A stretch of DNA of 64,000 nt from Cyclobacteriaceae bacterium (GTDB lineage Bacteria; Bacteroidota; Bacteroidia; Cytophagales; Cyclobacteriaceae), in contig JAHCHY010000001.1 in the NCBI GenBank assembly GCA_026129485.1, positions 186,001-250,000 of the forward strand, written 5' to 3'. The translations under genes were made by a program, and so were the position numbers. Below, piece after piece: positions 1 to 64,000 of this stretch (positions within the stretch are counted from its first letter, which is position 1; each line of letters starts with the position of its first letter). The notes below the pieces were generated by a model that saw only the letters and a program-made list of their open reading frames with translations, did not search any database and had not been told where the DNA came from.

Positions 1-498
1 CATGTGTTTAACAACATCCACAAGGTAGTACCCTCTAAGCTGCTGATGATTGGCGATGGCCCCGAACGCCAGCCGGCCGAAACATTAGCACGCGAGTTAG
101 GCATTAACGATGCCGTAAGGTTTTTGGGAAAGCTGGAAGCTGTTGAAGAAGTGCTTTCCGTGGCCGATCTGTTTTTGATGCCTTCCGAAAAAGAAAGCTT
201 TGGGTTGGCTGCCTTGGAAGCGATGGCTTGTGAAGTACCTGTAATCTCGACTAACACCGGTGGGTTGCCCGAACTGAATATCCAGGGCGTAACCGGATTC
301 TTAAGTAATGTAGGCGATGTGGAAGACATGACCCGCAAGGCGCTGTTTATTCTGGATAAGAACAACCTGCCGCAGTTCAAAACCAATGCGCTGGCACGCG
401 CGCGCGAGTTTGACATTACCCGTATATTGCCATTGTACGAAAAATATTACGAGCGCGTGCTGGAAAAAGCGCATGCTTACAAGGTTGACAACCTTTAA
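1..498 (+). CDS. bshA: BshA, N-acetyl-alpha-D-glucosaminyl L-malate synthase (3' part)
   Basis: This is the C-terminal 165 codons of a GT4 (GT-B fold) glycosyltransferase; the frame is open to the left edge, so the start lies outside. The donor-sugar half is visible: the loop MIGDGPE, then the signature FLMPSEKESFGLAALEAMA with the paired glutamates that contact the UDP-sugar, then PVISTNTGGLPEL. This exact signature is typical of BshA, which joins GlcNAc from UDP-GlcNAc to L-malate in the first step of bacillithiol synthesis in the cytoplasm. Bacteroidota use bacillithiol as a low-molecular-weight thiol. The stop codon lies inside the terminator hairpin that follows, so the last residues (KVDNL) are encoded by its left arm. 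A related GT4 enzyme cannot be fully excluded without the N-terminus. Confidence 0.85.
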   Translation, partial: HVFNNIHKVVPSKLLMIGDGPERQPAETLARELGINDAVRFLGKLEAVEEVLSVADLFLMPSEKESFGLAALEAMACEVPVISTNTGGLPELNIQGVTGFLSNVGDVEDMTRKALFILDKNNLPQFKTNALARAREFDITRILPLYEKYYERVLEKAHAYKVDNL

Positions 499-513
499 AA
501 GGTTGTCAACCTT
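481..513 (+). terminator. Long palindromic terminator overlapping the bshA stop codon
   Basis: Two perfect 16-nt arms (481-496 and 498-513) are separated by one base. Each arm is itself almost a palindrome around AAGGTTG/CAACCTT, so the RNA could fold as one long hairpin or as two short ones. The TAA of bshA (496-498) lies at the centre. The U-tract is weak. A related AGAGGTTG/CAACCTCT hairpin occurs at 27373-27401. Confidence 0.6.
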
Positions 514-556
514 TATTGCCCGAACAGTTTACCTGTCTTACTTGTTATAAGTCAAT

Positions 557-1654
557 ATGCTCGGTCATCGATTCTCAAAATATACACCACCGCCCGATAG
601 CGCCAGAAGCGACTTCGAAAAGCTGCTTAAAATTTTCATGCAGTTGCTGCTGATCACATCGGGCAATGTAGGCGAAGCATTGGAGTGGCTTACCGAAGTG
701 GACAAGCAATACAATCTAACAAACAAAAATTACGGCATTGGTGATTTTATCGAAGACCTGAAACGCAACGGCTATATCACCGATGACGGGCCCAACGGAG
801 AGTTTCGCCTGAAAGCCAAAGCCGAGCAAAACCTGCGGCAGTCAGCCCTTGAAGAAATTTTCGGCAGGCTGAAAAAAACCAAATCGGGCGACCACAAAAC
901 ACTTCACAACGGCCGGGGCGATGAGCCCACTACCGACAAAAGAGATTACGAGTTTGGCGATACGCTGGAACAAATTTCGATGACGGATTCATTGCGCAAC
1001 GCCCAGATCAATCACGGTGTGGAAGATTTTTTCATGACGGAAGAAGACTTAGAGGTGATGGAGCACGAATTTAAAACACAGACCTCTACCGTGCTGATGA
1101 TCGACATTTCGCACTCCATGATTTTGTATGGCGAAGACCGTATTACACCTGCCAAAAAAGTAGCTATGGCATTAGCTGAGCTTATCACCAAAAAATATCC
1201 CAAAGACACGCTTGATATTCTGGTGTTTGGTGATGATGCCTGGCAAATTGAGATCAAAGATCTGCCTTACCTGCAAGTGGGGCCTTATCATACCAATACC
1301 GTAGCCGGGCTGGAATTGGCGATGGATATTTTAAGACGCAGAAAAAATTCCAACAAGCAGATTTTTATGATTACTGATGGGAAGCCCACATGCATCAGGC
1401 AGGGAATCAAATACTATAAGAACAGCTTTGGGTTAGATCAGAAGATTTTAAATAAAACACTTGACCTGGCAACCCAGCTACGCAAACTAAAAATACCAGT
1501 TACTACGTTTATGATTGCCACCGATCCGTACCTGAAAGCTTTTGTACGCGAGTTTACGAAGGCCAATAACGGCAATGCGTATTACAGCAACTTGCAAGGG
1601 TTGGGTAACTTAGTGTTTGAAGACTTTAAGAGAAACAGAACGAAGAATTTATAA
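557..1654 (+). CDS. vWA-domain protein, partner of the downstream MoxR-type ATPase
   Basis: A 365-residue protein without signal peptide or membrane segment, so cytoplasmic. The N-terminal half (about 1-165) is a charged, mostly helical region. The C-terminal half is a von Willebrand factor A domain with an intact metal-ion-dependent adhesion site: MIDISHS (DxSxS) near residue 178, the threonine in HTNTVAG, and the aspartate in MITDGKP. Such proteins pair with MoxR/ChlI-like AAA+ ATPases as metal-insertion or chaperone modules, as in Mg-chelatase I/D and RavA-ViaA. The ATPase follows at 1727 on the same strand after a 72-nt spacer rich in GTT/AAC words. The substrate is unknown. Family and pairing are secure; the biological role is not. 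Confidence 0.85.
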   Translation: MLGHRFSKYTPPPDSARSDFEKLLKIFMQLLLITSGNVGEALEWLTEVDKQYNLTNKNYGIGDFIEDLKRNGYITDDGPNGEFRLKAKAEQNLRQSALEEIFGRLKKTKSGDHKTLHNGRGDEPTTDKRDYEFGDTLEQISMTDSLRNAQINHGVEDFFMTEEDLEVMEHEFKTQTSTVLMIDISHSMILYGEDRITPAKKVAMALAELITKKYPKDTLDILVFGDDAWQIEIKDLPYLQVGPYHTNTVAGLELAMDILRRRKNSNKQIFMITDGKPTCIRQGIKYYKNSFGLDQKILNKTLDLATQLRKLKIPVTTFMIATDPYLKAFVREFTKANNGNAYYSNLQGLGNLVFEDFKRNRTKNL

Positions 1655-1726
1655 ACTAGTTGTTCGTTGATGGTTGTTTGCTGTTCATAAACCTTCTATC
1701 AACTAATAACTGCCAACCAACAACCA

Positions 1727-3235
1727 ATGCAAAACATAAAAACACTGGGTCAACTTAAGAGTGCCGGATATACTTTCAAGACCATTAAAGAAGAGCTTCG
1801 TCAAAACCTGATTGCCAGATTGCGTAATCGCGAAAACGTATTTGCCGGTATCTGGGGTTATGAAGAAACTGTAATACCCGATATGGAACGCGCTATCCTG
1901 GCCGGGCATGACATCAACCTGCTGGGTTTACGCGGGCAGGCCAAAACGAGGCTTGCACGATTAATGGTAAACCTGCTGGATGAGCACATTCCCGTTATAG
2001 AAGGTTCTGAGCTGAATGACGATCCGCTTAATCCTATTTCGCGGTATGGGAGAGATAAAATTGCTGAGTCAGCAGATGATACTCCCATCACATGGCTTCA
2101 CCGGAACGAGCGCTATTCAGAAAAATTAGCCACTCCCGATGTAAGCATTGCCGATTTGATTGGCGATGTGGATCCGATTAAAGCGGCTTCCTTAAAGCTT
2201 CCTTATTCCGATGAGCGTGTGATTCATTTCGGGCTGATACCGCGTTCGCACCGATGCCTGTTTGTAATAAATGAATTACCCGATTTACAGGCCCGCATCC
2301 AGGTGGCGCTGTTTAACATTCTGCAGGAAGGCGATATCCAGATACGCGGGTTCAAGCTAAGGTTGCCCTTGGATATCCAGTTTGTGTTTACGGCCAACCC
2401 CGAAGACTACACCAATCGCGGGAGCATTGTAACGCCACTAAAAGACCGCATCGACAGCCAGATTATTACGCACTATCCCAAAACATTGGAGATTGGCAAG
2501 AAGATTACGCAACAGGAAGCGAACGTACGCACAGCGCAAAAGCAATTAATCGCTGTGCCTGAAATCGCCAAAGACCTGGTAGAGCAAATTGCTTTTGAAG
2601 CCCGCAAGAGCGAATACGTGGATGCCAAGAGTGGCGTATCAGCCCGGTTAACCATCTCGGCATTTGAAAACTTGGTAGCGGCAGCCGAGCGCAGGACATT
2701 GCTCAACAATGAAAAGAACACCACTATACGTGTTTCCGATTTTACGGGTGTGGTTCCTTCCGTTACCGGGAAAGTGGAATTGGTGTATGAAGGCCAGCAG
2801 GAAGGCCCCGGCATTGTGGCACAGAACTTAGTGGGTAAAGCCATCCGCACCCAGTTTCTGAATTACTTCCCCGACCCGGATAAATTCCGCAAGCAGAAAG
2901 AAAAAAGCCCGTATAAAAAAATCACCAACTGGTTTGGCGATGGCAACGCTATTGATTTACTAAACGAACTGAACCAGGCTGAATATGAAAAGATACTAAA
3001 GTCAGTTCCCGGGTTAGCCGATCTGGTCAATGAATTTCATAAGTCGGAAGACACCGGGCTGAAATTCTTTTTAATGGAATTCGCCCTGCATGGTTTAGCC
3101 GAGTTCAGCCTGATAAGCAAACACACCTTAACTTCCGGGCTTCAGTTCAAGGATTTGCTGAGCGGCATGTTTAGCTTGCCAAAAGATGAAGACGAACCGG
3201 AAAGCGATGAAGACTTCGGCAGCAGCCACCGCTGA
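1727..3235 (+). CDS. MoxR / magnesium-chelatase-I-like AAA+ ATPase
   Basis: A 502-residue cytoplasmic AAA+ protein. The P-loop is GLRGQAKT (about residue 65), where A replaces the usual G before KT. The Walker B segment reads LFVINELPDL, so the first acidic residue is Asn (NE instead of DE); I believe this is normal for this ChlI-like subfamily. The segment FTANPEDYTNRG, then LKDRIDSQI, supplies sensor-1 and arginine-finger features. The C-terminal 200 residues are helical and end in an acidic tail (DEDEPESDEDF). It follows the vWA gene and overlaps the AlbA_2 gene by 50 nt, so the three are probably co-translated. By analogy it uses ATP to remodel or load a partner presented by the vWA protein. 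It is not assigned to chlorophyll synthesis: no other such gene is present. Confidence 0.85.
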   Translation: MQNIKTLGQLKSAGYTFKTIKEELRQNLIARLRNRENVFAGIWGYEETVIPDMERAILAGHDINLLGLRGQAKTRLARLMVNLLDEHIPVIEGSELNDDPLNPISRYGRDKIAESADDTPITWLHRNERYSEKLATPDVSIADLIGDVDPIKAASLKLPYSDERVIHFGLIPRSHRCLFVINELPDLQARIQVALFNILQEGDIQIRGFKLRLPLDIQFVFTANPEDYTNRGSIVTPLKDRIDSQIITHYPKTLEIGKKITQQEANVRTAQKQLIAVPEIAKDLVEQIAFEARKSEYVDAKSGVSARLTISAFENLVAAAERRTLLNNEKNTTIRVSDFTGVVPSVTGKVELVYEGQQEGPGIVAQNLVGKAIRTQFLNYFPDPDKFRKQKEKSPYKKITNWFGDGNAIDLLNELNQAEYEKILKSVPGLADLVNEFHKSEDTGLKFFLMEFALHGLAEFSLISKHTLTSGLQFKDLLSGMFSLPKDEDEPESDEDFGSSHR

Positions 3236-3869
3236 TGGCCAGAATCTGTTTGACATAAAAAGGCTGGCGCTGGAAGGTGAAGGTCAACATCTCGAATTTA
3301 AGCGTAAGGCTGCTCACCCTGAAAAGATTGTACGCGAGCTGATTGCTTTTGCAAACACGGATGGCGGCACGCTTTTAATCGGGGTTGATGATAACGGCTC
3401 TGTTCCCGGTGTAAAATATCCTGACGAAGAAATTCACGTTGTAACACAATCACTCATTAAGCATTGCAAACCCTTATTAGTATATCAGGAATCTGTTCTG
3501 CCCATTTCTGAAAACCGGTTTGTGATTCGGTACGATGTATCGCCCAGCGAAAAAATTCATTTCCTGTTACTAAATAATAAGCGCGAAACTTTTGTACGTG
3601 TAAAAGACATGAGCATAAAGGCCAGTGCCGAAATGCAGGAAATAATCAGGCGTTCCAAAAAGAAACGCGATGTGCGCTTTACGTTTGGCGAAGCTGAGAA
3701 AAAGCTGATGCAGCACCTGGAGCAAAACCCCCGGATCACCCTATTGCAATACATGAAATTTTCGGGACTCAACCGGTTTCGGGCCAGCCGCAAGCTCATA
3801 TTGCTGGTGCTGGCCAATGTGCTTAAAATTACCGCTTCCGAAAAAGGAGATTTATACTCAAGGGTTTAG
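3186..3869 (+). CDS. AlbA_2 (Schlafen-like) putative nucleic-acid-binding protein
   Basis: A 227-residue protein with an N-terminal AlbA_2 domain (about 20-150), seen in GEGQHLEFKR, then VRELIAFANTDGGTLLIGVDDNG, and FVIRYDVSPS. This fold occurs in Schlafen relatives and in many bacterial regulators and conflict proteins. The C-terminal part (about 165-227) looks like a winged helix (LLQYMKFSGLNRFRASRKLILLVLANV). The start at 3186 lies inside the ATPase gene; an in-frame ATG at 3207 is an alternative that shortens the overlap to 29 nt. Overlap and strand make it the third gene of the vWA-MoxR operon. It could act as a DNA- or RNA-binding adaptor or regulator; no catalytic function can be claimed. 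Confidence 0.75.
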   Translation: MKTNRKAMKTSAAATADGQNLFDIKRLALEGEGQHLEFKRKAAHPEKIVRELIAFANTDGGTLLIGVDDNGSVPGVKYPDEEIHVVTQSLIKHCKPLLVYQESVLPISENRFVIRYDVSPSEKIHFLLLNNKRETFVRVKDMSIKASAEMQEIIRRSKKKRDVRFTFGEAEKKLMQHLEQNPRITLLQYMKFSGLNRFRASRKLILLVLANVLKITASEKGDLYSRV

Positions 3870-3893
3870 GGCACTTTAAACCTGAAAACAAAA

Positions 3894-3919
3894 AAGAGGC
3901 TGCTTTTCAGCAGCCTCTT
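3894..3919. terminator. Bidirectional terminator between convergent operons
   Basis: Perfect 11-nt arms AAGAGGCTGCT / AGCAGCCTCTT with a TTTC loop, preceded by an A-run and followed by TTG. It lies between the AlbA_2 gene (plus) and the small lipoprotein gene (minus) and could serve both. Confidence 0.8.
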
Positions 3920-3945
3920 GAATATTGCTCATGTAACACAAAACA

Positions 3946-4377
3946 CTACCTCACCGGAAAAGCAGCGCGGTCAACCAGCTTGGGGAAATCAGCCTGAGTT
4001 GTAAGTTCCAACCGAAAGGTTAATGAAGTGCCTGCTGCTTGTGTAACGGTATAGTTCACGGTACGTGTAAATTCAACACCTGTATTCTGAGTGGACTCGT
4101 CAAAAGTCTGGATCGTTGTAAACGCGCCAGTGCCTTCACGTAATTTCAGAACGAGCGTCTTGGCCGGGTCGCTCTTGATATTCACATACCTTAAGGTTAC
4201 CGTAACATCGGTGCCGGTTGTTGGAGCAGTAGTTGACACCGGGGATACAGTGATAAACGCATTGGTAGATGTGGATGTCCCTATCTTTTTATAGGACGGG
4301 CCCGTCTCGTTTTCTTCGCAGGAGCTAATCGCTGCTGCAAAAACAAATAGTATAAATAGGCTTATATAAGATTTCAT
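3946..4377 (-). CDS. Small outer-surface lipoprotein, third gene of a susCD operon
   Basis: A 143-residue protein with a lipoprotein signal MKSYISLFILFVFAAAISSC; cysteine 20 is the lipidation site and is followed by acidic residues (EENE), as in surface-exported Bacteroidota lipoproteins. The mature part is Ser/Thr/Val-rich and looks like a single Ig-like beta-sandwich (VTVTLRYVNI, TLVLKLREGTG, VNYTVTQAAG, FRLELTTQ). It lies 14 nt after susD and ends at a terminator, so it is the last gene of susC-susD-lipoprotein. An in-frame ATG at 4386 is possible but does not change the signal. It may help bind the substrate imported by the SusCD pair, as SusE/F-like proteins do; no sequence family was recognised. 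Confidence 0.7.
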   Translation of the reverse strand: MKSYISLFILFVFAAAISSCEENETGPSYKKIGTSTSTNAFITVSPVSTTAPTTGTDVTVTLRYVNIKSDPAKTLVLKLREGTGAFTTIQTFDESTQNTGVEFTRTVNYTVTQAAGTSLTFRLELTTQADFPKLVDRAAFPVR

Positions 4378-4391
4378 ACTTGTCATGGTTA

Positions 4392-5852
4392 TTAGTTTTG
4401 ATCCCACCAGATTCTGTTTAACAAATTTACCTCCGGCACATTGGCTGAATTTGTTGAGAACTCGCTTGACGGATATTGTAATCTTCTGCTGAACTGGCCA
4501 TTCAGGGCTGTATTTAACTGATCGGGCACTGTCATGTCCGTGTAAGCGAAATTATACCGCCTGGCATCATTCCATGCTTCGGGGTGCAGAAACATAGCTA
4601 TGTATTTTTCCTTCATAATCAAATCAAGTGTTATGTTCGCATCGCCTACGGAAACTATGGGATCACTTATGTATGCATCACGATTTGCTGCGCTAACACC
4701 TAACATATCCATGTGTGCTGTAATTCCGGCAAGGTAGGCAGCATACGCCTCAGGTTTTTGATTTTTTGCCAGGCGGGCTTCCGCTTCAATAAACTTCTGC
4801 TCGGCATACGTCATAACCAATACCGAAGAGAGTCTGTGGGCATAGTAGGTAGGACTTGTCGTACCTGTCATGTTCTCCACCAATGTGGAGGCATCCAATC
4901 TAAGATCCGAAACATCAGTATCACGCCCCGCGCCATTTGTTGTGCCTACAAACATTCCATATTTTGGATGGAGCGGGTTGTTGTTTTTGCTGAACATAAA
5001 TCCCATGCGGGGATCAACAACGCCAAAACTGGTGCCGTCCATAGCCTCTATAATCTGCTTCGATATCCAGCCATCCAGCACTAACCCGGCCTGGTTCATG
5101 GAAACCACACCCCAGGGGTTACGCGCATTGGCAACATCAAAGTAAACAACTCTCGCATTATCGGCATTGCCTGCAAGCCCGTTGCCAATAGCAGCCAATA
5201 TCGCATCGGGGTCATAACTGCTGGTTTTACTTAAGTGATTAAGATACCGTGCCCGTAGCGCATAGGCCGCCTTAATCCATCGCGAAAGGTTACCCTGGTA
5301 CATAAAATCATCCGTTCCCATGGTTAGGGTGGTAGTGGTTTCCTGTAGCTTGGCAATACCGTCCGTTAACAAAGTGAACACTTCCGTGTAAAGCTGCTGC
5401 CCGTTGTCATACGTTGGCTTAATGGTCTGCACAAAAAAAGCGTCTGTGTAAGGCACATCGTTCCAGGAATCTACTAAAAGCGCCAGGTTAATGGCTTTCA
5501 TGATTTTAGCCACACCCACGTAATTAGGTGCTCCCTGTTCTGTAGCCATTAGCTCCATATCGGACAGGTTACCTAATACATTATATATACCCACCCAGGT
5601 ACCATTGGGGTTTATTTCCTGGTGGGTGTCGGTATTACCACCCGCGTTGGGGCCGGCTAAGTACTGCACAAAATACGAAGTAGTACCGCCCATATTAGCC
5701 GTGTTGGTGGCGGTTCGCATACTGGCTACCGACATTAACCCGCTAACCGGAACAACTGTTGGGTTATTCGGGTCTTTGTTAATATCAAGATAATCTTCAC
5801 AGCTTGTAAAAGCACCCGCGATGATTAATAATATAAAGAATCTCAGTTTCAT
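4392..5852 (-). CDS. SusD/RagB-type nutrient-binding lipoprotein (SusD-like_2)
   Basis: A 486-residue outer-membrane lipoprotein. The signal ends AGAFTSC, followed by EDYLDINKDPNNP, the characteristic start of mature SusD proteins. The helical body carries TPR-like stretches (VAKIMKAINLALLVDSWNDVPYTDAF; RWIKAAYALRARYLN) and the usual C-terminal region with EKYIAMFLHPEAWNDARRYN. It forms a lid over the SusC channel and binds the nutrient outside the cell. It lies 10 nt downstream of susC. The substrate cannot be read from sequence; no glycosidase or peptidase gene accompanies the pair. Confidence 0.93.
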   Translation of the reverse strand: MKLRFFILLIIAGAFTSCEDYLDINKDPNNPTVVPVSGLMSVASMRTATNTANMGGTTSYFVQYLAGPNAGGNTDTHQEINPNGTWVGIYNVLGNLSDMELMATEQGAPNYVGVAKIMKAINLALLVDSWNDVPYTDAFFVQTIKPTYDNGQQLYTEVFTLLTDGIAKLQETTTTLTMGTDDFMYQGNLSRWIKAAYALRARYLNHLSKTSSYDPDAILAAIGNGLAGNADNARVVYFDVANARNPWGVVSMNQAGLVLDGWISKQIIEAMDGTSFGVVDPRMGFMFSKNNNPLHPKYGMFVGTTNGAGRDTDVSDLRLDASTLVENMTGTTSPTYYAHRLSSVLVMTYAEQKFIEAEARLAKNQKPEAYAAYLAGITAHMDMLGVSAANRDAYISDPIVSVGDANITLDLIMKEKYIAMFLHPEAWNDARRYNFAYTDMTVPDQLNTALNGQFSRRLQYPSSEFSTNSANVPEVNLLNRIWWDQN

Positions 5853-5862
5853 ACTTTAAGCA

Positions 5863-8800
5863 TTATAGGGTAATGTTTATAGAGAATAACGCACTTCGTG
5901 CTCCGGGATAACCCATACCGGCAAGACCGGTAGCATTACTTCCTGCGCCTGTTGAATATGACTCAGGGTCGTAGTTGCGCCAGGGTGTCCATAAAATGAT
6001 GTTGTTTATAGACCCTGAAACGGATACTGCTTTCAAAGACAGCGGTGTGAGCCAGCTCTTTGGCAGATTATAATTCAACGTTACGTTGCGCAACTTCACA
6101 AAAGAGGCGTCATACACAAAGTTCTCGGACATAGCCCGGTGAATATTCCTGTAATAACCAGCGCCATAGTCTCTGCCATCAGGGCCAAGGCCCTGGCCTA
6201 ACCAAACCTGCTGGGTATTGGGTGTACCATCGGCCAATACACCATCAAAAACTACCACATCATTTCTGTCGTTTGTAAAGTCAGGTTTCAGGAATGCCGC
6301 CAGCCAGTTTCCGTACTGGTCGTATTGGTCGTTACCCCACCGCACATCAACTAAGAAGGAAAGTGAAACATTTTTGTAAGTGAAGGTATTCCGGATACCC
6401 GTTAACCAATCGGGCATGGCATTACCTAACACCAACTGCTTACTGGCCGGGGTTAATGTAGGAAATCCGTTAGCGCCAATCAGCAAGGGCCGGTTCCTGT
6501 CTAAATGGGTTACTCCGTCAGGCTCGCCACCTGCATAATACCGCTGGTATGCGGTTCCATACAAATCGCCATAAGGCTGGCCGTTAGTAATGCGCATAGC
6601 TACGGCAGCCTGAAGATAACCCGACTGGGTCGCAATAAGGATGTCATCAACACCCTCGGCTATATCCACCACCATGTTCCGGTTGCGGGTAAAGTTAATC
6701 ATAGCATCCCAGCGAAAATCGCCCAACTGTAGCGGAGTACCCGTAAGTGTTAATTCAATGCCCTTGTTTTCAATTTCACCTGCATTGATCCATAATGATC
6801 CATACCCGGTTGTGTTGGATACCGGCACAGCAAGTATCTGATCTTTACTGTTGGCCTTATACCAGGTTAAGTCAACGCCTAACTTGTTTTCAAAAAACTT
6901 CAACTCGGTACCAAATTCAAGGGTAGTGGTCATTTCCGGAACTAACTGGTCGCTGCCCTTGGCGCCAGACCGTACATAGCCCACCCGGTTGTTAAGCGGA
7001 AAAGCATCTGCTTTTGCATAGGTTGCAGCCGTTCTGTAAGGTTCTGTATCCTTACCTACTTGTCCCCAGGCTGCACGAATCTTTCCATAGCTCAACTGGC
7101 TGGGCAGATTAAGCACATCGTTAAATACAAAACTTAAACTTGCTGAAGGGTAAAAGAACGAGTTGTTTCCTTTCGGTAAGGTAGAAGTCCAGTCGTTTCT
7201 GGCTGTAAGGTTCAGGTACAAAAAGTTCTTATAGTCAAACGTGGCATCGCCAAAAGCTCCGACCAAACGGCTTCTTCTGTTGGTTTCTTCTATACGGTGC
7301 TCGGTTACATTGGTAAAGCTGTAAAAGAAAGGCGTAACAAAATTGCCCCCATAAGTGTAGCTGTAGTTTAGATCTCTTTCAAATAACTCATGGCCAAGCC
7401 GTACAGTTGCGTTCAAATCCGGTGTTATTTTTTTATCGAACGTTACAATGAAGTTGGAGTTAATAACCCGGTTAATAAACCTGCGCTGCTCCATATACCC
7501 TGTTGCGCTAAGCCCGCTCAGGTTCTCTCCGGCAATGCCCTGAGGCCCGGGTACAATTTCATCGCGTTTGTCCACATAAAAATCATGGCCAAAGCGGTAC
7601 GTAAACTGTAGCCACTCAATTGGCTTGTAGTTAAAGGTAAGGTTACTGATGGTACGGTCAACATTGTCTCCATACGTAAGAAAACGGGCATTATACAACG
7701 GGTTAGCCGAAAGGATACCGGCTATCTGGGTTCCATCGGGCTTCATATACTGCGTTATATCCTGGGTGTGCGACCAGTACATAAGTCTTTCGCCCATAGT
7801 GGTATGGGGTACCCTGTTTCCACCGGAGTTCGAGTAATTCACGCTGGCTTCAATGTTAAATTTCTCATTGAATTTCGCTGTTGCGCGTAAACGGGCGGTT
7901 GTCCTTCCCCAGTCGGAGAAAGGAATAATACCTTTTTGATCGGTATTGTTTACGGATGTATAAAACGTAAACACATCATTTCCACCCGATATATTAAAGT
8001 ATGAGTCGCGCGTACCACCCGTTCTGAAAAAGTTATTATAGTTGTCGTAATACACATAAGTCGGGTCAACTACTGACTGGGCTTCTATCAACGCACCAGA
8101 AGCGGAGTACACACTACCGTCATCAATGCCATACCAGCCCCGTCCGTAATTTTTCTGAAATTCAGGAAGCTTGTTGATTTTATCGGCACTAAAAGAAGAG
8201 CCTACATTAATGGTGAGAGATTTACCTGATTTACCGCTTTTGGTAGTGATTACCACCGCACCATTGGCTGCCCGCACACCATAAAGGCCGGTGGCCGCAG
8301 CGCCTTTCAGGATACTGATGTTTTCTATATCATTTGGGTTAATGTCGGCAGCCCGGTTGCTCATACCACGACTAAACGATCCGTTATCGAAAGTTTGATT
8401 GTCAATCGGAACACCATCTACAATAAAGAGCGGCTGGTTATCGGCACCTGCGTTTAGCGAAGTTAAACCCCTCACTACAATCCTTGCGCCCATACCGGGG
8501 CCGCCACCCGTGTTGGTAATCTGCACACCGGCTACCTGGCCTTGCAATGCCGATACAATGTTAGGCTGCCTTACTTCAGTAAGCTCTTTACCGCCTACCG
8601 ATTGCACAGCATAACCCAGCGATTGCTTGCTCTTTTCTATACCGAAAGAGGTAACCACCACTTCGGAAAGCTGGGTAACATCCACATTCAGCCTCACATT
8701 AATTTCTGTTCTTGTTCCTACTTCAACCTCCTGGCCCTGGAAGCCAATGAAGGAAAAAATTAATGTTCCGCCACCCTGGGGTAAGCTGATACTATAATTA

Positions 8801-9027
8801 CCCGACCCATCCGTAACAGCACCGGTGGATGTTCCCTTAAGTATGATATTAGCCCCGGGAATGGCAGAATCATCCTCAGCAGAAGTAACTTTTCCCCTTA
8901 CTATCCTTTCTTGCGCAAAGGAATTAAGGGTGATGCTTAGCAGCAGCACAGTACAAAACCAACCAACCCGGTTTCCGGTAAGAATGAAGTTTCGTGGTTT
9001 TGCTTTTGAATTGTAGTGTCGTTTCAT
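5863..9027 (-). CDS. SusC/RagA-type TonB-linked outer-membrane transporter
   Basis: About 1054 residues. The start at 9027 (MKRHYNSKAKP) places the hydrophobic signal segment WFCTVLLLSITLNSFAQ about 24 residues in; the longer frame from 9093 adds a non-signal extension and was not used. After the signal come a carboxypeptidase-regulatory-like domain (VRGKVTSAEDDSAIPGANIILKG), a TonB-box region around SEVVVTSFGIEKSK, the plug (PNIVSALQGQVAGVQI, PLFIVDGVPIDNQ, GLYGVRAANGAVVITTK) and a C-terminal 22-strand-type barrel ending in the aromatic/aliphatic strand SALFSINITL. It imports a substrate handed over by the SusD partner, driven by TonB. A -7-like box (TATTTTTG on the minus strand, 9122-9129) lies about 95 nt upstream, but no matching -33 box was found. 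Confidence 0.93.
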   Translation of the reverse strand: MKRHYNSKAKPRNFILTGNRVGWFCTVLLLSITLNSFAQERIVRGKVTSAEDDSAIPGANIILKGTSTGAVTDGSGNYSISLPQGGGTLIFSFIGFQGQEVEVGTRTEINVRLNVDVTQLSEVVVTSFGIEKSKQSLGYAVQSVGGKELTEVRQPNIVSALQGQVAGVQITNTGGGPGMGARIVVRGLTSLNAGADNQPLFIVDGVPIDNQTFDNGSFSRGMSNRAADINPNDIENISILKGAAATGLYGVRAANGAVVITTKSGKSGKSLTINVGSSFSADKINKLPEFQKNYGRGWYGIDDGSVYSASGALIEAQSVVDPTYVYYDNYNNFFRTGGTRDSYFNISGGNDVFTFYTSVNNTDQKGIIPFSDWGRTTARLRATAKFNEKFNIEASVNYSNSGGNRVPHTTMGERLMYWSHTQDITQYMKPDGTQIAGILSANPLYNARFLTYGDNVDRTISNLTFNYKPIEWLQFTYRFGHDFYVDKRDEIVPGPQGIAGENLSGLSATGYMEQRRFINRVINSNFIVTFDKKITPDLNATVRLGHELFERDLNYSYTYGGNFVTPFFYSFTNVTEHRIEETNRRSRLVGAFGDATFDYKNFLYLNLTARNDWTSTLPKGNNSFFYPSASLSFVFNDVLNLPSQLSYGKIRAAWGQVGKDTEPYRTAATYAKADAFPLNNRVGYVRSGAKGSDQLVPEMTTTLEFGTELKFFENKLGVDLTWYKANSKDQILAVPVSNTTGYGSLWINAGEIENKGIELTLTGTPLQLGDFRWDAMINFTRNRNMVVDIAEGVDDILIATQSGYLQAAVAMRITNGQPYGDLYGTAYQRYYAGGEPDGVTHLDRNRPLLIGANGFPTLTPASKQLVLGNAMPDWLTGIRNTFTYKNVSLSFLVDVRWGNDQYDQYGNWLAAFLKPDFTNDRNDVVVFDGVLADGTPNTQQVWLGQGLGPDGRDYGAGYYRNIHRAMSENFVYDASFVKLRNVTLNYNLPKSWLTPLSLKAVSVSGSINNIILWTPWRNYDPESYSTGAGSNATGLAGMGYPGARSALFSINITL

Positions 9028-9318
9028 CGGCAAATAATTTAGGGTTTTACATAAAGTTTTTGGAATCGTTGCCGGGTTACATACCCAGGGCATTAAACCG
9101 GCAAAGATTGTTACAATATAACAAAAATATAATCACGGGTTAATTTGGGCCCTGATTTGAATTATGTTTTACATTTTAATACCTTCACAGGGTTTTCCAG
9201 AGGATGAAGGGCGATCAAGTTGTTTTTTTTAAATCCCCGTATTCGACAAGAATAAAAGGCCGCTATCTCCTCAGTGCACATCCGCACCCTCCAGTAACTA
9301 CTAATTCAGCACCCCTTT
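9028..9318. other. Divergent intergenic region between susC and the PhoH gene
   Basis: A 291-bp AT-rich spacer that must hold promoters in both directions. Only a partial minus-strand promoter match (9122-9129) was found. No RNA gene, repeat or plausible small ORF was recognised. Confidence 0.4.
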
Positions 9319-10662
9319 ATGCCAAAATCTAAAGGAGAGAAGAAAATTTTTGTTCTCGACACCTCGGTAATCATCTACGAGCATAACAGCATCCTCAACT
9401 TCGATGAACACGACATCGGTATTCCGATTACGGTCCTGGAGGAGCTGGACAATTTCAAAAAAGGAAATGACACCAAGAATTTCGAGGCCCGCGAGTTTAT
9501 TCGCCTGATCGACAAGCTGGCCAAAGACCAGATGCTGCATCACTGGAACCCGATCAATGGAAAGGGTAAAGGTAATTTTAAGGTAGTGATGGATACGGGT
9601 GGCACCGGCCTGGTGGATGCCAACAAAATTTTTAATGAAGATAAGGCCGATCACCGTATTCTTAATTCGGCTTTGCTGCTGCAAAAGCAGGAGAAAGGAA
9701 GAAAAGTAATCCTCGTATCGAAAGACGTAAACCTGAGGCTCAAGGCAAAAGCTTTAGGATTACAGGCTGAAGATTATACCACCGGAAAAATTCAGAACAT
9801 CAGCTCGTTGCACACGGGCCGGACTGTTGTGGAAGAGGTTGACCCTAACGTAATCAACCTGATGTATGAAAAGGGCTACTGTCCGCCAGGAGATGTTTTG
9901 GGTAAGGACAGGCCGATGAAAAATCACTACTACATATTAAAGAGTGGTAAGAAATCGGTGCTGGCATTTTATAATTCTGCCAACGGTATGGTAGAGCAGG
10001 TTGAAAAACGAAATGCCTACGGGATCAAACCCCGTAATGCAGAGCAAGCCTTTGCCATTCATGCCGTACTGAAGCCTGAAATAAAATTAGTATCCATGCA
10101 AGGCGTGGCCGGTACCGGCAAAACCTTAATTGCACTTGCTGCCGCATTGGAACAAAAAAGAGAGTTCAAGCAGATTTACTTAGCGCGCCCTATTGTACCG
10201 CTCAGCAACAAAGACATTGGCTATTTGCCGGGCGACATTAAGTCCAAGCTGAACCCTTACATGGAACCGCTGTGGGATAACCTGAAGTTCATCCAAAACC
10301 AGTATAGCGAATCGGACAAGGAGTATTCGAAGATTACCGAGATGGTGCAGAATGAAAAGTTGGTGATTACCCCGTTGGCTTACATACGCGGAAGAAGCTT
10401 ATCCAACATCTGCTTCATTGTGGATGAAGCCCAGAATCTTACCCCGCATGAAGTAAAAACTATTATTACCCGTGCAGGTGAAAACACCAAAATTATTTTT
10501 ACGGGCGACATTCACCAGATTGACACGCCTTACTTAGATGCCCAAAGCAATGGCCTGTCTTACCTGATCGACCGGTTGAAAGATCATGAATTGTACGCAC
10601 ACGTAACACTTGAGAAAGGCGAGCGCTCTGAGCTGGCTAACCTGGCGAACGAGTTGTTATGA
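9319..10662 (+). CDS. PIN-PhoH fusion ATPase (YlaK/PhoH2-like)
   Basis: A 447-residue cytoplasmic protein with two domains. The PIN nuclease domain (about 8-140) starts with KIFVLDTSVIIYEHNS and keeps acidic residues in EELDNF, DHRILN and SKDVNLRLKA. The PhoH P-loop domain (about 230-447) has Walker A GVAGTGKTL, Walker B FIVDEAQNLTP and sensor segment IIFTGDIHQID. Proteins of this layout (PhoH2) act as RNA helicase/ribonucleases in the few studied cases and are widespread in Bacteroidota. It is monocistronic and ends 11 nt from a convergent gene, without a visible terminator. The name PhoH reflects an old phosphate-starvation link that need not hold here. Confidence 0.9.
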   Translation: MPKSKGEKKIFVLDTSVIIYEHNSILNFDEHDIGIPITVLEELDNFKKGNDTKNFEAREFIRLIDKLAKDQMLHHWNPINGKGKGNFKVVMDTGGTGLVDANKIFNEDKADHRILNSALLLQKQEKGRKVILVSKDVNLRLKAKALGLQAEDYTTGKIQNISSLHTGRTVVEEVDPNVINLMYEKGYCPPGDVLGKDRPMKNHYYILKSGKKSVLAFYNSANGMVEQVEKRNAYGIKPRNAEQAFAIHAVLKPEIKLVSMQGVAGTGKTLIALAAALEQKREFKQIYLARPIVPLSNKDIGYLPGDIKSKLNPYMEPLWDNLKFIQNQYSESDKEYSKITEMVQNEKLVITPLAYIRGRSLSNICFIVDEAQNLTPHEVKTIITRAGENTKIIFTGDIHQIDTPYLDAQSNGLSYLIDRLKDHELYAHVTLEKGERSELANLANELL

Positions 10663-10673
10663 TTAATAATCAA

Positions 10674-12275
10674 CTACTTATCCCCAGAAACATCAATCAC
10701 GTGCTTGATTGAACATAATTTATCATCAATTGTAGCAAATACATGAATTGCATACGGGCCAGGAGCATTGCTGGTGTAAAAGGAAAAATTTCCCGAATAG
10801 GGCAATTTTGAATCAGCCCACCAAAAAACCGAGGAGCGTAAATCCGGGCTTCTCGAATCAAGTTCTTTTACAGTACTATTCATCTCGGATTTAGCTACAC
10901 CTTTAATGAAAAGGTTATTGTTAGATGGAACAACCTCATTTGTAAGGTCTGCCTCTACAATGATAATTCCATTTTGTCCTAACTCACCAAATCTACCAAG
11001 TGTATTATCTGTTCGTAAAACACCAATTCTTTTAAGTTTCCGAGGATCAAGACCAACAATAAAATCGGTTTTATCAGTCATATAACCATTTACAATATAA
11101 AGTGGATCGGTCATTCCATATCCTGCTATCCTTTTCAAAAAGACCCTAATCTGGTCAGTTTCCCCAAGACGTAGCTTAACCATGGGCACAACATTCAAGA
11201 ACACCTCGTACATACTGTTGAAAGGCTCATATTTACCCAATGATACATTGATATCGGCCTCAATATCGTTCTCATAGCTTTCATAAACATTCACATCGTC
11301 TCCTGTTTTAAAGTAATTGTAGGAATCTTCAACTGCTTTTCTGATTCGACTATAGCTTGCATATGCGTGTCTGTAATTTGTTGAATCAAAACTTCGTTGG
11401 TTAGGGTTAACGTACAAATCTTCCAGTTCAACAATGCAATCAATTGGATTGCCCTTTCGTGTGGTTTTGTAAAAGACCCAATCATCGTCAAAATCTTTAA
11501 ATAGTGGAAATTCAAAATATCCCCCTTTTCGGGTAAATACTTCATAAATCAGATTATTATTTCTTAGATAGAAAGTAATGCTTGTCGAATCAGGAGCAGG
11601 TTTATTATCAAATTTCATAAAAACCCTGCCCCTGAAATAGTACGGATTCCGTACAGAAGTATTAGCAGGGTCTCTTGTTGCTATGTCCGGAATGAAATTA
11701 ATACCATTGTCAAAATCCGCAAAAAGACCTTTATTATATCCGACAATTACAATGTTCTGCAAATTAACCGTGCCAGAAGTATTAATCTCGGCAGTAACCT
11801 TATCGCGTATCCGAAAGGCGCTATTAACTTGTAAGGCTAATTGTGAGCAACTTTCAATTGGGAGGCTATCTTTCAATCTAACTATTGTTCCGTTATCCGA
11901 AACAAGCCAGTTAATTGAGTACGAAGAAGCCTCGCCCTCTTGTGAAGTTTCAGGTATGATTGCCATGGTATATATACCCTTAGTCATCTGATCGGGAAAC
12001 CTGAGATAACTCCATCCAAATCCATTTGTAAGAATAATTCTTTTGTAAAAAAAAGTATCCCCCCTCCCATCCTTAAGCCTCAACGTCAGAACAGTTTTTG
12101 CTCGTGCAATACGTTTATCAGGAACCGCAACAGAAAAGTATGCTGTATCGCCAACTGCATATTGAGGCTGATTGAATATCATATGAAAATCATTCTCATT
12201 TAAGTTACGAGAAAATCCCAAGAAACATATACCAATCAAACAAGGGGTAAAAAGAAGCTTGATCACATTAACCAT
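10674..12275 (-). CDS. Secreted protein with MG2-like domain and TonB-plug-like domain
   Basis: A 533-residue exported protein. Its ATG (12275) shares one base with the upstream stop codon (TAATG), so translation is coupled to the DUF4249 gene. A signal-like segment (IKLLFTPCLIGICFLGF) is followed by a macroglobulin MG2-like domain (NQPQYAVGDTAYFSVAVPD, then FGWSYLRFPDQMTKGIYTM). Near residues 390-440 it reads DPLYIVNGYMTD, LDPRKLKRIGVLR and LGQNGIIIVEA, which mirror the plug hallmarks IVDG, I..I.VLK and NGVIIITT of TonB receptors. There is no room for a barrel. It is probably a periplasmic or surface partner of the TonB receptor two genes upstream. Function unknown. Confidence 0.65.
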   Translation of the reverse strand: MVNVIKLLFTPCLIGICFLGFSRNLNENDFHMIFNQPQYAVGDTAYFSVAVPDKRIARAKTVLTLRLKDGRGDTFFYKRIILTNGFGWSYLRFPDQMTKGIYTMAIIPETSQEGEASSYSINWLVSDNGTIVRLKDSLPIESCSQLALQVNSAFRIRDKVTAEINTSGTVNLQNIVIVGYNKGLFADFDNGINFIPDIATRDPANTSVRNPYYFRGRVFMKFDNKPAPDSTSITFYLRNNNLIYEVFTRKGGYFEFPLFKDFDDDWVFYKTTRKGNPIDCIVELEDLYVNPNQRSFDSTNYRHAYASYSRIRKAVEDSYNYFKTGDDVNVYESYENDIEADINVSLGKYEPFNSMYEVFLNVVPMVKLRLGETDQIRVFLKRIAGYGMTDPLYIVNGYMTDKTDFIVGLDPRKLKRIGVLRTDNTLGRFGELGQNGIIIVEADLTNEVVPSNNNLFIKGVAKSEMNSTVKELDSRSPDLRSSVFWWADSKLPYSGNFSFYTSNAPGPYAIHVFATIDDKLCSIKHVIDVSGDK

Positions 12276-13357
12276 TACCAAAATAGAGGTTTGTTTGTTG
12301 TTGGGTTTTTAAAGTAGTCAAGACACGAGAATGGAATTGTATCCGGCTCAGTTAAAGGGTAGGGCCAATCAGAAATGTTTACATAAACAGATTTTGAAAC
12401 AGCTCCAGAAGCACTGAATATACCCAGCACTTCTGCGTTCGGATCATTAACATTCCGAACATTACCCCTGATTTTTATAGAATTGGGTTGAAAGAGATTC
12501 GTACTGCCTTGTTGTTGCTTTTGAACCAAATCCCAATAGTTGTACGAGTCCTGCGATAAACTAAGCTGCTGAATTTCCAAATAGTACTTTTCATAAAAGT
12601 GCATAGCGGTTACAGGAATTTCGCCCAGAAACTGCCGACTAAACAGGTTGTCTTTAACCAATTCATTTCTGGACACAAAAGCTTTATCATTATAATTATA
12701 AGACCAACAAATACAACATGTACAATCACCCACTTGCACAAGCCCTCCCATAGCCGGGCGGTAAACATATCCACTACAAGGCTCTGGTGTTGGTCTATCC
12801 CCACCGGGTGTAGGTGTAACATGTAATTCCGGGTGTGACTTAACCTTATGTATCGTTGTCCACCTCCAGCGAAACAAGTTATCAGATCCCGAAACTCCTC
12901 TTGCATTTATATAAATGGATAGTGCCCCGTTTCCATTAACAGGCGGTGATTTAACTTCAAAACTAACATCATCTATAACACCAGCTTCTTCTATGGTTTC
13001 CGGTTCGGATTCATAATTTTGCCCATCCGGAGTTTCTATAACTACTTTGTAAGACCTTCCCAGTATACCCGTTAAAGCACTGGATGAATAAACTCCGGGT
13101 TGTACTTCGAATAAATCATACCTGTTATTTTGATCATCCACTATTTCAACTAAAGCTCCTGTTACAATTTCAAAAGCTATGGGTCTGGATATTGTCAGAG
13201 GGTTTGAATAGAACAATTTAACCGAGTTTAGTCCTGTTCCATTTAAAATGTATCCATCAACAACCAACCTCTTGGCTGATTGCCTATTAACATTTACACT
13301 CAAAGGGTCAATGCATGCGGCAAGAAATGCAAGAAATACAGGAAATAGTTTACGCAT
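12275..13357 (-). CDS. DUF4249 family lipoprotein
   Basis: A 360-residue lipoprotein. The signal MRKLFPVFLAFLAAC ends in a lipobox, and the mature part starts IDPLSVN. The motif AKRLVVDGYILNGTGLNSVKL and the beta-rich segments that follow (ALVEIVDDQNNRYDLFE, GVYSSSALTGILGRSYKV) fit DUF4249. In Bacteroidota this family is usually encoded next to a TonB-dependent receptor with an STN or carboxypeptidase-like N-terminus, as here, where the receptor ends 3 nt upstream. A mid-protein cysteine cluster (CSGYVY, then VGDCTCCICWSY) stands out and could bind metal or form disulfides. Its role is probably substrate binding for the receptor; this is inference from context. Confidence 0.8.
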   Translation of the reverse strand: MRKLFPVFLAFLAACIDPLSVNVNRQSAKRLVVDGYILNGTGLNSVKLFYSNPLTISRPIAFEIVTGALVEIVDDQNNRYDLFEVQPGVYSSSALTGILGRSYKVVIETPDGQNYESEPETIEEAGVIDDVSFEVKSPPVNGNGALSIYINARGVSGSDNLFRWRWTTIHKVKSHPELHVTPTPGGDRPTPEPCSGYVYRPAMGGLVQVGDCTCCICWSYNYNDKAFVSRNELVKDNLFSRQFLGEIPVTAMHFYEKYYLEIQQLSLSQDSYNYWDLVQKQQQGSTNLFQPNSIKIRGNVRNVNDPNAEVLGIFSASGAVSKSVYVNISDWPYPLTEPDTIPFSCLDYFKNPTTNKPLFW

Positions 13358-13360
13358 ACA

Positions 13361-16063
13361 CTATAGTTTTATTGCATATGTAACAGAGGGAACCGGTATA
13401 CCTATTAGTGCAATTTGTTTCGATCTAACTGCTCCGGCTACATTATAATCGAAAAACGCTGAATACGGATTCTTTCTCCCATAAACATTATAAATTGAGA
13501 TCGTCCACTCTCCTTTTATCTTGCGCTTCTTGTTACTACCCTCAATTATAAGCGCCAAATCCAGGCGATGATAATCGGGCAGCCTGTAGTTATTTCTATC
13601 TGAAAACTCAATAACCGGGTTCCGGTCAATATCAAAAGCTGCTACAGGCATGGATATTGGACGTCCCGTGTGGTATGTGAAGATGCCTGAAAAAAATGCC
13701 TTTCTGCCAATAGAATATCTCCAGTTTAGGTTAAATATGTGAGGCTGGTCAAAATTAGCCGGATACCAGTTCCCGCTGTTTACTCTTTCATTCTCAAACT
13801 CACCATCAATCTGCCGTAAAGATCGGGAATAAGTATAATTAATTTCACCTTGAAGTCTGCCAGAAGTCTTACTCGCAGACATCTCAACACCGTATGACTT
13901 TCCTCTGCCTTGAATAAGAGCTGTTTCAAGTTTTGGGTTCAAAATCAAATTCGCACCATCCTTAAAATCCAGAATATTGCTTATTCTCTTATAATAACCT
14001 TCTATATATGTTTGCCATTTACCATTATCGGAACTCCAGAAATAGCCAATCGAAATTTGATCGGCAAGCTGAGGTTTAAAAAATTTGTTGCTCGATTGCC
14101 ATATATCAACAGGGGTTACTGCCGCTGTATTGGTTATCAAATGCAGAAACTGATTGATGCGGTTGTAGCCGAGTTTAACTGACGATGTTCTGCTCAAAAG
14201 ATACCTAACCGACAACCTTGGCTCAACCCCAATATAAGTTTTCATTAATTCTCCGCTTGCAAATTGAACTGAGTCAATGATATTTCTGGGTTCCATCGGA
14301 ACACCTTCTTCATATTTATACTCTGTACCGGGCCCTAATCTGTTAAACACAGGTATGCGTATTCCCATCTCCAGATTTAATCTATCAACTGGCTGAAAAG
14401 AATCGCTAAGATACAATGCCGATTCTATTGCCCTTTCATTGGGCATGTCTAACGAGCTACTGTTTGATTCAGCGGTTAGGGGCCTTAATCGACCAGGTTC
14501 AAAATTATAATACGTAGACTGGATTCCATACGCAATTTTATGCTTGCCATCTCTATAAAAATCCAGTTTAATGCCTGGGTAAATAATATTATATGAAAGC
14601 TGAAATGCCGTGGTAAGGTCATGTTCCGAAACCTTAAAAGCATACCTTCCTAAGGACATAGCAACACTATAATATGTTTTGTTGCCAAGCGTATTATCGT
14701 ATCGAATATTAGATGCTATGTTGCTCCAGAAATTAATAGTATCCGTAGCCAATTGAAATTTGTCTTGGCTTACATACCCGGACCAACTTAGTTTCCCCCC
14801 ATTTTGCAACTTTTGTGTGTACTTGAAAGAACCATCAGAAAACAACACTCTGCTTTGCTCTATTCCGGGGTATTTATTCTGAAGTACTTTAAGCGCCCAA
14901 TCCGAATATGTTGTGCGAAACGAAAAAGCAAGTGAACTGGTATCTCGCTTTATCGGGCCATCAATTGATAGATCAGCCGAGATGAGCCCTGTACCCATTT
15001 TACCAGACCACTTGTTGTAATTGCCCTCGCTTGAAGAAATATCAAGCACAGAAGAAACTCTTCCCCCATAAATAGCTGGAATACCACCTTTATAAAGAGT
15101 TGCTTCTTTTATTGAGTTAGAATTGAACGCAGTAAAAAAACCTAAAGCATGAGATGAATTAAAAATACTTACACCGTCAAACAATATCAGGTTCTGGTCC
15201 ACACCACCACCCCTTACATTAAAACCAGAACTTGCTTCACTTACGGTTGTAATACCAGCCTGCACCTGTAAGTTTTTGATTATATCAGGCTGTCCTAAAA
15301 ACGCAGGAGCCCTGCTCAGCTCATCCATTTTAATTGATGTCTGACCAACTGACCTCTCAACTATTCGCTTGTCCTGGATAACTACTTCTTCCAAGGTTGT
15401 TGGTGCTTCTTCCATTTCAAATAAAATTGTTCCATCTGCATATATTGAAAGTTGCTGTAACCCTTCTTCATAACCAACCATTTGATAGCTTATCACATAC
15501 TCTCCCGCATTAATTTCAAACTGATATTCACCGCTTGAGCTGGTAGTGGTTCCAATATTCAGGTTGTTGATCATTACCGAAACCCCGGCAACAGGTCGTT
15601 TTGTGTCTTGTTCAAAAACTTTACCTTTCAAAACTACTTTTGAGTTCGTAGTAGTTGATGCTTTTTCACCTATTGACACCGATATAACCTTTAGGTTCCT
15701 TCGCCTTGCAGAAGCTATTACTTCCCTTCTTGCACGTTCCGCAACAGGGTTTTTATAAAATATTACAGCATAGTCATATAAAAAGAGGTATCCTACTTCT
15801 GATCCGGCCAACAAGTCAGTCAACATATCCTGCAGTGTCAAACCACTCAACTCTTTGCTCACAGTAATATGAGCAAGCCAGTCCTCCATATAAAAGAACC
15901 TTAAGGCCGACTTTCGCTCTACTTCTGATAATAAAGTAATAAGCGGTTGATCTTTTTCAATCGTAATACTTTCAGCAAGAAGCTCCTTTTGGGCCTGAGC
16001 TGACTGAGAAAATAAAAATATAATTGAGCCTATAAAAAAAAGTCGCTTCAAGACGGGTCCCAT
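13361..16063 (-). CDS. TonB-dependent receptor with STN and carboxypeptidase-regulatory domains
   Basis: About 900 residues, taking the ATG at 16063 so that the signal (KRLFFIGSIIFLFSQSAQAQ) follows at once; the frame extends to 16126. The mature N-terminus is an STN domain (ITLLSEVERKSALRFFY, LQDMLTDLLAGSEVGYLFLY), then a carboxypeptidase-regulatory-like domain (LKGKVFEQDTKRPVAGVSV), a TonB box near LEEVVIQDKRIVE, a plug (GQPDIIKNLQVQAGI, SGFNVRGGGVDQNLILFDGV) and a C-terminal barrel. STN domains usually contact anti-sigma factors (FecR), but no fecI/fecR is present here. It heads a three-gene operon with the DUF4249 and MG2/plug-like genes. Sequence from 10.7 to 16.1 kb looks more AT-rich than the susC gene at 5.9-9.0 kb. 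Confidence 0.9.
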   Translation of the reverse strand: MGPVLKRLFFIGSIIFLFSQSAQAQKELLAESITIEKDQPLITLLSEVERKSALRFFYMEDWLAHITVSKELSGLTLQDMLTDLLAGSEVGYLFLYDYAVIFYKNPVAERARREVIASARRRNLKVISVSIGEKASTTTNSKVVLKGKVFEQDTKRPVAGVSVMINNLNIGTTTSSSGEYQFEINAGEYVISYQMVGYEEGLQQLSIYADGTILFEMEEAPTTLEEVVIQDKRIVERSVGQTSIKMDELSRAPAFLGQPDIIKNLQVQAGITTVSEASSGFNVRGGGVDQNLILFDGVSIFNSSHALGFFTAFNSNSIKEATLYKGGIPAIYGGRVSSVLDISSSEGNYNKWSGKMGTGLISADLSIDGPIKRDTSSLAFSFRTTYSDWALKVLQNKYPGIEQSRVLFSDGSFKYTQKLQNGGKLSWSGYVSQDKFQLATDTINFWSNIASNIRYDNTLGNKTYYSVAMSLGRYAFKVSEHDLTTAFQLSYNIIYPGIKLDFYRDGKHKIAYGIQSTYYNFEPGRLRPLTAESNSSSLDMPNERAIESALYLSDSFQPVDRLNLEMGIRIPVFNRLGPGTEYKYEEGVPMEPRNIIDSVQFASGELMKTYIGVEPRLSVRYLLSRTSSVKLGYNRINQFLHLITNTAAVTPVDIWQSSNKFFKPQLADQISIGYFWSSDNGKWQTYIEGYYKRISNILDFKDGANLILNPKLETALIQGRGKSYGVEMSASKTSGRLQGEINYTYSRSLRQIDGEFENERVNSGNWYPANFDQPHIFNLNWRYSIGRKAFFSGIFTYHTGRPISMPVAAFDIDRNPVIEFSDRNNYRLPDYHRLDLALIIEGSNKKRKIKGEWTISIYNVYGRKNPYSAFFDYNVAGAVRSKQIALIGIPVPSVTYAIKL

Positions 16064-16141
16064 TTCTTTAACGATTCTAAAGAACCTCCCGCATGATCCA
16101 AAGAAAACTTGGCCAAAGAAACCCACAATTATTTGAAAGGT

Positions 16142-16175
16142 AAAAAAAAGGGTGCCTTAAGGCACCCTTTTTTTT
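16142..16175. terminator. Strong bidirectional-type terminator after the second susD
   Basis: Arms of 15 nt (A8-GGGTGCC / GGCACCC-T8) with a TTAA loop; runs on both sides give a U-tract on either strand. It separates the susCD operon (ending at 16193) from the TonB receptor operon starting at 16063. Confidence 0.9.
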
Positions 16176-16192
16176 AAAATCAACAAGCAAGA

Positions 16193-17737
16193 TTAATTCG
16201 CATCCCACCAAACACGACCTGTCAGGTCATCAGCCGTAAATCCCTGGTTCTGTAAGGCAGCAGTGTGGTTTTCTTTATTGGCATTCGCCTCTGCTGTACC
16301 ATACGCTTGTCTTCTTGGAATCTGACCATTTGGTGTGAGAGCATTATCGCCAGGCGCCAAATTCGGGAAACCGGTTCTTCTCCACTCAGACCATGCTTCA
16401 TATCCATTCGGAAAAATCGCAATCCACTTTTGGGTTACAATCTGCTCCTGGGCTCTTGCCGGGTCGTATGCTACTTCGCTATTGGTAATATAGTCTGCAA
16501 ACCCTGAACCCACTCCATGTTGGTTCAAAGACGCCTGTATACCTGCTTCATAGTATCCCTGCGCAGTTAACGGAGCAGAGTTAATCCAGCCGTTCAGTCT
16601 GCCTTCGGCCAGAATAAAAGCTACTTGCGATGAAGTAAAAATATCGGCCGGAGTATTTCTCTGACGAAAAGCATTGCCAATGAAAGAAACCTGGGCAGCC
16701 GAAATTGAACCTGCGTTAGCCTCACTTAAACCATACGGCATTCCGATATAAGTACTTGCTGTATTTTCTATAGGATTTGCATAGACAGGAAGACGAGGAT
16801 CAGCTACCACATCTAATTTACCCGTTTCGTTTTTATAAGGATGAGAGGCACTATAGAAACTCAGGTGCGGGCTTGTATAGGTATCAAGCTGCATCAAGTT
16901 CATGAGCGGGTCTGCAATTACCCAATCCGCACGACCTGCTGTTACAAATGAGTTATAATACGGATTTTCATACGTCTGAACATTCAGATACGCGTAGCGT
17001 ATATTCTCAGAGTTATTCAGCGCTATCACACCATCATTAAATGCACTGGCAAATTCTGTAGCTGCTTTTGTTGGATTTACCTCAGATAACCTTAGTGCAG
17101 CATTTAACCTGATTGTATTTGCAAATTTTACCCATAAAGCCATGTTTCCTCCAAGCAAGATATCACCCTTAAGGTTGCTATTGGGCACTGCTGTGTTGAT
17201 TGATGCTGTTGCGGCCTTTAATGTCTGAAAGCAGTTGTCATAAATCGACTCCTGAGAATCAAATTTCGGCAATAACAATCCATCTACACCTTGCAAAGCC
17301 TCAGAATACGGCAAATCGCCCCACCGGTCGGTCATGTGCAAATAATAAAAAGACATCAGAATCTTAGCCACAGCAATCTGATTCTGTATTTCACCATTAA
17401 CTATGGTAACATCCGGGGTTAAGGTATTCAATTCGATAATCTTCTGTAAATCCATCAATGGTCCATTATACCAACCATCGGTTGAGAAATTTATCGTTTG
17501 GTAATTATCACCAGATGTATATTGTTTATTGGACAAGTGCTGTGCATATAAAGCTCCTTGCGTAGAAAGGATTACACCACCAGCCGACAATATGCTATTG
17601 GTAAGTAGCGTGCTCGTTGTCGGAATCGTAGTAGCGTTCGGATTAACATTCATATCTCCAAAATCGTCCCAGTTACATGACGTAAACACAAGGGCGAAAG
17701 AGATAGTTACTATTGATAATATCTTTTTCATTTTCAT
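16193..17737 (-). CDS. SusD/RagB-type nutrient-binding lipoprotein (second pair)
   Basis: A 514-residue lipoprotein. The signal MKKILSIVTISFALVFTSC ends in a lipobox; the mature start NWDDFGDMNVNPNATTIP resembles the conserved DxNxNPN region of SusD-like_2 proteins. Further family features are LQKIIELNT, AKILMSFYYLHMTDRWGDLPYSEAL and, near the C-terminus, QKWIAIFPNGYEAWSEWRRTGFP. It lies 11 nt downstream of its susC and ends at a terminator, so the pair forms a two-gene unit. A second in-frame ATG sits two codons in (17731). The substrate is unknown. Confidence 0.93.
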   Translation of the reverse strand: MKMKKILSIVTISFALVFTSCNWDDFGDMNVNPNATTIPTTSTLLTNSILSAGGVILSTQGALYAQHLSNKQYTSGDNYQTINFSTDGWYNGPLMDLQKIIELNTLTPDVTIVNGEIQNQIAVAKILMSFYYLHMTDRWGDLPYSEALQGVDGLLLPKFDSQESIYDNCFQTLKAATASINTAVPNSNLKGDILLGGNMALWVKFANTIRLNAALRLSEVNPTKAATEFASAFNDGVIALNNSENIRYAYLNVQTYENPYYNSFVTAGRADWVIADPLMNLMQLDTYTSPHLSFYSASHPYKNETGKLDVVADPRLPVYANPIENTASTYIGMPYGLSEANAGSISAAQVSFIGNAFRQRNTPADIFTSSQVAFILAEGRLNGWINSAPLTAQGYYEAGIQASLNQHGVGSGFADYITNSEVAYDPARAQEQIVTQKWIAIFPNGYEAWSEWRRTGFPNLAPGDNALTPNGQIPRRQAYGTAEANANKENHTAALQNQGFTADDLTGRVWWDAN

Positions 17738-17748
17738 AATCAGTCAAA

Positions 17749-20700
17749 TTAGAATTTAAGTCTTATATCAACACCAAGACTCCTCGTACCAGGCAGGTTA
17801 CCACTTTCAACCCATGATCCATTATTTCGCGCCTCTACAAGATCACCGCCTATTTCAGTAGGATCAATTCCATCAACTTTTGCATATAACAGGAACGGGT
17901 TGTTAGCTACAATAGCCACGGATGCCCCTTTAATGTATTTAGTCTTGGACAATGCTGAAGCAGGGAAATTGTAACCTACGCGGAATTCACGCATCTTAAC
18001 GAAGGTTGCATCATATATCCATTGCTCAGATACGCCAAACAATGATTTCCAATATTGATCAGCACCTATGTAAACATTGGCTGGGGTACCATCTGCAAAA
18101 ACGCCCCCAAAGGTCAGCCCACCACCTTCTGCAGGAGGGTTTCTCATAGGATTACCTTTATCATTATTTCCTACCGTTTCAGAAGTCAATCCGGCATAAG
18201 CACCGAACATGCGTGATATAGACATGAAATTACCACCTATCTGATAGTCGATTGTGAAGGCTACTTCAAAATTCTTATAGGTTAACCTGTTGAATATACC
18301 TCCTGTGAAATCGGGCAGAATATGGCCGAGATCCTGGTTTGCATCCGTCAAAGGCAATCCTGAGGCATTGACAATCACATTTCCATTTTCGTCTCTGCGC
18401 AATTTCCGACCTACAATTACACCCCACTCCTCGTTTGCACGTGCCAACGCCTGACCATCCCATCCACCCGAAGTGGATGTTCCTCTGAATCCATTACCCA
18501 ATGCAAAAGAATTAACACCATAACCAATATCCTCGATAAATACTGTATTCTTTGCAATATTAAAGTTTACATCCCAGGTTAAGCCTCTTGCATTTTTAAC
18601 CGGTGCTCCTCCAATAGACAACTCCCAACCTCTCGTATAAGAATTGATAGAGTTTGTCAGGAACGTACTTCCGCCAGATGCTGATGGAATAGAAACATTT
18701 AACAATTCGTTGCTATTATCCTGATTATAGTAAGAAAACTCTGTATGGATTCTGTTATCCAAAAAACCAAGCTCAACGCCAACCTCGATTGAGCTGGTTG
18801 TTGCTGGTCTTAAAGTTGGATCAATAAGCCCATTAGGTACTGAAGTGATTGGGTTACTTCCATATGGGATACCCAATGAATAGGTTGGTGTACTTTGATA
18901 AACGTTTAGCTCATTACCAACACTTGCATAACTGGTCCGAAACTTACCAAATGAGAGCCAGGACAGATCGGTCAACTCTGAAAATACAAACGATGCTGAA
19001 ACTGATGGATAAACATAGGCATTATTTCCATTAGGAAGTCTTGAGTCATGATCTGTACGGAAAGTTGCATCCAAAAATGCAATTCTTTTCCAGTCGAAAG
19101 AGAATGATCCAAAGTAGCTGTTTACCTTATACTTAGACCAGAAATTTTCAGGTGGGAAAGCATCCAGGGAATTACGGACGTTGTACAGACCTGGTAAAGC
19201 AAGGCCACCTGATGTTTGAGCGTTAATGTAATCACGTGTATTAGTTCTATAGTTCAGACCGACATAAGCAACCATTGAGAAATCGCCAAACTGTTTATCA
19301 TAGCTTAACATACCCTGGATGTTGTCTTCTATTCTCTTATCACTATATGTTCTAAAAAAGGCAGGACCAATTTTCAAGTTGGCATCCCTTCTATCATAGA
19401 ACACTTCATTACGGCTATTTCTCATGATATCGACAGCTGCCTTCAACCCTGGCAAGATTTCATAAGCCGCAGCAAATTTCGAGCTCAGAACATCACGGGT
19501 GGTCTCACCATATGCACCATACAGGTAAGCATATGGATTATCCCAGTATAGCGGAGTCGAATTTGTAGGTGATGAAATATTCCAGGAAGTATACCTGCCG
19601 TCTATTTTCCAGTACTTTCTTAAATCACTTGTATTAAGTTGTCGCTGATACCACTGGTTAAAGTTTGACCCGATACTGTTATAACCCTCAAAAAGATTAC
19701 CTTTTGTATAAGACTGGTTATAATTGGCTAAGGCTTGAATTTCCAGCTTTTCGGATAGTTTTGCCTTAAAGGCAAGGTTAAGGAAAGTCTTATCTTGATT
19801 CGTGTTTTCCATTACACCAGTCCTGGTTGACCTGGTAAGTGTAGAGTTTAAGGTATAACCTTCACCACTTTTACCAATGTTAACACTTGTATTATTCATA
19901 ACACCGTTTCTGAAAAAATCACGGATGTTATTCGGTTGTGGTGACCAAGGATGTGCCCGTCCGTAATTAGCAGTACCAGGTGTAAATGAATCCCATTGCC
20001 CAACCATGCGACCATCCAATCTAGGTCCCCAGCTCTCATCAGCACTAAAGTAGGCATAAGGTGTTCCATTCAGGTTAGCAAGTTCAGGAGCGTGGATGGC
20101 AGGATTATAGGTAAAGATATCGAACTCCTGATCGTACCCACCACCATACTCATTTTGATATTCTGGCAGAATATAAACACGTTCCATGGTCGTGGTTTGA
20201 TTTACATCAATAGACATCTGGCCTGCACGACCTCCACTTTTTGATGTCAAAACAACAACCCCATCACGAGCACGGCTACCATACAGAGCGGCAGCGTTTG
20301 CACCTTTCAACACGTTAATGTTTTGAATATTATCCATGTTAACGGCAGTCGGATCGTCAATAACAATACCATCCAAAACATAGAGCGGGCTTCCGCCACT
20401 AACACCCCTTATGCCCCGAATACGGACAGCAGGGGCACCAAATTTAGCGCCCGATCCAGAAACAATCTGAACCCCCGCAATTTTACCTGCAAGAGCCGTG
20501 TTTACATTCTGTTCTCGTGCTACCCTGATGTTATCTCCACTAACTTGCTGAGTTGCATACCCGAGTGAGCTCTTGCTTCTCTCAATATTAAGAGCCGTAA
20601 CCACTACTTCCTGCAACTCTGCTACATCCTGGGATAAACTTACAGTGATATTAGATCTATCACCAATCACAACTTCAGTAGTCTTAAATCCAATGAATGA

Positions 20701-20916
20701 AAAAATCAGACTACCACCTGAAGCTGGTACTACTAACTTGAAGCTACCTTCAGCGTCAGTAACGGTTCCATTTGTAGTTCCTTTGAGAACCACATTCACA
20801 CCTGGTAAAGGCGATCCATCATCTGATGAACTTACCTTTCCAGCTACTTCTCGATCCTGGGCTAAAACTGAAACCCATGTGACAAGAAGCATACTTAACA
20901 GTAAAAACTTCTTCAT
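17749..20916 (-). CDS. SusC/RagA-type TonB-linked outer-membrane transporter (second pair)
   Basis: 1055 residues. The signal MKKFLLLSMLLVTWVSVLAQ precedes a carboxypeptidase-regulatory-like domain (EVAGKVSSSDDGSPLPGVNVVLKG), the TonB-box region (ELQEVVVTALNIERSKSSLG), the plug (NVNTALAGKIAGVQIVSGSG, SPLYVLDGIVIDDPTAVN, AALYGSRARDGVVVLTSK) and a barrel ending RSLGVDIRLKF. The sequence FEGYNSIGSNFNQWYQRQLN lies in the SusD-contacting extracellular part. It resembles the first SusC in domain order but is clearly diverged, so the two loci are probably for different ligands. A promoter candidate lies at 20947-20977. Confidence 0.93.
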   Translation of the reverse strand: MKKFLLLSMLLVTWVSVLAQDREVAGKVSSSDDGSPLPGVNVVLKGTTNGTVTDAEGSFKLVVPASGGSLIFSFIGFKTTEVVIGDRSNITVSLSQDVAELQEVVVTALNIERSKSSLGYATQQVSGDNIRVAREQNVNTALAGKIAGVQIVSGSGAKFGAPAVRIRGIRGVSGGSPLYVLDGIVIDDPTAVNMDNIQNINVLKGANAAALYGSRARDGVVVLTSKSGGRAGQMSIDVNQTTTMERVYILPEYQNEYGGGYDQEFDIFTYNPAIHAPELANLNGTPYAYFSADESWGPRLDGRMVGQWDSFTPGTANYGRAHPWSPQPNNIRDFFRNGVMNNTSVNIGKSGEGYTLNSTLTRSTRTGVMENTNQDKTFLNLAFKAKLSEKLEIQALANYNQSYTKGNLFEGYNSIGSNFNQWYQRQLNTSDLRKYWKIDGRYTSWNISSPTNSTPLYWDNPYAYLYGAYGETTRDVLSSKFAAAYEILPGLKAAVDIMRNSRNEVFYDRRDANLKIGPAFFRTYSDKRIEDNIQGMLSYDKQFGDFSMVAYVGLNYRTNTRDYINAQTSGGLALPGLYNVRNSLDAFPPENFWSKYKVNSYFGSFSFDWKRIAFLDATFRTDHDSRLPNGNNAYVYPSVSASFVFSELTDLSWLSFGKFRTSYASVGNELNVYQSTPTYSLGIPYGSNPITSVPNGLIDPTLRPATTSSIEVGVELGFLDNRIHTEFSYYNQDNSNELLNVSIPSASGGSTFLTNSINSYTRGWELSIGGAPVKNARGLTWDVNFNIAKNTVFIEDIGYGVNSFALGNGFRGTSTSGGWDGQALARANEEWGVIVGRKLRRDENGNVIVNASGLPLTDANQDLGHILPDFTGGIFNRLTYKNFEVAFTIDYQIGGNFMSISRMFGAYAGLTSETVGNNDKGNPMRNPPAEGGGLTFGGVFADGTPANVYIGADQYWKSLFGVSEQWIYDATFVKMREFRVGYNFPASALSKTKYIKGASVAIVANNPFLLYAKVDGIDPTEIGGDLVEARNNGSWVESGNLPGTRSLGVDIRLKF

Positions 20917-20946
20917 AACTGTATGGTTTAGGTTAAAATAGAGAGC

Positions 20947-20977
20947 GAAAACTATGAGAAATTAATAAAAAAACAAA
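20947..20977 (-). promoter_or_regulatory. Bacteroidota-type promoter candidate for susC2
   Basis: On the minus strand a TTTG (20977-20974) is followed after 19 nt by TAGTTTTC (20954-20947), one mismatch from the TAnnTTTG -7 box. The -33 box sits in the U-tract of the sucD terminator. The predicted leader is about 25 nt. Confidence 0.35.
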
Positions 20978-21006
20978 ACCCAGGTTACACAAGCGCAACC
21001 TGGGTT
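20977..21006 (-). terminator. Intrinsic terminator of sucD
   Basis: On the minus strand, perfect 10-nt arms AACCCAGGTT / AACCTGGGTT with a 10-nt loop are followed by a T-rich tract (TTTTGTTTTTTTATT). It lies about 50 nt after the sucD stop. Confidence 0.85.
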
Positions 21007-21053
21007 CCATAATCGTTGCAATTTCCCGATTTTTAATCAGGATTCTCTAAGGT

Positions 21054-21929
21054 CTACTTCTTCAACACCTGCTGCATGGTTTCGCCAATAAGCGCTGGCG
21101 ATTCCACTACATGAATACCGCACTCGCGCATAATTTTCATTTTGGCAGCAGCCGTATCTTCAGCGCCCCCGATAATCGCACCGGCATGGCCCATCCTTCT
21201 TCCGGGAGGGGCCGTTTGTCCGGCAATAAATCCTACAACCGGCTTCTTATTGCCGTTTTCTTTAATCCATCGCGCAGCAACAGGTTCATAATTACCGCCA
21301 ATCTCGCCAATCATCACAATGGCATCCGTTTCAGGATCGTTCATCAATAGCTCTACCGCATCTTTGGTCGGTGTTCCAATAATCGGGTCTCCGCCAATTC
21401 CAATAGCAGTAGAAACACCAAGACCCGCTTTTACGATCTGATCAGCCGCTTCGTAAGTCAGTGTTCCTGATTTTGAAACAATACCAATTCTCCCTTTTTT
21501 AAATACAAAGCCCGGCATAATTCCCACTTTAGCTTCACCCGGTGTAATAACCCCGGGACAGTTCGGGCCAACCAGTATGGCGCCTTTATCCTTCACATAT
21601 TTTTTGGCCGTCATCATATCCTTTACGGGAATTCCCTCCGTGATCGTTACGATAACTTTTATTCCTCCTTCGGCTGCTTCCATAATCGAATCGGCAGCAA
21701 ATGCAGGGGGAACAAAAATGATGGACACATCGGCTCCCGTTTTTTCTACCGCTTCTTTTACTGTATTGAACACCGGGCGACCCAGGTGAACCTGCCCTCC
21801 TTTACCAGGTGTTACACCACCCACTAAGTTGGTGCCATATTCAATCATCTGGCCGGCATGAAAAGTGCCTTCGGAACCGGTAAAACCCTGGACAATAATG
21901 CGGGAGTCTTTATTAACAAGTACGCTCAT
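21054..21929 (-). CDS. sucD: Succinyl-CoA ligase (ADP-forming) alpha subunit
   Basis: 291 residues from the ATG at 21929 ([18 protein letters not shown]), the normal length and start for SucD; the upstream in-frame extension to 22001 was rejected. The CoA-binding fold shows [19 protein letters not shown] and [10 protein letters not shown]; the ligase domain shows [24 protein letters not shown] and GEIGGNYE. The active-site phosphohistidine is in [10 protein letters not shown]. With SucC (not in the window) it converts succinyl-CoA to succinate with formation of a nucleoside triphosphate in the TCA cycle. It lies downstream of rlmD on the same strand and ends at its own terminator. Confidence 0.97.
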
Positions 21930-22049
21930 AGAGAAAAAGGTTAGCTCACAAAAATAGGAGTTTATTATTGGTAGCCAAGTTGATAAAAGCAAAAGAACCA
22001 TTGAAAAATCGGGCGAAAGCCGTTTTGAGAACCCGGTGGAAACGCAACT

Positions 22050-23498
22050 CTATTTAATCCGATCCAACCGAACCACGTTTTCCACATGCATGGTTTGTGG
22101 AAACATATCTACCGGCTGCACTGCTGTAATCTCGTAATGCTCAGCCAGTATTTTCAGATCGCGGGCCTGGGTGGCGGCATTGCAGCTCACATAAACTATA
22201 CGTTTTGGAGCCGCCCGGATCAACATACGGGTTACATCCTCGTGCATACCGGCACGGGGCGGATCGGTGATAATCACATCGGGCTGACCGTGTTGCGCAA
22301 GAAAAGATTCGGTTAATAAATCTTTCATATCGCCTGCATAAAAGTCTGTATTGTGGATCTGGTTTATTTCGGAGTTTACTTTTGCATCGGCAATAGCAGC
22401 CTCTACGTATTCCAGTCCAACAACTTTTCGGGCATAACCTGCCACAAAATTGGCAATGGTTCCCGTCCCGGTGTACAGGTCATATACCAGCTCGGTACCT
22501 TTAAGGTCTGCCATTTGCCAGGCTATTTTATACAATTCATAAGCCTGCTGCGAGTTGGTTTGATAAAAAGACTTTGGCCCGACTCTATAATACAGGTAAC
22601 CCGACCCATCCGGTTTTGGCATTTGTTCGGTGATGTACGGGTTCCCTTTCCAGCAGATCACATCCAGGTCGGCAAAAGTGTCGTTGCGTTTACCGTTTAT
22701 AATATAGTTGGCCGAAGTAATCTGCGGAAACGCATCGGCTAATCTTTGCAGCATTAACGTAATCCATTTGGGCTCATCGTAGGTTACCTGTAAAATAATC
22801 ATGGTTTCGCCTGTGCCGGTTGTGCGAATGGTGAGTGTGCGCAGAAATCCGATCTGCTTGCGCAGGTCGAAAAAAGGAATGTTGTTTTCAATTGCTGTTT
22901 TCCTGGCCAGCAATCTTATGCTGTTGGATGGTTCGGGCTGCAGGTAACAATTATGCACATCAAACACGCGATCGTACATGCGCGGAATATGAAACCCCAG
23001 ACCGGGCTCATCCGGGAAACGACCACTTGCAAGTGGTTCAATGCCCTCATTCTTCTTTAATTCTAACTCATCGTACGTAAGCCAGCGACCAGCCGTAAAT
23101 GTAAAGTCCAGCTTATTCCTGTAGCAGCTTGTTTTAGCCGAGCCGATAATAGGCGAAATAGCAGGCAAGGTCAATCCTCCAAGACGTTCCAGATTATCCA
23201 CCACCTGCTGTTGCTTATACTTTAATTGCGTTTCATAATTAATATGTTGCCACGAACAACCTCCGCATAAGCCGAAATGTTCGCAAAACGGCTCAGCCCG
23301 TTGCTGTGATAATTTTTGAATGCCGGTTACCCTTCCTTCCAGGAAATTACTCTTGATTTTAGTGAGCTCCACCTCCACTACATCGCCCGGTGCGCCACCC
23401 TGAATAAACAGTACCTGTCCGTTTACTTTGGCCACGCACTTGCCTTCGGCCGCCATCGTATCAATCGTAATATTCCCCAGCCGGTCGCCTTTTTTCAT
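22050..23498 (-). CDS. rlmD: 23S rRNA (uracil-C5)-methyltransferase, RlmD family
   Basis: 482 residues. An N-terminal TRAM domain (MKKGDRLGNITIDTMAAEGK to about 60) precedes four iron-sulfur cysteines (CEHFGLCGGCSWQH plus the later Cys in TSCYRNKLDFTF). The C-terminal SAM-binding domain shows LVYDLYTGTGTIANF (motif I), IITDPPRAGMHED (motif IV) and YVSCNAATQARDL, whose cysteine is the catalytic nucleophile of m5U methyltransferases. The enzyme methylates a uridine of 23S rRNA; Bacteroidota often have one or two such paralogs, so the exact position (U1939 or U747) is inferred. Confidence 0.92.
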   Translation of the reverse strand: MKKGDRLGNITIDTMAAEGKCVAKVNGQVLFIQGGAPGDVVEVELTKIKSNFLEGRVTGIQKLSQQRAEPFCEHFGLCGGCSWQHINYETQLKYKQQQVVDNLERLGGLTLPAISPIIGSAKTSCYRNKLDFTFTAGRWLTYDELELKKNEGIEPLASGRFPDEPGLGFHIPRMYDRVFDVHNCYLQPEPSNSIRLLARKTAIENNIPFFDLRKQIGFLRTLTIRTTGTGETMIILQVTYDEPKWITLMLQRLADAFPQITSANYIINGKRNDTFADLDVICWKGNPYITEQMPKPDGSGYLYYRVGPKSFYQTNSQQAYELYKIAWQMADLKGTELVYDLYTGTGTIANFVAGYARKVVGLEYVEAAIADAKVNSEINQIHNTDFYAGDMKDLLTESFLAQHGQPDVIITDPPRAGMHEDVTRMLIRAAPKRIVYVSCNAATQARDLKILAEHYEITAVQPVDMFPQTMHVENVVRLDRIK

Positions 23499-23602
23499 TC
23501 AATTTTTAAATTTTTATGGATACCTGAGCTTATTCCCAAATTGCTTGATACCTAAAGATTAATTTTTTCTTAAATTTAGAAGCCCCACCAAAAACAAAAA
23601 AT

Positions 23603-24610
23603 ATGAAAAATTTTAAATGTTCAAAAATTGTGATTGCCTCGTTAGTCTCATTGTTTTCTTGTTTGAATAGCTCAGATGAGATCATAATTGTTCCCACCAA
23701 TGAAATTGATCAGATCAATTCAAAAGGCAATTCATCAGCACGTACGCAATGGACAACTTATGACGAATTTAATATTCTTGAGGTAAAAGAGTTTTTTACT
23801 ACGATAGGCCCTGGTCAACATAATACTGGTACTCTGACAATACCTTCAGATTACATTATCGTGGGAGGTGGAGCCATGATTCTTGATGTCGCCAATCACC
23901 CAAATGCTTTTATTACTGAGAGTAGACCAGATTTTGCTAATAACGCTTGGGTAGTTTCGACTAAAGATCATAGATTCACTGATGTTCATTCAGTTAAGAT
24001 CGCTGCTATCGGAATTAAGTTGTTAAATTTCTCATCAAGCCAAGTTCGTTCATATATGCAGGTATTTACAAATACTTCAACGACACAAGCACATCCCACT
24101 ATTTCAGTTACTGTACCTAGCGATTATCAATTGATTGGAGGTGGTGCACGAGTTAACTATGGTAGCGGGGCTGGAAATTTATTGACTGTATCTGTTGGAT
24201 GGCCTTTCGGCAATATTTGGATTGCTGAAAGTAAAGACCATTTTATTTCAAGCCCTGCAAGTATCACTGCTTATGCCATCGGAATAAAAAAAATAATACC
24301 TAATCTTTATTGTAATTCAGGTTGTGATCCAGGGGGTTTTTTTGATGTCTCAGAAGGCGTGTCTCCAATTATCTATGCCCCCTCTGGATCATCCTTAGCA
24401 ACAACTCCCCTAACCGGAAATGGCTGGGCAATATCTTCAGTAGGTGCTGCAGTAGGTTATTCGGGTGCAGGGCGAATGTTGCAAGAAATATTTCCAGGGG
24501 AACTTTCTCAAGTTGCCACCTCAAGGTCAAGAGATCAATCTTCTGCATCGCCTGGAAGTATGTACGTTAATGTGATAAGGATTAAACCTCATGGCTGTTG
24601 GGCTTGTTAA
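23603..24610 (+). CDS. Secreted lipoprotein with three internal repeats, unknown function
   Basis: 335 residues, not recognised. The signal segment KIVIASLVSLFSC suggests lipidation at Cys20. Three tandem units of about 80 residues follow (61-140, 150-231, 250-329). Units 1 and 2 share TIPSDYIIVGGGA / TVPSDYQLIGGGA, then AWVVSTKDH / IWIAESKDH, then AAIGIKL / YAIGIKK; unit 3 keeps a worn version (ISSVGAAVGYSGAGRML, TSRSRDQ, VNVIRIK). Each unit is probably one small beta-rich domain. Cysteines CNSGC and the C-terminal CWAC may form disulfides. The DNA is clearly more AT-rich than the flanks and the neighbouring gene shares this over its first 130 codons, which suggests acquisition as a block. 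Confidence 0.6.
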   Translation: MKNFKCSKIVIASLVSLFSCLNSSDEIIIVPTNEIDQINSKGNSSARTQWTTYDEFNILEVKEFFTTIGPGQHNTGTLTIPSDYIIVGGGAMILDVANHPNAFITESRPDFANNAWVVSTKDHRFTDVHSVKIAAIGIKLLNFSSSQVRSYMQVFTNTSTTQAHPTISVTVPSDYQLIGGGARVNYGSGAGNLLTVSVGWPFGNIWIAESKDHFISSPASITAYAIGIKKIIPNLYCNSGCDPGGFFDVSEGVSPIIYAPSGSSLATTPLTGNGWAISSVGAAVGYSGAGRMLQEIFPGELSQVATSRSRDQSSASPGSMYVNVIRIKPHGCWAC

Positions 24611-24638
24611 AGAACTTTAAAGTTTTTGATTGCTAAAA

Positions 24639-27368
24639 ATGAGATTTTCTTTTTTTTGCTTTTTCATTATAGTATCCTTTCATACCCTTGGTTCTCATAT
24701 TGTGGGCGGAGAATTAGAATTGTTACATATTAGCGAAAATAACTACAGGATAAATTTAATCTACTATTTTGATAAGATTAATGGGTTCAGGAACTCAGAT
24801 GGAACACAAAGTTTACCTGAATTAGTAGATCCAGTATTAACCATTCATATTTTTAGAAAGTCTAATAATCAATTTATCAGATCGGTCGTCCTGCCGTTCT
24901 TATCCAAATCATCTGTGCCTTATACTAAACCAGATTGTTCAAATGGAGAGATTGAGACCGAAAAATTAGTGTATTCAACTATAATTGAACTTCCTGTATC
25001 CATTTACAATGATCCAATAGGCTACTACGCATCTTGGCAACGCTGCTGCCGTAATTACAGCATTACCAATATTTACAGCCAGGTACCCGGAGGTGCCAAT
25101 ATCGCGGCAGGCCAGACTTTTTACTTAGAATTTCCCCCGGTAGTTAAAAACGGAGAGCCCTTTATTAATTCTTCTCCCCGGTTGTTTCCCCCGCTTAATG
25201 ATTTTGCCTGTCCGTACCGCCCCTATTATGTTGACTTTGCCGGTGTGGATGATGATGGCGATTCGCTGGTGTATTCCTTAACCACTCCGCTCAATACTAC
25301 AACGGCCGATGCACTACCACCGGCTTCTGCCGGACCATATCCTAATATTATATGGCGACCGGGTTACAGCCTTTCCAATATTATCAATGGCGAGCCTGAT
25401 TTACATATCAGCAAAGAAGGCCTGCTTACCGCCACGCCACGCAACCAGGGCTTGTTTGTGTTCGCAGTTAAAATTGATGAATACCGCGATGGTGAAAAAA
25501 TAGGAGAAAGCAGACGCGATTTTCAGATGCTGGTGGTAGATGCATGCCCGCAAGCAGAACCCCCGGAAATTACCGGGAAAAAACTTACCGATGCTGCGTT
25601 TACTTTTTCCAGCACCATGGCAGTATCATTTAGCAATACCATTACAGATGCCGACCGGTGTATTGATGTACGCGTAAGCGACCCCGATGCCAGTAAGATT
25701 AGCGATAACTTCACGGAGCGGGTTTCCATTCGTGTGGTGCCGCTTAACTTCCGGAAAGATATCAGCAGCATTTTACCGGCAACTACTACAACCGTGCTCA
25801 CCAACGGAAGCACCTACGATTTCAGAATCTGCTTTCCGCAATGCCCGTTTATTGATGGCCCCTACCAGGTTGGCATTATTGCCTTTGACGATGCCTGTAG
25901 CCTACCCTTAACCGATACGTTAAAAGTTACGGTTAATACACAACCGCCAACCAATACCGTACCTTATTTTGTTAAGCCGGCTTTACCCGTTACACAGGTT
26001 ACCTTATTAGAGGGCGAAGTCTTCGAAGCTGAATTTGAAGTTCGCGATGATGACGGTGATGAGCTGATCCCGTTTATTACAACCGATGGATTTATCCTGG
26101 CCAATGCCGGGTTTACCGTAACAATTGATGAGCCGCGGGTAAACGGAAAGCTGACCGGCAAAATCCGGTGGGATGCTTTTTGCAATATTTTTGACTTTAC
26201 AAACCGTACGTTCTTTGAAGTAAAAATCCTGGTGAACGACAAGGATATATGCGATAACAATGCGCTTACAGGGGTTGCGTATAAATTCCAGGTAATACTG
26301 CCCGGCAATGCCGACCCGACAATTGATACCGACCTTACGCCCGATCCGCAGGAACGCACCGTGCTCAACATTCACCGCAGAATCAATGAATCGCTTACGT
26401 TTAAAGTTACCGGCACCGACCTGGTGGATCATGATTTTTTAACCCTCGATGTGCTCAAACGCGATTCGCTTGAATACTATGGGGCAGTCTTTCCCGCAGC
26501 AAGCGGCAACGGAAATATAAGTTCACAATTTTTGTGGGATTTAACGTGCGCTAAAATTGACCTGGCTAAACGCAGCACATTTGTATTTACGTTTATTGTG
26601 GCCGATGCCGCAAACAAGTGTCGCATTTACAAGGCCGATACGGTTGATGTGCACGTTAAAATTCTGCCACCGCTTAATGAAGGCCCTGTGCTTACCATTC
26701 AGGAAGAAAGCCAGATCGTAAACGGTCAAACATTATCGTACCAATCTGGCGAAACGATTTTACTTACCCTTACCGGAACAGACCCGGATGTATGGCCTGA
26801 ACCGGATTTGCTTTCGTTGCAGTTAATTGAAGCGGGTGGTAACGTGGTGCCGGAAGGTTATATTTTTACGCCCGCGCAGAATAGCGGTTCGGTGCAAACT
26901 ACTTTTACGTGGGCTCCGGATTGTTCGGTATTTCAGGATGGTGTATTTGAAAATGAATATTTATTCGCTTTCCGTGTAAGCGATAACCGTTGCTTCTCTT
27001 CCAAAGCCGATACCGTTACGGTTTATATTAAGCTGAAAGACATTGTCGGTTTTGAAAAAGAGTTTTCCCCGCCCAACGTGTTTACGCCAAACCACGATGG
27101 CTACAACGATTATTTTGCAGTAGAAGGCATTGATCCGTTTGATTCCGACCCCGGTCAAGACCCGGATGCCGAAGTGGCCTTTCCGCCCGACAACTGCCAG
27201 GGCCGCTTTGAATGGGTTAAAGTCTTTAATCGCTGGGGAAATCCTGTGTTTGAGAGCTCTGAACGCAAGTTCAGGTGGTACGCACCCAATCAGCCGGCCG
27301 GGGTATATTATTATGTAATCAAATTCACCAACCGGGAATACCGGGGGTCGTTATCCATAAGATTCTAA
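24639..27368 (+). CDS. Large surface protein with type IX secretion C-terminal sorting domain (CHU_C)
   Basis: 909 residues from the ATG at 24639; a TTG three codons earlier was not used. The signal FSFFCFFIIVSFHTLGS is followed by HIVGGELELLHI, a start typical of large Cytophagales surface proteins. The middle contains repeated Ig/cadherin-like beta domains with acidic DDDGD turns (VDDDGDSLVYSL, VRDDDGDELIP). The last 95 residues are a gliding-motility-associated CHU_C domain: PPNVFTPNHDGYNDYF, VKVFNRWGNPVFES and PAGVYYYVIKF, the type B sorting signal for the T9SS. It is presumably secreted and surface-attached, in adhesion or polymer binding. Codon composition changes abruptly near residue 130, marking a mosaic gene. 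Confidence 0.88.
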   Translation: MRFSFFCFFIIVSFHTLGSHIVGGELELLHISENNYRINLIYYFDKINGFRNSDGTQSLPELVDPVLTIHIFRKSNNQFIRSVVLPFLSKSSVPYTKPDCSNGEIETEKLVYSTIIELPVSIYNDPIGYYASWQRCCRNYSITNIYSQVPGGANIAAGQTFYLEFPPVVKNGEPFINSSPRLFPPLNDFACPYRPYYVDFAGVDDDGDSLVYSLTTPLNTTTADALPPASAGPYPNIIWRPGYSLSNIINGEPDLHISKEGLLTATPRNQGLFVFAVKIDEYRDGEKIGESRRDFQMLVVDACPQAEPPEITGKKLTDAAFTFSSTMAVSFSNTITDADRCIDVRVSDPDASKISDNFTERVSIRVVPLNFRKDISSILPATTTTVLTNGSTYDFRICFPQCPFIDGPYQVGIIAFDDACSLPLTDTLKVTVNTQPPTNTVPYFVKPALPVTQVTLLEGEVFEAEFEVRDDDGDELIPFITTDGFILANAGFTVTIDEPRVNGKLTGKIRWDAFCNIFDFTNRTFFEVKILVNDKDICDNNALTGVAYKFQVILPGNADPTIDTDLTPDPQERTVLNIHRRINESLTFKVTGTDLVDHDFLTLDVLKRDSLEYYGAVFPAASGNGNISSQFLWDLTCAKIDLAKRSTFVFTFIVADAANKCRIYKADTVDVHVKILPPLNEGPVLTIQEESQIVNGQTLSYQSGETILLTLTGTDPDVWPEPDLLSLQLIEAGGNVVPEGYIFTPAQNSGSVQTTFTWAPDCSVFQDGVFENEYLFAFRVSDNRCFSSKADTVTVYIKLKDIVGFEKEFSPPNVFTPNHDGYNDYFAVEGIDPFDSDPGQDPDAEVAFPPDNCQGRFEWVKVFNRWGNPVFESSERKFRWYAPNQPAGVYYYVIKFTNREYRGSLSIRF

Positions 27369-27372
27369 AAAG

Positions 27373-27401
27373 AGAGGTTGCCAAACATTTTGACAACCTC
27401 T
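27373..27401. terminator. Hairpin between the surface-protein and peroxiredoxin genes
   Basis: Arms AGAGGTTG (27373-27380) and CAACCTCT (27394-27401), extended inward by four more pairs after one mismatch. It lies between convergent genes. The GGTTG/CAACC core repeats that of the bshA terminator at 481-513. Confidence 0.65.
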
Positions 27402-27429
27402 TAACACATTAAACGGGACTAAACTTTTT

Positions 27430-28065
27430 TTACAAATTGGGTTGCGGTGTAGTGCGCAGGTAAGGTTTAACCCGCGTATGCCCTTTCGGGAATTTTGCAG
27501 GAATGTCGTCATCCTTAACGGCTGCGGTTATAATTACATCTTCTCCGTGCTTCCAGTTGGCCGGTGTAGCCACACTGAAGCCGGCTGTTAGCTGGAGGCT
27601 GTCAATTACCCGAAGTATCTCATCAAAATTTCTTCCGGTTGATGCCGGGTACGTAATGGTAAGCTTTACTTTTTTATCAGGCCCGATCACAAATACCGAA
27701 CGAACGGTAAACTTGTCGCTCACCTGCGGGTGGATCATATCATACAGGTTGGCCACTTTAAATTCAGGGTCTGCAATCAACGGAAAGTTGACTTCTGTTT
27801 TTTGCGTTTCATTAATATCCCCAATCCATTTTTCGTGCGCATCCAGCGGATCAGCGCTAAGCGCCACAACCTTTACATTGCGTTTATCAAACTCCGCACG
27901 CAGCTTTGCTACCGCTCCCAGTTCGGTTGTACATACCGGTGTGAAATCGGCCGGATGTGAAAACAAAACGCCCCAGCTATTCCCCAGCCACGCATGAAAC
28001 TGAATAGCGCCCTCTGTTGTTTCCGCTTTGAAATCAGGGGCAATATCACCTAATCGTAATGACAT
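27430..28065 (-). CDS. 1-Cys (Prx6-type) peroxiredoxin
   Basis: 211 residues. The thioredoxin fold starts LRLGDIAPDFKAETTEG; the peroxidatic cysteine lies in SHPADFTPVCTTELG (about Cys45), the PxxxTxxC motif of the Prx6 family, with the conserved arginine in TVRSVFVIGPDKKVKL. Length and the long C-terminal part (WKHGEDVIITAAV, FPKGHTRVKPYLR) are those of Prx6 rather than AhpC. It reduces H2O2 and organic peroxides in the cytoplasm. The Rrf2 regulator gene lies just upstream on the same strand, and a perfect 8+8 palindrome stands between them (28103-28123), so redox-responsive control is plausible. Confidence 0.93.
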   Translation of the reverse strand: MSLRLGDIAPDFKAETTEGAIQFHAWLGNSWGVLFSHPADFTPVCTTELGAVAKLRAEFDKRNVKVVALSADPLDAHEKWIGDINETQKTEVNFPLIADPEFKVANLYDMIHPQVSDKFTVRSVFVIGPDKKVKLTITYPASTGRNFDEILRVIDSLQLTAGFSVATPANWKHGEDVIITAAVKDDDIPAKFPKGHTRVKPYLRTTPQPNL

Positions 28066-28102
28066 AACTTTTGATTTTAATAAATTACCTCAAATATAAT
28101 TA

Positions 28103-28123
28103 AGTCTATAGTTTTTATAGACT
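28103..28123. promoter_or_regulatory. Palindrome upstream of the peroxiredoxin gene, possible Rrf2 operator
   Basis: Perfect arms AGTCTATA and TATAGACT with a GTTTT spacer, 38 nt upstream of the peroxiredoxin start and 13 nt after the Rrf2 stop. Size and spacing suit a dimeric regulator. Against this, the same AGTCTATAGT word forms a hairpin in the ilvC-ilvA spacer (44587-44626), so it may be an RNA hairpin instead. Confidence 0.4.
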
Positions 28124-28136
28124 ATTATCAAAAAAA

Positions 28137-28571
28137 TTACTTCCGGCTAAGCGCTTTTTCGCGTTTTACAATTTTGGCCAGTGTGCTCTCTTTCAGCACT
28201 TTCAGGGTTTCATCGCGCACTCCTATAAAGCTATCGCGGATACCGCAGGTCTTTTCATCGCGGCATTCTTCGCAGGGTTCATAATAATTAAGCGATACGC
28301 ATGGAAGCATAGCTATGGCACCGTCCATTAACCGGATAATTTCAATCAGGTTTACATCTTCGGGCTTCTTATAGAGATAATATCCTCCGCCCTTACCTTT
28401 TTTACTGCCCAGGATTTTGGCATTCCGCAATTCCAGCAGAATAGCCTCCAGGAATTTTTTCGGAATGTGTTGCTTTTCGGCAATTTCCTGTATGTGAACG
28501 GGGCCCTGCTGGTACCTTTCGGCAAGGTACACCAGGGCATGAATGGCATATTTACATTTCTTCGAGAGCAT
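28137..28571 (-). CDS. Rrf2 family transcriptional regulator with cysteine cluster
   Basis: 144 residues. An N-terminal winged helix (KCKYAIHALVYLAER, IQEIAEKQHIPKKFLEAILLELRNAKIL, KKGKGGGYYLYKKP) is followed by the dimerisation helix. A cysteine-rich loop CVSLNYYEPCEECRDEKTCG could hold an Fe-S cluster, as in IscR/NsrR-type members, though spacing differs from classical IscR. The gene lies upstream of the peroxiredoxin gene on the same strand, an arrangement that suggests control of that gene by redox or Fe-S state. The effector is inferred. Confidence 0.88.
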   Translation of the reverse strand: MLSKKCKYAIHALVYLAERYQQGPVHIQEIAEKQHIPKKFLEAILLELRNAKILGSKKGKGGGYYLYKKPEDVNLIEIIRLMDGAIAMLPCVSLNYYEPCEECRDEKTCGIRDSFIGVRDETLKVLKESTLAKIVKREKALSRK

Positions 28572-28631
28572 GATATCGCCAAGATATACTTTTTGTCAAT
28601 AATTTTGTCCGTGCTTTAACAACTAATGCCT

Positions 28632-28703
<72 letters not shown>

Positions 28704-28716
28704 CTATAATTTTTTA

Positions 28717-29178
28717 ATGGCTGTGATTGTATCTAAACCGCGTACGCAAACGCTTATTTCGTTTATTCTTTTTTTGCTCTTAACATTTACTGTGCTGGGG
28801 CTAAACCTTGCAGCCCTTGTACAAGGCGCACAGGCATGGTACAATTATGCTATTGCGGCCATCCTGTTGCCTTTAGGATTTTTTGTGCTTTACCGTATTT
28901 TTATCCGCTACAAAATAATCCGGGCCGGGGACAACCGCATCCAAATAATTTTCCCGGTTTTGAAACGAACCTATGACTACCCTGTTAAGGAAATCCGGAA
29001 CTGGCGCGAAAGCGTGGTAAAGACCGGTAAAAACTCGGTGTACCGGGAGCTGGAGATTGAATGTGATAATCGCTTTAAAATCGCCCTGGGACAAAAAGAG
29101 CATACCGAATACGACAAGCTGGTACAATACCTGCAACGGAAGATTCCGGGTAAAAAAGTGGCTGCCGGTACCCGGTAG
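28717..29178 (+). CDS. Small membrane protein with PH-like C-terminal domain
   Basis: 153 residues, unknown function. Two transmembrane helices occupy about 13-35 (LISFILFLLLTFTVLGLNLAAL) and 43-62 (AIAAILLPLGFFVLYRIFI). A cytosolic domain follows with beta-strand alternation (NRIQIIFPVLKRTYDYPVKEIRNWRESVV, YRELEIECDNRFKIAL, then helix EYDKLVQYLQRKI), resembling the bacterial PH-like fold of YcxB/bPH proteins. It lies 13 nt after tRNA-Thr and could be read from the same transcript. Homologs of this architecture are common and uncharacterised. Confidence 0.65.
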   Translation: MAVIVSKPRTQTLISFILFLLLTFTVLGLNLAALVQGAQAWYNYAIAAILLPLGFFVLYRIFIRYKIIRAGDNRIQIIFPVLKRTYDYPVKEIRNWRESVVKTGKNSVYRELEIECDNRFKIALGQKEHTEYDKLVQYLQRKIPGKKVAAGTR

Positions 29179-29183
29179 GTTCA

Positions 29184-29214
29184 TTGGTAAAATACCAAAA
29201 CCTTTTTACTTTTG
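29184..29214 (+). promoter_or_regulatory. Bacteroidota-type promoter for tRNA-Leu(GAG)
   Basis: TTG at 29184-29186 and a perfect TAnnTTTG (TACTTTTG, 29207-29214) 20 nt later. The predicted start near 29221 would give a tRNA leader of about 50 nt. Confidence 0.55.
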
Positions 29215-29270
29215 CCGTCCCTCATTTAGCCGGTTGGTACTTTTAAAATCAACGGGTTGAATCATGAAAC

Positions 29271-29352
29271 GCCCAGGTGGTGAAATTGGTAGACACGCTA
29301 CTTTGAGGGGGTAGTGCCGCAAGGTGTGCTGGTTCGAGTCCAGTCCTGGGCA
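29271..29352 (+). tRNA. tRNA-Leu (anticodon GAG)
   Basis: An 82-nt class II tRNA: acceptor GCCCAGG / CCTGGGC, D-arm as in other Leu tRNAs, anticodon stem-loop CTACT-TTGAGGG-GGTAG, short variable arm, T-arm CTGGTTCGAGTCCAG. Discriminator A; no encoded CCA. The start codon of a GIY-YIG gene follows after one base. Confidence 0.93.
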
Positions 29353-29353
29353 C

Positions 29354-29596
29354 ATGTTTTTTGTGTACGCAATCAGTAGTACCGTGAGGAACTACATTTA
29401 TGTTGGACTAACCGATAACCCTGAAAGGAGGATAGGGCAACATAATGCCGGATATGAAAAAACAACGCGGGCATATGCTCCGTTTTCGGTTCTGCTGATT
29501 GAATCTTTTCCGACCCGAATTGAAGCTCGTGTCCGGGAAAAATACCTGAAATCAGGTGTGGGCAAAGAATATTTAAAAGGGCTTCAAAAGTCCTGA
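29354..29596 (+). CDS. Tiny GIY-YIG nuclease inserted behind tRNA-Leu
   Basis: 80 residues, one GIY-YIG domain (UPF0213/UvrC-N type). Motifs are FVYAISS and YIYVGLT for the two GIY-YIG strands, ERRIGQHNAG with the catalytic Arg/His, and REKYLKSGVGKEYLK with the metal-binding Glu and Lys; all look intact. The ATG lies 2 nt after the last base of tRNA-Leu(GAG), so there is no room for a leader; translating upstream would read tRNA sequence. Just after the stop, the last 26 nt of the same tRNA are repeated (29599-29644). The gene thus sits between two copies of a tRNA 3' end, like cargo of a tRNA-targeting element. It may cut tRNA-gene DNA to promote its own spread. Family assignment is firm; mobility is inferred. 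Confidence 0.85.
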   Translation: MFFVYAISSTVRNYIYVGLTDNPERRIGQHNAGYEKTTRAYAPFSVLLIESFPTRIEARVREKYLKSGVGKEYLKGLQKS

Positions 29597-29598
29597 AA

Positions 29599-29644
29599 CT
29601 GGTTCGAGCCTGCCTGTCGGCAGACAGGTCCAGTCCTGGGCACA
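29599..29644 (+). pseudogene. Duplicated 3' end of tRNA-Leu(GAG), broken by a palindrome
   Basis: CTGGTTCGAG (29599-29608) and TCCAGTCCTGGGCACA (29629-29644) together equal 29329-29354 of the intact gene without a mismatch. Between them, exactly inside the T-loop, a 20-nt near-palindrome is inserted. No 5' half of a tRNA is present, so it is not functional. Confidence 0.88.
29609..29628. repeat. 20-nt palindromic repeat, copy 1
   Basis: CCTGCCTGTCGGCAGACAGG, a near-perfect palindrome inserted in the tRNA remnant. Its reverse complement matches 30435-30454 at 19 of 20 positions, so this is a dispersed REP-like family. Confidence 0.7.
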
Positions 29645-29694
29645 GCTTAATTCAAAATTCCGAATTCAAAATTTTGAATCTTGAACTAAGATAA

Positions 29695-29776
29695 GCCGAA
29701 GTGGTGAAATTGGTAGACACGCACGTTTCAGGGGCGTGTGGCGCAAGCTGTGCGGGTTCGAGTCCCGCCTTCGGCA
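29695..29776 (+). tRNA. tRNA-Leu (anticodon CAG)
   Basis: An 82-nt class II tRNA: acceptor GCCGAAG / CTTCGGC, anticodon stem-loop GCACG-TTTCAGG-GGCGT with CAG, T-arm GCGGGTTCGAGTCCCGC, discriminator A. A terminator follows at 29788. Confidence 0.93.
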
Positions 29777-29787
29777 CATTAATTTAG

Positions 29788-29815
29788 AAGTCATCTTCAA
29801 AAATGGAGATGACTT
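29788..29815 (+). terminator. Terminator of the tRNA-Leu cluster
   Basis: Arms AAGTCATCTTC / GGAGATGACTT (one G-U pair) with an AAAAAT loop, followed by TTATATTTTT. Confidence 0.8.
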
Positions 29816-29886
29816 TTATATTTTTAAGCTGTCCCGGTCTTCTGCTACGGCACATTCTTTGGTAAATGCTTATTAAAACATCATAC

Positions 29887-30306
29887 ATGAAGCGAACACT
29901 CATCCTATTTCTGCTGGCAACCGTATCCTTTTTTTCATTCGATCAGGCCTTCGATCTGAAAGCAAGTATGGAGCGAGGCAAAAGTATTTATGAAACACAA
30001 TGTGTAGCCTGCCACATGGCCGAGGGCGAAGGCATTTCCGGTGTGTTCCCCCCGCTTGCCCAATCTGATTACCTGGCGGATAAAAGCCGGTTAGTAAAAG
30101 TAGTGTTGAAGGGCGTACGGGGTGAGATGACGGTTAACGGGGTGGAATACAATAGTGAAATGACCGGTTTTCCGCTTTCCGACCAGGAAACTGCCGATGT
30201 GCTCAACTACATCTGCAATACCTGGGGCAACAAGGCCGAAGTCATAAAACCCGCAGACATTCAACCCGCATTAAAGACTGCCTCCAAAAATTACCAACCC
30301 TACTGA
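29887..30306 (+). CDS. Small periplasmic class I cytochrome c
   Basis: 139 residues from the ATG at 29887, which puts the signal KRTLILFLLATVSFFS at the N-terminus; an upstream in-frame ATG (29866) is less likely. One haem site CVACH lies in MERGKSIYETQCVACHMAEGEG; the axial methionine is probably in VEYNSEMTGFPLSDQE. The fold ends with helix DVLNYICNTW and a short tail. Single-haem proteins like this pass electrons in the periplasm, often next to dehydrogenases, but none is adjacent here. A GMC/gluconate-dehydrogenase-like pair lies at 54-57 kb; any link is speculative. Confidence 0.88.
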   Translation: MKRTLILFLLATVSFFSFDQAFDLKASMERGKSIYETQCVACHMAEGEGISGVFPPLAQSDYLADKSRLVKVVLKGVRGEMTVNGVEYNSEMTGFPLSDQETADVLNYICNTWGNKAEVIKPADIQPALKTASKNYQPY

Positions 30307-30355
30307 TTTTCATTCCGGTCCCTAAAAATTTAGTTTCCATGTTCTTTTAGTAAGC

Positions 30356-30493
30356 GGACTTACGCAAAAAACTAAGTTGTCAGTTTGAGCCTGTCGAAAA
30401 CTATTCCATTCAGAGCCAAAAAGACTTTGACAAGCCTGTCTGCCGCCAGGCAGGCTCTGTCTGACATTCGAGGTTGTGTTTTTGCGTAAGTCC
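30356..30493. repeat. MITE-like element, 138 bp with 15-bp terminal inverted repeats
   Basis: The ends are perfect inverted repeats GGACTTACGCAAAAA (30356-30370) and its complement (30479-30493). There is no coding sequence. The interior contains GTTTGAGCCTGTCGAAAA and a second copy of the 20-nt palindrome. No clear target-site duplication was found. It sits between the cytochrome c gene and dinB. Confidence 0.65.
30435..30454. repeat. 20-nt palindromic repeat, copy 2
   Basis: CCTGTCTGCCGCCAGGCAGG, inverted relative to the copy at 29609-29628, one mismatch. It lies inside the MITE-like element. Confidence 0.7.
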
Positions 30494-30501
30494 AGTTAGC
30501 A

Positions 30502-30522
30502 AATGCTAATTTTTTTAGTATT
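30502..30522 (+). promoter_or_regulatory. Imperfect palindrome upstream of dinB, possible SOS-type operator
   Basis: AATGCTAA (30502-30509), 5-nt T spacer, TTAGTATT (30515-30522), 7 of 8 pairs; flanking GCA / TGC extend the symmetry loosely. It ends 8 nt before the dinB start. Damage-inducible control of this cassette is expected, but the repressor is unknown. Confidence 0.4.
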
Positions 30523-30530
30523 ATTGCTAT

Positions 30531-31742
30531 GTGGAAAAGAGCATCATACACCTGGATCTGGATGCATTTTTTGTGGCTGTAGAGTGCAAAAAAGAACCAA
30601 AATTGAAGGGGTTGCCCTTAATTGTCGGTGGCTCCAGCCGCAGGGGTGTGGTAGCGGCCTGCAGCTATGAGGCCCGCAGGTTTGGGGTGCACTCGGCCAT
30701 GCCCATGTACCTGGCCCTGCAACTCTGCCCCGATGCCAAAGTGATTTCGGGCGATATGGAGGCCTACAGCCAGTACTCCCATTTGGTTACCGAAATTATT
30801 GCCGATAAAGCCCCTGCTTTTGAAAAATCGTCCATCGATGAATTTTATATCGATGCCACAGGGCTGGATCGTTACGTGGGCGCTTATAAATGGGCCGTTG
30901 AGCTTCAGCATAAAATCATGCAGGAAAGCGACCTGCCTATTTCCATGGCTTTGTCGGTAAACAAGCTGGTATCGAAAGTCGCCACGGGCGAACGCAAGCC
31001 CAAAGCACAGGTGCAGATTCCATTGCACGAGGTAAACCAGTTTCTCGATCCGCTTTCCATTGACAAAATTCCGATGATCGGAAAACAGACGGCCTCTTTC
31101 CTGTACGATATGGGTGTGCGTACCGTAGCCACCTTGCGTGAAATGCCCTTGCCTTTCCTGGTTAGCGCATTCGGAAAAAACGGGATCAGCCTTTGGAACA
31201 AAGCCCGCGGACTTGACGACTCGCCCGTGGTTTCACACAGCGAACAAAAATCTATTTCAACCGAATCTACATTCGAGCAGGACACCATCGATGTAAAGCG
31301 GTTAAAATCTATCCTGATTGCGATGGTAGAAAAGGTGGCGTTTCAATTACGCGAACAAAAAAAACTAACCTCGTGCATTACGGTAAAAATCCGGTATTCC
31401 AATTTCGATACCGAAACCAGGCAAGTGCATATCCCCTACACTTCGTCCGATCACGTGATTTTGCGTGTGGTGCAGGAGCTGTTCGATAAGCTATATAACC
31501 GCAGGATGCTGATAAGGCTGGTCGGTGTGCGGTTGAGCAACCTGGTACAAGGTAACCACCAGATCAGCTTGTTCGATGAAACCGAAGAAGATGTAAATCT
31601 CTATGAGGCTATGGATTTAATTAAGCATAAGCACGGAGTGGATAAACTGGTGCGCGCCACCACGTTGAATGTAAGCAAGCGTGTGCGCATGGAAATGAAT
31701 GTGTTTAGCGGAAAAATCAGGAAGGATCTGATGAAGATGTAA
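30531..31742 (+). CDS. dinB: DNA polymerase IV (Y family)
   Basis: 403 residues, starting at GTG 30531 (MEKSIIHLDLDAFF); no in-frame ATG precedes it. Catalytic motifs are HLDLDAFF and KSSIDEFYID; the steric-gate region is AFFVAVE. A helix-hairpin-helix thumb (PMIGKQTASFLYDMGVRTVATL) and little-finger domain follow, and QISLFD near residue 345 fits a beta-clamp-binding motif. It carries out translesion synthesis past damaged bases. It is followed after 31 nt by a DnaE-type polymerase, a pairing known from Bacteroidota and from ImuB-DnaE2 mutasomes, which suggests the two act together and are co-induced. Confidence 0.92.
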   Translation: MEKSIIHLDLDAFFVAVECKKEPKLKGLPLIVGGSSRRGVVAACSYEARRFGVHSAMPMYLALQLCPDAKVISGDMEAYSQYSHLVTEIIADKAPAFEKSSIDEFYIDATGLDRYVGAYKWAVELQHKIMQESDLPISMALSVNKLVSKVATGERKPKAQVQIPLHEVNQFLDPLSIDKIPMIGKQTASFLYDMGVRTVATLREMPLPFLVSAFGKNGISLWNKARGLDDSPVVSHSEQKSISTESTFEQDTIDVKRLKSILIAMVEKVAFQLREQKKLTSCITVKIRYSNFDTETRQVHIPYTSSDHVILRVVQELFDKLYNRRMLIRLVGVRLSNLVQGNHQISLFDETEEDVNLYEAMDLIKHKHGVDKLVRATTLNVSKRVRMEMNVFSGKIRKDLMKM

Positions 31743-31773
31743 GATGGTCTGTGAGGAAAAGAACTAAATTATT

Positions 31774-34700
31774 ATGTACCTCAATTGCCACACCGGTTTC
31801 AGCTTTAAGTATGGCACCCTGCCCATTAAAACACTTTTTGAAGAAGCTAAACGGTGTGGCGTCCATAAGCTGGCGCTTACCGAAATCAACAACACCGCTT
31901 CTTATCTTGAGCTGCTGCGCATCTGCAATGAAAACAAGCCGCAGGCCAGCGGGCTTACAAAATTCGGTAAAGAGGCATATTCATTAGAGCTGGCCGTAGG
32001 TATTGAGTGCCGCGCTAAAGACCAGCAACTGCTTTATATTATTCTCGCACAAAACAATCATGGCTTCGAACTGCTGAACCGGTTTCTTTCCTATCATAAC
32101 CGCGAAGACAAACCATTGCCTGCATGCGCCCCGGTTTTAGAAAATACATTTGTTATTTACGCCTTTCAGCAAATTGACCCCGAAGCATTACGCGAAAACG
32201 AATTTATAGGCGTGGGCAGTCATCAGTTGATTACCTATGCCGCAGATCCATCGCGCGAAGCGTATGCTCACAAGTTTGTGGCGCTTCACCCGGTTACATT
32301 CCTACCGCCCGAAAAAACAAAGGATAAAAAAACAGGTCGTGATAAGCTGGTCTATCGCGACCACAACACACACCGGCTGCTTCGTTGTATTGCACATAAC
32401 ACTTTATTGAGCAAGCTGCCCGAACATTTGCATGCCCGAAAGGATGAATACATGCTGACCGAACCAGAATTGCGAAGCCGGTTTGCCCAGTTTCCCGGTT
32501 TGGTAGAACGTGCATGCTCCCTCTTAAATCAATGTTCAATTGAGTGCCAACCGGGCGAAGACAAAAACAAAAAATACCTCAGCAGTAACATAGAAGCTGG
32601 TCTGAAATACTTGCGTGAAGAAACTGAAAAAGGATATGCCCTGCGCTATGGCAACGACCGCACCACCTGGAACAGCTACATCGAAAAGGAGCTGCGTATC
32701 ATTTCGCAAAAAGGATTTATCTCCTATTACCTGATCGTGTACGATCTGATTTTGTTTGCGCGATCCAAAAATTTTGATTTTGTCGGACGCGGCAGTGGCG
32801 CGAATAGTACCGTTGCCTATTGCCTGGGTATTACCAATGTAGATCCGATTGAGCTCAATTTGTATTTCGAGCGGTTTTTGAATGAAGAGCGGGTAACCCC
32901 GCCCGATTTCGATATTGACTTTTCGTGGGATAACCGCGATACCGTTTACGAATACCTGTTTAACAAGTACAGCTATGATCATGTTTGCCTGCTGGGCACA
33001 CACGTTACGTACAAAACCAAATCCATCCTGCGCGAGCTGGGAAAAGTTTTTGGCTTACCCAAAGAAGAAATCGATATGCTGGTGGAGAGCCGGAAAGAAG
33101 CCATACCGCGCGATCATATCGCCAATAAAATTATGGCCTTCGCAGATTATATCGTACAAAAAGAGTTGCCTGCCAACATTTCTATTCATGCCGGTGGCGT
33201 ACTCATTACCGATAAGCCCATCTATACCTACACGGCTACCGAGTATCCGCCCAAAAGCTTACCCGTATCGCAATTTGAAATGCATGCTGCCGAAGACTTC
33301 GGTATTTACAAGTTCGATATCCTGAGCCAACGCGGCCTCGGCCACATTAAAGAAACCGTTAAACACGTAAAGCGAAACCGGAGTATTGATGTAGATGTGT
33401 ATCAATTCGGAAAATTCAAAAAAGATAAAAAAATAAAAGACCTGATGCGCAACAGCAAAGCTATGGGTTGCTTTTATGTGGAATCGCCCGCTATGCGCAT
33501 GTTGCTGCGTAAGTTACGTTGCGATGATTACCTCACGCTGGTGGCTGCCAGCTCTATTATCCGGCCGGGTGTAGCCAGCTCGGGCATGATGAAAGCTTAC
33601 GTTGAGCGGTATCACATGCATCGGCAAGGAATAAAATACGAATCCATCCATCCTAAGATGGACGAAATTATGCACGACACGTATGGCGTAATGGTGTACC
33701 AGGAAGATGTAATAAAAGTAGCCCATCATTTTGGCGAGCTCACGTTAACCGAAGCGGATGTGTTACGCAGAGGCATGAGCGGCAAGTATCGTTCGCGCGA
33801 AGAGTTTCAGCGCATACGCGATAAGTTTTTCGAAAACTGCACCCGGATTGGGTACGATCAAAAAGTGATTGACCGGGTATGGTTTGAGATTGAAAGCTTT
33901 GCCGGGTATTCATTTGCCAAAGGGCATTCGGCCAGTTATGCAGTGGAAAGTTATCAAAGCCTTTACCTGAAGGCGCACTATCCGCTGGAGTTTATGGTAA
34001 GCGTGATCAATAACTTTGGCGGATTCTATCGCACAGAATTTTATTTTCATGAAGCCCGCATGAATGGCGCTGCTATCCTGGCGCCTTGTGTAAACCACAG
34101 CGATTACCTCACCACAATTTACGGCACACAGATTTACATCGGGTTTATCCACCTGAAAAGCCTCGAACAAAAAATCGGGAATCACATTGAACAGGAACGT
34201 AAAAAAAGCGGCCCTTATAAAAGCCTCGATAATTTTCTCAGGCGGGTACCCGGCATTGGGTTAGAGCAATTGCGTATTCTTATCCGGTTAGGCGCTTTTC
34301 GGTTTACCGGAAAAACCAAGCAACAGCTATTATGGGATTCCATGCTGTTCTTCAATAAAGCACGCTCGCGCCCCGCCACCGTAAAAGAATTATTTGATAC
34401 CGAACCCAAATCATTTCCGTTGCCTGAATTAAAACGAAACAAGCTGGAAGATGCCTTTGACGAGCTGGAGCTGCTCGGCTTTCCGTTGTGTAACCCGTTC
34501 GATCTGCTGCTTACGCAGGATTATGGCGATACTGCTGCGCACGAATTGCCTTCTAAAAAAGGTGAATCCGTTCGGATTGTGGGTTATGTGGTTACCACAA
34601 AAGATGCATTCACCATGAAAACGCAAGATCACATGTGCTTTGGAACTTTCTACGATGTAAAGGGCGAAGTATTTGATACCGTTCATTTCCCGGAATCAGC

Positions 34701-34899
34701 CCGGAAGTTTCCCTTTCGCGGTCGTGGCTTTTACTACGTGTATGGAAAAGTAACGGAAGATTTTGGTGTGTACGCCATTGATGTATCGCGCATGGAGAAG
34801 CTACCGATGGTAAGCAAGCGGGCCGATCATGCTTTTGCTGAGGTAGTAACACCATCGCATACACAGGTTTCCAATCAGAACAAACACATGCACATCTGA
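31774..34899 (+). CDS. DnaE-type DNA polymerase III alpha, error-prone (DnaE2-like)
   Basis: 1041 residues, shorter than replicative DnaE. The N-terminal PHP domain reads LNCHTGFSFKYG and LALTEINN, where functional PHP domains have HxHTxYS and TDHG; several metal ligands are missing, so PHP proofreading is probably lost. The C-family palm is intact (FVGRGSGANSTVAYCLG; PPDFDIDFSWDNR with the catalytic Asp pair). Also visible are fingers (YSFAKGHSASYAVESYQ) and an OB domain near residue 930 (SVRIVGYVVTTKD). It lies downstream of dinB in one transcription unit and ends at a terminator. It probably extends lesions opened by the Y-family partner; no imuA-like gene is adjacent. Confidence 0.9.
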   Translation: MYLNCHTGFSFKYGTLPIKTLFEEAKRCGVHKLALTEINNTASYLELLRICNENKPQASGLTKFGKEAYSLELAVGIECRAKDQQLLYIILAQNNHGFELLNRFLSYHNREDKPLPACAPVLENTFVIYAFQQIDPEALRENEFIGVGSHQLITYAADPSREAYAHKFVALHPVTFLPPEKTKDKKTGRDKLVYRDHNTHRLLRCIAHNTLLSKLPEHLHARKDEYMLTEPELRSRFAQFPGLVERACSLLNQCSIECQPGEDKNKKYLSSNIEAGLKYLREETEKGYALRYGNDRTTWNSYIEKELRIISQKGFISYYLIVYDLILFARSKNFDFVGRGSGANSTVAYCLGITNVDPIELNLYFERFLNEERVTPPDFDIDFSWDNRDTVYEYLFNKYSYDHVCLLGTHVTYKTKSILRELGKVFGLPKEEIDMLVESRKEAIPRDHIANKIMAFADYIVQKELPANISIHAGGVLITDKPIYTYTATEYPPKSLPVSQFEMHAAEDFGIYKFDILSQRGLGHIKETVKHVKRNRSIDVDVYQFGKFKKDKKIKDLMRNSKAMGCFYVESPAMRMLLRKLRCDDYLTLVAASSIIRPGVASSGMMKAYVERYHMHRQGIKYESIHPKMDEIMHDTYGVMVYQEDVIKVAHHFGELTLTEADVLRRGMSGKYRSREEFQRIRDKFFENCTRIGYDQKVIDRVWFEIESFAGYSFAKGHSASYAVESYQSLYLKAHYPLEFMVSVINNFGGFYRTEFYFHEARMNGAAILAPCVNHSDYLTTIYGTQIYIGFIHLKSLEQKIGNHIEQERKKSGPYKSLDNFLRRVPGIGLEQLRILIRLGAFRFTGKTKQQLLWDSMLFFNKARSRPATVKELFDTEPKSFPLPELKRNKLEDAFDELELLGFPLCNPFDLLLTQDYGDTAAHELPSKKGESVRIVGYVVTTKDAFTMKTQDHMCFGTFYDVKGEVFDTVHFPESARKFPFRGRGFYYVYGKVTEDFGVYAIDVSRMEKLPMVSKRADHAFAEVVTPSHTQVSNQNKHMHI

Positions 34900-34904
34900 A
34901 TAAA

Positions 34905-34928
34905 AAGGCCACCCTGCCGGGTGGCCTT
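34905..34928 (+). terminator. Terminator after the dinB-dnaE unit
   Basis: Arms AAGGCCACCC / GGGTGGCCTT with a TGCC loop, 6 nt after the stop. It has no good U-tract on plus; the A-run at 34902-34906 makes it better for minus-strand transcripts, including the small ORF at 34949. Confidence 0.7.
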
Positions 34929-35282
34929 GCTGAATTCGGTTACGGATTTTAAGCCACAACTTCTTTACGGCCCCACGCACTGGCTTTCGGGTTCAACTCG
35001 TTATGAAGTTTTACCACAGAGGAAAAGAACACGGAAAAGAAAGTTAAAACGGCTGTCAAACAAAAAACTATCATAGCGGTTGCGTTTTAATGATTCAAAA
35101 GTGAAAAATCTTCCGCTCCCGGTATTTTGTTTAGCCCGCCAGTAGGTACGGAAGTAATTTCCGGCCTGCTTTTTTTCTAAAAACCCGGCTTTGTCCGGGC
35201 GCCCTGTAAGCCTTACAAATAATAAATGCCATCCGAAAACGGTTTAGGTGTATCTTGGCACAGTTTTTAGCTTTTGACGGGT
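34929..35282. other. Intergenic region with one small-ORF candidate
   Basis: About 350 bp between dnaE and the protease gene. Apart from the minus-strand ORF at 34949-35074 it holds a short hairpin CCCGG/CCGGG (35184-35199), followed on the minus strand by TTTTTAG, a possible minus-strand terminator. No RNA gene was recognised. The protease promoter could not be placed; TATCTTGG at 35251-35258 is one mismatch from a -7 box without a -33 partner. Confidence 0.4.
34949..35074 (-). CDS. Putative 41-residue single-pass membrane protein
   Basis: A minus-strand ORF starting MIVFCLTAVLTFFSVFFSSV, one hydrophobic helix, followed by a polar tail VKLHNELNPKASAWGRKEVV. The shape (N-terminal anchor, charged cytosolic tail) and the terminator just beyond its stop make it a plausible real gene. 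It is short enough that chance cannot be excluded without homologs. Confidence 0.4.
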   Translation of the reverse strand: MIVFCLTAVLTFFSVFFSSVVKLHNELNPKASAWGRKEVVA

Positions 35283-36911
35283 ATGATGAAAAGGACCTTA
35301 CTGGGTGTAATATTTTCACTCACATTTCTGTTTCCTGCTTTTTCGCAAAGTTCCACTGCCAGGCCAATCCCGCAAGATTGGTTTTTGCGCGACCCGGAGC
35401 AGGATAGCCTGTTGGGTGTAAGCGCTGAACGGGCCTATGAAACCCTGCTGAAAGGCCAGCCCTCGCGCACGGTAATTGTAGCCGTAATTGACTCCGGGGT
35501 GGACATTGAGCACGAAGACCTGAAGCGTGTGATCTGGAAAAACGAAAAAGAAATTCCCGGTAACGGTATTGATGACGACAACAACGGATACATCGATGAT
35601 GTGCACGGCTGGAATTTTATTGGCGGCAAAAACGGAAATAATGTAGATGCCGATACATACGAGCTGACACGCGAATATATTCGCCTGAAAGCCAAATACG
35701 GTGCGGTAGAAGAAGACAAAGCAAGCAAGAAGCAAAAGACCGAGTACGAAGCCTACCTGCGGATTAAAACCAAATTTGAAAAGCTGAAAGCCAAAAACGA
35801 ACAGCAGTATAAACTCTATACTAACATTTATCGCAACATGAATCACAGTATAGATACCATCAAGTCTATTATGAATGTGCAGACGCTTACTGCTGAAGAC
35901 GTGCAGAAATTCGAAACGAAAGAGCCTGCCCTCCTGTTTGCCAAAGGCTTTTTGTTAAGCATGTATCGAAACATGAGCGAAGGCGAGAAAATAGAAGATT
36001 ACGTGAGCGAACTGAAAGAGGCTGTAGATTATTATGAAGTAATTGTAAAATACGGTTACAACGAAGCCTTTGATTCGCGCGAGATTGTAGGAGACGATAT
36101 CAACAACCTGTACGAAAAGGGTTATGGCAACAACGATGTTACCGGGCCTGATGCAAAGCATGGAACCCATGTGGCCGGAATCATTGCTGCTGATCGTAAT
36201 AACAACCTCGGCATTAAAGGTATTGCCAACAATGCAAAGATTATGGCCATACGCGCTGTACCCAATGGCGATGAGCGCGACAAGGATGTGGCCAATGCCA
36301 TCATCTATGCAGTGGATAACGGTGCACACATTATTAACATGAGCTTTGGCAAATCATTTTCCCCGCAAAAAGAAGTTGTTGATAAAGCTGTGCGATATGC
36401 CGAACAGAAAGGCGTGTTGCTGATTCATGCTGCGGGTAACGATGGCGAGAATATTGATGAAGAAAAAAATTTTCCAACCCGTATGTATAGCGATGGTAAG
36501 GAAGCCAAAAACTGGATTGAAGTGGGTGCATCCGGCTGGGGTGGCGAGGAGCTGGTGGGCAGCTTCAGCAACTACGGAAAAAAGATGGTGGCATTTTTTG
36601 CGCCCGGAGTAGATGTGTACTCAACCGTGCCCGATAATAAATATAAAAATGAAAGCGGCACCAGCATGGCCAGCCCTTCTACTGCCGGTGTAGCTGCCCT
36701 GATTATGTCTTACTTCCCCGAACTTAGCGCGTTGGAGGTTAAGGACGTATTGATGAAATCAACCCGAAAGTTCGATAATCTGCAAGTACAAAAACCGGGC
36801 GGTGGAAAAGCCAAGCTCGACCAGTTAAGTATTACCGGGGGATTGGTGAATGCATACGAAGCCGTGAAGCTTGCACAAACCTTAATGGCGCAGAAGCAAC
36901 CAATCAAGTAA
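35283..36911 (+). CDS. Secreted subtilisin-like (S8) serine protease with large insertion
   Basis: 542 residues from the ATG at 35283 (an ATG follows directly at 35286). The signal KRTLLGVIFSLTFLFPAFSQ is followed by the mature domain. The catalytic triad is Asp70 (VAVIDSGVD), His293 (KHGTHVAG) and Ser461 (NESGTSMASP). Asp and His are about 220 residues apart instead of the usual 35-50. The insertion starts with calcium-site-like DDDNNGYIDD, then a long charged helical stretch (LKAKYGAVEEDKASKKQ, LRIKTKFEKLKAKNEQQ) likely to form a helical hairpin. There is no T9SS or lipoprotein signal, so it is probably periplasmic or released. Substrate unknown. Confidence 0.92.
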   Translation: MMKRTLLGVIFSLTFLFPAFSQSSTARPIPQDWFLRDPEQDSLLGVSAERAYETLLKGQPSRTVIVAVIDSGVDIEHEDLKRVIWKNEKEIPGNGIDDDNNGYIDDVHGWNFIGGKNGNNVDADTYELTREYIRLKAKYGAVEEDKASKKQKTEYEAYLRIKTKFEKLKAKNEQQYKLYTNIYRNMNHSIDTIKSIMNVQTLTAEDVQKFETKEPALLFAKGFLLSMYRNMSEGEKIEDYVSELKEAVDYYEVIVKYGYNEAFDSREIVGDDINNLYEKGYGNNDVTGPDAKHGTHVAGIIAADRNNNLGIKGIANNAKIMAIRAVPNGDERDKDVANAIIYAVDNGAHIINMSFGKSFSPQKEVVDKAVRYAEQKGVLLIHAAGNDGENIDEEKNFPTRMYSDGKEAKNWIEVGASGWGGEELVGSFSNYGKKMVAFFAPGVDVYSTVPDNKYKNESGTSMASPSTAGVAALIMSYFPELSALEVKDVLMKSTRKFDNLQVQKPGGGKAKLDQLSITGGLVNAYEAVKLAQTLMAQKQPIK

Positions 36912-37059
36912 TATAGGGTTCTGCCCGGCAGTCAACTAACCGTTGTTCGTTGCTGGTTTATTTTCTTATTCTTTGCAACTCCTCAACTTACCATTTACTT
37001 TCGGGCTAAAATATTATAGAAACCTTTAGCTCTAATGCTTTTAGCTTTAACTTTTAATT

Positions 37060-38361
37060 ATGCGTCAGCAACTACTCAGCGAAGGAGCCAAAGAGCTTAG
37101 CTACGAGATCCGCGAGATCGTAAAGAAGGCCGAGCTGATAAGAAATCTTGGGAAAGAGATTTATTGGGAAAACATTGGCGACCCGATTCAGAAAAACCAC
37201 CAGCTACCGGAATGGATACGGCAGGTCATTGCCGACTTATCGTTGCAAAATGATACCTACAGTTATTGCCCCAGCAAAGGCATCCTGGAAACCCGGAAAT
37301 TCCTGGCCGCACAAACCAACCAGTTGGGCGGAGTGCAAATTACGCCCGATGATATTTGCTTTTTTAACGGGTTGGGCGATGCCATTGCTAAAGTATACCA
37401 ATACATTACGCCAACCTCGCGCGTTATCGGGCCATCGCCTGCCTATTCCACGCACTCCAGCGCTGAAGCGGCACATACCGGGCATGAACCCCTTACCTAC
37501 AAGCTCGACCCCAACAACAAGTGGTTTCCCGACATTGACGATCTATACAATAAAGTAAAATACAATCCCAATATAGTAGGCATACTCATTATCAATCCTG
37601 ATAATCCTACGGGTATGGTGTATCCTTACGAAACGCTTAAGCGGATTGTGGAAATTGCCAAAGAGTTCAAGCTGTTTTTGATTTGTGATGAAATCTATAT
37701 CAACATTACCTACAACGGGGCCAAAGCTTACTCACTGGCCGAAGTGATTGACGATGTGCCCGGTATTTCCATGAAAGGCATTTCAAAAGAACTGCCGTGG
37801 CCGGGAGCGCGTTGCGGATGGATGGAATACTACAACCGTGATAAAGATACCGACTTCAACCGTTTCTGCCAGGCGTTGGATAACGCCAAGATGATCGAAG
37901 TATGCTCCACCAAGCTGCCGCAGTTAGCCATTCCGAAAATTCTGGGTGATGCGCGGTTTAAAGCCTATCGCGATGAAACCAATCGCAACATCGGCAGGCG
38001 AAGCAAAATCATTGCTGATATTTTACGCACTGTACCGCAGCTCACTTTCAACGAAACCTTTGGCGCATTTTATAATACCATCATCTTCCGAGAAGGCACA
38101 CTCAAACCCGGACAGCAGATGCACATAGCCGATGAGCGTGTGCGCCAGTTAGTAGAAAGCTGGACCAGCCAGGACATTCCGCACGACAAACGTTTTGTGT
38201 ATTACCTGCTTGGCGCGAAAGGAGTTTGCGTGGTGCCCATTTCATCATTCTGCTCCGAGCTACAGGGATTTCGGGTTACGCTGTTAGAAGAAAATGAAGA
38301 AACACTGATCAAAACCTTTAAAGCCATTCGCGATGGAATTGTCGAATATCTGGCAGGTTAA
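37060..38361 (+). CDS. Pyridoxal-phosphate aminotransferase, class I/II
   Basis: 433 residues, cytoplasmic. Fold type I: YSYCPSKGILETRKFLA (substrate/cofactor region), INPDNPTGMVYPYETL, LFLICDEIYINITYNG (Asp contacting the pyridine N and Tyr), SMKGISKELPWPGARCGWMEYY with the Schiff-base lysine, and FRVTLLEENEETLIKTFKAI with the carboxylate-binding Arg. It resembles AlaA/alanine- or aspartate-type enzymes; exact substrate is unknown. It lies directly upstream of the ilv leader region and may be functionally linked to branched-chain or alanine metabolism, but it is separated from it by a likely terminator. Confidence 0.88.
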   Translation: MRQQLLSEGAKELSYEIREIVKKAELIRNLGKEIYWENIGDPIQKNHQLPEWIRQVIADLSLQNDTYSYCPSKGILETRKFLAAQTNQLGGVQITPDDICFFNGLGDAIAKVYQYITPTSRVIGPSPAYSTHSSAEAAHTGHEPLTYKLDPNNKWFPDIDDLYNKVKYNPNIVGILIINPDNPTGMVYPYETLKRIVEIAKEFKLFLICDEIYINITYNGAKAYSLAEVIDDVPGISMKGISKELPWPGARCGWMEYYNRDKDTDFNRFCQALDNAKMIEVCSTKLPQLAIPKILGDARFKAYRDETNRNIGRRSKIIADILRTVPQLTFNETFGAFYNTIIFREGTLKPGQQMHIADERVRQLVESWTSQDIPHDKRFVYYLLGAKGVCVVPISSFCSELQGFRVTLLEENEETLIKTFKAIRDGIVEYLAG

Positions 38362-38389
38362 TTCAAGATTGGGCAGATACTAATTTATT

Positions 38390-38433
38390 ACGGCTTTGAA
38401 TTTAAGTACAGCCGTTAGGTTCGCTTACCTAAC
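38390..38433 (+). terminator. Hairpin region after the aminotransferase gene
   Basis: Two overlapping stem options: ACGGCT (38390-38395) with AGCCGT (38410-38415), and GTTAGGT (38414-38420) with ACCTAAC (38427-38433). The U-tract is poor, so termination is uncertain. Confidence 0.4.
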
Positions 38434-38537
38434 ATTCGTTAAAACTGTTTCGCTAAACTTTTTGTCGAAGTTCGTTTGAATGTCAAAATAAAATTGTTCA
38501 AACTTGTACCACGGCACACGATTATAATAGCACAGCA

Positions 38538-38636
38538 ATGAACAACATCAACGCAAACATAATCCATAGCAGATTGGTAACAACTATCAGTGTGCTCGTG
38601 CTCAGTGTCATTATTCTCCGAAAACCGGGGATGTAA
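38538..38636 (+). CDS. ilv leader peptide (32 residues)
   Basis: A short ORF starting MNNINANIIHSRL with 14 Ile/Val/Leu residues of 32; residues 17-27 (ISVLVLSVIIL) contain nine in eleven. Its stop lies 21 nt before a GC-rich terminator (38658-38684), which stands before ilvE. This is the layout of transcription attenuation: slow translation at scarce branched-chain aminoacyl-tRNA would prevent the terminator from forming. The alternative antiterminator pairing was not resolved by eye (AAAACCGGGG at 38621-38630 is complementary to parts of both terminator arms). Confidence 0.8.
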   Translation: MNNINANIIHSRLVTTISVLVLSVIILRKPGM

Positions 38637-38657
38637 CGATGTTGTGAAAGATATTGT

Positions 38658-38684
38658 AACCGCCCCGACACAATCGGGGCGGTT
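38658..38684 (+). terminator. Attenuator terminator of the ilv operon
   Basis: Perfect 11-bp stem AACCGCCCCGA / TCGGGGCGGTT, loop CACAA, then TTGTTTTATA. It lies between the leader peptide and ilvE and closely resembles the hairpin before leuC (47567-47592). Confidence 0.88.
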
Positions 38685-38704
38685 TTGTTTTATAGGATTA
38701 ACCG

Positions 38705-38720
38705 CAAACTAACGATTGTT
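38705..38720 (+). promoter_or_regulatory. 16-nt element shared by the ilv and leu leaders, copy 1
   Basis: CAAACTAACGATTGTT, identical to 47613-47628, in both cases about 20 nt after the attenuator and close to the first start codon (here 11 nt before ilvE). It may be part of the initiation region or a conserved binding site. Confidence 0.6.
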
Positions 38721-38731
38721 TTAAAATTAAC

Positions 38732-39619
38732 ATGTACTTCACCGACAACACCCAACTCTACCACAACGGCAAGTTTGTAAAGGCAAAAGAAGCCTCTACC
38801 GATTTGTACAGCCAAACTTTACACTACGGATACGGAGTATTTGAAGGCATTCGCGCTTATAAAACCGTAAACGGGGTAAAAATTTTTAAAGCCCACGAAC
38901 ATTTTGAACGCCTGTTGCGCAGTTGCGAACTTACGGGCATTCCTTTTCATCATTCTCCTGAAGAGCTAACCCAGATCTCCTACCAGGTGCTGGAAAAAAA
39001 CAACCTGAAAGATGCTTATATCCGGCCGTTGGTGTATTGCCATCCTAACATGACGCTAAGCGCACCAACAGGCGTATCGTTTATGATTGCCGCGTGGGAA
39101 TGGGGCAAGTATCACGGACATCAATCATTAAAGGTTAGTGTTTCCTCCTTTCAGCGCCCCAACCCTAAATCCGTAAAGATGGAAGCCAAGGTGTGCGGTT
39201 ATTATGTAAACTCCATCATGGCCACTAACGAAGCAAAGCAACGTGGCTTTGATGAAGCATTAATGTTAGACATAAATGGCTTCGTGGCAGAAGGGCCCGG
39301 AGCCAATTTTTTTTATGAGAAAGATGGTGTGCTTTACACGCCTCCGCTGGGCAGCATTCTGCCCGGCATAACCCGCCAGACTGTACTGGAGATCTGCCGC
39401 GAAATGGATATGCCTGTAGAAGAAAAATTATTCCGGGTAGAAGACTTATACGAAGCTGACAGCGCATTCTTCTGCGGTACTGCCGCAGAAATCGTAAGCA
39501 TAGAATCTATTGAAGGTCAGCCGTTCAACAAACCCTGGAAACAATCGATGGGTACCGTAGTGCAGGAAGCCTACAAGTGCATTGTATTAGATAAAAGTTA
39601 TTCGTACGTAATTGTTTAA
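38732..39619 (+). CDS. ilvE: Branched-chain amino acid aminotransferase
   Basis: 295 residues, fold type IV PLP enzyme. Markers: LHYGYGVFEGIRAYKT near the start, the PLP lysine in EAKVCGYYVNSIMATNEAK, EALMLDINGFVAEGPGANFF and GSILPGITRQTVLEI. It transfers amino groups between glutamate and the 2-oxo acids of Ile, Val and Leu, the last step of all three pathways. It is the first gene of the ilv operon, 95 nt after the leader peptide stop, and is therefore under attenuation control. Confidence 0.96.
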   Translation: MYFTDNTQLYHNGKFVKAKEASTDLYSQTLHYGYGVFEGIRAYKTVNGVKIFKAHEHFERLLRSCELTGIPFHHSPEELTQISYQVLEKNNLKDAYIRPLVYCHPNMTLSAPTGVSFMIAAWEWGKYHGHQSLKVSVSSFQRPNPKSVKMEAKVCGYYVNSIMATNEAKQRGFDEALMLDINGFVAEGPGANFFYEKDGVLYTPPLGSILPGITRQTVLEICREMDMPVEEKLFRVEDLYEADSAFFCGTAAEIVSIESIEGQPFNKPWKQSMGTVVQEAYKCIVLDKSYSYVIV

Positions 39620-39625
39620 AAAGCT

Positions 39626-39670
39626 ACTGGTTTCTGGTTATTCGTTGTTAGCAAACCAGTAACCAGAAAC
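39626..39670 (+). repeat. Hairpin in the ilvE-ilvD spacer
   Basis: GTTTCTGGTTA (39630-39640) pairs perfectly with TAACCAGAAAC (39660-39670); ACTGGTTT (39626-39633) pairs alternatively with AAACCAGT (39653-39660). Same design as the spacers at 43123, 44580 and 49679. Confidence 0.7.
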
Positions 39671-39690
39671 GAGCAACCAAGCAAGCCAGA

Positions 39691-41370
39691 ATGGAACTAA
39701 ATAAATACAGCAAAACCGTTACGCAAGACCCTACTCTGCCTGCATCGCAGGCCATGCTGTACGGCATCGGTTTAACCGAACATGATCTTAAAAAAGCGCA
39801 GGTAGGTATTGTAAGCACTGGTTATGATGGCAACACCTGCAACATGCACCTGAATGCATTAGCCAGCGAAGTAAAGCAAGCCGTGTGGGATCAGGAGCTG
39901 GTCGGGTTGATTTTTCATACCATTGGCGTAAGCGATGGCATCAGCAATGGTACAGAAGGTATGCGCTACTCATTGGTAAGCCGCGACCTGATTGCCGATT
40001 CGATTGAAACGGTATGTGGCGCTCAATATTATGACGGACTGATTGCCGTAGTGGGTTGCGATAAAAATATGCCCGGCTCGCTTATCGCGATGGGCAGGTT
40101 AAACCGCCCGGCTATTATGGTATATGGCGGAACCATTGCCGGTGGCCATTATAAAGGCCGTGAGCTGAATATCATTTCTTCTTTTGAAGCGCTGGGTGAA
40201 AAAATTCAGGGTAAGCTTTCAGACGAAGACTATAAAGGCATTATACAGAATTCATGCCCCGGTGCGGGTGCATGTGGCGGTATGTACACCGCCAACACGA
40301 TGGCATCGGCCATTGAAGCCTTGGGCATGTCGCTACCGTACTCATCTTCCAATCCTGCGTTAAGCAAAGAAAAATCGGCAGAGTGTACAGATGCAGCCAA
40401 AGCCATTCGTTTGTTGTTAGAAAAAGACATCAAGCCTCGCGAGATCATGACGTTGAAGGCGTTCGAAAATGCGATTACCGTTGTCATGGTGCTGGGTGGC
40501 TCTACCAATGCCGTGCTGCATTTAATTGCGATGGCGAAAAGCGTGGGCATCAAGCTCACACAAGAAGACTTTCAGCGCATTTCCGATAAAACACCTTTAA
40601 TCGCTGACTTAAAGCCAAGCGGTAAATACCTGATGGAAGCGCTGCACAAAATTGGTGGTGTGCCTTCCGTAATCAAGTACCTGTTAAGCAAAGGCTACCT
40701 GCATGGCGATTGCCTGACCGTTACCGGGAAAACATTAGCCGAGAATGTAGCCAACGCCAAAGACCTCGACTTCGAGAAGCAAGACATTATAGTTCCGTTT
40801 GAAAAGCCCATTAAAAAAACCGGCCACTTACAAATTCTGTATGGCAATCTGGCTCCGCTGGGGTCGGTAGCTAAAATTACCGGCAAGGAAGGCGAACGCT
40901 TTAAAGGAACTGCGCGCGTATTTAATGGTGAGTTTGAATTGGTAGATGGAATAAAAACCGGTCGCATTAAAGAAGGCGATGTGATAGTAATTCGCTACGT
41001 AGGCCCTAAAGGCGCGCCCGGTATGCCCGAAATGCTAAAGCCTACCAGCTTAATTATGGGTGCCGGCTTGGGCAAAAGTGTAGCCCTGATTACCGATGGA
41101 AGATTTAGCGGTGGCTCGCACGGTTTTGTGATCGGCCACATTACACCCGAAGCCTTTGAAGGAGGGTTATTGGGATTGGTAGAAGATGGCGACTGGATAG
41201 AAATTGACGTGAGAAAGCACCAGATCAATTTGCTGGTGGACGAAAAAACACTGGCCATCAGAAAATCGCATTACCAGGCACCGGCTCTGCGCGTGAAGAG
41301 CGGTGTGCTTTATAAATATGCTCAACTTGTAAAAACTGCTGCGGATGGATGTGTTACTGACGAAGACTGA
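39691..41370 (+). CDS. ilvD: Dihydroxy-acid dehydratase
   Basis: 559 residues, full length. The Fe-S ligands are the cysteines in [19 protein letters not shown] and [14 protein letters not shown]; the metal/substrate serine region is [17 protein letters not shown]. It dehydrates 2,3-dihydroxy-3-methyl(iso)valerate to the 2-oxo acids for valine and isoleucine. It follows ilvE after a 71-nt hairpin spacer, and its last 26 nt overlap the start of ilvB, which implies translational coupling. Confidence 0.97.
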
Positions 41371-43087
41371 GGAGAAAAAAACAGCAATAAAACAAACGAT
41401 CTCCGGGTCGGAAACCTTGTTGCGTTGCCTCGTAGCCGAAAAGGTGCAACACATATTTGGTTACCCGGGCGGAGCCATCATGCCCGTGTATGATGCGCTT
41501 TATAGCTATGCCGATAAGCTAACTCACCTGCTGGTGCGCCATGAGCAGGGAGCCATACATGCGGCACAAGGTTATGCGCGCGTGTCGGGCAAAACCGGTG
41601 TCGTGTTTGCTACATCTGGCCCCGGTGCAACGAACCTCGTTACAGGTTTAGCCGATGCTTTAATTGATTCAACCCCGGTAGTCTGCATTACCGGGCAGGT
41701 GTTTGCACATTTATTAGGTACTGATGCATTTCAGGAAACGGATGTGATCAACACTACATTACCGGTTACCAAATGGAACGTGCAGGTTACCGAAGCCAAA
41801 GACATCGCCCCTGCCATCGCGAAAGCATTTTACATTGCAGCAAGCGGCAGACCGGGGCCTGTGCTGGTGGATATTACCAAGAATGCACAGAACGAGCTGA
41901 TTGAAGAGGTTGAATATAAATCGTGCCACGACATTCGCACATACAAACCCAAGCCGTTGCTCCAGCCCGGACAAATCGAAGCTGCCGCTGCGCTCATCAA
42001 CCGGGCAAAGAAACCGTATTTATTAGTTGGCCAGGGCGTGCTGCTTTCCGGTGCCAGCAACGAGCTGAAAACTTTCATTGAAAAAACCGGGATACCGGCT
42101 GCCAGTACGTTGTTGGGATTGGGTGCGCTTCCGGCCGATCATCCCAACTATGTGGGTTACCTCGGTATGCATGGCAATTACGGGCCTAATATCAATACAA
42201 ATGAATGCGATGTGCTTATCGCGATCGGGATGCGCTTTGACGATCGCGTTACCGGCAACGTAAGCAAGTATGCCCGGCAGGCTAAAGTAGTTCACATTGA
42301 TATTGACAAAGCCGAGATCAATAAAATCATTACCCCTGCCGTGGCCGTTCATGCCGATGCCAAAGAAGCATTAACCGCTTTGCTGCCACTTTGCAGGAAG
42401 CATGAACATCCCGAATGGATTGAAAGTTTTCATAAGCTGAACAGGCTGGAGTTTGAAAAAGTAGTTGAGAAAGAAATTAAAAATACCGCCAGCCTGAAGA
42501 TGGCCGAGGTGATCTACATGCTTTCGCAGCTTACACAAGGCCAGGCTGTAGTGGTTACCGATGTAGGCCAGCACCAGATGGTAACCTCGCGTTATTATCA
42601 ATACAAAAATCCACGCGCCAACATAACATCTGGCGGTGCGGGTACGATGGGCTTCGCCTTACCCGCAGCCATGGGTGCAAAAATTGCAGCTCCGCATAAG
42701 CAGGTAATAGCTGTAATTGGCGATGGCGGTTACCAGATGACCATACAGGAGCTGGGCACCATCATGCAATACAACATTCCCGTAAAAATCCTGGTGCTGA
42801 ATAACAACTTTTTGGGCATGGTGCGTCAATGGCAGCAGTTGTTTCATGGCAAGCGGTATTCGTTTACCGAAATGCAAAACCCTGACTTTACCAAAATTGC
42901 GGAAGCCTATAGCATTCCGGCCGAAAAAGTTACCGAGCAGAAAAACCTGGAAGCTGCATTGAAAAAGATGCTGGCATCGGAAACATCGTACTTCCTTGAA
43001 GTGGTGGTGGAGAAAGAAGATAATGTATTCCCTATGGTGCCGGCTGGAGCAGGGGTAGCGGAAGTAATTTTGGAAGTACCTAAATGA
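41345..43087 (+). CDS. ilvB: Acetolactate synthase large subunit
   Basis: 580 residues. ThDP enzyme with the catalytic Glu in [38 protein letters not shown], the FAD region ([13 protein letters not shown]) and the ThDP/Mg motif [17 protein letters not shown] ending VLNN. It condenses pyruvate with pyruvate or 2-oxobutyrate. The N-terminal 20 residues ([20 protein letters not shown]) overlap ilvD in another frame; no later ATG is better placed before the conserved [10 protein letters not shown]. The regulatory subunit gene follows. Confidence 0.96.
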
Positions 43088-43122
43088 TAGTTAACAAACA
43101 AGAAACAAAAAGTTACCCGCTA

Positions 43123-43158
43123 CCTGTTACAGGTTGCCGGTAACAGGAAACCTGTAAC
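43123..43158 (+). repeat. Hairpin in the ilvB-ilvH spacer
   Basis: GTTACAGGTT (43126-43135) pairs perfectly with AACCTGTAAC (43149-43158); CCTGTTAC (43123-43130) pairs alternatively with GTAACAGG (43140-43147). The two options exclude each other. Confidence 0.7.
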
Positions 43159-43161
43159 CGT

Positions 43162-43452
43162 ATGAAACAAGATTATACCATAGAGATAGTTTCGGACAAT
43201 AATTTTTCTGTGCTGAACAAGATCATCAATGTGCTTAACCGCAGGCGTGTCCGTATAAAAAAATTAATGGCACACGAAAACGAAAATGATTTTCGTAAAG
43301 GAAGTGCTGTGTTGTTGCTGCACACCACTCCCGATTTAATGGAGAAAGTAAAACATCAATTAGAAAAACTGATTGAAGTAGAGTATGCCAACTATACAAT
43401 AGGCAGCGATTATTACATGGAACTAAGCGAACGGATAGTTGATGTGGACTAA
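43162..43452 (+). CDS. ilvH: Acetolactate synthase small subunit, ACT-only form
   Basis: 96 residues: one ACT domain (YTIEIVSDNNFSVLNKIINVLNRRRVRIKKLMAHEN, then VLLLHTTPDLMEKVKHQLEKLIEV). Classical IlvH/IlvN have about 160 residues with a second C-terminal domain, missing here; the size is like the enterobacterial IlvM. It binds the catalytic subunit and normally carries feedback control by valine. The position between ilvB and ilvC supports the assignment. Confidence 0.88.
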   Translation: MKQDYTIEIVSDNNFSVLNKIINVLNRRRVRIKKLMAHENENDFRKGSAVLLLHTTPDLMEKVKHQLEKLIEVEYANYTIGSDYYMELSERIVDVD

Positions 43453-43505
43453 TTCAAAAAACGACATTCTAAATACTTATACTAACTACTAAATACTTAA
43501 AGAAA

Positions 43506-44576
43506 ATGGCAAAAATCAATTTTGGAGGGGTAATAGAAGATGTGGTAACACGCGAGGAGTTTCCGATGGAAAAAGCGTTGGACGTAATGAAGAACGAAAC
43601 CATTGCGATTATCGGTTACGGTGTGCAGGGCCCGGCACAGGCATTAAACCTGCGCGACAATGGATTTAATGTAATTGTTGGTCAGCGTAAAGGTTCCAAA
43701 ACGTGGGACAAAGCCGTATCGCATGGATGGGTGCCCGACCAAACTTTGTTCGACATTGAAGAAGCCGCCAAACGCGGAACAGTAATTCAATTCCTGTTAT
43801 CGGATGCCGGGCAAATCGCGTTGTGGCCTGCCATTAAGCCTCACCTGACTACCGGCAAAACGCTTTACTTCTCGCACGGCTTTGGTATTACCTTCAAAGA
43901 ACAAACCGGTATTGTACCTCCTGCTGATATTGATGTAATTCTGGCTGCACCAAAAGGTTCAGGCACTTCTGTGCGCAGACTGTTTTTGCAAGGCAAAGGT
44001 ATTAACGCCAGCTATGCTGTGTTCCAGAATGCAACAGGCAAGGCTACTGAAAAAGCCATTGCGCTGGGTATTGGTGTAGGTGCCGGTTATTTGTTTGAAA
44101 CTGATTTTAAGAAAGAAGTGTATTCCGATCTTACCGGAGAGCGCGGCACCCTGATGGGCGCTATTGCCGGCATCTTCGAGGCACAATACGAAGTGCTGCG
44201 TTCCAAAGGCCATACGCCTTCCGAAGCATTCAATGAAACGGTAGAAGAGCTGACACAATCGCTTATGCCATTGGTGGCAGAAAACGGTATGGACTGGATG
44301 TACGCCAACTGCTCTACTACCGCACAACGCGGTGCTTTGGATTGGAAAAAGAAATTCAAGGCCGCTACCCTTCCGGTGTTTAAAGAATTATATGAAAGCG
44401 TGGAAACCGGTGCCGAAGCAAAACGCACCATAGAAACATGCAGCAAACCTGACTATCGCGAAAAGCTGGCCGAAGAGCTGAAAGAAGTCCGCGAAAGCGA
44501 GCTATGGCAGGCCGGTGCAGCTGTACGCGCGCTACGTCCCGAGAAACAACAGGTGGAAGCATCGATGATTAATTAA
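43506..44576 (+). CDS. ilvC: Ketol-acid reductoisomerase
   Basis: 356 residues, class I size. Rossmann motif AIIGYGVQGPAQALNLRDNG, phosphate-binding loop GQRKGSKTWDKAV, catalytic-domain segments LAAPKGSGTSVRRLFLQGKG, DLTGERGTLMGAIAGIFEAQYE (metal ligands Asp/Glu) and SLMPLVAENGMDWMYANCSTTAQRGALDW. It isomerises and reduces acetolactate and acetohydroxybutyrate. It lies downstream of ilvH after a 53-nt AT-rich spacer and upstream of ilvA. The sequence between residues 70 and 150 differs somewhat from the E. coli-like and short forms, as usual in Bacteroidota. Confidence 0.96.
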   Translation: MAKINFGGVIEDVVTREEFPMEKALDVMKNETIAIIGYGVQGPAQALNLRDNGFNVIVGQRKGSKTWDKAVSHGWVPDQTLFDIEEAAKRGTVIQFLLSDAGQIALWPAIKPHLTTGKTLYFSHGFGITFKEQTGIVPPADIDVILAAPKGSGTSVRRLFLQGKGINASYAVFQNATGKATEKAIALGIGVGAGYLFETDFKKEVYSDLTGERGTLMGAIAGIFEAQYEVLRSKGHTPSEAFNETVEELTQSLMPLVAENGMDWMYANCSTTAQRGALDWKKKFKAATLPVFKELYESVETGAEAKRTIETCSKPDYREKLAEELKEVRESELWQAGAAVRALRPEKQQVEASMIN

Positions 44577-44579
44577 TAA

Positions 44580-44640
44580 AGTCTTGAGTCTATAGTCCTG
44601 AGCCAAAAAGCTTCGAACTATAGACTAAATACACAAGACT
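44580..44640 (+). repeat. Hairpin in the ilvC-ilvA spacer
   Basis: Nested stems: AGTCTTG (44580-44586) with CAAGACT (44634-44640), and AGTCTATAGT (44587-44596) with ACTATAGACT (44617-44626). There is no U-tract, so it is unlikely to be a terminator. Confidence 0.7.
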
Positions 44641-44650
44641 ATTTACTAAT

Positions 44651-45901
44651 ATGACACAAACCATCACAACGTCAGTAGATATAAACAAAGCAGCCTACGT
44701 ATTAAAAAACGTAGCGCTTAAAACACCCTTGCAATTTCACCGCAAGCTGTCGGAAAAGCTGGGTGCAGAAGTTTACCTGAAGCGTGAAGACTTGCAGGTA
44801 GTGCGTTCGTACAAAATTCGTGGCGCGTATAACCTCATTCAAAGCTTAACGGAAGAGCAGCGCCTGCGCGGAGTGGTGTGCGCCAGTGCCGGCAACCACG
44901 CACAGGGTGTTGCCTTCTCCTGTCGTGAATTAAATATCAAAGGTGTTATTTACATGCCGGCCATCACGCCCAAGCAGAAGATCAACCAGGTGAAGATGTT
45001 TGGTGGCAATAACATCGAGATCGTGCTGATTGGCGATACGTTTGATGAATGCCAGGCACATGCGCTGGAATACACGGCCACGTATAACAAGACATTCATC
45101 CCTCCCTTCGATCACCTCAAGGTGATTGAAGGACAGGGAACAGTGGCCAAAGAAATACTGGAAGAGCAATCAAACATCGATTATGTATTTGTGCCCATTG
45201 GCGGTGGCGGGTTGTGTGCCGGTTTGATAAGCTATTTTCAAACCTATTCACCTAATACAAAAGTAATTGGTGTTGAACCGCAAGGCGCACCTTCCATGAA
45301 AGAAGCTTTAAAGGCAGGCAAGCCGGTAGTGCTTGACAGTATTCAACGCTTTGTCGATGGCGCATCCGTAAAAAAAGTAGGCGAACTTACGTTTGAGATT
45401 TGTAAAGACAAGCTTACCGATATGCTGCTGGTGCCCGAAGGCAAGGTAAGCTCTGCCATTCTCCAGTTATATAACGAAGACGCCATTGTAGCCGAGCCGG
45501 CCGGGGCCTTGTCCATTGCTGCGCTCGATCAGTATGCCGCACACCTGAAAGGAAAGAAAATAGTATGCATTCTGAGCGGAGGCAACAACGACATCGACCG
45601 GATGAATGAGATCAAAGAACGGTCGTTGCTTTATGAAGGGCTGAAACATTATTTCATTGTGCGGTTCGCGCAGCGCCCCGGGGCATTGAAAGAATTTGTA
45701 AACCACATTCTCGGCCCGAACGATGACATTGTGCGGTTCGAGTTCATTCAAAAGCACAACAAGGAAACCGGCCCCGCCTTAATCGGTATTGAAGTAAAAT
45801 CGCGCGAAGATTTTGCATTGCTGATTGAGCGCATGGACAGCCACAAGCTCAACTACACCCTCGTAAATCAAAATGAGAACTTGTTTGAGTATTTGGTTTA
45901 A
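44651..45901 (+). CDS. ilvA: Threonine ammonia-lyase (threonine dehydratase)
   Basis: 416 residues. PLP fold type II: the Schiff-base lysine is in LKREDLQVVRSYKIRGAYN, the substrate loop in CASAGNHAQGVAF, the phosphate-binding glycines in VPIGGGGLCAGLI and the end in CILSGGNNDIDRM. A single C-terminal ACT-like domain (about 335-416: HYFIVRFAQRPGALKEFVNHIL) is the site for isoleucine feedback; E. coli IlvA has two. It makes 2-oxobutyrate for isoleucine, and its place in the ilv operon marks it as the biosynthetic form. It is the last gene of the first block. Confidence 0.95.
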   Translation: MTQTITTSVDINKAAYVLKNVALKTPLQFHRKLSEKLGAEVYLKREDLQVVRSYKIRGAYNLIQSLTEEQRLRGVVCASAGNHAQGVAFSCRELNIKGVIYMPAITPKQKINQVKMFGGNNIEIVLIGDTFDECQAHALEYTATYNKTFIPPFDHLKVIEGQGTVAKEILEEQSNIDYVFVPIGGGGLCAGLISYFQTYSPNTKVIGVEPQGAPSMKEALKAGKPVVLDSIQRFVDGASVKKVGELTFEICKDKLTDMLLVPEGKVSSAILQLYNEDAIVAEPAGALSIAALDQYAAHLKGKKIVCILSGGNNDIDRMNEIKERSLLYEGLKHYFIVRFAQRPGALKEFVNHILGPNDDIVRFEFIQKHNKETGPALIGIEVKSREDFALLIERMDSHKLNYTLVNQNENLFEYLV

Positions 45902-45952
45902 GACCTTTCCAAACCAGTTAAAATCGTCAGATTTCCCCGTTTTCAGAAGTAT

Positions 45953-45990
45953 TTTGGTTTTGTAGTATCCGTGTATTACATTTGTAATAC
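45953..45990 (+). promoter_or_regulatory. Promoter with overlapping palindrome for the toxin-antitoxin pair
   Basis: TTTG (45953-45956), 20 nt, then a perfect TAnnTTTG box TACATTTG (45977-45984). A palindrome GTATTAC-ATTT-GTAATAC (45973-45990) covers the -7 box, where a bound RHH antitoxin would block transcription. The antitoxin ATG is 14 nt downstream. Confidence 0.65.
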
Positions 45991-46004
45991 AAACACAAAA
46001 TGTC

Positions 46005-46253
46005 ATGCTTACCGTTCGTTTATCAGAAGAAGAAGAGGAAACATTAAATGCTTACTGCCAGCGCGAAGGAGTATCCAAATCCATTGTGGTAAAAGAAGCC
46101 ATCGAATTGTACCTCGCCCAGCGCAAAAAAAACAAAAACCCTTACGAGGCCGGTACTGATCTGTTTGGCCGGGAAGGCAGCGGCATTAAAAACAAATCAG
46201 TTAGCTATAAGAAACGGTTGAAAGACCTGCTCCATGAAAAACATTCTCATTGA
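46005..46253 (+). CDS. Ribbon-helix-helix antitoxin
   Basis: 82 residues. The N-terminal RHH fold reads MLTVRLSEEEEETLNAYCQREGVSKSIVVKEAIELYL: one strand and two helices, as in CopG-type antitoxins; the dimer strand binds DNA. The C-terminal 35 residues (NPYEAGTDLFGREGSG, then YKKRLKDLLHEKHSH) are the usual flexible toxin-binding part. It overlaps the PIN gene by 20 nt, so the pair is co-translated, and its promoter is overlapped by a palindrome suited to autorepression. The module interrupts the ilv and leu blocks. Confidence 0.87.
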   Translation: MLTVRLSEEEEETLNAYCQREGVSKSIVVKEAIELYLAQRKKNKNPYEAGTDLFGREGSGIKNKSVSYKKRLKDLLHEKHSH

Positions 46254-46647
46254 TGCCGGGCCGTTAATTGCCTTGTTCGATAAAAGCGATAGCTACCACG
46301 CACAGGCTATTGCCTTTTTAAAAAGCTTTAAGGGAACATTATTCACCACATGGCCTGTTATCACAGAAGCTTCGCACTTATTAGGGTTTAGTGTAAAAGT
46401 TCAGATAGCTTTGTTAGAGTGGATTAACCGGGGCGGTTTGCACTTAATTGAAATCGAAGCGTACCAAATCGGACGATTGATCGAGCTATCTGAAAAATAT
46501 AAAGATGTACCGATGGATCTGGCAGATGCCACGCTAATTGTGGCAGCAGAAGCCAACGACATTAAAGAAATAGCCACGATCGACTCTGATTTTTATATCT
46601 ATCGCGATATTCGCAAGCGGTATTTGAAGAACATTTTTATCAAGTAA
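46234..46647 (+). CDS. PIN-domain toxin (VapC-like ribonuclease)
   Basis: 137 residues. Acidic metal-site residues are Asp in MKNILIDAGPLIALFD, Glu in WPVITEASHLLG, Asp in MDLADATLIVAAE and Asp in IATIDSDFYIYR. This is the standard PIN toxin set; VapC proteins cut tRNA or rRNA when freed from the antitoxin. It overlaps the RHH gene upstream. Chromosomal pairs of this kind in Cytophagales are often called type II toxin-antitoxin. The target RNA is unknown. Confidence 0.87.
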   Translation: MKNILIDAGPLIALFDKSDSYHAQAIAFLKSFKGTLFTTWPVITEASHLLGFSVKVQIALLEWINRGGLHLIEIEAYQIGRLIELSEKYKDVPMDLADATLIVAAEANDIKEIATIDSDFYIYRDIRKRYLKNIFIK

Positions 46648-46657
46648 TAATAAAATT

Positions 46658-47434
46658 ATGGCGCAAGGCTTACTGATTGACATGGATGGTGTAGTGTATG
46701 GCGGGGATATTATGATTCCCGGGGCCGATATTTTTATTGCACGCCTGCTGAAAGAAGGTATTCCGTTCAGCTTTATGACCAACAACAGCCAGCGTACACG
46801 ATTGGAAGCTGTACGCAAGTTGGCTCGTTTAGGCATTAACGTAACCGAAAACCATGTATATACCAGCGCTATGGCTACCGGGAAATTTTTAGCCAGCCAG
46901 ATTCCGAACGGTACTGCGTATGTATTAGGAGAAGGGGGCCTGATTTCATCGCTTCATGAAAATGGAATTACATTGGTAAATACCGACCCTGACTTTGTGG
47001 TATTAGGCGAAGGGCGCAACTTTACTTTGGAAATGGTGCAACGGGCTGTGGATATGATATTGGCCGGGGCCAAGTTTGTTACCACCAACCGCGATCCGTC
47101 ACCCAAGAAAAAAGGCTGGGATAACCTCGGCATTGCCGCCACCACTGCCATGATTGAAGAGGCTACCGGCATCAAAGCCTTTGTAGTAGGAAAGCCCGGA
47201 CCTGTAATGATGCGCGGTGCACGCAAAGCATTAGGACTTGAAACTGCCGAAACCACCATTATCGGTGATACGATGGACACCGACATTCGCGGTGGTGTGC
47301 AGATGGGCTACAAAACCATCTTGGTTTTAAGTGGTATCACCAAAAAAGAACATTTGATTCGTTATGCCTACAAACCCGATATGGTAGTGGAATCGGTAAA
47401 TGAAATTAAACTGCCCTTACCCTGGTGGAATTAA
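46658..47434 (+). CDS. HAD superfamily (class IIA, NagD-like) phosphatase
   Basis: 258 residues. HAD motifs: LLIDMDGVVYGGD (nucleophile and acid Asp), FMTNNSQRTR (motif II), the lysine in VGKPGPVMM and IIGDTMDTDIRGG (motif IV acids). The cap between motifs II and III is of class IIA, as in NagD and p-nitrophenyl phosphatases. It presumably dephosphorylates nucleotides or sugar phosphates in the cytoplasm. It begins 10 nt after the PIN toxin gene, so it may be cotranscribed from the toxin-antitoxin promoter, and it ends before the leu attenuator. Confidence 0.9.
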   Translation: MAQGLLIDMDGVVYGGDIMIPGADIFIARLLKEGIPFSFMTNNSQRTRLEAVRKLARLGINVTENHVYTSAMATGKFLASQIPNGTAYVLGEGGLISSLHENGITLVNTDPDFVVLGEGRNFTLEMVQRAVDMILAGAKFVTTNRDPSPKKKGWDNLGIAATTAMIEEATGIKAFVVGKPGPVMMRGARKALGLETAETTIIGDTMDTDIRGGVQMGYKTILVLSGITKKEHLIRYAYKPDMVVESVNEIKLPLPWWN

Positions 47435-47506
47435 ACCCAAACAACTGTAAGTCTGATCGCCATTTTCTTACAAATTGCTTGAGTAATAGCTGGCGATTAT
47501 TCATAT

Positions 47507-47551
47507 TTGATCCTGTTATTAGTGAATCGAAATGATTACCCAATAACCTAA
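47507..47551 (+). CDS. Candidate leu leader peptide (14 residues)
   Basis: TTG-initiated ORF M-ILLLV-NRNDYPIT with codons ATC CTG TTA TTA GTG in a row, ending 15 nt before the attenuator stem. No ATG-initiated alternative exists. The Leu run fits leucine-sensing attenuation, but the start codon is weak, so this is tentative. Confidence 0.35.
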   Translation: MILLLVNRNDYPIT

Positions 47552-47566
47552 CCTAAACCTGGCGTA

Positions 47567-47592
47567 AACCGTCCCGAACACTCGGGGCGGTT
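47567..47592 (+). terminator. Attenuator terminator of the leu operon
   Basis: 11-bp stem AACCGTCCCGA / TCGGGGCGGTT with one G-U pair, loop ACAC, then TCGTTTTTTATA. It is a near copy of the ilv attenuator at 38658-38684. Confidence 0.88.
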
Positions 47593-47612
47593 TCGTTTTT
47601 TATAGCGTTATA

Positions 47613-47628
47613 CAAACTAACGATTGTT
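47613..47628 (+). promoter_or_regulatory. 16-nt element shared by the ilv and leu leaders, copy 2
   Basis: CAAACTAACGATTGTT, identical to 38705-38720; here it abuts the GTG start of leuC. Confidence 0.6.
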
Positions 47629-49041
47629 GTGAGCGAGCAGAAACCGAAAACAATTTTTGAAAAAATCTGGGATGCGCATGTAGTGAAGCGGGCAGAAGGT
47701 TATCCAGATGCCTTATTTATCGATCGTCATTACATCCATGAAGTTACCAGTCCGCAGGCATTTGATGGCTTGCGCAAGCGGGGCATTAAAGTTTTTAATG
47801 TAAACCGTACAACCGCTACAGCCGATCACAATGTACCTACTAAAGATCAGCACCTGCCCATCAAAGAAGCATTGTCGCGGCACCAGGTTGAAACATTAAG
47901 AAAAAACTGCGCAGCATTTGGTGTTGAGCTGTATGATCTGGGACATCCCTTCCAGGGTATCGTGCACATCATTGGCCCGGAACTGGGCTTAACACAACCC
48001 GGCATGACCATGGTGTGTGGTGATAGCCACACTTCCACACACGGTGCGTTTGGCAGCATAGCGTTCGGTATCGGCACTTCCGAAGTGGAACAGGTATTGG
48101 CTACGCAATGCATTTTGCAATACAAACCCAAAACCATGAAGATTGAAATCAATGGCAAGTTGGGTAAAGGCGTGGTCAGCAAAGACATTATCTTATATAT
48201 CATTTCAAAAATCTCAGCCAGTGGCGCCACTGGCTTTTTTGTGGAATATACAGGCGATGCTATTCGTTCATTATCCATGGAAGCCCGCATGACCATCTGC
48301 AACATGAGCATTGAAATGGGTGCGCGCGGTGGATTGATTGCGCCCGATGAAACCACCTTCAACTACATGAAAGGAAGAAAGTTTGCTCCGCAGGGCGCTG
48401 AATTCGATAAAGCCGTTGAAAAGTGGAAACAATTACCTTCCGATGCCGGTGCCGTGTACGATGTGGTCTTGAAATACGATGCAGCCGACATCGAGCCGAT
48501 GATTACCTACGGAACCAATCCCGGCATGGGTATGAAAGTAACGGATCGCATTCCTACCGTAGAAGAATTAAAAGAAATCAACGAGCAGGTTTCTTTTAAA
48601 AAATCGCTCGACTACATGGGCCTTGAGCCGGGCTCTGCCTTGTTGGGCAAAGCCGTTGATTATGTATTTATCGGAAGCTGTACCAATGCCCGCATTGAAG
48701 ACCTGCGGCTGGTCGCTTCGATCGTGAAAGGGAAAAAGAAAGCAAATAATGTTGAGGTGTGGGTAATCCCCGGATCGAAGCAAGTGGAAGAGCAGGCGTT
48801 GAAAGAAGGGTTGAATAAAGTATTTGAAGAAGCCGGCTTTGAATTGAGAAGCCCGGGTTGTTCGGCTTGCCTGGGTATGAATGAGGATAAAGTTCCACCC
48901 GGAAAATACTGCATCAGCACCAGCAACCGAAACTTTGAGGGAAGACAAGGACCAAGGTCAAGAACGTTTTTAGCAAGCCCGCTAAGCGCTGCAGTAGCCG
49001 CAATTACCGGCAAAGTAACCGATGTACGAGAATATATATAG
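47629..49041 (+). CDS. leuC: 3-isopropylmalate dehydratase large subunit
   Basis: 470 residues, starting at GTG 47629 ([19 protein letters not shown]), the position that fits the family. Aconitase fold: [28 protein letters not shown], and the 4Fe-4S cysteines in [13 protein letters not shown] and [11 protein letters not shown]. With LeuD it interconverts 2- and 3-isopropylmalate. It is the first gene of the leu block and lies right after the attenuator. Confidence 0.97.
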
Positions 49042-49082
49042 TTGATAATTGCTGGCTATCAGCGTAATACCGGCAACTAATT

Positions 49083-49664
49083 ATGAAAGATAAATTCACC
49101 ATATTAAGATCAACAGCCGTACCCTTACCGGCAGAAAATATTGATACCGACCAGATTATTCCGGCACGGTTCCTAAAAGCTACCACACGCGAAGGCTTTG
49201 GCGATAATTTGTTTCGCGACTGGCGTTACACCCCGGCTGATGAACCAATCAGCGATTTCGTGCTGAACAATGTTTCATTTAGCGGAAAAATTCTCGTGGC
49301 CGGAAAAAACTTCGGTTGTGGCAGCAGTCGCGAGCATGCTGCATGGGCTATCTATGATTATGGATTTAGAGTAGTAGTGTCCAGCTTCTTTGCTGACATA
49401 TTTAAAAACAATGCCTTGAACAATGCTGTGCTGCCGGTTGTGGTTACCGATAAGTTTTTACAAAGCCTGCTGGAAACCTTACAACAAAATCCGCAAACAG
49501 AAGTAATCGTGGATCTGGTCAATCAGCAAATCAGCTTTGATGGAAAACTTGAAAAGTTTGAGATCAACGCATACAAAAAAGAATGTTTAATCAACGGGTA
49601 TGATGATATTGATTACCTGTTGAGTTTGAATAAAGAGATAAGAGAATTTGATTTAGCACATTAA
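49083..49664 (+). CDS. leuD: 3-isopropylmalate dehydratase small subunit
   Basis: 193 residues. The swivel domain of the aconitase family: [41 protein letters not shown] and [19 protein letters not shown]. It completes the LeuCD heterodimer. It follows leuC after 41 nt and precedes leuB after a 59-nt spacer that contains small hairpins. Confidence 0.97.
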
Positions 49665-49708
49665 CTGGTTTCCAGTATCCTGTTGCCGGTAACAGGAAAC
49701 AGGCAACA
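49664..49708 (+). repeat. Hairpins in the leuD-leuB spacer
   Basis: ACTGG-TTT-CCAGT (49664-49676), then TGTTGCC (49681-49687) pairing with GGCAACA (49702-49708), with CCTGTT/AACAGG (49679-49684 / 49691-49696) as the alternative. Same style and words (CCGGTAACAGGAAAC) as the ilvB-ilvH spacer. Confidence 0.6.
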
Positions 49709-49723
49709 ATAAAGAAACTCAAC

Positions 49724-50830
49724 GTGAACAAAAAAATAGTCATATTGCCCGGAGATGGCATCGGCAAGGAAGTAACCACCGAAGGTAAAAAGGTGTTAGA
49801 AAAAATTGCTGAACTGTTTGACCACCAGTTTGAATTTGATGCTGCCACCATTGGCCACGATGCTATTGAAGCAACCGGCAATCCGTTGCCGGATGAAACA
49901 CTCACGAAACTAAAAAACTGCGATGCGATTTTGTTTGGTGCAGTGGGGCATCCGAAATACGATAACGACCCCACATTAAAAGTAAGACCCGAACAAGGTT
50001 TGCTGAAGATGCGCAAAGAGCTTGGCCTGTATGCCAACCTGCGCCCGATAAAATTGTTCGATGAACTGCTGGAAGCTTCCAGCATTAAGCCTGAAATCCT
50101 GAAAGGTTCGGATATTTTATTCTTCCGCGAATTGACAGGCGATGTGTACTTTGGTGAGAAAGGCAGGAAAGACGAAGGCAAAACTGCATTCGACCTGATG
50201 ATCTACCAAAAGTATGAAGTTGAACGCATTGCGCACAAAGCGTTCCAGGCAGCACGCACACGAAAGAAGAAAGTTACTTCCGTAGATAAAGCCAACGTGC
50301 TGGAAAGCTCACGCCTGTGGCGCGAAACAGTAAACGAAGTAAGCAAACAATATCCCGATGTAGCATTGGAACACCAGTTTATCGATGCGGCTGCCATGAA
50401 GCTGATTCAAAATCCAGGAAGCTTTGATGTAGTGCTTACCGGAAATTTGTTTGGTGATATTCTTACCGATGAAGCATCACAGATTGCCGGATCAATGGGT
50501 ATGTTAGCTTCTGCATCGGTAGGCGATACGGTTGGCCTGTACGAACCCATTCACGGCAGCGCGCATGACATCACCGGCAAAGGCATTGCCAATCCGTTGG
50601 CTTCCATTCTCTCCGTAGCATTAATGCTCGACATCTCCTTCGGACTAAAAGAAGAAGCTGATACGGTAATCCGTGCGGTTGAAGCCACATTGAAAAATGG
50701 ATTCCGAACCTCTGACATTGCAGATGCAAAAACATCTAAAGATAAAATTCTGAACACGAGTGAAATGGGAAAACAAATACTTAATCAACTTCAAAAAGTA
50801 GGCAGTAGGCAGTTAGCAGCAGGCCGATAA
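49724..50830 (+). CDS. leuB: 3-isopropylmalate dehydrogenase
   Basis: 368 residues, starting at GTG 49724 (MNKKIVILPGDGIGKEV). Markers: GAVGHPKYD, ELGLYANLRPIK, FFRELTGDVYFGEKG, VDKANVLESSRLWRE, and the metal-site acids in LTGNLFGDILTDEASQIAGSMG; NAD site GLYEPIHGSAHDI. It oxidises and decarboxylates 3-isopropylmalate to 2-oxoisocaproate. The last dozen residues (QKVGSRQLAAGR) are encoded by a low-complexity run of CAGTAGGCAG-type words like the operon spacers, so the natural stop was probably lost and the tail is dispensable. Confidence 0.96.
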   Translation: MNKKIVILPGDGIGKEVTTEGKKVLEKIAELFDHQFEFDAATIGHDAIEATGNPLPDETLTKLKNCDAILFGAVGHPKYDNDPTLKVRPEQGLLKMRKELGLYANLRPIKLFDELLEASSIKPEILKGSDILFFRELTGDVYFGEKGRKDEGKTAFDLMIYQKYEVERIAHKAFQAARTRKKKVTSVDKANVLESSRLWRETVNEVSKQYPDVALEHQFIDAAAMKLIQNPGSFDVVLTGNLFGDILTDEASQIAGSMGMLASASVGDTVGLYEPIHGSAHDITGKGIANPLASILSVALMLDISFGLKEEADTVIRAVEATLKNGFRTSDIADAKTSKDKILNTSEMGKQILNQLQKVGSRQLAAGR

Positions 50831-50867
50831 TTCAAACTCCTAAATTCTATATTCTAACTTCTGATTT

Positions 50868-52031
50868 ATGAGCAAAAAAATTCAAATCTTCGACACAACC
50901 CTTCGCGATGGCGAGCAAGTGCCGGGCTGTCAGTTAAAAACAGAAGAAAAAGTAATTATTGCACGCGAGCTGGAAGCATTGGGTGTAGATGTAATTGAAG
51001 CCGGCTTCCCGATCTCAAGTCCGGGTGATTTCTTATCGGTGGTCGAGATTTCAAAAGCTGTGAAAGAAACCATCGTATGCGGCCTTACCCGCGCGAAGAA
51101 AGAAGATATTGATGTAGCTGCCGAAGCGCTGCGTCATGCCAGGAACGGACGGATTCACACCGGCATCGGATCAAGCGATGTGCACATCAAACACAAGTTT
51201 CGCAGCACACGCGAGCAGGTACTGGAGCAGGGTGTATGGGCCGCAAAGTACGCCAAAGAAAAAGGCTACGAGGTTGAGTTTTATGCCGAAGATGCCGGTC
51301 GTGCCGACCTGGAGTTTTTAGCCAAACTTACCGAAGCCGTGATTGCTGCCGGGGCCGATGTCGTGAACATTCCGGATACAACCGGTTATTGTCTGCCTCA
51401 CTTGTATGGTAAACGTATTCAGTATTTAGTGGAGAACGTGAGGAACATTGATAAAGCTATTCTTTCCGTGCATTGTCATAATGATTTGGGTATGGCTACG
51501 GCCAATACTATTTCGGGATTGATTAACGGGGCACGCCAGGCCGAAGTAACCATTAACGGCATTGGCGAACGCGCGGGGAACACTTCACTGGAAGAAGTAG
51601 CGATGACCCTGAAAGTGCACAAAGACCTTGACTTGTATACCAACATTAAATCGGAAAGAATTTTTGAAATCAGCCACCTCGTATCCAGCATGATGCGTAT
51701 GCCCGTGCAGCCCAACAAAGCCATTGTAGGCAAAAATGCCTTCGCACACTCATCGGGTATTCACCAGGATGGCTTCCTGAAACATGCCGAGAATTATGAA
51801 ATCATTAATCCGGCTGATGTAGGAGTTCCTTCATCCTCCATTGTATTAACCGCCCGCAGTGGCCGCGCTGCTTTAAAGCACAGGCTTGAGCTTCTGGGGC
51901 ATACTATATCAGGCGAAGATCTGAATATGGTTTATGAAAGCTTCCTCGTTGTGGCTGATGAAAAGAAAGAGGTAAATGATAGCGATTTACTCCTGATCGT
52001 TTCCAGCATGCCCGTGCTGGATAAGCCATAA
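50868..52031 (+). CDS. leuA: 2-isopropylmalate synthase, short form without regulatory domain
   Basis: 387 residues. The HMGL-like TIM barrel is complete: [17 protein letters not shown] (metal Asp), [33 protein letters not shown] (metal His pair), [16 protein letters not shown] short linker domain follows ([18 protein letters not shown]). The C-terminal leucine-binding LeuA dimer domain (about 120 residues in E. coli) is absent; the protein ends about 130 residues earlier. It condenses acetyl-CoA and 2-oxoisovalerate. A homocitrate or citramalate synthase cannot be fully excluded, but the leuCDB context favours LeuA. Confidence 0.92.
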
Positions 52032-52077
52032 CAAAAAAAATTCTTTTTCGCACCAAGGGCTTTTGTAGATTTAATCT

Positions 52078-52911
52078 ATGAAAAGCCTTTTTACTTTCCG
52101 GTGGTTGCTGCTGATTGTACTAACCACTACCCTTACCTCCGCACAGGAAATCGGGTTACAACTCTATAGCCTGCGAAATGAAATCCCCCAAGATGTACCC
52201 GGAACACTGAAGCTGATCAAGAGTTGGGGCATTACTGAAATTGAGGGTGGCGGAACCTATGGCATGACCATCGAAGAGTTCAATGCACTCAGCAAAGAAA
52301 CGGGGCTAAAGCTCATTGCCATCGGTGCTGATTTTGCAGAATTGGAAAAGGATCCGGCAAGCGTGGTACAACGGGCAAAAGCATTTGGTGTTGCCTATGT
52401 GGTTTGTTACTGGATTCCTCATCAGGGAGATGACTTTACTTTGGCTGATACCGAACGGGCTATTTCAGCCTTTAATCGGGCAGGGAAAATTCTGGCCGAG
52501 AATGGAATTTCGTTCTGTTATCATCAGCATGGCTATGAATTCCGTCCGTACGAAAAAGGAACGTTGTTCGACCTGATGGTGCAAAAACTTAATCCGGCTT
52601 ATACAAATTTTGAAATGGATGTATTCTGGATTAAACATCCGGGGCAGGATCCTGTCGCGTTATTGAAAAAATACAAAAACCGGTTTCCCCTCATGCACTT
52701 GAAAGACCGGCAGCCCGGCACCGAAGGAAATCAGAACGGACGAGCCGATGTGGAAACCAACGTAGTGCTGGGGCAAGGCGATGTGGGCATTGAAGCAATT
52801 ATGAAAGTAGCGAAGGAGTATGGTGTAAAGCATTTCTTTATTGAAGATGAGTCTTCGCGCTCGGTGCAGCAGATTCCGCAAAGTTTACAATACTTAAAAT
52901 CTTTGAAATAG
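52078..52911 (+). CDS. Exported sugar phosphate isomerase/epimerase-like TIM barrel protein
   Basis: 277 residues. The signal KSLFTFRWLLLIVLTTTLTSAQ is followed by an AP endonuclease 2 / xylose isomerase-like barrel: EIGLQLYSLRNEIPQDVPGTL, GITEIEGGG, ISFCYHQHGYEF (metal His), FEMDVFWIKHPGQDP (Glu/Asp) and FPLMHLKDRQPG, with the final Glu in FFIEDESS. The metal site looks intact, so it is probably an active isomerase, epimerase or lyase acting in the periplasm. It lies 46 nt after leuA, but its export suggests an unrelated role in carbohydrate use. Confidence 0.87.
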   Translation: MKSLFTFRWLLLIVLTTTLTSAQEIGLQLYSLRNEIPQDVPGTLKLIKSWGITEIEGGGTYGMTIEEFNALSKETGLKLIAIGADFAELEKDPASVVQRAKAFGVAYVVCYWIPHQGDDFTLADTERAISAFNRAGKILAENGISFCYHQHGYEFRPYEKGTLFDLMVQKLNPAYTNFEMDVFWIKHPGQDPVALLKKYKNRFPLMHLKDRQPGTEGNQNGRADVETNVVLGQGDVGIEAIMKVAKEYGVKHFFIEDESSRSVQQIPQSLQYLKSLK

Positions 52912-52966
52912 TCTTATGTGTTCTATGTTACTATGTGTTTATGTATTTCACAGCATAGGCACATGG

Positions 52967-53395
52967 TTAGGCTTTTAGTTTATCCAACAACTTCCCCGGC
53001 ACCGAAGCAACTTTCCGTTTCTCATAATCAAAGCAAACCACACCGGTCTTGCCACGGGCTACTTCTTTGCTGTGTTGATTGGTTATTCGATAATATAAAT
53101 CGAACCCATACTTATTCCAGTCGGCTGCGGCAATTTCAATTTTCAACTCATCGCCCAGAAAAGATTCAGCTTTGTACACCACAACGGCATCAGCAATAAT
53201 CTGGCCCACCGTGCCCTCCAGTTTTATCTCGCTTTCAAAGCCCAGGCTCCTGTAAAAAAGCGTGCGGACTTCCTGCATCAGCGTGAGCACACGGTCATTA
53301 CCCAAATGCCCGCCATAGTTCAGATCGCTTACGCGAACAGGTAAGATAGTTTCAAAAATAAATTTATCCGGAAGGGTTAACTCAACTCGTGCCAT
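52967..53395 (-). CDS. Acyl-CoA thioesterase, 4HBT hotdog fold
   Basis: 142 residues. The active-site region reads VRVSDLNYGGHLGNDRVLTLMQEVRTLF, matching the D-x-N-x-x-GH-x-x-N pattern of 4-hydroxybenzoyl-CoA thioesterase relatives; the rest alternates strands (ADAVVVYKAESFLGDELKIEIAAADW, DLYYRITNQHSKEVARGKTGVVCFDY). It hydrolyses acyl-CoA esters in the cytoplasm; the chain specificity is unknown. It is convergent with the TIM-barrel gene and monocistronic. Confidence 0.87.
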   Translation of the reverse strand: MARVELTLPDKFIFETILPVRVSDLNYGGHLGNDRVLTLMQEVRTLFYRSLGFESEIKLEGTVGQIIADAVVVYKAESFLGDELKIEIAAADWNKYGFDLYYRITNQHSKEVARGKTGVVCFDYEKRKVASVPGKLLDKLKA

Positions 53396-53471
53396 GTTGC
53401 TGATTTGCTTGAGAAGACTGGCAACTGAGAACGTAAGCTGATTTCACTAATCATTATAAAAATAGAGCAAC

Positions 53472-54332
53472 TCACTCACATGAATATTTATACGTGTAGT
53501 GAAACTGAGATGCAGAAGTGGACTCATACTCCTTAACCCAAGTCTGACCACCATTCCGTAAAAACGTGTAACAATTTACTACCTTATTATTATTGTTTAG
53601 AGAGTAAATTGTAGCAACTATATTGTTTCTGTTATTACCAAACCAAAATTGGCCAGCATATCCGGTTTCCTTACCAAGTGGAAAACGAACAGCATAGTCA
53701 TGGAAAACATTAGGATTTAAGTCAAAGCTCGTTTTAACAGTAAACACCCATCTCTGTTCATTGATAATGCACCGGCCCGTGTCAGCCTCTACAGCAAACC
53801 GCGTATTATTACCATTTTTGTATTCTCTTAATATATCAAAAACACCCTTATTTAAATAAGTAGAGTCTTTCGGATTAATGAGAAATAGCTGATCATAGCT
53901 CGTGGTATTGGTAACCACACCACCTTCAACTAACTCTAAAATAGTTGTCACGCTCATATATGAATACTCATAATACGCCTTCCTCTGGAAATTGGGAGTG
54001 GCTGAAGGTTGAACTGTTACTTCTTTAATCTGATCACCTTCATAGATCAAAGTAGCAATCTCAACCGGTTCTTCCGGATACTCGTCTTGCCAAACATCTT
54101 TATCGTAGATATCTATTCTATCATAATTTAAACCATTATGGTAGTAGACATATTTTGTTAATTCATGGCCCTCTACTCTTTTAATAACCTCCTGGATAAT
54201 GCAAGGAGGCGTAACATCAACAAACGTCTGACAAGGCGGCTCATTCAGAATAACTGTATCCGCACAGGCATCAGCCATCTCTTCTTTATCACATCCCAAT
54301 AGTAACAAGCACAGAAAACTTATCTTTTTCAT
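53472..54332 (-). CDS. Lipoprotein of unknown function
   Basis: 286 residues, not recognised. The signal MKKISFLCLLLLGC ends in a short lipobox, followed by DKEEMADACADT. The body is beta-rich with aromatic repeats (KYVYYHNGLNYDRIDIYD, YEYSYMSVTTILELV, YTYKYSCE), reminiscent of the YD-like or DUF4595-type sheets of Bacteroidota lipoproteins. Cysteines at CADTVILNEPPC and CIIQ could pair. The DNA is AT-rich compared with the neighbouring GMC gene. It is encoded 20 nt downstream of the gluconate-dehydrogenase-like small subunit on the same strand, but the low-GC composition suggests a separate origin. Confidence 0.55.
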   Translation of the reverse strand: MKKISFLCLLLLGCDKEEMADACADTVILNEPPCQTFVDVTPPCIIQEVIKRVEGHELTKYVYYHNGLNYDRIDIYDKDVWQDEYPEEPVEIATLIYEGDQIKEVTVQPSATPNFQRKAYYEYSYMSVTTILELVEGGVVTNTTSYDQLFLINPKDSTYLNKGVFDILREYKNGNNTRFAVEADTGRCIINEQRWVFTVKTSFDLNPNVFHDYAVRFPLGKETGYAGQFWFGNNRNNIVATIYSLNNNNKVVNCYTFLRNGGQTWVKEYESTSASQFHYTYKYSCE

Positions 54333-54352
54333 TTGTCTTTAAACTTAGTCTT

Positions 54353-54955
54353 TCAAGTCGCCCACGCCTTCCCTACCTCGGCAAACGGTACACAACCTTT
54401 AAAAGGTCCGGGTACAGGGTTGTATTGCAATGCTTGCGTAGCCCCCGGCTCACTTGTAAAATAACCTACCAGCACCAGCTCTTTTACTTTCAATACAAAA
54501 GGCTTATCGCCACCACTACCGGCATTCCACCAACCGGTAGGGCCGCCTTCAGTAGCTTCGCTTATCGCTTTTGTATAATGGGTTTCAAAATATTGTACCT
54601 GCTCTTCAGGAGTACATCCTACAAATGCAACTCCGAATGTTTCTTTCGCACCGGCATCAAAAGCAACCACGTCCGCAACAAATTTTTCCTGTTGCTCCTT
54701 TGAATACACATTGGCGATGAGTGTATCTATAAACTGCGGCACACCTGCTTCCTTTGCTCCGGGTGTATTTGTCTTTGGGATGATTATTTCTGCCAGTGTT
54801 TCAATCAGCACTCCTTGCTCATTCGAAAAAAATACCGACTTAAAGCCTGCTTCCGGTGTTGCCTTGCATCCGCTTAATACTCCAGCCAGCGTAGGGCCTG
54901 TTATAGCATAACCTAAAATCAGGCTGGCTTTTTGTATAGCTTCTCTCCTATCCAT
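54353..54955 (-). CDS. Gluconate 2-dehydrogenase subunit 3-like protein
   Basis: 200 residues. The N-terminus MDRREAIQKASLILGYAITGPTLAGVLSGC combines a twin-arginine-like RR with a hydrophobic stretch and a lipobox cysteine, so it is probably Tat-exported and lipidated. The core (VLIETLAEIIIPKTNTPGAKEAGVPQFIDTLI, EEQVQYFETHYTKAI) is the small helical subunit family of membrane gluconate/sorbitol dehydrogenases. It starts 4 nt after the GMC gene, and the two form the usual flavoprotein plus chaperone-like small subunit pair. No cytochrome subunit is adjacent. Confidence 0.9.
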   Translation of the reverse strand: MDRREAIQKASLILGYAITGPTLAGVLSGCKATPEAGFKSVFFSNEQGVLIETLAEIIIPKTNTPGAKEAGVPQFIDTLIANVYSKEQQEKFVADVVAFDAGAKETFGVAFVGCTPEEQVQYFETHYTKAISEATEGGPTGWWNAGSGGDKPFVLKVKELVLVGYFTSEPGATQALQYNPVPGPFKGCVPFAEVGKAWAT

Positions 54956-54959
54956 GATC

Positions 54960-56669
54960 TTACAGGTTTTGCTTTTTCAATTCGTTAACGGCATAATCGG
55001 CCGCGCGTGCCGTTAACGCCATATAGGTAAGCGATGGATTCTGGCACGCAGAGGAAGTCATTGCTGCACCATCGGTTACAAATACATTGGGCGCTTCATG
55101 CACCTGATTCCATTTATTCAGCACCGATGTTTTTGCATCTTTACCCATTCGCGCAGTTCCCATTTCGTGAATGCCCAACCCGATATTGTTGGGGGCATCA
55201 TAAATTTTCACATTCTTGAACCCGGCTGCTTCCAGCATTTCGGCTGCACAGGCTTTCATGTCTTCGCGCATAATCTTTTCATTTTGCTTCCACTCGGCAT
55301 CAATGCTTAACGTAGGTAAGCCATACACATCTTTCTTATCAGTGTTAAGCGTTACGCGGTTTTCCTGGTATGGCAAACATTCACCGAAGCCGGTAATACC
55401 CATGCGCCACGGACCCGGTGTTTCCAGTGCTTCTTTTAATTGTGTCCCATACGCCATTTCCATTACCCCGCGCGACCACTCCTGCCGGCTGGCTGCGCCC
55501 TGGTAGCCAAAGCCACGTACATAATCGGTGCGTTTATCACTATCTACATTTCTGAAACGCGGAATATAAATGCCGTTGGGCCTGCGTCCGATGTAGTATT
55601 TATCTTCAAAACCATCAATCACTCCATCGGCACCGGCACGGTATTGATGATCCATCAGGTTACGACCCAACTGATCACTGCCATTACCCAATCCATTGGG
55701 GAAGCGCGATGATGTGGAATTGAGTAAAATAAAAGTGCTGCCTAAGGTTGATGCATTCAGGAAAATAATCTTTGAAAAGAATTCTATCTCTTGCCCGGTT
55801 TCGGCATCCAGCACGCGCACACCAACCGCTTTGCCTTTCTGTTCATCGTAAATAATGGAGTGCGCAATGGAGTGCGGACGCAACGTCATGTTCCCGGTTT
55901 TGGCTGCCGCAGGAAGTGTGGATGAGTTGCTGCTAAAGTATGCCCCATACGGACAACCCCGGTCGCACAGGTTACGCGATTGACACACGCCACGCGAAGG
56001 ATCGTGCGGTAAGGGAGCGGTAAGATGCGCCACACGACCAATGGTAACTTTGCGGCCATCAAACTTCTCAGCAACCTTATCACGAAAGACTTCTTCTACA
56101 CAATTCAGATCCATAGGCGGCAGAAATTTTCCATCGGGAACGTGCGGCAATCCTTCCGCACGACCACTTACCCCGATGTATGTTTCCACGTAATCATACC
56201 ACGGTGCTAAATCTTTATAACGCACAGGCCAATCCACGGCAATGCCTTCTTTTGCATTGGCTTCAAAATCGAGATCGGATAGCCGATAGGTTTGCTTGCC
56301 CCACATAATGGAACGCCCGCCTTCATGGTAGCCGCGAATCCAATCGAACGGTTTTACTTCCGTGTAGGGATTTTCAAGATCGTTTACCCACCAGTGCTTG
56401 TTGGCTTGATTAACCCAGTTGGTTCTTTTTTGCACCGGGTAGAACTTCAGCTCATCAGGCGTAAGCCGATTGGCATACGGTAGCTGCCAGGGGTCTTTAT
56501 TCATGGTCGGATAATCCACTAAATGCTTAACAGGGCGACCTCGTTCCAATACCAGGGTTTTTAGTCCTTTCTCGGTAAGCTCTTTAGCAGCCCAGCCACC
56601 GCTAATACCCGTGCCCACCACAATGGCATCATAGGTGTTTTGTTGTTCGGCTTTCAGGTTGAGGTTCAT
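54960..56669 (-). CDS. GMC family FAD-dependent oxidoreductase
   Basis: 569 residues from the ATG at 56669 (MNLNLKAEQQNTYDAIVVG); the frame extends to 56720 but that adds no family sequence. The FAD dinucleotide fold is AIVVGTGISGGWAAKELTEKGLKTLVLERG; a cysteine-rich loop CQSRNLCDRGCPYGAYF resembles the Fe-S-like segment of the gluconate-dehydrogenase large subunit; the GMC C-terminus shows LGIHEMGTARMG (catalytic His) and NPSLTYMALTARAADYAV. It oxidises sugar or polyol alcohols, passing electrons to the respiratory chain. The subunit-3 gene follows immediately. Export could occur by hitch-hiking with that partner. Confidence 0.92.
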   Translation of the reverse strand: MNLNLKAEQQNTYDAIVVGTGISGGWAAKELTEKGLKTLVLERGRPVKHLVDYPTMNKDPWQLPYANRLTPDELKFYPVQKRTNWVNQANKHWWVNDLENPYTEVKPFDWIRGYHEGGRSIMWGKQTYRLSDLDFEANAKEGIAVDWPVRYKDLAPWYDYVETYIGVSGRAEGLPHVPDGKFLPPMDLNCVEEVFRDKVAEKFDGRKVTIGRVAHLTAPLPHDPSRGVCQSRNLCDRGCPYGAYFSSNSSTLPAAAKTGNMTLRPHSIAHSIIYDEQKGKAVGVRVLDAETGQEIEFFSKIIFLNASTLGSTFILLNSTSSRFPNGLGNGSDQLGRNLMDHQYRAGADGVIDGFEDKYYIGRRPNGIYIPRFRNVDSDKRTDYVRGFGYQGAASRQEWSRGVMEMAYGTQLKEALETPGPWRMGITGFGECLPYQENRVTLNTDKKDVYGLPTLSIDAEWKQNEKIMREDMKACAAEMLEAAGFKNVKIYDAPNNIGLGIHEMGTARMGKDAKTSVLNKWNQVHEAPNVFVTDGAAMTSSACQNPSLTYMALTARAADYAVNELKKQNL

Positions 56670-56825
56670 GTGCGAAGTAGTTGACGAAATGAAGTTAATG
56701 GTTTCTTGCCTGGAATACAAGATTAGTCAAATACATCCATCCTGTTGCTGAAAAAAACCGCAAGAAACAGGTTTGCGTTGGGTAGCCAAAAGCTCAATTT
56801 TGATTCGCATAAAGCATTTAATTTT

Positions 56826-57692
56826 ATGGTTGTGAGTGAGCCGCATATCAACTATCAACGCATAGAAAAAGCGATTCTCTATTTAGAGAAAAACTTCCGG
56901 CAGCAGCCTGAATTGGATGAGGTGGCTGAACATGTTCACCTCTCCCCGTTTCACTTTCAACGGATATTTACCGAATGGGCCGGCATCAGTCCCAAGCGTT
57001 TTCTGCAATATCTTACGGTCGATTTTTTAAAAGACGCTTTACAGAAAAGCAAAAATTTATCAGATGCTGCCGAACAGGCCGGGCTCTCCGGGCAATCGCG
57101 GGTGTACGATTTGTTTACGACACTCGAAGCAGTAACTCCGCAAGAATATAAGCAACGCGGTGGCATTACCATTCAGTTTGGATTTGTTGATACCCCATTT
57201 GGCAAAGCCTTGCTGGGCACAAGCGAACGTGGCGTATGCTGGCTCTCGTTCATTCAAACCGATGGCAATGCGCTTACCAGCCTTGAAGAAATGAAGACCT
57301 GCTGGAACAATTCCGTTTTTCGTGAGAACGAAGAATTGGTTAATGATTTTGCTAAAAGAATTTTTCCTTCGGGAAGAGAAGTGCCTGAAAGACAGGATGC
57401 GGGAAAGCTTCACCTCTTTGTGAAAGGCACCAACTTCCAGGTTAAAGTATGGGAGGCGTTGCTGCGTTTGCCCGAAGGGAGTGTTACCACCTATCAAACC
57501 ATTGCCGGTAAAATCAATAATCCAAAAGCCTTGCAGGCAGTAGGCTCGGCTGTGGGGGCCAATCATATTGCTTACCTTATCCCCTGCCATCGGGTAATCC
57601 GCAAAGACGGCATATTAGGCGAATACCGATGGAACGCTGTGCGAAAAAAGAGCATGATCGGCTGGGAGATGGCCAGAATCGAACACTCGTAA
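56826..57692 (+). CDS. AraC-type HTH fused to O6-methylguanine-DNA methyltransferase (Ada-like)
   Basis: 288 residues from the ATG at 56826; a TTG-initiated extension to 56745 is less likely. An AraC HTH pair (LDEVAEHVHLSPFHFQRIFTEWAGISPKRFLQYL and the second helix-turn-helix at SDAAEQAGLSGQSRVYDLF) is followed by a methyltransferase domain with KVWEALLRLPEGSVTTYQTIA and the active-site cysteine in YLIPCHRVIRKDG. The metal-binding AdaA domain of E. coli Ada is missing. It repairs O6-alkylguanine by suicidal transfer and probably regulates an alkylation response. It is transcribed away from the GMC gene. Confidence 0.9.
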   Translation: MVVSEPHINYQRIEKAILYLEKNFRQQPELDEVAEHVHLSPFHFQRIFTEWAGISPKRFLQYLTVDFLKDALQKSKNLSDAAEQAGLSGQSRVYDLFTTLEAVTPQEYKQRGGITIQFGFVDTPFGKALLGTSERGVCWLSFIQTDGNALTSLEEMKTCWNNSVFRENEELVNDFAKRIFPSGREVPERQDAGKLHLFVKGTNFQVKVWEALLRLPEGSVTTYQTIAGKINNPKALQAVGSAVGANHIAYLIPCHRVIRKDGILGEYRWNAVRKKSMIGWEMARIEHS

Positions 57693-57787
57693 AGCAATTT
57701 TTGCCCGTTCGTAAATAATCGGCACTTTCATGCAACCTTCCTTCAATTATGCAGTATCTATAGCGTATCCCTAAACCCATTGCGTGT

Positions 57788-60178
57788 ATGCTATACAGTT
57801 ACTTTAAAATCGCGTTTCGTAACCTCATCAAAAACAAAGGTTACACCTTTATAAATATTGCCGGGCTTGCTGCCGGTATGGCTGTGGCTTTACTTATCGG
57901 GCTTTGGATCTGGGACGAGCTTACCTTCAACCAGTATCACAAAAATTACGACCGCCTTGCACAGGTGTGGCAACACAATATGTATAATGGCGTAAAGCGC
58001 TCGCAGGTATCCAATCCGTACGTGATGGCCGAAGAAATAAGAAACAACTACGGCAGCGATTTTAAATATGTGCTGCAAAGCACGTGGAACTTCGGACGGA
58101 TTCTTACCATAGAAGAAAAAAAATTCAATAAGTCGGGCATGTACTGGGAGCCCCAGGTGATTGACATGCTCTCCATAAAATTATTGCGGGGCGATCCGGA
58201 TCAGGCCCTGAAAGATCCTTACTCGATAGTATTATCAGAATCTGTTGCCAAAGCCTACTTCGATGATGCCGACCCGATGGGCCAAACCATTCGTATCAAC
58301 AACAAAAATGATGTGAAGGTAACGGGCGTGTACGAAGACATGCCGCACAGCTCCAAGTTTCGCGAGATGAGCTGGATAATGCCGTGGGATTTGTATCTCA
58401 TCGAAAATGAGTGGATCAAAAGCATGAACGACCCCTGGGGCAGCAACTTTACACAAACATGGGCACAGCTTGCCGAAAATGCCGACATGGAACTGGTATC
58501 GGCTAAAATTATCGATGTAAAACTAAACAAGGTAGATGAAGGTGGGCGCAGGTATAAGCCTGAAGTCTTCCTCCATCCCATGAGCAAGTGGCATTTGTAT
58601 TCCGGATTTAAAGAAGGCAGGAATGTGGGCGGTCGTATTGAGTTTGTATGGATGTTTGGCATCATAGGTGTATTCGTGCTGCTGCTGGCCTGCATCAACT
58701 TTATGAACCTGAGCACAGCTCGTTCTGAAAAACGCGCGAAAGAAGTAGGCATCCGCAAATCCATCGGCTCGATGCGCTCACAATTAATCAATCAATTCTT
58801 CTCCGAGTCGATCGTAGTGGCTGCGTTGGCATTCATCGTATCGTTGGGATTGGTTTACCTCGCACTGCCGGCTTTCAACGAAGTAGCCGGCAAGAAGCTT
58901 ACGTTATTATGGGCCAGTCCCATGTTCTGGCTCGTTGGTTTAGGATTTAGCTTATTTACCGGCATTATTGCAGGCAGCTACCCGGCATTATACTTATCCT
59001 CTTTTCAACCCGTGAAAGTGCTGAAAGGAACTTTCCGCGTAGGGAGGCTTGCTTCCATGCCGCGCAAAATATTGGTGGTGCTGCAATTCACTGTTTCCGT
59101 TATTCTTATCATTGGCACCATCGTAGTGTTCCGCCAGATTCAATTTGCAAAAGACCGGCCCATCGGCTACGATCGTAACGGGCTTATTAACGTGTACCTG
59201 CCAACACCCGACATCCACAATCATTTTGAAGCTGTGCGTAACGAATTGAAAAGCCAGGGGGCGATTGTAGAAATGACTGAAGCCGGAAGCCCCACTACAC
59301 AAGTATGGAACAGCAATGGCGGCTTCAACTGGGCGGGTAAAGACCCCGCCCTTGCAGTTGATTTTCCGAACAATGGCGTGAACCATGAGTTTGGCAAAAC
59401 AGTAGGCTGGAAGTTCAAAGCCGGTCGCGACTTTTCGCGCGAGCATGTCAGCGACTCTTTAGCATTTGTGATTAACGAAGCAGCGGCTAAATTCCTGGGC
59501 TTAGAAAACCCCGTTGGCGAAACACTTACGTGGAACGAAACTCCATATACCATTATTGGTATAATTGAAGACATGATTATTGAATCGCCTTACGAACCCG
59601 TGCGTGCTTCCCTCTGGCACATCGACAGGTACGATAATGTAAACCTCGCTATCCTCAAGCTCAACCCCGACATGAGCTCGCATGAAGCCCTCGACAAGAT
59701 CAAAACGGTATTCACCCGTTACAATCCCGAGTCGCCTTTCAGCTACGAGTTTGTAGATACTGAATACGCACGAAAATTCAGTGATGAAGAACGCATCGGC
59801 AAGCTGGCCAGCTTCTTTGCCGTGCTGGCCATCTTCATCAGTTGCCTCGGTATTTTTGGCTTAGCCAGCTTTGTGGCCGAGCAACGCACCAAAGAAATTG
59901 GCATTCGCAAAGTGATGGGCGCCAGTGTGGTTAACCTCTGGGGCATGCTCTCGAAAGATTTTGTGATACTGGTTGGCATTTCGTTGCTGGTAGCCATGCC
60001 TTTAGCCTGGTACTTTATGAGCAACTGGTTGCAGAAATATCAATACCGCAGCGACATGGCGTGGTGGATTTTTGCTGCGGCCGGTGTGGGCGCTTTACTC
60101 ATTACGCTGCTCACGGTAAGCTATCAATCCATTAAAGCCGCTATGGCCAACCCGGTTAATGGCCTAAGGAGCGAGTAA
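57788..60178 (+). CDS. FtsX/MacB-type ABC transporter permease
   Basis: 796 residues. N-terminal transmembrane helix (KGYTFINIAGLAAGMAVALLIGLWIW), a large MacB-like periplasmic domain, three helices around FVWMFGIIGVFVLLLACINFMNL, a second periplasmic domain (about 440-670) and a C-terminal group ending in VNPVNGLRSE. RSEKRAKEVGIRKSIGSMRSQLINQFFSES and EQRTKEIGIRKVMGAS are the two coupling regions. Such double-FtsX permeases are typical of Bacteroidota; the ATPase is encoded elsewhere. The export substrate (lipoprotein, peptide or drug) is unknown. Confidence 0.92.
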   Translation: MLYSYFKIAFRNLIKNKGYTFINIAGLAAGMAVALLIGLWIWDELTFNQYHKNYDRLAQVWQHNMYNGVKRSQVSNPYVMAEEIRNNYGSDFKYVLQSTWNFGRILTIEEKKFNKSGMYWEPQVIDMLSIKLLRGDPDQALKDPYSIVLSESVAKAYFDDADPMGQTIRINNKNDVKVTGVYEDMPHSSKFREMSWIMPWDLYLIENEWIKSMNDPWGSNFTQTWAQLAENADMELVSAKIIDVKLNKVDEGGRRYKPEVFLHPMSKWHLYSGFKEGRNVGGRIEFVWMFGIIGVFVLLLACINFMNLSTARSEKRAKEVGIRKSIGSMRSQLINQFFSESIVVAALAFIVSLGLVYLALPAFNEVAGKKLTLLWASPMFWLVGLGFSLFTGIIAGSYPALYLSSFQPVKVLKGTFRVGRLASMPRKILVVLQFTVSVILIIGTIVVFRQIQFAKDRPIGYDRNGLINVYLPTPDIHNHFEAVRNELKSQGAIVEMTEAGSPTTQVWNSNGGFNWAGKDPALAVDFPNNGVNHEFGKTVGWKFKAGRDFSREHVSDSLAFVINEAAAKFLGLENPVGETLTWNETPYTIIGIIEDMIIESPYEPVRASLWHIDRYDNVNLAILKLNPDMSSHEALDKIKTVFTRYNPESPFSYEFVDTEYARKFSDEERIGKLASFFAVLAIFISCLGIFGLASFVAEQRTKEIGIRKVMGASVVNLWGMLSKDFVILVGISLLVAMPLAWYFMSNWLQKYQYRSDMAWWIFAAAGVGALLITLLTVSYQSIKAAMANPVNGLRSE

Positions 60179-60279
60179 TCCTTTTTTCTGGCCAACAGGT
60201 TATTGAGTGTATAAATTACGCTACCGGTAATTTCACTCTTGTGCGATATTGGTAAGTTTCGGCTTTAATAACCAGACTT

Positions 60280-61860
60280 ATGAATAAACCTTTACTCCTC
60301 TCCGCCCTGGGAATATTCGCGGCTTCAATAGCTTTTGCGCAGAAGCCCGAAAAGGTAGATACTACCATCATTTCCAAAATTAAAAAAGAAGGCTTTGAGC
60401 GCTCGCAGGTCATGGACATCATGAGCATGCTTACCGATGTGCACGGCCCGCGCCTCACCAACTCGCCCGGCTATGCAAAAGCAGCCGGGTATGTAAAAAC
60501 CACGCTTACCGCATGGGGTTTGCAAAATGCGCACTTCGATACATGGGACGAAGAGTTTGGGCGCGGCTGGTCGATCAAGAAATTCAGCCTGCAAAATTTA
60601 AGCCCGGTTTACACTTCGGTGATCGCTTATCCCAAGGCCTGGAGCCCCGGCATAAAAGGTACCGTGCAGACCGAGGTGGTTTACTTAGATGTGAGCAGCG
60701 AAGCCGATCTTGAAAAATATAAAGGCAAGCTGAAAGGCAAGATCGTACTGTTTGATAAGCCTGTTGAAGTTACACCCACCTTTACACCGGATGGCGCACG
60801 CTTCAACGATTCGGAATTATTAGAGATGGCCAATGCCGGGCCTGTAGCCGGTGGGCCTGGCGGATTCCGTATGCCAACCGGTGGTTCTAATCTTCCTTTT
60901 GCCAAGTGGGATTTTTTACAAAAAGAGGGGGCCCTCGCTGTGCTGGAGCCCAGTCCGCTTACACGCCAGCAGGATGGCACTATATTAGTATCGGCCGCTA
61001 CCATTCCGTATCCGGCTAATGTTCCGTTTACCGAACGGGTACGGGCGCAAAGTGCAAAAGCGCCTAAGGTGCTTCCGCAGATCGTAGTAGCCAGCGAGCA
61101 TTACAACCGCATGGTGCGCCAACTGCAAAAGGGACAGATCATCAAATCTGAGCTTACGTTCGATGTTGAGTTTACACCGGCTGCCCCGGGCTTCAACGTA
61201 ATTGCCGAAATACCCGGCACCGACCTGAAAGATGAAGTGGTGATGATTGGTGCGCACCTCGATTCATGGCATGCCGGTACGGGCGCTACCGATAATGCAT
61301 CGGGTTCGGCCGTGATGATGGAAGCCATGCGCATTATCAAATCATTGGGCATCAGCCCGCGCAGAACCATTCGCATCGGCTTATGGAGTGGCGAAGAACA
61401 AGGATTGATCGGTTCGCGCAATTATGTGAAACGCATTTTAGGTGAGCGCCTTGATAAAACCGCGCCTTATGATTCTATCGTGCTTACTCCTGCCGGAGAA
61501 AAATTCTCGGTATATTTCAACATGGACAATGGTACCGGTAAATACCGTGGGGTGTATTTGCAAAGCAATGAAAATGCCCGCACCGTTTTCCGCGCATGGT
61601 TTAAACCATTTGAAAAGTTAGGCGCCAGCACGATCACGTACCAGAACACCGGTGGCACCGATCACCAATCTTTTGATGCGATCGGTTTACCCGGTTTTCA
61701 ATTCATTCAGGATCCGATTGAATACCGAACCCGTACCCACCACACCAGCATGGACGTGTACGACAAAACGATTGAAGCCGACCTGAAGCACAACGCAGTA
61801 ATTACGGCTGCTTTTGCGTGGCTGGCGGCTAATAGAGATGATCTGTTTCCGAGGAAGTAG
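60280..61860 (+). CDS. Secreted M28 family zinc aminopeptidase
   Basis: 526 residues. The signal NKPLLLSALGIFAASIAFAQ precedes a helical N-terminus, a PA-like insert (GTVQTEVVYLDVSSEADLEKYKGKLKGKIVLFD), and the M28 catalytic domain: GAHLDSWHAGTGATDNASGSAVMMEAM (His and bridging Asp), GLWSGEEQGLIGS (general base and metal Glu), NMDNGTG (Asp) and GGTDHQSFD (His). All five metal ligands are present. It trims peptides outside the cytoplasm. It is monocistronic, 101 nt after the permease gene, and ends at a strong terminator. Confidence 0.93.
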   Translation: MNKPLLLSALGIFAASIAFAQKPEKVDTTIISKIKKEGFERSQVMDIMSMLTDVHGPRLTNSPGYAKAAGYVKTTLTAWGLQNAHFDTWDEEFGRGWSIKKFSLQNLSPVYTSVIAYPKAWSPGIKGTVQTEVVYLDVSSEADLEKYKGKLKGKIVLFDKPVEVTPTFTPDGARFNDSELLEMANAGPVAGGPGGFRMPTGGSNLPFAKWDFLQKEGALAVLEPSPLTRQQDGTILVSAATIPYPANVPFTERVRAQSAKAPKVLPQIVVASEHYNRMVRQLQKGQIIKSELTFDVEFTPAAPGFNVIAEIPGTDLKDEVVMIGAHLDSWHAGTGATDNASGSAVMMEAMRIIKSLGISPRRTIRIGLWSGEEQGLIGSRNYVKRILGERLDKTAPYDSIVLTPAGEKFSVYFNMDNGTGKYRGVYLQSNENARTVFRAWFKPFEKLGASTITYQNTGGTDHQSFDAIGLPGFQFIQDPIEYRTRTHHTSMDVYDKTIEADLKHNAVITAAFAWLAANRDDLFPRK

Positions 61861-61880
61861 ATTCAATAATGTATAAAAGT

Positions 61881-61912
61881 AAAAAGACCTGCCGGAATAG
61901 GCAGGTCTTTTT
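61881..61912. terminator. Terminator after the M28 peptidase gene
   Basis: Arms AAAAAGACCTGCC / GGCAGGTCTTTTT (61881-61893 / 61900-61912), loop GGAATA; runs on both sides. Confidence 0.9.
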
Positions 61913-62097
61913 GTAGGGGGTATTCTAGCGGTTCGGGCCTTGACGAAGGTGGCGAATGCGAAGCACAAAACTGTCTGTCAGCACTACTTACTTGATACGA
62001 TGCATAAATGTTCAATTAACCACTGAACCGCCACTTTCGCTAAGCCTTATTATCGGTAGCTCTTCTGTCCGTCCGAAGTTGTTTCATAATAAATCAG
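61913..62097. other. Spacer before the STAND gene, possible island boundary
   Basis: 185 bp without coding potential. It contains GCGGTTC (61928-61934) and GAACCGC (62025-62031), an inverted repeat about 90 bp apart, plus CTGTCTGTC and CTGTCCGTCC words. Composition falls from peptidase-like to AT-rich toward 62.1 kb. Confidence 0.3.
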
Positions 62098-64000
62098 TTA
62101 GTTAAGTATTTTGATGTTCTTAGCACAATCGCCTTGGGCATTTGTTCCCTTTTCAAAGGTTACAAGTTGTCCGTTCTTTAAATTTTTCCAGTCAGTCCAA
62201 TTATGAATGTCTATGAAGTCATAACGATTTGCATAATACTCAGCACTGTCGCCTTCAATAAAAACAAAATTTGAATCTATCTTTCCTCTGCGGACATTTC
62301 CAATTATTTTATCATTCCTCACTTCATATCCAATTAAATGATTAAAGTCGTCATCATGGAATTTGTTTGAATATTTTAATATCACTTTTGTGCAGAGATA
62401 AGTCAGAGATATTTGTGTCTCAAATTTTGTCATAAGCCCTTTTATGAATGCTCTGTTTTTTTCAATTTCTGTTGTCGGCAAATTATTGATGAAACTGTAT
62501 AGGCAATCAACAAAATTCTTCAAAACTTTATAATCAATGATGTTCTTGGCGATACATTCTTCAAAGGTTTCAAACGCTTTTTTATAATGATTGACCGCAT
62601 TCTCAATGTCTGTTTCTACTCTTAATAAACTTTGCCCTGTGTTTGAATACAAACTAATAAGTTCAGTATATGTGATTCGTTTGTTCTTGGGGTCAAGCTC
62701 GGTGTTCGCAAGAAGAGTTCTTAAAATTTGAATTGCTTTATTGAAATCTCTATTGTGGTTGTAACACCTTGCGAATAGGAGTGAAGTATATGGATGATTG
62801 GGCTTTTGTTGATAAACCTGTTCAGCATATTGTAATGCTTTATGGCTGTCCTCTAATGAGAAAAGAAGAAACTGTGCATAGTAGAAAAGCAATCGCAAAT
62901 TCTTTGGAGCTATTTCTAATCCCATCTGATAATCTTCTTCTGCACTTAGAATGTCGCCTTGCGTTGCTTTAATAAATGCGCTTACTCGGTACACTTCATA
63001 ATAATTTGGATCAATATTTTTTGCCTCTTGTATTTTTTGAAGTGCTCTGTCAAAATCACTGGATTTAGAATAGCCAAGTGCTTCTGACAAAAATTTAGCT
63101 GCAATTTTTTGATTTGCTGTTTCATATGAAAGAGCATTGATTGAAAATTCGTTGTAACGACTATATTTTGTAATGTCTTTTAACCCGTCTTCAAGAACCT
63201 TATATTTCTTAGTCAGTGCCTTTACATACTCTGGCTCAATTTGATATTTCTTTGAAAGAAAATCCTTTGCGAAATCGGAGATATAGTAATAAACTTCTTC
63301 GAGGTTGTTTGCGTCTTTTATTTCCCTGCTTATTAGAGTTGTCTTGAATAATTCTATCAGATATTTTCTTACTTCTAAAGGTTGAAAGTTGGATAGGTAA
63401 ATAATTTCTCCTGTCGTTAGTTTTCGTCTTGATGCTCTGATCGTTTTGAGAATTGCAATAGCACCATCACTCAATTTCTCATAAACGTTCGTAAGGCAGA
63501 AATTCAACAAGTCTTCTTTGTTGCTCAGCACTTCAGCAGGAGATACTCCCATTTCTACTGTGCTAACAAACCATTTTAAAGCAAGCGGATTGAAATAGAG
63601 TTTCTCGGAAATTTCCACTAGAGTTTTCTGTGGAAGTTTCATAAGAGTTTCGCTATTTCTAATTCGTGCAATTTCCCTAATTAGTTTTGATGATTCATTT
63701 TCCGTAAGTCCGTTAAGCTTTCTTGGAAATTCTAATTCACCAAGACCTATCCTTGATGTAATTAGAATATGGCACTTCACTTGTGCCTTACGAATAAAGT
63801 CCCTCACTTCTTCATTGTGAATTGTTTCTAAGTTGTCAATGATGATTAGCGTTTTAAAAAGGTCAAGGTATTCAAGAATGGAATCCAGTTTATTTGTTTG
63901 GATTTTAGAATCCATTGTTTCAGAAATCATATCAATTAAACCAGTGTAGTCAGTAATTGCAGTATAGATTTCTTCTATACCCTTTGCTGTCAGCATTGTT
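62098..64000 (-). CDS. STAND-type NTPase with TPR repeats and C-terminal cold-shock-like domain (5' part outside window)
   Basis: About 634 residues are visible; the frame runs off the right edge, so the N-terminus (effector and Walker A) is missing. NTPase signatures: LFKTLIIIDNLETI (Walker B, Asp54), VKCHILITSRIGLG (sensor 1) and YFNPLALKWF, equal to the GLPLA motif of NB-ARC/NACHT proteins. A winged-helix-like part follows (RRKLTTGEIIYLSNF). TPR units run from about 300 to 480 (DFDRALQKIQEAKNIDPNYYEVY, HKALQYAEQVYQQKPNHPY). The C-terminus (about 560-632) resembles a cold-shock OB fold: GNVRRGKIDSNFVFIEG, DFIDIHN, LKNGQLVTFEKGTNAQGD. The DNA is AT-rich. STAND proteins of this plan often act in antiphage defence; function here is inferred. 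Confidence 0.75.
   Translation of the reverse strand, partial: TMLTAKGIEEIYTAITDYTGLIDMISETMDSKIQTNKLDSILEYLDLFKTLIIIDNLETIHNEEVRDFIRKAQVKCHILITSRIGLGELEFPRKLNGLTENESSKLIREIARIRNSETLMKLPQKTLVEISEKLYFNPLALKWFVSTVEMGVSPAEVLSNKEDLLNFCLTNVYEKLSDGAIAILKTIRASRRKLTTGEIIYLSNFQPLEVRKYLIELFKTTLISREIKDANNLEEVYYYISDFAKDFLSKKYQIEPEYVKALTKKYKVLEDGLKDITKYSRYNEFSINALSYETANQKIAAKFLSEALGYSKSSDFDRALQKIQEAKNIDPNYYEVYRVSAFIKATQGDILSAEEDYQMGLEIAPKNLRLLFYYAQFLLFSLEDSHKALQYAEQVYQQKPNHPYTSLLFARCYNHNRDFNKAIQILRTLLANTELDPKNKRITYTELISLYSNTGQSLLRVETDIENAVNHYKKAFETFEECIAKNIIDYKVLKNFVDCLYSFINNLPTTEIEKNRAFIKGLMTKFETQISLTYLCTKVILKYSNKFHDDDFNHLIGYEVRNDKIIGNVRRGKIDSNFVFIEGDSAEYYANRYDFIDIHNWTDWKNLKNGQLVTFEKGTNAQGDCAKNIKILN

What the first reader, a model, noticed from the sequence alone, without database searches (positions are those of the whole stretch)
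29271..29644. tRNA-Leu(GAG) carrying an inserted GIY-YIG gene bounded by a duplicated tRNA 3' end
Seen: an intact tRNA-Leu(GAG) gene (29271-29352); a GIY-YIG gene starting 2 nt after it (29354-29596); then a second copy of the last 26 nt of the tRNA (T-loop to acceptor end plus CACA), starting 270 bp after the first. The order tRNA / nuclease / tRNA 3' end is what remains when an element recombines into a tRNA 3' end and restores it, with the nuclease as sole cargo. At about 270 bp this would be a minimal, integrase-free element. Known: GIY-YIG domains occur in homing endonucleases, and tRNA 3' ends are common integration sites. Inferred: the nuclease itself drives spread into tRNA genes.
Basis: partly seen in the sequence, partly recalled or inferred. 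Interest (0 to 1): 0.85.

Follow-up and report, generated by a model that had tools for sequence, protein, structure and literature searches.

The report
Nuclease-hairpin element living at tRNA genes
A tiny mobile DNA unit, made of one small DNA-cutting-enzyme gene and a short hairpin, sits beside tRNA genes in many bacteria and comes with a partial copy of the tRNA, so that the host's own tRNA gene stays whole.

Summary
Intact tRNA-Leu(GAG) (29271-29353) is followed at once by an 80-aa GIY-YIG gene (29354-29596) and a second tRNA 3' end. Of 160 distinct family loci, 136 lie within about 500 bp of a same-strand tRNA or tmRNA (14 isotypes plus tmRNA). The gene follows the tRNA (copy of its 3' part) or precedes it (copy of its 5' part). 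61 of 71 palindrome insertions fall in tRNA hairpin loops. The window's locus is empty in the same genus; at a second locus 44 of 47 congeners are empty and 3 occupied. Partial copies match the resident tRNA. The enzyme is under purifying selection, clusters by tRNA isotype on its tree, and occurs in CPR bacteria. Other clades of these nucleases are often flanked by their own dispersed palindromes, as RAYT genes are by REPs. Best reading: an integrase-free GIY-YIG/palindrome mobile element specialised on tRNA genes, working like a cross between a homing endonuclease and a RAYT/REP pair. Cleavage and causation are untested; no paper found in ten searches describes it.

The parts
29271..29353 (+). 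intact tRNA-Leu(GAG), the occupied (and restored) target gene
   Evidence: ARAGORN; Rfam; same gene without insert in L184, L185, L187, L188
29354..29596 (+). GIY-YIG nuclease gene, 80 aa (P0001)
   Evidence: PF01541 3.8e-17; AlphaFold2 mean pLDDT 96.2; dN/dS 0.11 against L007
29599..29608 (+). left piece of the partial tRNA copy (tRNA positions 59-68)
29609..29628 (.). 20-bp palindrome CCTGCCTGTCGGCAGACAGG inserted in the T loop of the tRNA copy, without loss or duplication of tRNA bases
29629..29643 (+). right piece of the partial tRNA copy (tRNA positions 69-83)
29695..29777 (+). tRNA-Leu(CAG), the next gene; in relatives it follows tRNA-Leu(GAG) after 8 to 73 nt
30435..30454 (.). second copy of the palindrome family (one mismatch to the search pattern), inside one arm of a separate inverted-repeat element; not part of the tRNA unit

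Best explanation
It is a minimal mobile element of two parts: a small GIY-YIG nuclease gene and a cognate short palindrome. It lives at tRNA genes. SHOWN by sequence comparison: the unit is present or absent at the same tRNA locus in close relatives; it lies on the tRNA's strand, either after the tRNA (with a copy of the tRNA 3' part) or before it (with a copy of the tRNA 5' part); the copy resembles the resident tRNA and is split by a palindrome, mostly at a hairpin loop; clades of the nuclease go with tRNA isotypes and with palindrome types; units form tandem arrays; the protein is under purifying selection and has crossed phyla. INFERRED: the gene is transcribed with its tRNA; the protein, a structure-specific GIY-YIG nuclease, nicks or cuts tRNA genes (at hairpin loops or at the palindrome); repair of the break inserts the palindrome, and more rarely the whole unit, and duplicates part of the target so that one tRNA stays whole; recombination between the tRNA copies then makes arrays or removes the unit. 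In function it would be a cross between a free-standing homing endonuclease and a RAYT/REP pair, with a GIY-YIG enzyme in place of the HUH transposase.
For: Nearness to tRNA: 136 of 160 distinct loci within about 500 bp of a same-strand tRNA/tmRNA (1 of 163 with an opposite-strand one); in the set fetched by protein similarity alone 47 of 51, and the other four show tRNA fragments or a palindrome-split fragment by eye. Empty sites: window locus; 44 empty, 3 occupied of 47; near-sister pair L234/L235. Palindrome in loops: 61 of 71 locus/positions against about 37% expected. Resident tRNA is the strictly best match of the copy in 61 of 76 cases, tie 11, worse 4. Isotype clustering on the nuclease tree: 36 changes against 72.5 in shuffles, 0 of 200 as low. 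dN/dS 0.06-0.27 in the 11 of 13 pairs that gave a value. SR1 copy reads through only with TGA=Gly, incl. an invariant Gly. Ten identical tandem units. Other clades flanked by their own palindromes and, for one, copy number tied to nuclease presence.
Against: No cleavage or movement was observed. The intact tRNA in an occupied locus still carries the supposed target, so how the host escapes self-cutting is unexplained. Insertion positions vary within one nuclease clade (Leu: D loop, T loop and others), which does not suit a single cut site. Palindromes elsewhere in genomes are not clearly in loops (16 of 43 against 28% of random positions). The strict script found a split copy in only 59 of 138 loci. 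8 of 23 genomes with the strongest nuclease hits lack the palindrome, and 56 of 272 others have it. tmRNA-side members show no tmRNA copy. 24 of 160 loci have no tRNA called nearby, a few of them inside protein genes or larger proteins.
Confidence: 0.7

Rival explanations
1. Pure homing endonuclease (SegB-like): the nuclease cuts the tRNA gene of a cell without the element, and repair from the donor, using the tRNA as homology, copies the gene in. The palindrome merely blocks the cut site in the spare copy.
For: Presence/absence at one locus; the same isotype is used across phyla; SegB, a GIY-YIG free-standing homing endonuclease beside phage tRNA genes, makes breaks and tandem amplification of the segB-tRNA segment (PMC13096335, passages and section 10); tandem arrays here.
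Against: The intact tRNA beside the gene is not blocked. The copies match the resident tRNA, whereas donor copying should often bring donor tRNA sequence. The palindromes are conserved, dispersed in the genome and sit at several loops, more than a random block would need.
Confidence: 0.35
2. Domesticated host gene: tRNA duplicates arose first, a useful GIY-YIG repair nuclease settled between them, and palindromes accumulate in the dead copy because it is free of constraint.
For: Purifying selection; palindromes are mobile in the genome generally.
Against: Sporadic presence within a genus, 61 of 71 insertions in loops, different tRNAs and phyla, and a palindrome in a copy of some 45 bp when the genome has about 15 in 4 Mb.
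Confidence: 0.08
3. Passenger: the unit is moved by an integrase or transposase of another element that uses tRNA genes as attachment sites.
For: tRNA 3' ends are common integrase targets (established knowledge).
Against: Only the GIY-YIG gene lies in the about 0.3-kb insert; half of the types duplicate the tRNA 5' part; insertion is at D, anticodon or T loops.
Confidence: 0.07
4. The loop bias is a survivor effect: palindromes entered working tRNA genes anywhere and only loop insertions were tolerated until a second copy existed.
For: Loops tolerate insertions better than stems (established knowledge); no loop bias outside tRNA copies.
Against: Copies are truncated as well as split; several insertions at different loops occur in one copy (for example L011, L040, L048, L112, L117).
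Confidence: 0.3

Closest known systems
SegB, free-standing GIY-YIG homing endonuclease of T-even phages
   Same: GIY-YIG enzyme gene beside tRNA genes; breaks within tRNA-containing sequence and tandem amplification with tRNA are reported (PMC13096335, passages and section 10)
   Different: Phage-borne; no fixed partial tRNA copy with an inserted palindrome is described in what I read, and no isotype preference was found there. P0001 has no tblastn match in 50,697 phage records at E<=1e-5; no direct alignment with SegB was made
RAYT/REP (TnpA-REP) systems
   Same: A gene linked with a dispersed short palindrome; [quoted passage not shown]
   Different: GIY-YIG nuclease, not an HUH tyrosine transposase; the tRNA clade has the palindrome inside a tRNA copy, on one side
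tRNA-integrating elements (genomic islands, prophages)
   Same: Insertion at a tRNA gene with a duplicated tRNA part that leaves an intact gene
   Different: No integrase, about 0.3 kb, 5' as well as 3' tRNA parts duplicated, copy split by a palindrome
UPF0213/YhbQ-like and Slx1 GIY-YIG proteins
   Same: Nearest solved folds and sequences: UPF0213 1ywl 3.8e-7 and 1zg2 5.2e-7, SLX1 0.0029; Foldseek 1zg2 6e-4, Slx1 1.1e-3
   Different: Those are not known to me as mobile elements (recalled)
Yeast mitochondrial GC clusters, Rickettsia palindromic elements, mitochondrial double-hairpin elements (recalled, not looked up)
   Same: Short mobile palindromes
   Different: No linked nuclease gene known to me (recalled)

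Membership tests
GIY-YIG nuclease superfamily | GIY-YIG domain with catalytic Tyr, Arg, Glu | tested here: met
   PF01541 3.8e-17 over residues 1-69; V4-Y5, Y16-V17-G18 region, R26, H30 and E62 invariant or nearly so in 14 sequences (catalytic roles recalled)
RAYT/REP | HUH (Y1) transposase, Transposase_17 domain | tested here: not met
   Pfam reports only GIY-YIG
RAYT/REP | gene flanked on both sides by its palindrome in inverted orientation | tested here: inconclusive
   Window clade: palindrome on one side, inside a tRNA copy. Other clades: both sides in 6 of 8 (Q1), 6 of 15 (Q2), 4 of 14 (Q3); orientation not scored
RAYT/REP | palindrome dispersed in the genome | tested here: met
   15 places in the window's genome; 71 of 295 class genomes hold the perfect form with <=2 mismatches
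Free-standing homing endonuclease gene | present/absent alleles at a conserved site | tested here: met
Free-standing homing endonuclease gene | enzyme cuts the empty allele | not testable with these tools
   needs a cleavage assay
Free-standing homing endonuclease gene | insertion destroys the target in the carrier | tested here: inconclusive
   the partial copy is split but the intact tRNA remains
Intron-borne homing endonuclease | gene within a self-splicing intron | tested here: not met
   no intron family in the window at Rfam gathering scores; the tRNA is uninterrupted
tRNA-targeting integrative element | integrase gene | tested here: not met
   the insert holds only the GIY-YIG gene
tRNA-targeting integrative element | duplicated tRNA part beside an intact tRNA | tested here: met

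The most novel reading that the evidence does not exclude
Small GIY-YIG nucleases are the transposase-equivalents of a whole class of dispersed bacterial palindromes. Each clade of nuclease spreads its own palindrome (CCTGCCTGCCGGCAGGCAGG, GTCATTGCGAGGNACGAAGCAATC, CCTGAACTTGNTTCAGG, TTCCTGCGNAGGCAGGAA), as RAYTs are thought to do with REPs. One branch became a tRNA-gene parasite that inserts palindromes into hairpin loops of tRNA genes and survives because its insertion duplicates part of the resident tRNA; it has spread through Bacteroidota and into CPR phyla, even adapting to the SR1 genetic code.
Probability: 0.5. Interest if true: 0.92.

Novelty: categorically new. Interest (0 to 1): 0.86.

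Why it matters
If right, this is a mobile element of about 0.3 kb with no integrase or transposase of a known kind, targeting essential tRNA genes and leaving them whole. It would give a candidate driver for dispersed palindromic repeats in Bacteroidota and CPR genomes, for which I know of no driver (recalled), and would make a clean test system for how a lone nuclease can move DNA. It also warns annotators: partial tRNAs with hairpins, and short GIY-YIG ORFs read into tRNA ends, are traces of it.

Tried and rejected
Loop preference of palindromes outside tRNA copies: 16 of 43 sites in predicted loops against 28% of random positions (some sites counted in two loci); not supported. Phage and plasmid carriage: no tblastn match to P0001 in either collection at E<=1e-5; one viral contig (L213) carries a member at its start with a palindrome-split tRNA-Leu copy. 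Non-tRNA loci: 24 of 160. Rfam at E<=0.5 on 20 of them gave mainly tRNA; by eye many show tRNA fragments, L128 and L135 lie in a gene read by eye as the four-helix-bundle/23S-IVP type, L116 in an integrase-like gene, and L156 and L173 are in longer reading frames. Rfam on the 12 tRNA-less loci of the genus search: nothing at gathering scores. NCBIfam: no family. PHROGs and PADLOC were not searched: one search failed on a wrong frame and was not repeated. Host-gene and integrase-passenger readings were considered and disfavoured (see rivals).

Caveats on counts. The 163 loci hold three places fetched twice (L165, L166, L180), so 160 are distinct; L005, L006 (large GIY-YIG proteins), L073 and L081 (second copies) and L058-L072 (palindrome places) were dropped before counting. 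The tree has few columns, 10 of 132 inner branches starred, and two identical pairs of rows. P values ignore relatedness. The cut for 'strong nuclease' (best E up to 3.5e-24) and for Q2 nucleases (best E below 1e-40) was set after seeing the lists. The Q1-Q3 motifs were read from loci of which some recur in the test. Detection of partial copies relies on likeness to the resident tRNA, which biases. Four of 54 genus genomes with the flank were not fetched for (G366, G376, G382, G399); G376 is occupied (L284). Three of the 50 fetched had no Leu tRNA called.

Papers: ten searches found no account of this element or of these palindrome sequences as repeats; one search found five papers with one chance short match each. 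No preprints and few subscription journals are held. Of PMC13096335 I saw the abstract, passages and section 10; of PMC2817692 the abstract sentence and passages; of the others the listing only.

Full report
Observation. The window holds tRNA-Leu(GAG) at 29271-29353, an 80-residue GIY-YIG gene at 29354-29596 and a second tRNA 3' end. The second copy is 25 nt identical to the tRNA end, but split by a 20-bp palindrome at 29609-29628, placed in the T loop between tRNA positions 68 and 69 with no base lost or duplicated. The palindrome is a genome-wide family: 15 places in the window's genome with up to 3 mismatches, 0 for the reversed pattern. Several of those copies lie inside other repeats.

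Generality. A scan of genome contigs with the protein alone gave 51 loci. 47 of 51 have a same-strand tRNA within about 500 bp; the other four, at contig ends, masked, or lacking a called tRNA, show tRNA fragments or a palindrome-split fragment by eye. Adding whole-genome hits, 136 of 160 distinct loci are near a same-strand tRNA or tmRNA: 50 Leu, 22 Met, 17 Arg, 13 Ser and smaller numbers of ten more isotypes and tmRNA. Only 1 of 163 had a tRNA on the other strand within 500 bp. In the window's genome four small GIY-YIG genes lie by tRNAs (Pro, Gly, Leu, and one between Ser and Arg), while two large GIY-YIG proteins have no tRNA within 1.5 kb.

Anatomy. Two mirror forms exist. Form A: intact tRNA, gene, then a copy of the tRNA 3' part. 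Form B: a copy of the tRNA 5' part, gene, then the intact tRNA. The copy is split by a palindrome. A strict script found a split copy in 59 of 138 loci, 89 insertions. Of 71 distinct locus/positions, 61 fall in hairpin loops (28 T, 27 D, 6 anticodon), against about 37% expected; 5 of the other ten are in the 8-9 linker, 4 in stems, 1 in the variable region. Some copies carry two palindromes in different loops. The palindrome differs between clades: CCTGCCTGCCGGCAGGCAGG types, CCCGCCYG types, TCCGCC types, TCCCGAAGGGA types. Units form tandem arrays; one genome has ten ORFs at 457-bp spacing with no difference between the nine complete units.

Mobility. At the window's locus a genome of the same genus has tRNA-Leu(GAG), 67 nt and tRNA-Leu(CAG); three more genomes of the family have 8-73 nt there. 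L007 and L010 are occupied like the window, and in L186 the end of a nuclease-like frame lies directly upstream of the same tRNA, as in form B (by eye). In another genus, 54 of 58 genomes share the flank of tRNA-Leu(CAA); 50 were read, 47 with a called tRNA: 44 empty and without palindrome, 3 with form B; a fourth occupied one, G376, was seen separately. A near-sister pair, flank 91% identical, differs by about 317 bp: partial tRNA with palindrome plus gene, directly before the restored tRNA. At the same syntenic tRNA-Leu(CAA), some Flavobacteriaceae loci carry form A and others form B.

Where the copy comes from. The partial copy fits its own genome's tRNA best in 61 of 76 cases, ties in 11 and is worse in 4; mean identity is 98.4% against 77.8% for the same tRNA elsewhere (with detection bias). 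The copy thus looks like a duplication of the resident target, or is kept alike by conversion.

The enzyme. AlphaFold2 gives pLDDT 96; the nearest solved structures are UPF0213 proteins and Slx1. dN/dS is 0.06-0.27 in the 11 of 13 pairs that gave a value; two were saturated. Several copies are broken (9 of 55, one of which, L042, is the SR1 copy that reads through under code 25). In SR1 the frame holds four TGA codons that read as Gly in that lineage's code, one at an invariant Gly, so the gene has lived there. Relatives of 57-66% identity occur in contigs titled Nomurabacteria, Doudnabacteria, Saccharibacteria, SR1 and Omnitrophota, with tRNA-Leu beside them or, in the Saccharibacteria locus, a split tRNA-Leu-like fragment and a partly masked tRNA. 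On the nuclease tree tRNA isotype needs 36 changes against 72.5 in shuffles (0 of 200 as low); palindrome class needs 11 among 51 labelled rows, without a shuffle control; forms A and B switch often (23 changes).

Link with dispersed palindromes. Across 295 class genomes, 15 of 23 with the strongest nuclease hits hold the CCTGCC palindrome, against 56 of 272 others (p=1.4e-5, no correction for phylogeny). In one genus, 12 of 19 fetched GIY-YIG loci, all lower scoring, have no tRNA. Instead several are flanked by other dispersed palindromes: CCTGAACTTGNTTCAGG on both sides in 6 of 8 loci of one clade, GTCATTGCGAGGNACGAAGCAATC on both sides in 6 and on one side in 3 of 15 of another, TTCCTGCGNAGGCAGGAA on both sides in 4 and on one side in 1 of 14 of a third; windows further off hold them in 0, 3 and 5 of 118. 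There was one cross-match, the first repeat at one locus of the third clade. For the second clade, 15 genomes with the nuclease hold a mean of 19.6 repeats and 43 without hold 1.6 (p=3e-6; among genomes at least 90% complete, 19.6 against 2.0, p=5e-5). This is the pattern known for RAYT genes and REPs (PMC2817692).

Reading. The unit behaves as a mobile element with a nuclease as its only gene. I think most likely that the nuclease acts on hairpins, its own palindrome and tRNA arms, and that repair of the break inserts the palindrome or the unit and duplicates part of the tRNA. SegB shows that a GIY-YIG enzyme beside tRNA genes can drive breaks and tandem amplification (PMC13096335). The main gap is that no cutting was seen and that the intact tRNA in carriers should remain a target. 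Outside tRNA copies palindromes are not clearly in loops, so the loop bias may owe something to selection.

Novelty. It fails a defining feature of RAYT (no HUH enzyme), of tRNA integrative elements (no integrase) and of intron homing genes (no intron). It may prove to be a free-standing homing endonuclease in the wide sense, but the tRNA copy, the inserted palindrome and the palindrome link are not part of that kind as I know it (recalled). Ten paper searches found no account. I therefore rate it as categorically new, with the reserve that unpublished, preprint or subscription work could not be searched.

Noticed in passing
window 30358-30500: An inverted-repeat element (cttacgcaaaaa ... tttttgcgtaag) whose one arm carries a palindrome copy at 30435-30454 while the other arm lacks it: an internal empty site.
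   Followed up: partly
L002 about 1859-1930 (same place in L165): A partial tRNA-Leu(TAA) with a hairpin insert and no nuclease gene, directly before an intact tRNA-Leu(TAA): a gene-less form or remnant, in the window's own genome.
   Followed up: no
L128, L135: GIY-YIG genes inside a protein gene that looks like the four-helix-bundle (23S intervening protein) type, with ccctgtgaaata/tatttcacaggg inverted repeats; in L128 the repeats enclose the gene (by eye).
   Followed up: no
L127, L131, L144, L118, L133, L138, L148: A sister clade downstream of tmRNA, tRNA-Asn, tRNA-Gln or tRNA-Ala with no RNA-gene copy; several flanks hold hairpins with gaagcag/ctgcttc or similar sequence (by eye).
   Followed up: no
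L151 (same genus as the window): GIY-YIG frames on both sides of one tRNA-Ser(GGA), each with a partial tRNA-Ser copy on its outer side.
   Followed up: partly
L103 (G108:C9): Ten nuclease genes beside tRNA-Met at 457-bp spacing, the nine complete intervals identical.
   Followed up: partly
L042 1501-1740: SR1 copy of the gene with four TGA codons that read as Gly in code 25.
   Followed up: yes
L035 about 888-924: Remnant of a form-B unit upstream of a tRNA that now carries form A: turnover at one locus.
   Followed up: no
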